Shown here: piece after piece, positions 1 through 10,874 of the stretch
Numbering within the stretch: the stretch's first letter is position 1
Layout of the letters: every line of letters starts with the position of its first letter
NCBI GenBank assembly: GCA_011524575.1
Contig: WTKB01000213.1
Coordinates: 1-10,874 of the forward strand
Direction: 5' to 3'
Source: Aquimarina sp.
GTDB taxonomy: Bacteria > Bacteroidota > Bacteroidia > Flavobacteriales > Flavobacteriaceae
Length of the DNA: 10,874 nt
The notes under the pieces: model-generated
The model's database searches: none
Told to the model about the DNA's origin: nothing
The model's input: only the letters and a program-made list of their open reading frames with translations
Program-made: the position numbers and the translations under genes

Positions 1-92
1 CTATGCTTGATTTTTATAATGCGTATAAAGAAAAAATACTTCAATTTATTTTATACCGATTTCAAAGATCAATTGGTATAAGATACAATTAA
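1..92 (+). CDS. possible 3' end of an upstream gene (partial, unidentified)
   Basis: A plus-strand frame is open from the window edge and stops at TAA 90-92. It gives about 29 residues ending RFQRSIGIRYN, rich in Lys, Phe, Tyr and Arg, with a gap of 64 bases to the next gene on the same strand. The composition and spacing fit the C-terminal tail of a real protein, but the stretch is too short to identify. A second frame is also open here, to TAA 79-81, so the reading frame is not certain. Genes for TPR/beta-barrel exopolysaccharide proteins often sit beside glycosyltransferases, which makes one a reasonable but untested guess. The ATG at 3-5 is probably internal. Confidence 0.3.
   Translation, partial: MLDFYNAYKEKILQFILYRFQRSIGIRYN
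51..81. repeat. 11-bp inverted repeat (imperfect hairpin)
   Basis: TTATACCGATT at 51-61 pairs with AATTGGTATAA at 71-81. One pair is a G-T wobble and the loop is 9 bases. No T-run follows on either strand, so it is not a standard terminator. If the partial gene ending at 92 is real, the structure lies inside its last codons and may be incidental. Confidence 0.35.
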
Positions 93-116
93 TATAGTTA
101 AATGACTAGTTCTTTG

Positions 117-139
117 TTCTGAATTAAGTATATTCAGAA
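117..139. promoter_or_regulatory. 8-bp perfect inverted repeat just upstream of the TPR/barrel gene
   Basis: TTCTGAAT at 117-124 and ATTCAGAA at 132-139 form a perfect inverted repeat around a 7-base spacer, ending 17 bases before the start codon at 157. The position suits an operator or a leader hairpin. No TAnnTTTG promoter element is seen in 93-156, so transcription may come from upstream. The function is inferred from symmetry and position only. Confidence 0.3.
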
Positions 140-156
140 ATAAATTTCCCATAGAT

Positions 157-2205
157 ATGATGCCTAGATTTTATACTATTTTGATCGTATTTGCTTTAAG
201 TATAAACGGATTTTCTCAAGATATGGAAAAGGGATTTTCTTTTCTGGAAACAGGTAAGTACCAGCAGGCGGAAGTTTTTTTTGAAGTGATTTTAGAAGAC
301 TATCCAGACCATAGAACCGCACGTTTGTGTTATGGTCGTGCTGTAGGACTCCATGGTAATACCCAAAAAGCGATTCGTTTATTTACAGATTTAGCGAAAG
401 ATTATCCTGATGATTTTGAAGTAAAATTAAATTACGGGGAATCTTTATTATGGAATAATGATTTTATAGCCGCTCAAATCTATTTTAAAAAGCTACTTCA
501 GGAAAATCCTAAAAGTTTCCCCGTACTTTTAAGTTATGCCAATACTTTATCGAATTTAAAAGATTATGAAAATGCGTTGATTTTTGTGGACAAGGCATTA
601 GAGATATTGCCCAGTAACCCCAATGCTTTAACCTCTAAAAAGTATATGTATTTAGGCTATGCCTATCAAAAACAACAACTACAAGATTACAGCAAGGTCG
701 AAGCACTTTTAAAAGAAAACTTAAGGTTGTTTCCTAGTGACAAAGACAGCTTAGTAAATTTGGCAAATTTGTATCTTATCATCAGTCAAATTGAAAAAGC
801 AAAATCGACTTATGAGTTACTAGCTCAAAACTCTGAAAATAAATCACTTTCACTAAATGGTCTTGCTTTAGTAGCGCATTTAAATGGACAAGAAAAAGAA
901 GCTCTAAAATTGAGTAGTCAGGCTTATGAAAGTTTGCCGCACAAAGATCAAGTCGTAACAAAACAAACTAACGAGCGTTACGTGCAAGCTTTAATCTGGA
1001 ATAAAAAATACAAAACGGCTAAGACAGTTATTACAAATTTAGCCAGCGAATACCCTAATCAAAATTGGGTTTTAGCCCTGCGTGCAACTTTGCACACGTA
1101 TATGGGTAATTTTAAAAAGAGTCTTGAAGGTTACCGTAGTATTTTAAGTGCCGATAGTACTTCTTTTGATGGCAATTTGGGAAAAGCGAATACCTTAAAA
1201 GCTTTAGGTAGGTATAATGCGTCATATGCTGCAGCTAGAAATACATTGTCTATTTTTAACAATCAAAAAGATGCTGTTAATTTTGTAAAGATACTAGATA
1301 AACAGTTTACGCCTTTTGTGGAAACCAAAACGACCTATAGTTTTGATAATGGAGATAATAAAGCCAAGATGTTCTTAGCAAACCTGAGCGTTCCCGTATC
1401 TACAAAGTTTACATTTAGTGGGGTTTATAGTCATAGAGATGCTACAAATAGTGTCATAAACAATTCGGCAGAAGCCAATAATATGTTACTGGGTTGTTCC
1501 TATTTAATTCGTCCAACCATCAATCTAAAAACAAGTATTGGGATTACAGATGTCAATGCACTACAAACCGATTACACGCAGTTTGTTACAGCTATTGAAT
1601 TTGCTATTAATTCATTTCAACTACAAAACTTAGATGTTGGTTTTAGACGCCAATGGCAAGATTTTAATGCTGATTTATTAGGGAAAGAAATTGCACAAAA
1701 CACGATATATACTAATTATAATCTCCGTACTAATTTTAATTTGGGATGGTACACGCAGTACCACTATACGTGGCAAAATGATGATAATCAATCACACCTA
1801 TTGTTTACCTCTTTGTATTATAACATTTTTGATAAACCTTTATTAAAAGCGGGCTTAAATTATCAATATATCACCTTTAAAGATCAAGTGCCATTTACTT
1901 ATTTCTCTCCAAAGCGTTTTGATGCCATTGAGGTGTTTGTGGATTTTGTAAAAAACCAAAAAGGCAACTGGTTCTATGACTTAAATATGGCTACAGGTAT
2001 GCAGTTTGTGAAAGATCAGGAAAAACAAAACACCTATAGATTTCAAGGAAACTTTGGTTATAAGATATCTAATAGGTTTGTGGCTAATTTGTACGGGCTA
2101 CATAGCAACATAGCCTCGACTACATCAGCAGGGTTTATTTACTCCGAAGTTGGCATCCGTTTGAAATGGGATTTGTTTAAAAAACCGATCTTTAGTACTC
2201 GTTAA
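157..2205 (+). CDS. TPR-repeat protein with C-terminal outer-membrane beta-barrel (exopolysaccharide export type)
   Basis: This 682-residue exported protein starts with a signal peptide (hydrophobic residues about 6-17, likely cleavage near GFSQ at 18-21). Residues about 22-370 form roughly ten TPR-like helical repeats of about 34 residues, with recurrent A/Y/P positions such as DYPDH, DYPDD and ENPKS. From about 380 to the end, alternating aromatic/polar strands indicate a beta-barrel. It contains YFSPKRF at 582-588, resembling the YxSPxRY-type motif in barrel domains of BcsC-like and YaiO-like proteins. Such proteins place a periplasmic TPR scaffold on an outer-membrane pore for polysaccharide secretion or modification. 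Two Met codons (157 and 160) are possible starts; both keep the signal peptide. The gene converges on the Hpt gene with only 14 bases between stops. The architecture is clear; the polysaccharide role is family inference, and the substrate is unknown. Confidence 0.8.
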   Translation: MMPRFYTILIVFALSINGFSQDMEKGFSFLETGKYQQAEVFFEVILEDYPDHRTARLCYGRAVGLHGNTQKAIRLFTDLAKDYPDDFEVKLNYGESLLWNNDFIAAQIYFKKLLQENPKSFPVLLSYANTLSNLKDYENALIFVDKALEILPSNPNALTSKKYMYLGYAYQKQQLQDYSKVEALLKENLRLFPSDKDSLVNLANLYLIISQIEKAKSTYELLAQNSENKSLSLNGLALVAHLNGQEKEALKLSSQAYESLPHKDQVVTKQTNERYVQALIWNKKYKTAKTVITNLASEYPNQNWVLALRATLHTYMGNFKKSLEGYRSILSADSTSFDGNLGKANTLKALGRYNASYAAARNTLSIFNNQKDAVNFVKILDKQFTPFVETKTTYSFDNGDNKAKMFLANLSVPVSTKFTFSGVYSHRDATNSVINNSAEANNMLLGCSYLIRPTINLKTSIGITDVNALQTDYTQFVTAIEFAINSFQLQNLDVGFRRQWQDFNADLLGKEIAQNTIYTNYNLRTNFNLGWYTQYHYTWQNDDNQSHLLFTSLYYNIFDKPLLKAGLNYQYITFKDQVPFTYFSPKRFDAIEVFVDFVKNQKGNWFYDLNMATGMQFVKDQEKQNTYRFQGNFGYKISNRFVANLYGLHSNIASTTSAGFIYSEVGIRLKWDLFKKPIFSTR

Positions 2206-2219
2206 CTAATATAATATTC

Positions 2220-2537
2220 TTATAAAGTCTCTAGGTAGCCAGTTATAGTATCTAAAATGGCTTCAAAGGCGTCTTTTTTATCCATGTTTCCTTCGAGTAA
2301 GTCTTGTTCATAGCTATGGGCTACTTCATAACTTTTTTCAAGACTCAGAATACTAATTTTATGTTTGAGTTTGTGTACGCTATCAGCGGCTAAATTATAT
2401 TTTTTAGCATGGTAATTCTCAAAATAGAGCTGCTTCTCCTCAGGAAATTCTTTCTTAATAACAGCGATTAGTTTTTGTTTAAAAGCGTTATCACCACCCG
2501 ATAAGTTATTTATATAATTTTGATTCGGTTGTTCCAT
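2220..2537 (-). CDS. stand-alone Hpt (histidine phosphotransfer) protein
   Basis: This 105-residue all-helical protein is the size of a single Hpt domain. The phospho-acceptor motif HKLKHKIS places the active histidine at His55, followed by the conserved Leu-Lys; the usual small residue after Lys is His59 here. Hpt proteins shuttle phosphate between REC domains and have no catalytic activity of their own. It is the last gene of the four-gene minus-strand operon, and its first 32 bases overlap the 3' end of the kinase gene in another frame, which suggests translational coupling. The next in-frame Met is residue 85, beyond the active His, so the start at 2537 is well supported. The kinase is not a hybrid, so the expected partner is the separate REC protein of the same operon, plus possible REC proteins elsewhere. 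The domain call is strong; the partners are inferred. Confidence 0.85.
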   Translation of the reverse strand: MEQPNQNYINNLSGGDNAFKQKLIAVIKKEFPEEKQLYFENYHAKKYNLAADSVHKLKHKISILSLEKSYEVAHSYEQDLLEGNMDKKDAFEAILDTITGYLETL

Positions 2538-4239
2538 TTGTGATTTTTTTTAGTGTAAAATAAAAGATAGTTCCTATGTTTATTTCAGATTCCAACCATA
2601 TTTTTCCTTGATATAACTCTACTATTTTTTTTACAATGGATAATCCTATACCAGAGGATTTAGGATTGTTATCTAATTTCTCAAAGGTTTCAAAAATTTT
2701 CTTATAATATTTTTCTTCAATTCCTTTCCCGTTATCTTTGATGTAAAATTGCCAATACTCTTTTTGATCTTCTACACCTATTTCTATGGATCCTTGGGTC
2801 TTGTCGTTATATTTTATGGCGTTACCAATTAAATTTTGAAATAGTTGCTGAAGTTTTGTGCGATCTCCTTTAAAAATAGGTAACACATTTTTTAATTCGA
2901 TCTTTATATGTTTAGGTATATAAATGATGGTAAGCAGTTCTTTTACGAGGTGATCTAAGTTAATAGCTATCTTTTCTGAGGTATCTGCCCCAATGCTAGA
3001 GTAATTTAGAATATCTGTGATTAAAAGTTCCATTTTTTCTAAGGTAGTTTCTATAAGTCCAAAGTTTTGAAGACTCCCCTCGCTTAATTGTTCTTTATTG
3101 TCTTCTTTAATAAAGCTGGTTAATGCATAAATACTCCTTAGGGGTGATTTTAAGTCGTGAGATACAATGTGTGCATATTCTTTTAATTCATCATTGCTTC
3201 TTTCAAGTTCTTTGAGTAGCCTTTTATTTTTGTTTTCAGCTTTTTCTCGTGCCCTGATATTAATGGCACTTTTTAGTTGCATAGCTACTAAACTTGCGAT
3301 ATTTTCTATAGTTTTTAATTGCGATTTGGTATAATAATTTTTTTGATCGTGCTCAGAATCTATTAAACCAATCACTTCTCCTTCGTTTAAAATAGGTACT
3401 ACAATTTCTGAAAGTCGCACCTTTCTATTTTTAATATAGTCCTTGTCTAAAGAGGTGTCTGCTACAATCTCAGCAATACCTGTTCGTACGACTCTACCTG
3501 TAATTCCTTTTTCAATTGGAAAGATAGCTTTGTCTATAATTTGTTTTTTTTCATTTAATTTTTGACCAAAGGCAGCAATCTGTTCTATGGTCTGATCCTG
3601 TTTATTGATAATGTAAATTATGCAATGTTCTGTGCCTAGATATTGCGCAATAATACCAGTTAGTTTTGTGGCAATTTGATAGATGTCTATTTTTCCAAGA
3701 ATAGATTTTGCAACTCTATTAATTAAGTTAATAATAAAAGCTTTTTCTCTTTCTTTGGTAATATCTCGAACAATTCCTTGCGCAGCAATAGGTTTTTGAT
3801 TTTTATCATAAACCATACTGGCATTAATGCTCACCCATTTTACTTCTTTCGATTTTGTGTAAATACGTACTTCGAAATTTTTGAAAAATCCTTTAGTTTG
3901 GAGTTTTGAAAAAGAAGCTATTGTATATTTAAAATCTTCTTTAGCAATTAAACGGAGAACGTTTAATTCGTTTTTATTGATGTCATAGCCTAAAAGATGT
4001 ATGGCAGCATCATTAAATTTAAGAATATTTCCTTTAATATCAATTACTACATAAGCATCGATAATATTTTCGAAAACCCCTTGAAGTTGCGAAGATTTTT
4101 CGTCTAGTAGCTGTTCTAACTTTAAAGAGGTTTGATAAAGAACTCTTGATTTATCTTCTAAAATGCGCTCTGCTGCTTTTCTAGCTTCTTTTTCTCTGTG
4201 CAACGCACGTTTTAGCAGCTCAATTTGTTTGTTATCCAT
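2506..4239 (-). CDS. PAS-GAF sensor histidine kinase, H-NOX-associated
   Basis: This 577-residue soluble kinase has no membrane segment. In order: a charged N-terminal coiled coil (about 1-52); a PAS domain (about 55-163, ending GIVRDITKERE); a GAF domain (about 170-325); a coiled linker; a HisKA dimerisation domain with H-box VSHDLKSPLR (phospho-His361); and a HATPase domain with N-box NLIGNAIKY (Asn473), G1 box DNGKGI (502-507), F-box FETF (516-519) and G2 box GIGLS (530-534). All catalytic motifs are intact, and there is no receiver domain. Its start overlaps the H-NOX stop by 8 bases (ATGGATAA) and its end overlaps the Hpt gene by 32. Kinases encoded beside H-NOX are usually inhibited by the NO-bound sensor. 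Here PAS and GAF could add a second input such as redox state, a nucleotide or another ligand. It is functionally comparable to HnoK, but larger. Confidence 0.92.
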   Translation of the reverse strand: MDNKQIELLKRALHREKEARKAAERILEDKSRVLYQTSLKLEQLLDEKSSQLQGVFENIIDAYVVIDIKGNILKFNDAAIHLLGYDINKNELNVLRLIAKEDFKYTIASFSKLQTKGFFKNFEVRIYTKSKEVKWVSINASMVYDKNQKPIAAQGIVRDITKEREKAFIINLINRVAKSILGKIDIYQIATKLTGIIAQYLGTEHCIIYIINKQDQTIEQIAAFGQKLNEKKQIIDKAIFPIEKGITGRVVRTGIAEIVADTSLDKDYIKNRKVRLSEIVVPILNEGEVIGLIDSEHDQKNYYTKSQLKTIENIASLVAMQLKSAINIRAREKAENKNKRLLKELERSNDELKEYAHIVSHDLKSPLRSIYALTSFIKEDNKEQLSEGSLQNFGLIETTLEKMELLITDILNYSSIGADTSEKIAINLDHLVKELLTIIYIPKHIKIELKNVLPIFKGDRTKLQQLFQNLIGNAIKYNDKTQGSIEIGVEDQKEYWQFYIKDNGKGIEEKYYKKIFETFEKLDNNPKSSGIGLSIVKKIVELYQGKIWLESEINIGTIFYFTLKKITNGTTESKLYK

Positions 4240-4777
4240 TAATTTTATTAATGATAAATTTGACTTCGGTGCCGTCGTCTTTAATGTTCTTTAAATCAAT
4301 GGTTGCGGTGCTGTTAAAATGTTCAAAGGTTTTATTCATTAAGCCTAATCCAAAGTGATGCATGGCTCTACTTGATCGATACACCATAATTAGTGAGTCT
4401 TCTGTTTTATCTATGACTTCAAAAGTGGGAAGCTCCGCATCTGGATAAATTTTTCTTACTTCTACATGTATGTGATTTTCTATAGAAGAAATCATTTCTA
4501 TAGGATCGTTATAAGTGGCTAAAAGCCCAGGATAACTTTTTTCGATAGTACTAAAAAAATGTTCACCATAGGTTAAGAGTAAATTGTTTATAGATATTTC
4601 TGTTAGAGCACTCAGGTGTTGTAATAGTTGTAACATCTCAGAAAAACTATAGGTACCTACTGCTGTATAAATACCGCTAGATTCTAAATTAGAATTCGTT
4701 ATAATAGTATCCACCATTTCTAAACCAAATTTATCTTCAACCAATTCTAAAAATTCTGTAAAAACTATACCTTTCAT
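4232..4777 (-). CDS. hnoX: H-NOX (heme-nitric oxide/oxygen binding) sensor protein
   Basis: The 181 residues match a stand-alone bacterial H-NOX domain. The N-terminus MKGIVF and FG at 17-18 are typical. The heme-ligand region reads HIHVEVRK; by alignment His104 is the proximal ligand (His102 is close by). The YxSxR heme-propionate motif is Tyr133, Ser135, Arg137. Pro117, 13 residues after His104, matches the conserved proline that distorts the heme. The distal tyrosine of the O2-binding Thermoanaerobacter protein aligns with Phe142, and two other distal positions with Phe9 and Phe74, so the pocket is apolar and expected to favour NO over O2. The protein is cytoplasmic. The gene starts immediately after the REC stop (TAAATG, no gap) and overlaps the kinase start by 8 bases. 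The family call is very secure; ligand choice is inferred from residues. Confidence 0.95.
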   Translation of the reverse strand: MKGIVFTEFLELVEDKFGLEMVDTIITNSNLESSGIYTAVGTYSFSEMLQLLQHLSALTEISINNLLLTYGEHFFSTIEKSYPGLLATYNDPIEMISSIENHIHVEVRKIYPDAELPTFEVIDKTEDSLIMVYRSSRAMHHFGLGLMNKTFEHFNSTATIDLKNIKDDGTEVKFIINKING

Positions 4778-5191
4778 TTAAACGCTTATTAGTTCATTAA
4801 TACTCCAATATGCTAGTACTTTCTCGATTTTAATAACATAATCCTCATATTTCAAGGGTTTTGTGATGTATCCGCTAACTCCTGTTTTATAACACTCTAA
4901 TAAGTCTTTTTGATGGTTAGATGTCGTTAGAATTATTGTTGGAATATGCATTAATTGCTCGTCGTTTCTTAGGATATTTAAAAATTCAATGCCATTCATC
5001 TTTGTCATATTTAAATCTAATAAAATAATGTCAGGCAAATGCTCTTTTTGTCGTAAAATCGTTAAAGCTTCTTCACCATTATTGGCTTCAATGATTTTAT
5101 GATTTAAGTTCAAGGATGAAATCGTTCTATTCAATTTCATGATTTCAATCATGTCATCTTCTACAAGAAGGATGTTAAGTTTTCGAGTCAT
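4778..5191 (-). CDS. single-domain response regulator (CheY/Rcp1-like REC protein)
   Basis: These 137 residues make up one receiver domain and nothing else. The acidic pocket is Glu11-Asp12-Asp13, the phospho-acceptor is Asp59 in LLDLNM, the switch Thr is Thr89 in ILTTS, and the conserved Lys is Lys111 in TKP. All are intact, so it should be phosphorylatable. There is no DNA-binding, cyclase, EAL or HD-GYP output domain. It must act by protein contact or as a phosphate shuttle to the Hpt protein encoded at the end of the operon. It is the first gene of the minus-strand operon, read from the divergent spacer 5192-5519, and abuts the H-NOX gene with no gap. The HnoD-type regulators known from other H-NOX systems are degenerate; this one keeps its Asp. 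Confidence 0.92.
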   Translation of the reverse strand: MTRKLNILLVEDDMIEIMKLNRTISSLNLNHKIIEANNGEEALTILRQKEHLPDIILLDLNMTKMNGIEFLNILRNDEQLMHIPTIILTTSNHQKDLLECYKTGVSGYITKPLKYEDYVIKIEKVLAYWSINELISV

Positions 5192-5475
5192 TCATTTTTA
5201 TTAATGAGGTTTCTATTAAAAATATTTAAATTTACAAAAAATAACAATTTTATAGTTATAAAATTTGTTTAGAATTAGCAAAGTGTATAGAGTTTTTTGT
5301 AGAGTAATTGATATCTTTGAAGGTTTTAGTTATAGGCCTAAAAAAGAGAGATTTTCTTTTTTAATAGTACATAGATTCCGTCTAAAACAGGTATAATTAT
5401 GTCTATTAACAATTTGCATTTATAATTTTATGTAAATTATTTGTCTTAATCGTATTTTTTTTGGAATTTAATACG

Positions 5476-5483
5476 TAATTTTG
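5476..5483 (+). promoter_or_regulatory. candidate flavobacterial -7 promoter element for atpB
   Basis: TAATTTTG matches the Bacteroidota housekeeping -7 consensus TAnnTTTG. It lies 36 bases before the atpB start codon, giving a leader of roughly 30 bases. The expected -33 TTG at a 17-23 base spacing is absent; the nearest TTG, at 5461-5463, is only 12 bases upstream. The call therefore rests on the -7 match and position. Confidence 0.4.
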
Positions 5484-5493
5484 CAGCCAATTT

Positions 5494-5503
5494 ATTGATC
5501 AAT
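5494..5503. promoter_or_regulatory. 10-bp perfect palindrome in the atpB leader
   Basis: ATTGATCAAT is a perfect palindrome lying between the candidate -7 element and the atpB start. It could be a repressor site or have no function. In AT-rich DNA such palindromes arise by chance, so confidence in a role is low. Confidence 0.2.
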
Positions 5504-5519
5504 CTCATAGTTCACTGAT

Positions 5520-6671
5520 ATGAATTTGGTAAAGTATTTAGCTGTAGTAGCAGTAATGTTCTTTTCTTTTAATTTTGCATTTGCAAAACCAATAGCTACT
5601 TCTTCAAGTCAGCCTGTAGCACATGATGTGCATCATGGTGGTCAATCAGAATCTCATGGAGGTATGGTTGATACTAAGCATGAAATAGATGCTTACAAGG
5701 AGCATCACCTTGCGGACTCTCATGATTTTCATTTGTTTTCTTATGGTAAAGAGGAGCGTAAACATATTGGTTTCTCTCTTCCTGTGATAGTTTGGACAAC
5801 TCAAGGTTTAAAAACCTTTATGTCATCTGCTTTTCATCATAACGATGACGGAACTTATGTTTATAGTCATGATGGTGTTAAATTGGTAAAGTTGCATAGT
5901 AAAATATACGAATTAAATTCTGGAGCTACGCATCTTTCATTTGATGCAGATCATCATCCAATAAACGCCTCTAAAGTTCTTGATTTTTCTATTACTAAAA
6001 GTGTTGTAGGTATGCTTTTAGCTGGTTTACTTATGATTCTAGGATTTGGTTCTTTAGCAAAAGGTTATAAAAAAGGGGCTATACCTACTGGTATTGGTCG
6101 TGTTTTAGAGCCATTAGTTATTTTTGTTCGTGATGAAATAGCAAGACCAAATATCGGAGAGAAAAAATACCGTAAGTTTATGGCTTTTTTGCTAACGGTG
6201 TTTTTCTTTATTTGGGTGCTTAATTTACTTGGTTTGACTCCGCTAGGATTTAATGTTACAGGTAATATTGCAGTGACAGTATGTTTAGCATTGTTTACGT
6301 TTTTTATTACGGCATTTAGTGCAAATAAAGATTATTGGAAACATATTTTTTGGATGCCAGGTGTACCTGTTCTTATGAAAATTGTTTTAATGCCTATCGA
6401 AGTTTTAGGTATGTTTACTAAGCCATTTTCATTACTTATTCGTTTGTTTGCTAACATTACTGCGGGTCATGCTGTAGTTATGGGGCTTATAGCAGTGGGT
6501 TATACGGCAAGAGAAGCTTTAGGTATTCCAGGTGGTTTTGGAGTGTCTTTTTTATTGACACTTTTTATAACTTTAATTGAATTGCTTGTTGCATTTTTGC
6601 AAGCGTTTATATTTACAATGTTGTCGTCGCTTTTTATTGGAATGGCAGTAGAGGAGCATGATCATCATTAA
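5520..6671 (+). CDS. atpB: ATP synthase F0 subunit a, with signal peptide and His-rich extension
   Basis: Subunit a forms the proton half-channels beside the c-ring. This 383-residue version is over 100 residues longer than the E. coli protein (271). Residues 1-22 are a signal peptide ending AFA. Residues 24-155 form an extracytoplasmic region with about 17 His, several in the HHGG/SHGG style. The membrane core starts near 160. The essential arginine is Arg308 in LLIRLFANITAGH. His317 and Glu354 occupy the places of E. coli Glu219 and His245, a reciprocal swap also known from mitochondria. Gln361 (LQAFIF) is conserved, and the protein ends EEHDHH. It is the first gene of the atp operon, 41 bases before atpE. 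The long exported N-terminus is a known trait of Bacteroidota; its function is unclear and metal or proton binding is only a guess. Confidence 0.97.
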   Translation: MNLVKYLAVVAVMFFSFNFAFAKPIATSSSQPVAHDVHHGGQSESHGGMVDTKHEIDAYKEHHLADSHDFHLFSYGKEERKHIGFSLPVIVWTTQGLKTFMSSAFHHNDDGTYVYSHDGVKLVKLHSKIYELNSGATHLSFDADHHPINASKVLDFSITKSVVGMLLAGLLMILGFGSLAKGYKKGAIPTGIGRVLEPLVIFVRDEIARPNIGEKKYRKFMAFLLTVFFFIWVLNLLGLTPLGFNVTGNIAVTVCLALFTFFITAFSANKDYWKHIFWMPGVPVLMKIVLMPIEVLGMFTKPFSLLIRLFANITAGHAVVMGLIAVGYTAREALGIPGGFGVSFLLTLFITLIELLVAFLQAFIFTMLSSLFIGMAVEEHDHH

Positions 6672-6712
6672 TTATTGTATTTGAATTTGTTTAATTATTT
6701 ATATATTTTATC

Positions 6713-6907
6713 ATGACAATTCCAAGTTTAGTAGGTGCAGGAATAATCGTAATCGGAGGTGGATTAGGATTAGGAAAAATTGGTGGTTCAGCAATGGACG
6801 CAATCGCACGCCAGCCAGAGGCTGCAGGTAAAATCCAAACTGCAATGATTATCATTGGAGCACTTTTAGAAGGATTAGCATTTGGTGCTTTAATTCTTGG
6901 GAAGTAA
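6713..6907 (+). CDS. atpE: ATP synthase F0 subunit c (proteolipid ring)
   Basis: This 64-residue hairpin of two membrane helices (about 5-28 and 42-62) forms the rotating c-ring. The glycine repeat GxGxGxG at 15-21 packs neighbouring helix 1 segments. The polar loop RQPE (33-36) contacts gamma and epsilon. The ion-binding carboxylate is Glu53 in LLEGLAFG. The residues around Glu53 do not show the Gln/Ser/Thr pattern of Na+-binding rings, so proton coupling is expected. It is shorter than E. coli c (79) but normal for this phylum. Subunit c is needed in many copies per complex, and the gene is followed directly by a strong hairpin (6920-6956), which may raise its mRNA level relative to downstream genes. 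Confidence 0.97.
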   Translation: MTIPSLVGAGIIVIGGGLGLGKIGGSAMDAIARQPEAAGKIQTAMIIIGALLEGLAFGALILGK

Positions 6908-6919
6908 TTTTACAAAATT

Positions 6920-6959
6920 AAAGGCATTTTTAAGCGGTTGGCTTAAAAATGCCTTTTTT
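6920..6959 (+). terminator. perfect 16-bp hairpin plus T-run between atpE and atpF
   Basis: AAAGGCATTTTTAAGC (6920-6935) pairs perfectly with GCTTAAAAATGCCTTT (6941-6956) around a 5-base loop (GGTTG), and the T-run continues to 6959. This has the form of a rho-independent terminator, yet it lies inside an operon 13 bases after the atpE stop. It may act as a partial terminator or as a 3' stabiliser of a short atpB-atpE message, giving excess subunit c. No TAnnTTTG promoter is seen between it and atpF, so some read-through is expected. Confidence 0.75.
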
Positions 6960-6995
6960 CTATTGAAAAATAAAAACGCTAAATATATTTAAATT

Positions 6996-7493
6996 ATGAA
7001 CTTGATTCACGATTTTTCACCTGGTCTTTTTGTCATTCAGGCAGTCATTCTTTTAGTTTTAATTCTATTGATGCGTAAATTTGCGTGGAAGCCTATTTTA
7101 GATAGTTTACAAAACCGTGAAGAAGGTATTCAATCGGCTTTGGATGCTGCAGAAAACGCAAAGAAAGAACTTCAAAATCTTCAAGCAGATAATGAGCGTG
7201 TATTAAAACTAGCTAGGGAAGAAAAAGAAGCACTTCTTAAAGAAGCTCGTGAGTTAAAAGCAGTTATTTTAGCTGATGCAAAATCTGAGGCGGAAAAAGA
7301 ATCTGAAAAAATAATAAAGCAAGCTCAAGAAACGATTGTTTCTGAGAAAAGAGCTGCACTTGCAGATTTAAAAAATCAAGTAGCGGGTGTTTCTTTGCAA
7401 ATTGCAGAGGAGTTAGTAAAAAGTGAGCTTACCAATACAGGAAAGCAACAAGAACTTATTGCTGCACTTCTTAAAGAGAATTCATTAAACTAA
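6996..7493 (+). CDS. atpF: ATP synthase F0 subunit b (peripheral stalk)
   Basis: This 165-residue protein (E. coli 156) has one N-terminal membrane helix (about 10-27, LFVIQAVILLVLILLM), followed by the conserved RKFAWKPILDSL segment at 27-38. A long charged coiled coil (about 40-150), rich in Ala, Lys and Glu, follows. Two copies, or a heterodimer, form the stator linking subunit a to delta and alpha. Only one b gene is present, so a homodimer is expected. It follows the hairpin after atpE by 36 bases and is 13 bases from atpH, so atpF and atpH are closely coupled. The start at 6996 is the only Met before the membrane helix. Confidence 0.96.
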   Translation: MNLIHDFSPGLFVIQAVILLVLILLMRKFAWKPILDSLQNREEGIQSALDAAENAKKELQNLQADNERVLKLAREEKEALLKEARELKAVILADAKSEAEKESEKIIKQAQETIVSEKRAALADLKNQVAGVSLQIAEELVKSELTNTGKQQELIAALLKENSLN

Positions 7494-7506
7494 AAAATCC
7501 TTTTTT

Positions 7507-8058
7507 ATGAGCAGAGCTGCCATAAGATATGCGAGTGCTATTTTGAGTCTTGCCAAAGACAAAAGTGTCGAAGCTGATGTTTTTAATGATATGCTAAATA
7601 TTTCTCAGACTTTTTCAAAAAGTGAGGAGTTGAACGAAGTACTTACTAATTCTGTTGTTTCTTCGGAGTCTAAATTAGCTTTGTTAAAATCAATATTCTC
7701 GAACTGTAACGCTCAAACCTTAGATGTTTTTAAACTACTAGATGAGAACAATCGTTTGCCTATCTTAGGACAGGTAGCTTCTTCTTTTGTAGCTTTATAT
7801 AAACAAGAAAAAGGAATTATTGAAGCTTCAGTAATAACGGCTATAGCTTTGACTCCTGAACTAGAGCAAGCAGTACTTAAAAAAGCTCAAGAGATCTCAG
7901 GTGCTACATCATCATCTCAAATTCAAATTAAAAACACAGTTAATCCAGATATTTTAGGTGGATTTATTCTAAGAGTGGGTGATGTTGAATTAGATTCAAG
8001 TATTAGTAACAAGATTCAAGAGATGAAGCGTACACTTTTAGATGCTTCTTTAAATTAA
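7507..8058 (+). CDS. atpH: ATP synthase F1 subunit delta (stator cap)
   Basis: This 183-residue protein (E. coli 177) begins MSRAAIRYASAILSLA, typical of the helical N-terminal domain of delta/OSCP that caps the alpha subunits. It ends with the family's C-terminal pattern, ILGGFILRVGDVELDSSI then a basic helix (KIQEMKRTLL), which meets subunit b. It is cytoplasmic and joins the peripheral stalk to the F1 head. It is separated from atpF by 13 bases and from atpA by 137 bases. Sequence outside the two ends is variable, as usual for delta. Confidence 0.95.
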   Translation: MSRAAIRYASAILSLAKDKSVEADVFNDMLNISQTFSKSEELNEVLTNSVVSSESKLALLKSIFSNCNAQTLDVFKLLDENNRLPILGQVASSFVALYKQEKGIIEASVITAIALTPELEQAVLKKAQEISGATSSSQIQIKNTVNPDILGGFILRVGDVELDSSISNKIQEMKRTLLDASLN

Positions 8059-8195
8059 AAAATTAATCATTCAAGTATTTTACTTAATAATCAATTAAGG
8101 TATTGTGCTTTTAAAGTTAATTTATAATAATAATATATAATAACAATAGTTGGTTTTTCTGTTTTTACAGACTTAAACATTAAATATAACGAGTA
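8059..8195 (+). other. AT-rich spacer between atpH and atpA
   Basis: These 137 bases are long for an operon spacer. They hold a weak hairpin (CTTAAT 8083-8088 with ATTAAG 8094-8099, 5-base loop) and a run of TAATAA-type sequence at about 8120-8145. No TAnnTTTG promoter element, repeat copy or small gene was recognised. The spacer may carry an RNA processing or stability signal, but nothing in the sequence shows this. Confidence 0.4.
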
Positions 8196-9773
8196 ATGGC
8201 TGAAATTAATCCTGCTGAAGTATCAGCAATTATAAAGCAACAATTATCAGGTTTAGGATCTTCTGATTCTTTACAGGAAGTAGGTTCTGTTTTACAAGTA
8301 GGTGATGGTATTGCACGAGTTTTTGGACTCTCTAATGCACAATACGGTGAGCTTGTAGAGTTCGCAGGTGGACTTGAAGGAATTGTATTGAACCTTGAAC
8401 AAGATAATGTTGGGGTAGTTTTATTAGGTTCTTCTACTTCTGTAAAAGAAGGAGATACTGTTAAACGTACCAAGCGTATTGCTTCGATCAATGTAGGTGA
8501 TGGTATTGTAGGTCGTGTGGTAGATACTCTTGGAACGCCTATCGATGGAAAAGGTCCTATTCAAGGGCAAACTTATGAAATGCCACTAGAGCGTAAAGCG
8601 CCAGGAGTTGTTTTTCGTCAGCCAGTTAATGAACCTTTGCAAACTGGGATTAAGTCTATTGATGCTATGGTTCCTGTAGGTCGTGGTCAGCGTGAGCTTG
8701 TTATCGGTGACCGTCAAACAGGTAAGACTACCGTTTGTATTGATACTATTTTAAATCAGAAAGAATTTTATGATGCTGGTGAGCCAGTGTATTGTATATA
8801 TGTTGCTGTAGGACAGAAAGCCTCTACAGTAGCGAATATTGCTAAAGTTTTAGAAGATAAAGGTGCTCTTGCTTATACAACTATTGTTGCTGCAAATGCT
8901 TCTGATCCGGCACCAATGCAAGTTTATGCTCCTTTTGCTGGTGCTGCTATTGGTGAGTATTTCCGTGATACAGGAAGGCCTGCTTTAATTGTTTTTGATG
9001 ATTTATCAAAGCAAGCAGTTGCTTATCGTGAGGTTTCTTTATTATTACGTCGTCCACCAGGACGTGAGGCATATCCAGGGGATGTATTCTATTTACACTC
9101 TAGATTATTAGAGCGTTCAGCTAAAGTAATTGCAGATGATAAGATTGCTGCTCAAATGAACGATTTACCAGAGTCACTTAAAGGTGTGGTTAAAGGTGGT
9201 GGTTCTTTAACAGCCCTTCCAATTATTGAAACGCAAGCAGGGGATGTTTCTGCATATATTCCTACTAATGTGATTTCGATTACTGATGGTCAGATCTTCT
9301 TAACTTCTGATTTATTTAACTCGGGTGTACGTCCTGCGATTAACGTAGGTATTTCAGTATCTCGTGTTGGGGGATCAGCACAGATTAAATCTATGAAGAA
9401 GGTATCAGGTACTTTAAAGTTAGATCAAGCACAGTTTAGAGAATTAGAAGCTTTTGCTAAGTTTGGTTCGGATTTGGATGCAGCTACTCTTAATGTAATT
9501 GAAAAAGGGAAGCGTAATGTAGAGATCTTAAAGCAAGCTCAAAATGATCCTTATACTGTAGAAGATCAAATTGCAATTATTTATGCGGGTTCTAAAAACT
9601 TATTAAAAGATGTTCCAGTTGCTAAAGTAAAGGAATTTGAACATGATTACTTAGAAGCTTTAAATCATAAGCATAGAGCAAGTTTAGATACTTTAAAGAA
9701 AGGAAAACTTACAGATGAAGTTATTGATGTACTTGTAAGCGTTGCAGCTGAAGTTTCTAAGAAATTCCAATAA
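8196..9773 (+). CDS. atpA: ATP synthase F1 subunit alpha
   Basis: This 525-residue non-catalytic nucleotide-binding subunit alternates with beta in the F1 hexamer. It has an N-terminal beta-barrel domain (about 25-95), a nucleotide-binding domain and a C-terminal helical bundle (about 395-525). The P-loop is GDRQTGKT at 171-178 (Lys177). The Walker B strand is ALIVFDD with Asp268-Asp269. The family signature [10 protein letters not shown] (380-389) is followed by Arg390, the arginine finger that completes the catalytic site on beta. All key residues are present and the length is close to E. coli (513). It lies between two long spacers (137 and 118 bases). The catalytic beta partner is not encoded in the window. 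Confidence 0.98.
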
Positions 9774-9786
9774 TAAAATTTAGATT

Positions 9787-9856
9787 ATCTATTTTTAAGA
9801 GCTTGTTTAAAGGGATTATAGAAAGTAGTGCCTTTAAACAAGCTCTAAGTATAGAT
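9787..9856. repeat. long imperfect palindrome between atpA and atpG (repeat copy 1)
   Basis: The core is a perfect 16-bp inverted repeat, AGAGCTTGTTTAAAGG (9798-9813) and CCTTTAAACAAGCTCT (9831-9846), around a 17-base loop. A further 6-bp pair (ATCTAT 9787-9792 with ATAGAT 9851-9856) extends it. The loop and one arm recur in inverted orientation after atpG (10762-10795), so this is a copy of a repeat and not a one-off terminator. As RNA it would form a stable stem inside the atp message, and a short T-run follows at 9856-9860. It could attenuate, terminate or protect the transcript. Confidence 0.75.
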
Positions 9857-9891
9857 TTTTGATCGTCTATTTTTGAATATAAAATTTATCC

Positions 9892-10752
9892 ATGGCAAAT
9901 TTAAAAGAATTAAGAAGTAGGATTAAATCGGTGTCTTCGACTATGCAGATTACTAGTGCCATGAAAATGGTATCTGCATCGAAACTGAGTAAAGCTCAAG
10001 ACGCGATTCAATCTATGCGTCCCTATTCTGAAAAGCTTACAGAGCTTTTAGGTGCCTTAAATGCTTCTGTAGGAGCTAATGTTTCGAATAGTCTTACCAA
10101 GCAACGAGAAATTAATAAAGTGCTGGTAGTTTCTATTTCTTCAAATAGAGGATTAGCGGGTGCTTTTAACTCTAATATTGTTAAGGCTTCTAAGAAACTT
10201 GTTTCTGAGGAATTAGCTGATAAACAAGTAGATTTTTTTACTATTGGTAAGAAAGCAAATGATATTCTATCTAAAGAATTTTCTATTTTTGAAAATAATG
10301 TTAAGATTTTTGATGATCTTGTTTTCGATAAGGCTTCTGATATTACCGAGAGATTAATGGATTTATATACTTCAGAAACTTATGATCAAATTCTTCTTGT
10401 GTATAATCAGTTTAAAAATGCAGCAACACAAGTTGTTGTGACAGAACAATTATTGCCTATTCAGTCTAGTGAAGTGGATTCGCAAGCAGATACCGATTAT
10501 ATCTTTGAACCTTCTAAGGTGCAGATTATAGAGGATCTTTTACCAAAATCTTTAAAAGTTCAGTTTTATAAAGCATTAAGAGATTCTGTAGCTTCAGAAC
10601 ATGGTGCTCGTATGACTGCAATGCATAAAGCTACTGATAATGCCACTCAATTAAGAGATGCATTAAAGCTTTCTTATAATAAAGCACGTCAAGCAGCAAT
10701 TACAAATGAAATCTTAGAAATTGTTGGTGGTGCTGAGGCACTTAACGCATAA
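9892..10752 (+). CDS. atpG: ATP synthase F1 subunit gamma (central shaft)
   Basis: This 286-residue protein (E. coli 287) forms the rotating shaft inside the alpha3beta3 head. Both ends show the conserved coiled-coil helices: N-terminal NLKELRSRIKSVSSTMQIT with AMKMVSASKL, and C-terminal MTAMHKATDNA followed by LSYNKARQAAITNEILEIV. The middle Rossmann-like region includes SSNRGLAGAFN at about 83-93, also conserved. The start codon lies in CCATGG at 9891-9896. It is the last atp gene here; no atpD or atpC start follows in the remaining 122 bases. It is flanked by two copies of the same repeat. Confidence 0.97.
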   Translation: MANLKELRSRIKSVSSTMQITSAMKMVSASKLSKAQDAIQSMRPYSEKLTELLGALNASVGANVSNSLTKQREINKVLVVSISSNRGLAGAFNSNIVKASKKLVSEELADKQVDFFTIGKKANDILSKEFSIFENNVKIFDDLVFDKASDITERLMDLYTSETYDQILLVYNQFKNAATQVVVTEQLLPIQSSEVDSQADTDYIFEPSKVQIIEDLLPKSLKVQFYKALRDSVASEHGARMTAMHKATDNATQLRDALKLSYNKARQAAITNEILEIVGGAEALNA

Positions 10753-10874
10753 ACTATTTTAAGAGCTTGTCTAAACTCACTACTTCCTGTAATCCAAAAT
10801 TTTAAGAACTTGGGTTACTTTAAAAAGATTTATATATCTCGATATACGTATCATTTAAAAGTAAACCAAAACCT
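10753..10874. other. spacer after atpG with repeat copy 2 and a weak hairpin
   Basis: These 122 bases hold repeat copy 2 (10762-10795) and a 7-bp stem with one G-T pair (GTAATCC 10789-10795 with GGGTTAC 10811-10817) that could help end atpG transcription, though no good T-run follows. On the minus strand a frame is open from the window edge to a stop at 10820-10822 (about 17 residues ending EIYKSF). It might be the tail of a convergent gene, but is too short to assert. Confidence 0.35.
10762..10795 (+). repeat. repeat copy 2, downstream of atpG
   Basis: Aligned with the reverse complement of the palindrome at 9798-9846, this segment matches at about 28 of its first 33 positions. It shares AGAGCTTGTYTAAA, then CACTACTTYCTRTAATC. 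The second arm seen in copy 1 is missing or decayed after 10795. The preceding bases, CTATTTTA at 10754-10761, also resemble the flank of copy 1. Conservation of the loop sequence shows common descent and not chance symmetry. The family and mode of spread are not recognised. Confidence 0.7.

Follow-up and report, generated by a model that had tools for sequence, protein, structure and literature searches.

A probable reduced and horizontally acquired copy of a predicted flavobacterial nitric oxide phosphorelay operon in Aquimarina sp.

Phosphorelays that respond to nitric oxide (NO) have been worked out mainly in Proteobacteria. In Vibrio, the H-NOX/HqsK/LuxU/LuxO pathway is described as an H-NOX-controlled kinase with His-Asp-His transfer into a stand-alone Hpt protein, HqsK being a hybrid with a fused receiver and LuxO a sigma-54 regulator (relevant sections of PMC6759604). 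In Vibrio cholerae, the FIST-type NO sensor NosP is found beside VpsS, a kinase without a sensor domain of its own that feeds an Hpt (as outlined in PMC6769237 and PMC8738867), and in Legionella hnox2 lies next to the genes of a kinase and of a CheY-like regulator that stands alone, the passage on this cluster mentioning neither an Hpt nor a LytTR protein (PMC8738867). A previous, sequence-only reading of the locus described here had held that well-studied systems use hybrid kinases or regulators with output domains, which is partly right, the Legionella cluster speaking against it.

We analysed a stretch of 10,874 nucleotides from Aquimarina sp. (contig WTKB01000213.1; hereafter the window), in which an operon at positions 2220 to 5191 encodes a receiver, an H-NOX, a histidine kinase and an Hpt as separate proteins (Table 1). 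The analysis confirmed the four genes, their coordinates and their spacing: REC and H-NOX abut with a gap of 0, H-NOX and kinase overlap by 8 bases (4232-4239) and kinase and Hpt by 32 bases (2506-2537). The genes are presumably co-transcribed, and the direction of phosphate flow and the effect of NO are likewise presumed; with the gene content as read, the proposal of a NO phosphorelay made of separate, co-transcribed proteins is supported. We consider it probable that this set of genes reached the genome by horizontal transfer and represents a reduced version of a NO phosphorelay operon conserved in flavobacteria.

Table 1. Features of the operon and its surroundings in the window (REC, receiver).
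Feature	Position	Strand	Remarks
REC, stand-alone receiver protein, 137 aa	4778..5191	-	Phospho-acceptor Asp59 at 5015-5017; Response_reg 2.8e-22
H-NOX, 181 aa, predicted haem-based NO sensor	4232..4777	-	Likely proximal His104 at 4466-4468; YxSxR residues 133-137
PAS-GAF histidine kinase, 577 aa	2506..4239	-	His361 at 3157-3159; putative HK1/HK2 chimera
Inferred HK1/HK2 breakpoint range	2824..2928	-	Residues 438-472; best break against nine relatives holding both kinases
Kinase C-terminal tail with NGTT	2509..2544	-	Shared with HK2 of L154 and L133 and not with their HK1
Stand-alone Hpt, 105 aa	2220..2537	-	His55 at 2373-2375; His replaces the usual Gly four residues on
Gap between Hpt and convergent barrel gene	2206..2219	.	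14 bases; LytTR absent where relatives continue with LytTR
Intergenic region, REC to atpB	5192..5519	.	Without the direct-repeat box of relatives
TPR/predicted outer-membrane barrel gene, 682 aa	157..2205	+	Convergent to the operon; TPR matches

For comparison, 109 places with H-NOX were listed; after exclusion of the window and of a G127 match that fell below the cut-off and carried a stop, 107 were fetched and 106 loci counted, L194 being lost when the ORF filter dropped its H-NOX. From a second list of 30 places, 20 were fetched, and a separate set of 20 regions gave 19 usable genomes (one region was a wrong stretch). Some genomes occur both among the named loci and in the family sample, deduplication being restricted to upstream regions of identical sequence. 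A lone REC immediately precedes H-NOX in 100 of the 106 sampled loci and in 79 of the 80 named ones, the remaining one being cut by a contig end; this gene order is far beyond chance, and the order REC/H-NOX/kinase/Hpt is conserved across flavobacterial relatives, beyond one strain. The view that such systems are built without an output domain is not supported as stated, this lack being local: a LytTR response regulator was gathered after Hpt in 90/106 sampled loci, a strict chain that ends in Hpt-LytTR was counted in 87/106, and Hpt and LytTR are both present in 78/80 named loci and in every same-genus locus seen at length (11/11). The relay would therefore normally end in its own DNA-binding regulator.

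A FIST/NosP-like protein is encoded in 56 of the 106 loci, in 55 of these with its own kinase. FIST_N and FIST_C are present in the proteins of relatives L072 and L003, and since those of three relatives fall below the NCBIfam NosP cut-off (48.2, 59.7 and 63.9 vs 450 bits) we call them NosP-like. The usual operon thus reads REC, H-NOX, HK1, [NosP-like, HK2], Hpt, LytTR, which by its domains would make up a full His-Asp-His-Asp chain on separate proteins. The DHp domains of HK1 and HK2 from the same locus are 49.2% identical (n=55), vs 25.6% to five non-operon kinases, as expected if both kinases share one partner; against this explanation counts that the identity is equal within and between loci (49.2% both). 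In comparison with the Vibrio pathway, as set out in the pertinent parts of PMC6759604, the flavobacterial receiver is a protein of its own whose gene opens the operon, Hpt is encoded inside the operon and the usual output is LytTR, not LuxO. What distinguishes the operon from NosP/VpsS, as these are portrayed in PMC6769237 and PMC8738867, is that NosP-like and H-NOX arms share one operon and one Hpt, the NosP arm having apparently been lost in the window.

The window H-NOX gave a strong Pfam match (HNOB, 1.1e-39; 136 bits vs a cut-off of 25.5), and its residues 1-178 match PDB 6bde/6bdd at 2e-92, which we take to be structures of the Kordia algicida H-NOX. It is 80% identical to the orthologue of K. 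algicida OT-1 (L072), which has the full seven-gene operon, compared with four genes in the window. His104 is presumably the haem ligand, judged from its spacing to the YP motif. This residue is conserved in 104/106 relatives, Tyr133 and Ser135 each in 105/106 and Arg137 in 99/106, and all four are present in the window. The adjacent kinase contains PAS, GAF, HisKA and HATPase_c domains, with intact H-box and ATPase, and no REC domain was found in it by Pfam, so that the fused receiver of Vibrio HqsK is absent and REC is a separate gene. The phospho-residues His361, Asp59 and His55 had correctly been recognised as intact, and the phospho-sites are invariant in relatives (HK1 103/103, HK2 55/55, REC 100/100, Hpt 94/94, LytTR 90/90), as are Asp12 and Lys111 of REC (each 100/100, like Asp59; Thr89 96/100).

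The window Hpt stays below the Pfam PF01627 gathering cut-off (16.3 vs 24.6 bits); its K. algicida homologue passes it (30.7 bits), and homologues were gathered at the same place in 94/106 sampled loci. Its predicted structure (mean pLDDT 94.4) shows the helical-bundle fold of Hpt proteins, the best PDB matches being Hpt domains (TM 0.76-0.79 to 3myf and 7c1i; Foldseek, no E-value <0.001). The canonical Hpt motif is HxxKG. In the window protein the His and Lys of this motif are kept and position H+4 is occupied by His, as in 92/94 relatives, the other two having Asn; among these relatives His55 is present in 94/94, Lys58 in 91/94 and His59 in 92/94.

The window kinase itself appears to be a chimera, HK1-like from the N-terminus to DHp and HK2-like in the ATPase half and tail: the HK1-minus-HK2 score is +42.0 bits for the DHp half and -22.5 for the ATPase half, and at most 2 of 2000 shuffles were as good as the inferred break when tested against the nine relatives with both kinases. 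This composition suggests that the NosP arm was removed by recombination, and it speaks against an ancestral absence of NosP in the window, which we rejected. Among the other 39 NosP-less kinases, none was found to combine an HK1-type DHp with an HK2-type ATPase (6 were unscored and 5 have an HK2-type DHp). A close parallel is L066, from an uncultured Ulvibacter MAG, which shares the order of the four genes and has an Hpt without an adjacent LytTR, a kinase that joins the HK1 N-terminal motif to an HK2-type core and an upstream-box score of -15.4 bits, which equals absence; it differs in a breakpoint before the DHp domain, a longer kinase (704 aa) and other downstream genes.

Upstream of REC, a 40-bp box formed by a direct repeat with a 21-bp period was found in 124/165 regions in forward orientation and in 0/165 in reverse, with exact 21-bp spacing in 57/165 regions and 0 in 20 shuffled sets. 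Searched genome-wide, a strict pattern of this box gave one match each in 14 of 149 genomes (reversed-pattern control 0), all 486-521 bp before the H-NOX domain; the pattern is specific but insensitive, as 56 of the 149 genomes carry H-NOX (hand count), so that little weight attaches to its failure to match in the genome of the window. Scored with a model whose training set included part of these loci, the box was not found in the window (best score anywhere -14.5 bits; training range 29.7-58.1, null maximum -4.8). It is absent from all five loci without LytTR after Hpt in assembled sequence (window, L066, L144, L150 and L166), scores <=10 bits in 17/90 LytTR-bearing loci and >10 bits in 5/16 loci without a local LytTR. 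LytTR may be the protein that binds the box.

LytTR is not encoded on the window contig, and its best relative in the 89%-complete host assembly, on contig C77, is 36% identical, within the paralogue range (up to 43%) and outside the orthologue range (60-77%); nor were FIST_N/FIST_C found in the window or this assembly with a 377-aa query. At this completeness, LytTR or NosP may be unassembled. Four relatives (G277, G062, G223 and G229) encode a LytTR of 60-67% identity at a genomic site away from the operon, and the box is absent too in the first three, so box loss does not prove LytTR loss. A mere move of LytTR is thus seen in these relatives, and not in the window. The window copy is thus best described from its genes as a reduced derivative and not as the archetype, with LytTR and the NosP arm gone and the kinase fused. 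We predict that its output is rewired, unassembled or lost.

The operon tree places the window with G219 and G142 (98/94) and the ATP synthase genes of the contig elsewhere, with the same-genus genome G041; exchanged placements were rejected (AU p 9.6e-6 and 2.8e-85), the groups having been chosen after the trees were seen and the window branch being long in the ATP synthase tree. Because of this conflict horizontal acquisition of the operon is likely. The same disagreement, with an H-NOX identity of 72-75% to the best same-genus copies and up to 87% to other genera, would also arise from an assembly or binning artefact that joined the operon of another organism to the ATP synthase genes. We regard this as highly unlikely and rejected a simple misbinned contig, since the grouping of the ATP synthase genes with G041 puts that part of the contig at home, contig C265 lies just as far from its kin (64%), which indicates that the whole genome is divergent, and base composition gave no foreign signal or break (30.7 vs 34.3% GC, other contigs 28.8-29.6%). 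The window REC shows an acceleration similar to that of the ATP synthase genes (ratio 1.8-3.1), which argues against the simple view that a slowly evolving operon arrived recently.

The interpretation of a reduced copy draws on gene content, conservation, the kinase chimera, the tree conflict and the absence of LytTR and box from assembled sequence. In the full system, NO bound to H-NOX, and to the NosP-like protein where present, would set the autokinase/phosphatase balance of two related kinases, and phosphate would pass through a separate REC common to both, then to Hpt and LytTR. LytTR would bind the tandem repeat upstream of REC and thereby autoregulate the operon; its further targets would probably be genes for surface proteins and polysaccharides (surface/matrix). 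In the window, recombination between the kinase genes would have fused the HK1 sensor and DHp to the HK2 ATPase and removed the NosP-like gene; with LytTR and box also lost, an H-NOX-controlled His-Asp-His chain would be left, in which NO-bound H-NOX sets phosphate entry into REC and then Hpt, the final acceptor missing from the locus.

The four proteins might instead be a complete system whose Hpt feeds regulators encoded elsewhere, which we find rather doubtful. Their genes are intact with phospho-sites kept, the assembly contains six other REC domains (on C77, C265, C269, C138, C36 and C106), including the LytTR regulator on C77, and output in trans is real in the four relatives above; however, the archetype carries its own LytTR beside Hpt, the C77 protein is paralogue-like and the regulator on C265 adjoins its own kinase. 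The phosphate pool shared with regulators elsewhere, as first proposed, is possible for this strain only, and would be small. It is unlikely that the operon is a decaying remnant, functionless after the loss of LytTR and box and on its way out: output, box and second sensor arm are all lost, position H+15 of the kinase is Phe where 99/102 HK1 have Trp, and REC is accelerated, but the four frames are free of stops, all catalytic residues are kept and H-NOX, Hpt and kinase core evolve little faster than in kin (ratios 0.8-1.7). Similarly improbable, to our mind, is that the lone REC is a CheY-like output or phosphate sink, the kinases reaching LytTR or Hpt by another route. Lone CheY-like receivers do occur beside H-NOX kinases in Legionella (in the part of PMC8738867 on this cluster), and REC, the first gene, is kept in more sampled loci than Hpt (100 and 94 of 106). 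Against it, an Hpt as a rule receives its phosphate from a REC: LuxU of V. parahaemolyticus is reported to be unable to accept phosphate straight from the kinase domain of HqsK (PMC6759604). REC is also the only operon receiver besides LytTR.

Beyond the reduced copy, we tentatively propose, at somewhat less than even confidence, that Flavobacteriaceae run a self-contained NO phosphorelay that is fully split into single proteins. Its haem NO sensors would be of two unrelated kinds, H-NOX and a NosP-like protein in one or two copies, and each, with its own kinase, would compete for one free REC, one HxxKH-type Hpt and one autoregulating LytTR governing secreted surface protein and exopolysaccharide genes. 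This modular, transferable operon would collapse by kinase recombination into fused-kinase, output-less versions re-plugged into other regulators, as in the window. If so, a common marine family would carry all relay steps on separate proteins in one operon, and two NO sensors of different fold would share one Hpt. Signal integration could then be tested with a set of seven soluble proteins of small size, and read out immediately on DNA through the predicted direct repeat of 21 bp. As natural deletion variants, the window and L066 would help to show how an H-NOX relay behaves once its output is gone, and whether H-NOX still controls a kinase that arose by fusion of two cognate ones.

In the nearest kin of the window (L131, L133 and L154) the convergent barrel gene does not directly follow LytTR, which leaves the path of the deletion uncertain. 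The comparison of barrel proteins covered 5 relatives. The window barrel protein contains a PgaA-like TPR stretch (46.6 bits, far below the cut-off of 366.65), and its gene neighbours the operon in 32/106 sampled loci.

The four genes were found exactly where the sequence-only reading had placed them, with the stated junctions (one 0-base gap, and overlaps of 8 and 32 bases), and Pfam assigns to their products a Response_reg domain, an HNOB domain, a PAS-GAF-HisKA-HATPase_c architecture and, weakly, an Hpt domain. This fourth protein scores 16.3 bits against Pfam Hpt, below the cut-off of 24.6; its predicted identity as an Hpt holds, since the Kordia algicida homologue is above that cut-off, His55 is invariant (94/94 relatives) and the predicted fold agrees: the best PDB matches of the AlphaFold2 model (mean pLDDT 94.4) are Hpt domains (TM 0.76–0.79 to 3myf and 7c1i, with Foldseek E-values >0.001). 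The other phospho-residues, described as intact, are likewise invariant (Asp59 of REC in 100/100, the His of HK1, the kinase after H-NOX, in 103/103). Position H+4 of an Hpt is usually Gly; here it is His in the window and in 92/94 relatives, and Asn in 2/94.

Coordinates of the features discussed (window positions unless a locus is named)
Feature	Position	Strand	Remark
REC	4778-5191	-	
H-NOX	4232-4777	-	
Kinase	2506-4239	-	
Hpt	2220-2537	-	His55 at 2373-2375
Convergent (barrel) gene	157-2205	+	TPRs and probable barrel
AtpF, AtpH, AtpG	6996-8058, 9892-10752		
Hpt-like protein, L290 (host contig G000:C66)	1477-1818		stand-alone
Secreted protein, L064	9786-12374		DUF6923, T9SS sorting domain
Secreted protein, L142	9937-12528		DUF6923, T9SS sorting domain

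Among the best 80 of 315 confirmed loci whose H-NOX is close to the window's, REC is directly upstream of H-NOX in 79 (the remaining locus is truncated by a contig end) and Hpt and LytTR, the response regulator after Hpt, lie downstream in 78, with a NosP-like gene in 61 of those 78; the exceptions are L066 and L013, the latter on a contig that breaks off after the NosP-like gene. So that loci were not picked by similarity, we also searched 299 family genomes with PF07700, which matched in 105 of them at 109 places, of which 107 were retrieved and 106 analysed. REC is immediately upstream of H-NOX in 100/106 and Hpt is present in 94, so that the order is not confined to one strain; LytTR is found in 90, the NosP-like gene in 56 and HK2, the kinase after it, in 55. 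Counted strictly, the downstream genes run HK-NosP-HK-Hpt-LytTR in 48 loci, HK-Hpt-LytTR in 38 and HK-HK-Hpt-LytTR in one; in another three, Hpt and LytTR are present, but the gap is wider or there is an additional frame. In example loci, Pfam assigns FIST and FIST_C to the gene that separates the two kinases, and Response_reg and LytTR to the last gene. Kordia algicida OT-1, with an H-NOX 80% identical to that of the window, has the seven-gene operon, and Hpt and LytTR are present in all 11 loci of the same genus that were seen at length. Because the median spacings lie between −4 and +9 bases, co-transcription may fairly be inferred.

The proposed four-gene system thus stands as a real, conserved module, but it is a reduced copy that was mistaken for the whole, the usual operon adding LytTR (90/106); the lack of an output domain, put forward as a property of the system, does not extend to the relatives, most of which carry LytTR after Hpt (78/80 and 90/106). 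Judged from sequence, the whole operon would be a split NO phosphorelay in which as many as three sensor-kinase pairs share one Hpt and LytTR is the output, and it is a more interesting object than the window's reduced copy. Up to three such pairs precede a single Hpt in three same-genus loci (L223, L225, L226), where HK1 and Hpt are separated by two NosP-kinase cassettes. We also noticed a tandem duplication of the Hpt-LytTR pair in L190 (G182; LytTR of 69% and 66% identity), and an apparently broken operon in L145 (G100), with a 132-aa H-NOX frame, whose genome hit contains an in-frame stop, and a NosP-like fragment of 140 aa.

The phospho-sites of HK2 (His, 55/55) and LytTR (Asp53, 90/90) are also invariant. 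HK1 and HK2 of one locus have common residues on the DHp helix face, from H+4 to H+15, and share 49.2% DHp identity, against 25.6% with five non-operon kinases. This fits one shared partner and is not proof of it, because the similarity is just as high when HK1 and HK2 come from different loci (49.2%).

The window kinase is, as its alignments indicate, a chimera of HK1 and HK2. In comparisons with nine relatives possessing both kinases, it resembles HK1 in the DHp part and HK2 in the ATPase part; the best breaks fall at residues 438–472, and no more than 2 of 2000 shuffles were equally good. Identity per 30-residue segment to HK1 of L154 is 87, 67, 67 and 53% and then 67, 57, 60 and 73%, and to HK2 of L154 70, 27, 37 and 48% and then 83, 80, 90 and 71%; the profile score toward HK1 is +42.0 bits in the DHp half and −22.5 bits in the ATPase half, and the tail is NGTT, as in HK2 of L154 and L133, whose HK1 ends at TLKK. 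On the simplest reading, a single in-frame recombination would have deleted everything from the end of HK1 through the NosP-like gene to the start of HK2. An HK1-type DHp with an HK2-type ATPase was seen in none of 39 NosP-less sampled kinases (6 of which gave no score). The other locus with four genes and no LytTR, L066, has an HK2-type core (−24.9, −25.9) after the HK1 N-terminal motif, and therefore a different break.

Across 19 genomes, the window's mean identity to relatives is 69.8% for REC, 71.8% for H-NOX and 55.2% for Hpt (70.9, 67.7 and 52.7% among the relatives), and 66.8% for AtpG, 42.9% for AtpH and 55.9% for AtpF (79.3, 57.5 and 66.0%). On these figures the three operon proteins are roughly as near to the relatives as the relatives are among themselves, and the ATP synthase subunits encoded on the same contig are more distant. 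In the operon tree the window groups with G219 and G142 (98/94), and in the ATP synthase tree it falls, on a long branch, with G041, of the same genus, and G151; AU tests, with groups picked after the trees had been seen, rejected each tree's placement for the other gene set (9.6e-6; 2.8e-85 and 1.6e-7). The three nearest kin (G219, G142 and G119; L154, L131 and L133) all have the seven-gene operon. The window REC is accelerated much like the ATP synthase genes (ratio 1.8–3.1; 0.8–1.7 for H-NOX, Hpt and the kinase core), which counts against a clean origin story. All three of AtpF, AtpH and AtpG differ unusually strongly from their counterparts across the family, which points to a rapidly evolving lineage whose genome is small.

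Upstream of REC we identified a direct repeat of 21-bp period (the box), a strongly conserved candidate operator of the LytTR output, with which it goes in the full operon. Of 165 distinct regions, counting that of the window, 98 contain short words such as CATTCGTC (0.1 expected), and in 57 the core TC[GT]ACA recurs at exactly 21 bases (0 in 20 shuffled sets). A matrix built from these 57 scores >17 bits in 124 of the same 165 regions, always forward and ~113 bases before the REC start; TAnnTTTG, which we take to be the bacteroidetal −7 element, follows within 70 bases in 21/124 (offset 41–42 in 19). LytTR regulators of other bacteria bind direct repeats spaced about two helical turns. Sites >10 bits are found in 73/90 loci with LytTR vs 5/16 without a local one (Fisher p 1.4e-4, kinship ignored), and none lies upstream of the NosP (0/149), Hpt (0/170), LytTR (0/165) or kinase (0/300) genes; 153 of the 200 sites >17 bits in the studied loci are upstream of REC. 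The window has no box, its best score anywhere being −14.5 bits (random sequence, up to −4.8).

The box also precedes a secreted protein gene (20/39), the barrel gene (7/24) and other genes (58/953, some regions being shared with REC), with single additional sites before STAS, Wzz-like and UDP-sugar dehydrogenase genes. DUF6923 and a T9SS sorting domain are present in two of the secreted proteins. Barrel-gene homologues occur in 32/106 sampled loci, directly convergent after LytTR in 13/87 and, as in the window, directly after Hpt in L144, L150 and L166; of these 32, 17 also have a flippase-like and 11 a glycosyltransferase-like gene (Pfam on examples). These neighbours and box sites suggest that surface or matrix genes may be targets. 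PgaA-like TPR stretches in the window's convergent gene score far under the cut-off. Large secreted proteins follow LytTR in L064, L142 and similar loci.

In the host assembly (2.09 Mb, 89% complete), a NosP-like query has no match at 0.01 and the best LytTR, on contig C77, has 36% identity; in nine comparison genomes LytTR orthologues have 60–77% and paralogues at most 43%. Output in trans is possible in principle, because the orthologue lies away from the operon in four genomes (G277, G062, G223, G229). The assembly encodes seven REC domains, including one in the window, and one other stand-alone Hpt-like protein.

Among the titles and abstracts found on H-NOX, NosP, LytTR, FIST and NO in Bacteroidetes/Flavobacteriia, none describes the operon (subscription papers, including the Kordia H-NOX work, lay outside this search). 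H-NOX is present in 27/395 genomes of the phylum, and 20 of its 30 places were retrieved, 13 outside the family and seven further ones inside it, five of the latter with Hpt and LytTR. The 13 comprise one complete seven-gene operon (L258), four loci with a long kinase carrying its own receiver after H-NOX (L256, L257, L261, L262), three with a plain kinase and five in which our models detected no kinase after H-NOX; given this distribution, the split operon is mainly, not strictly, a trait of Flavobacteriaceae. L116 (G303) has a NosP-like gene and an H-NOX gene adjacent to one for a receiver-bearing kinase of 1156 aa, making it a fused counterpart in which both NO sensors occupy a single locus.
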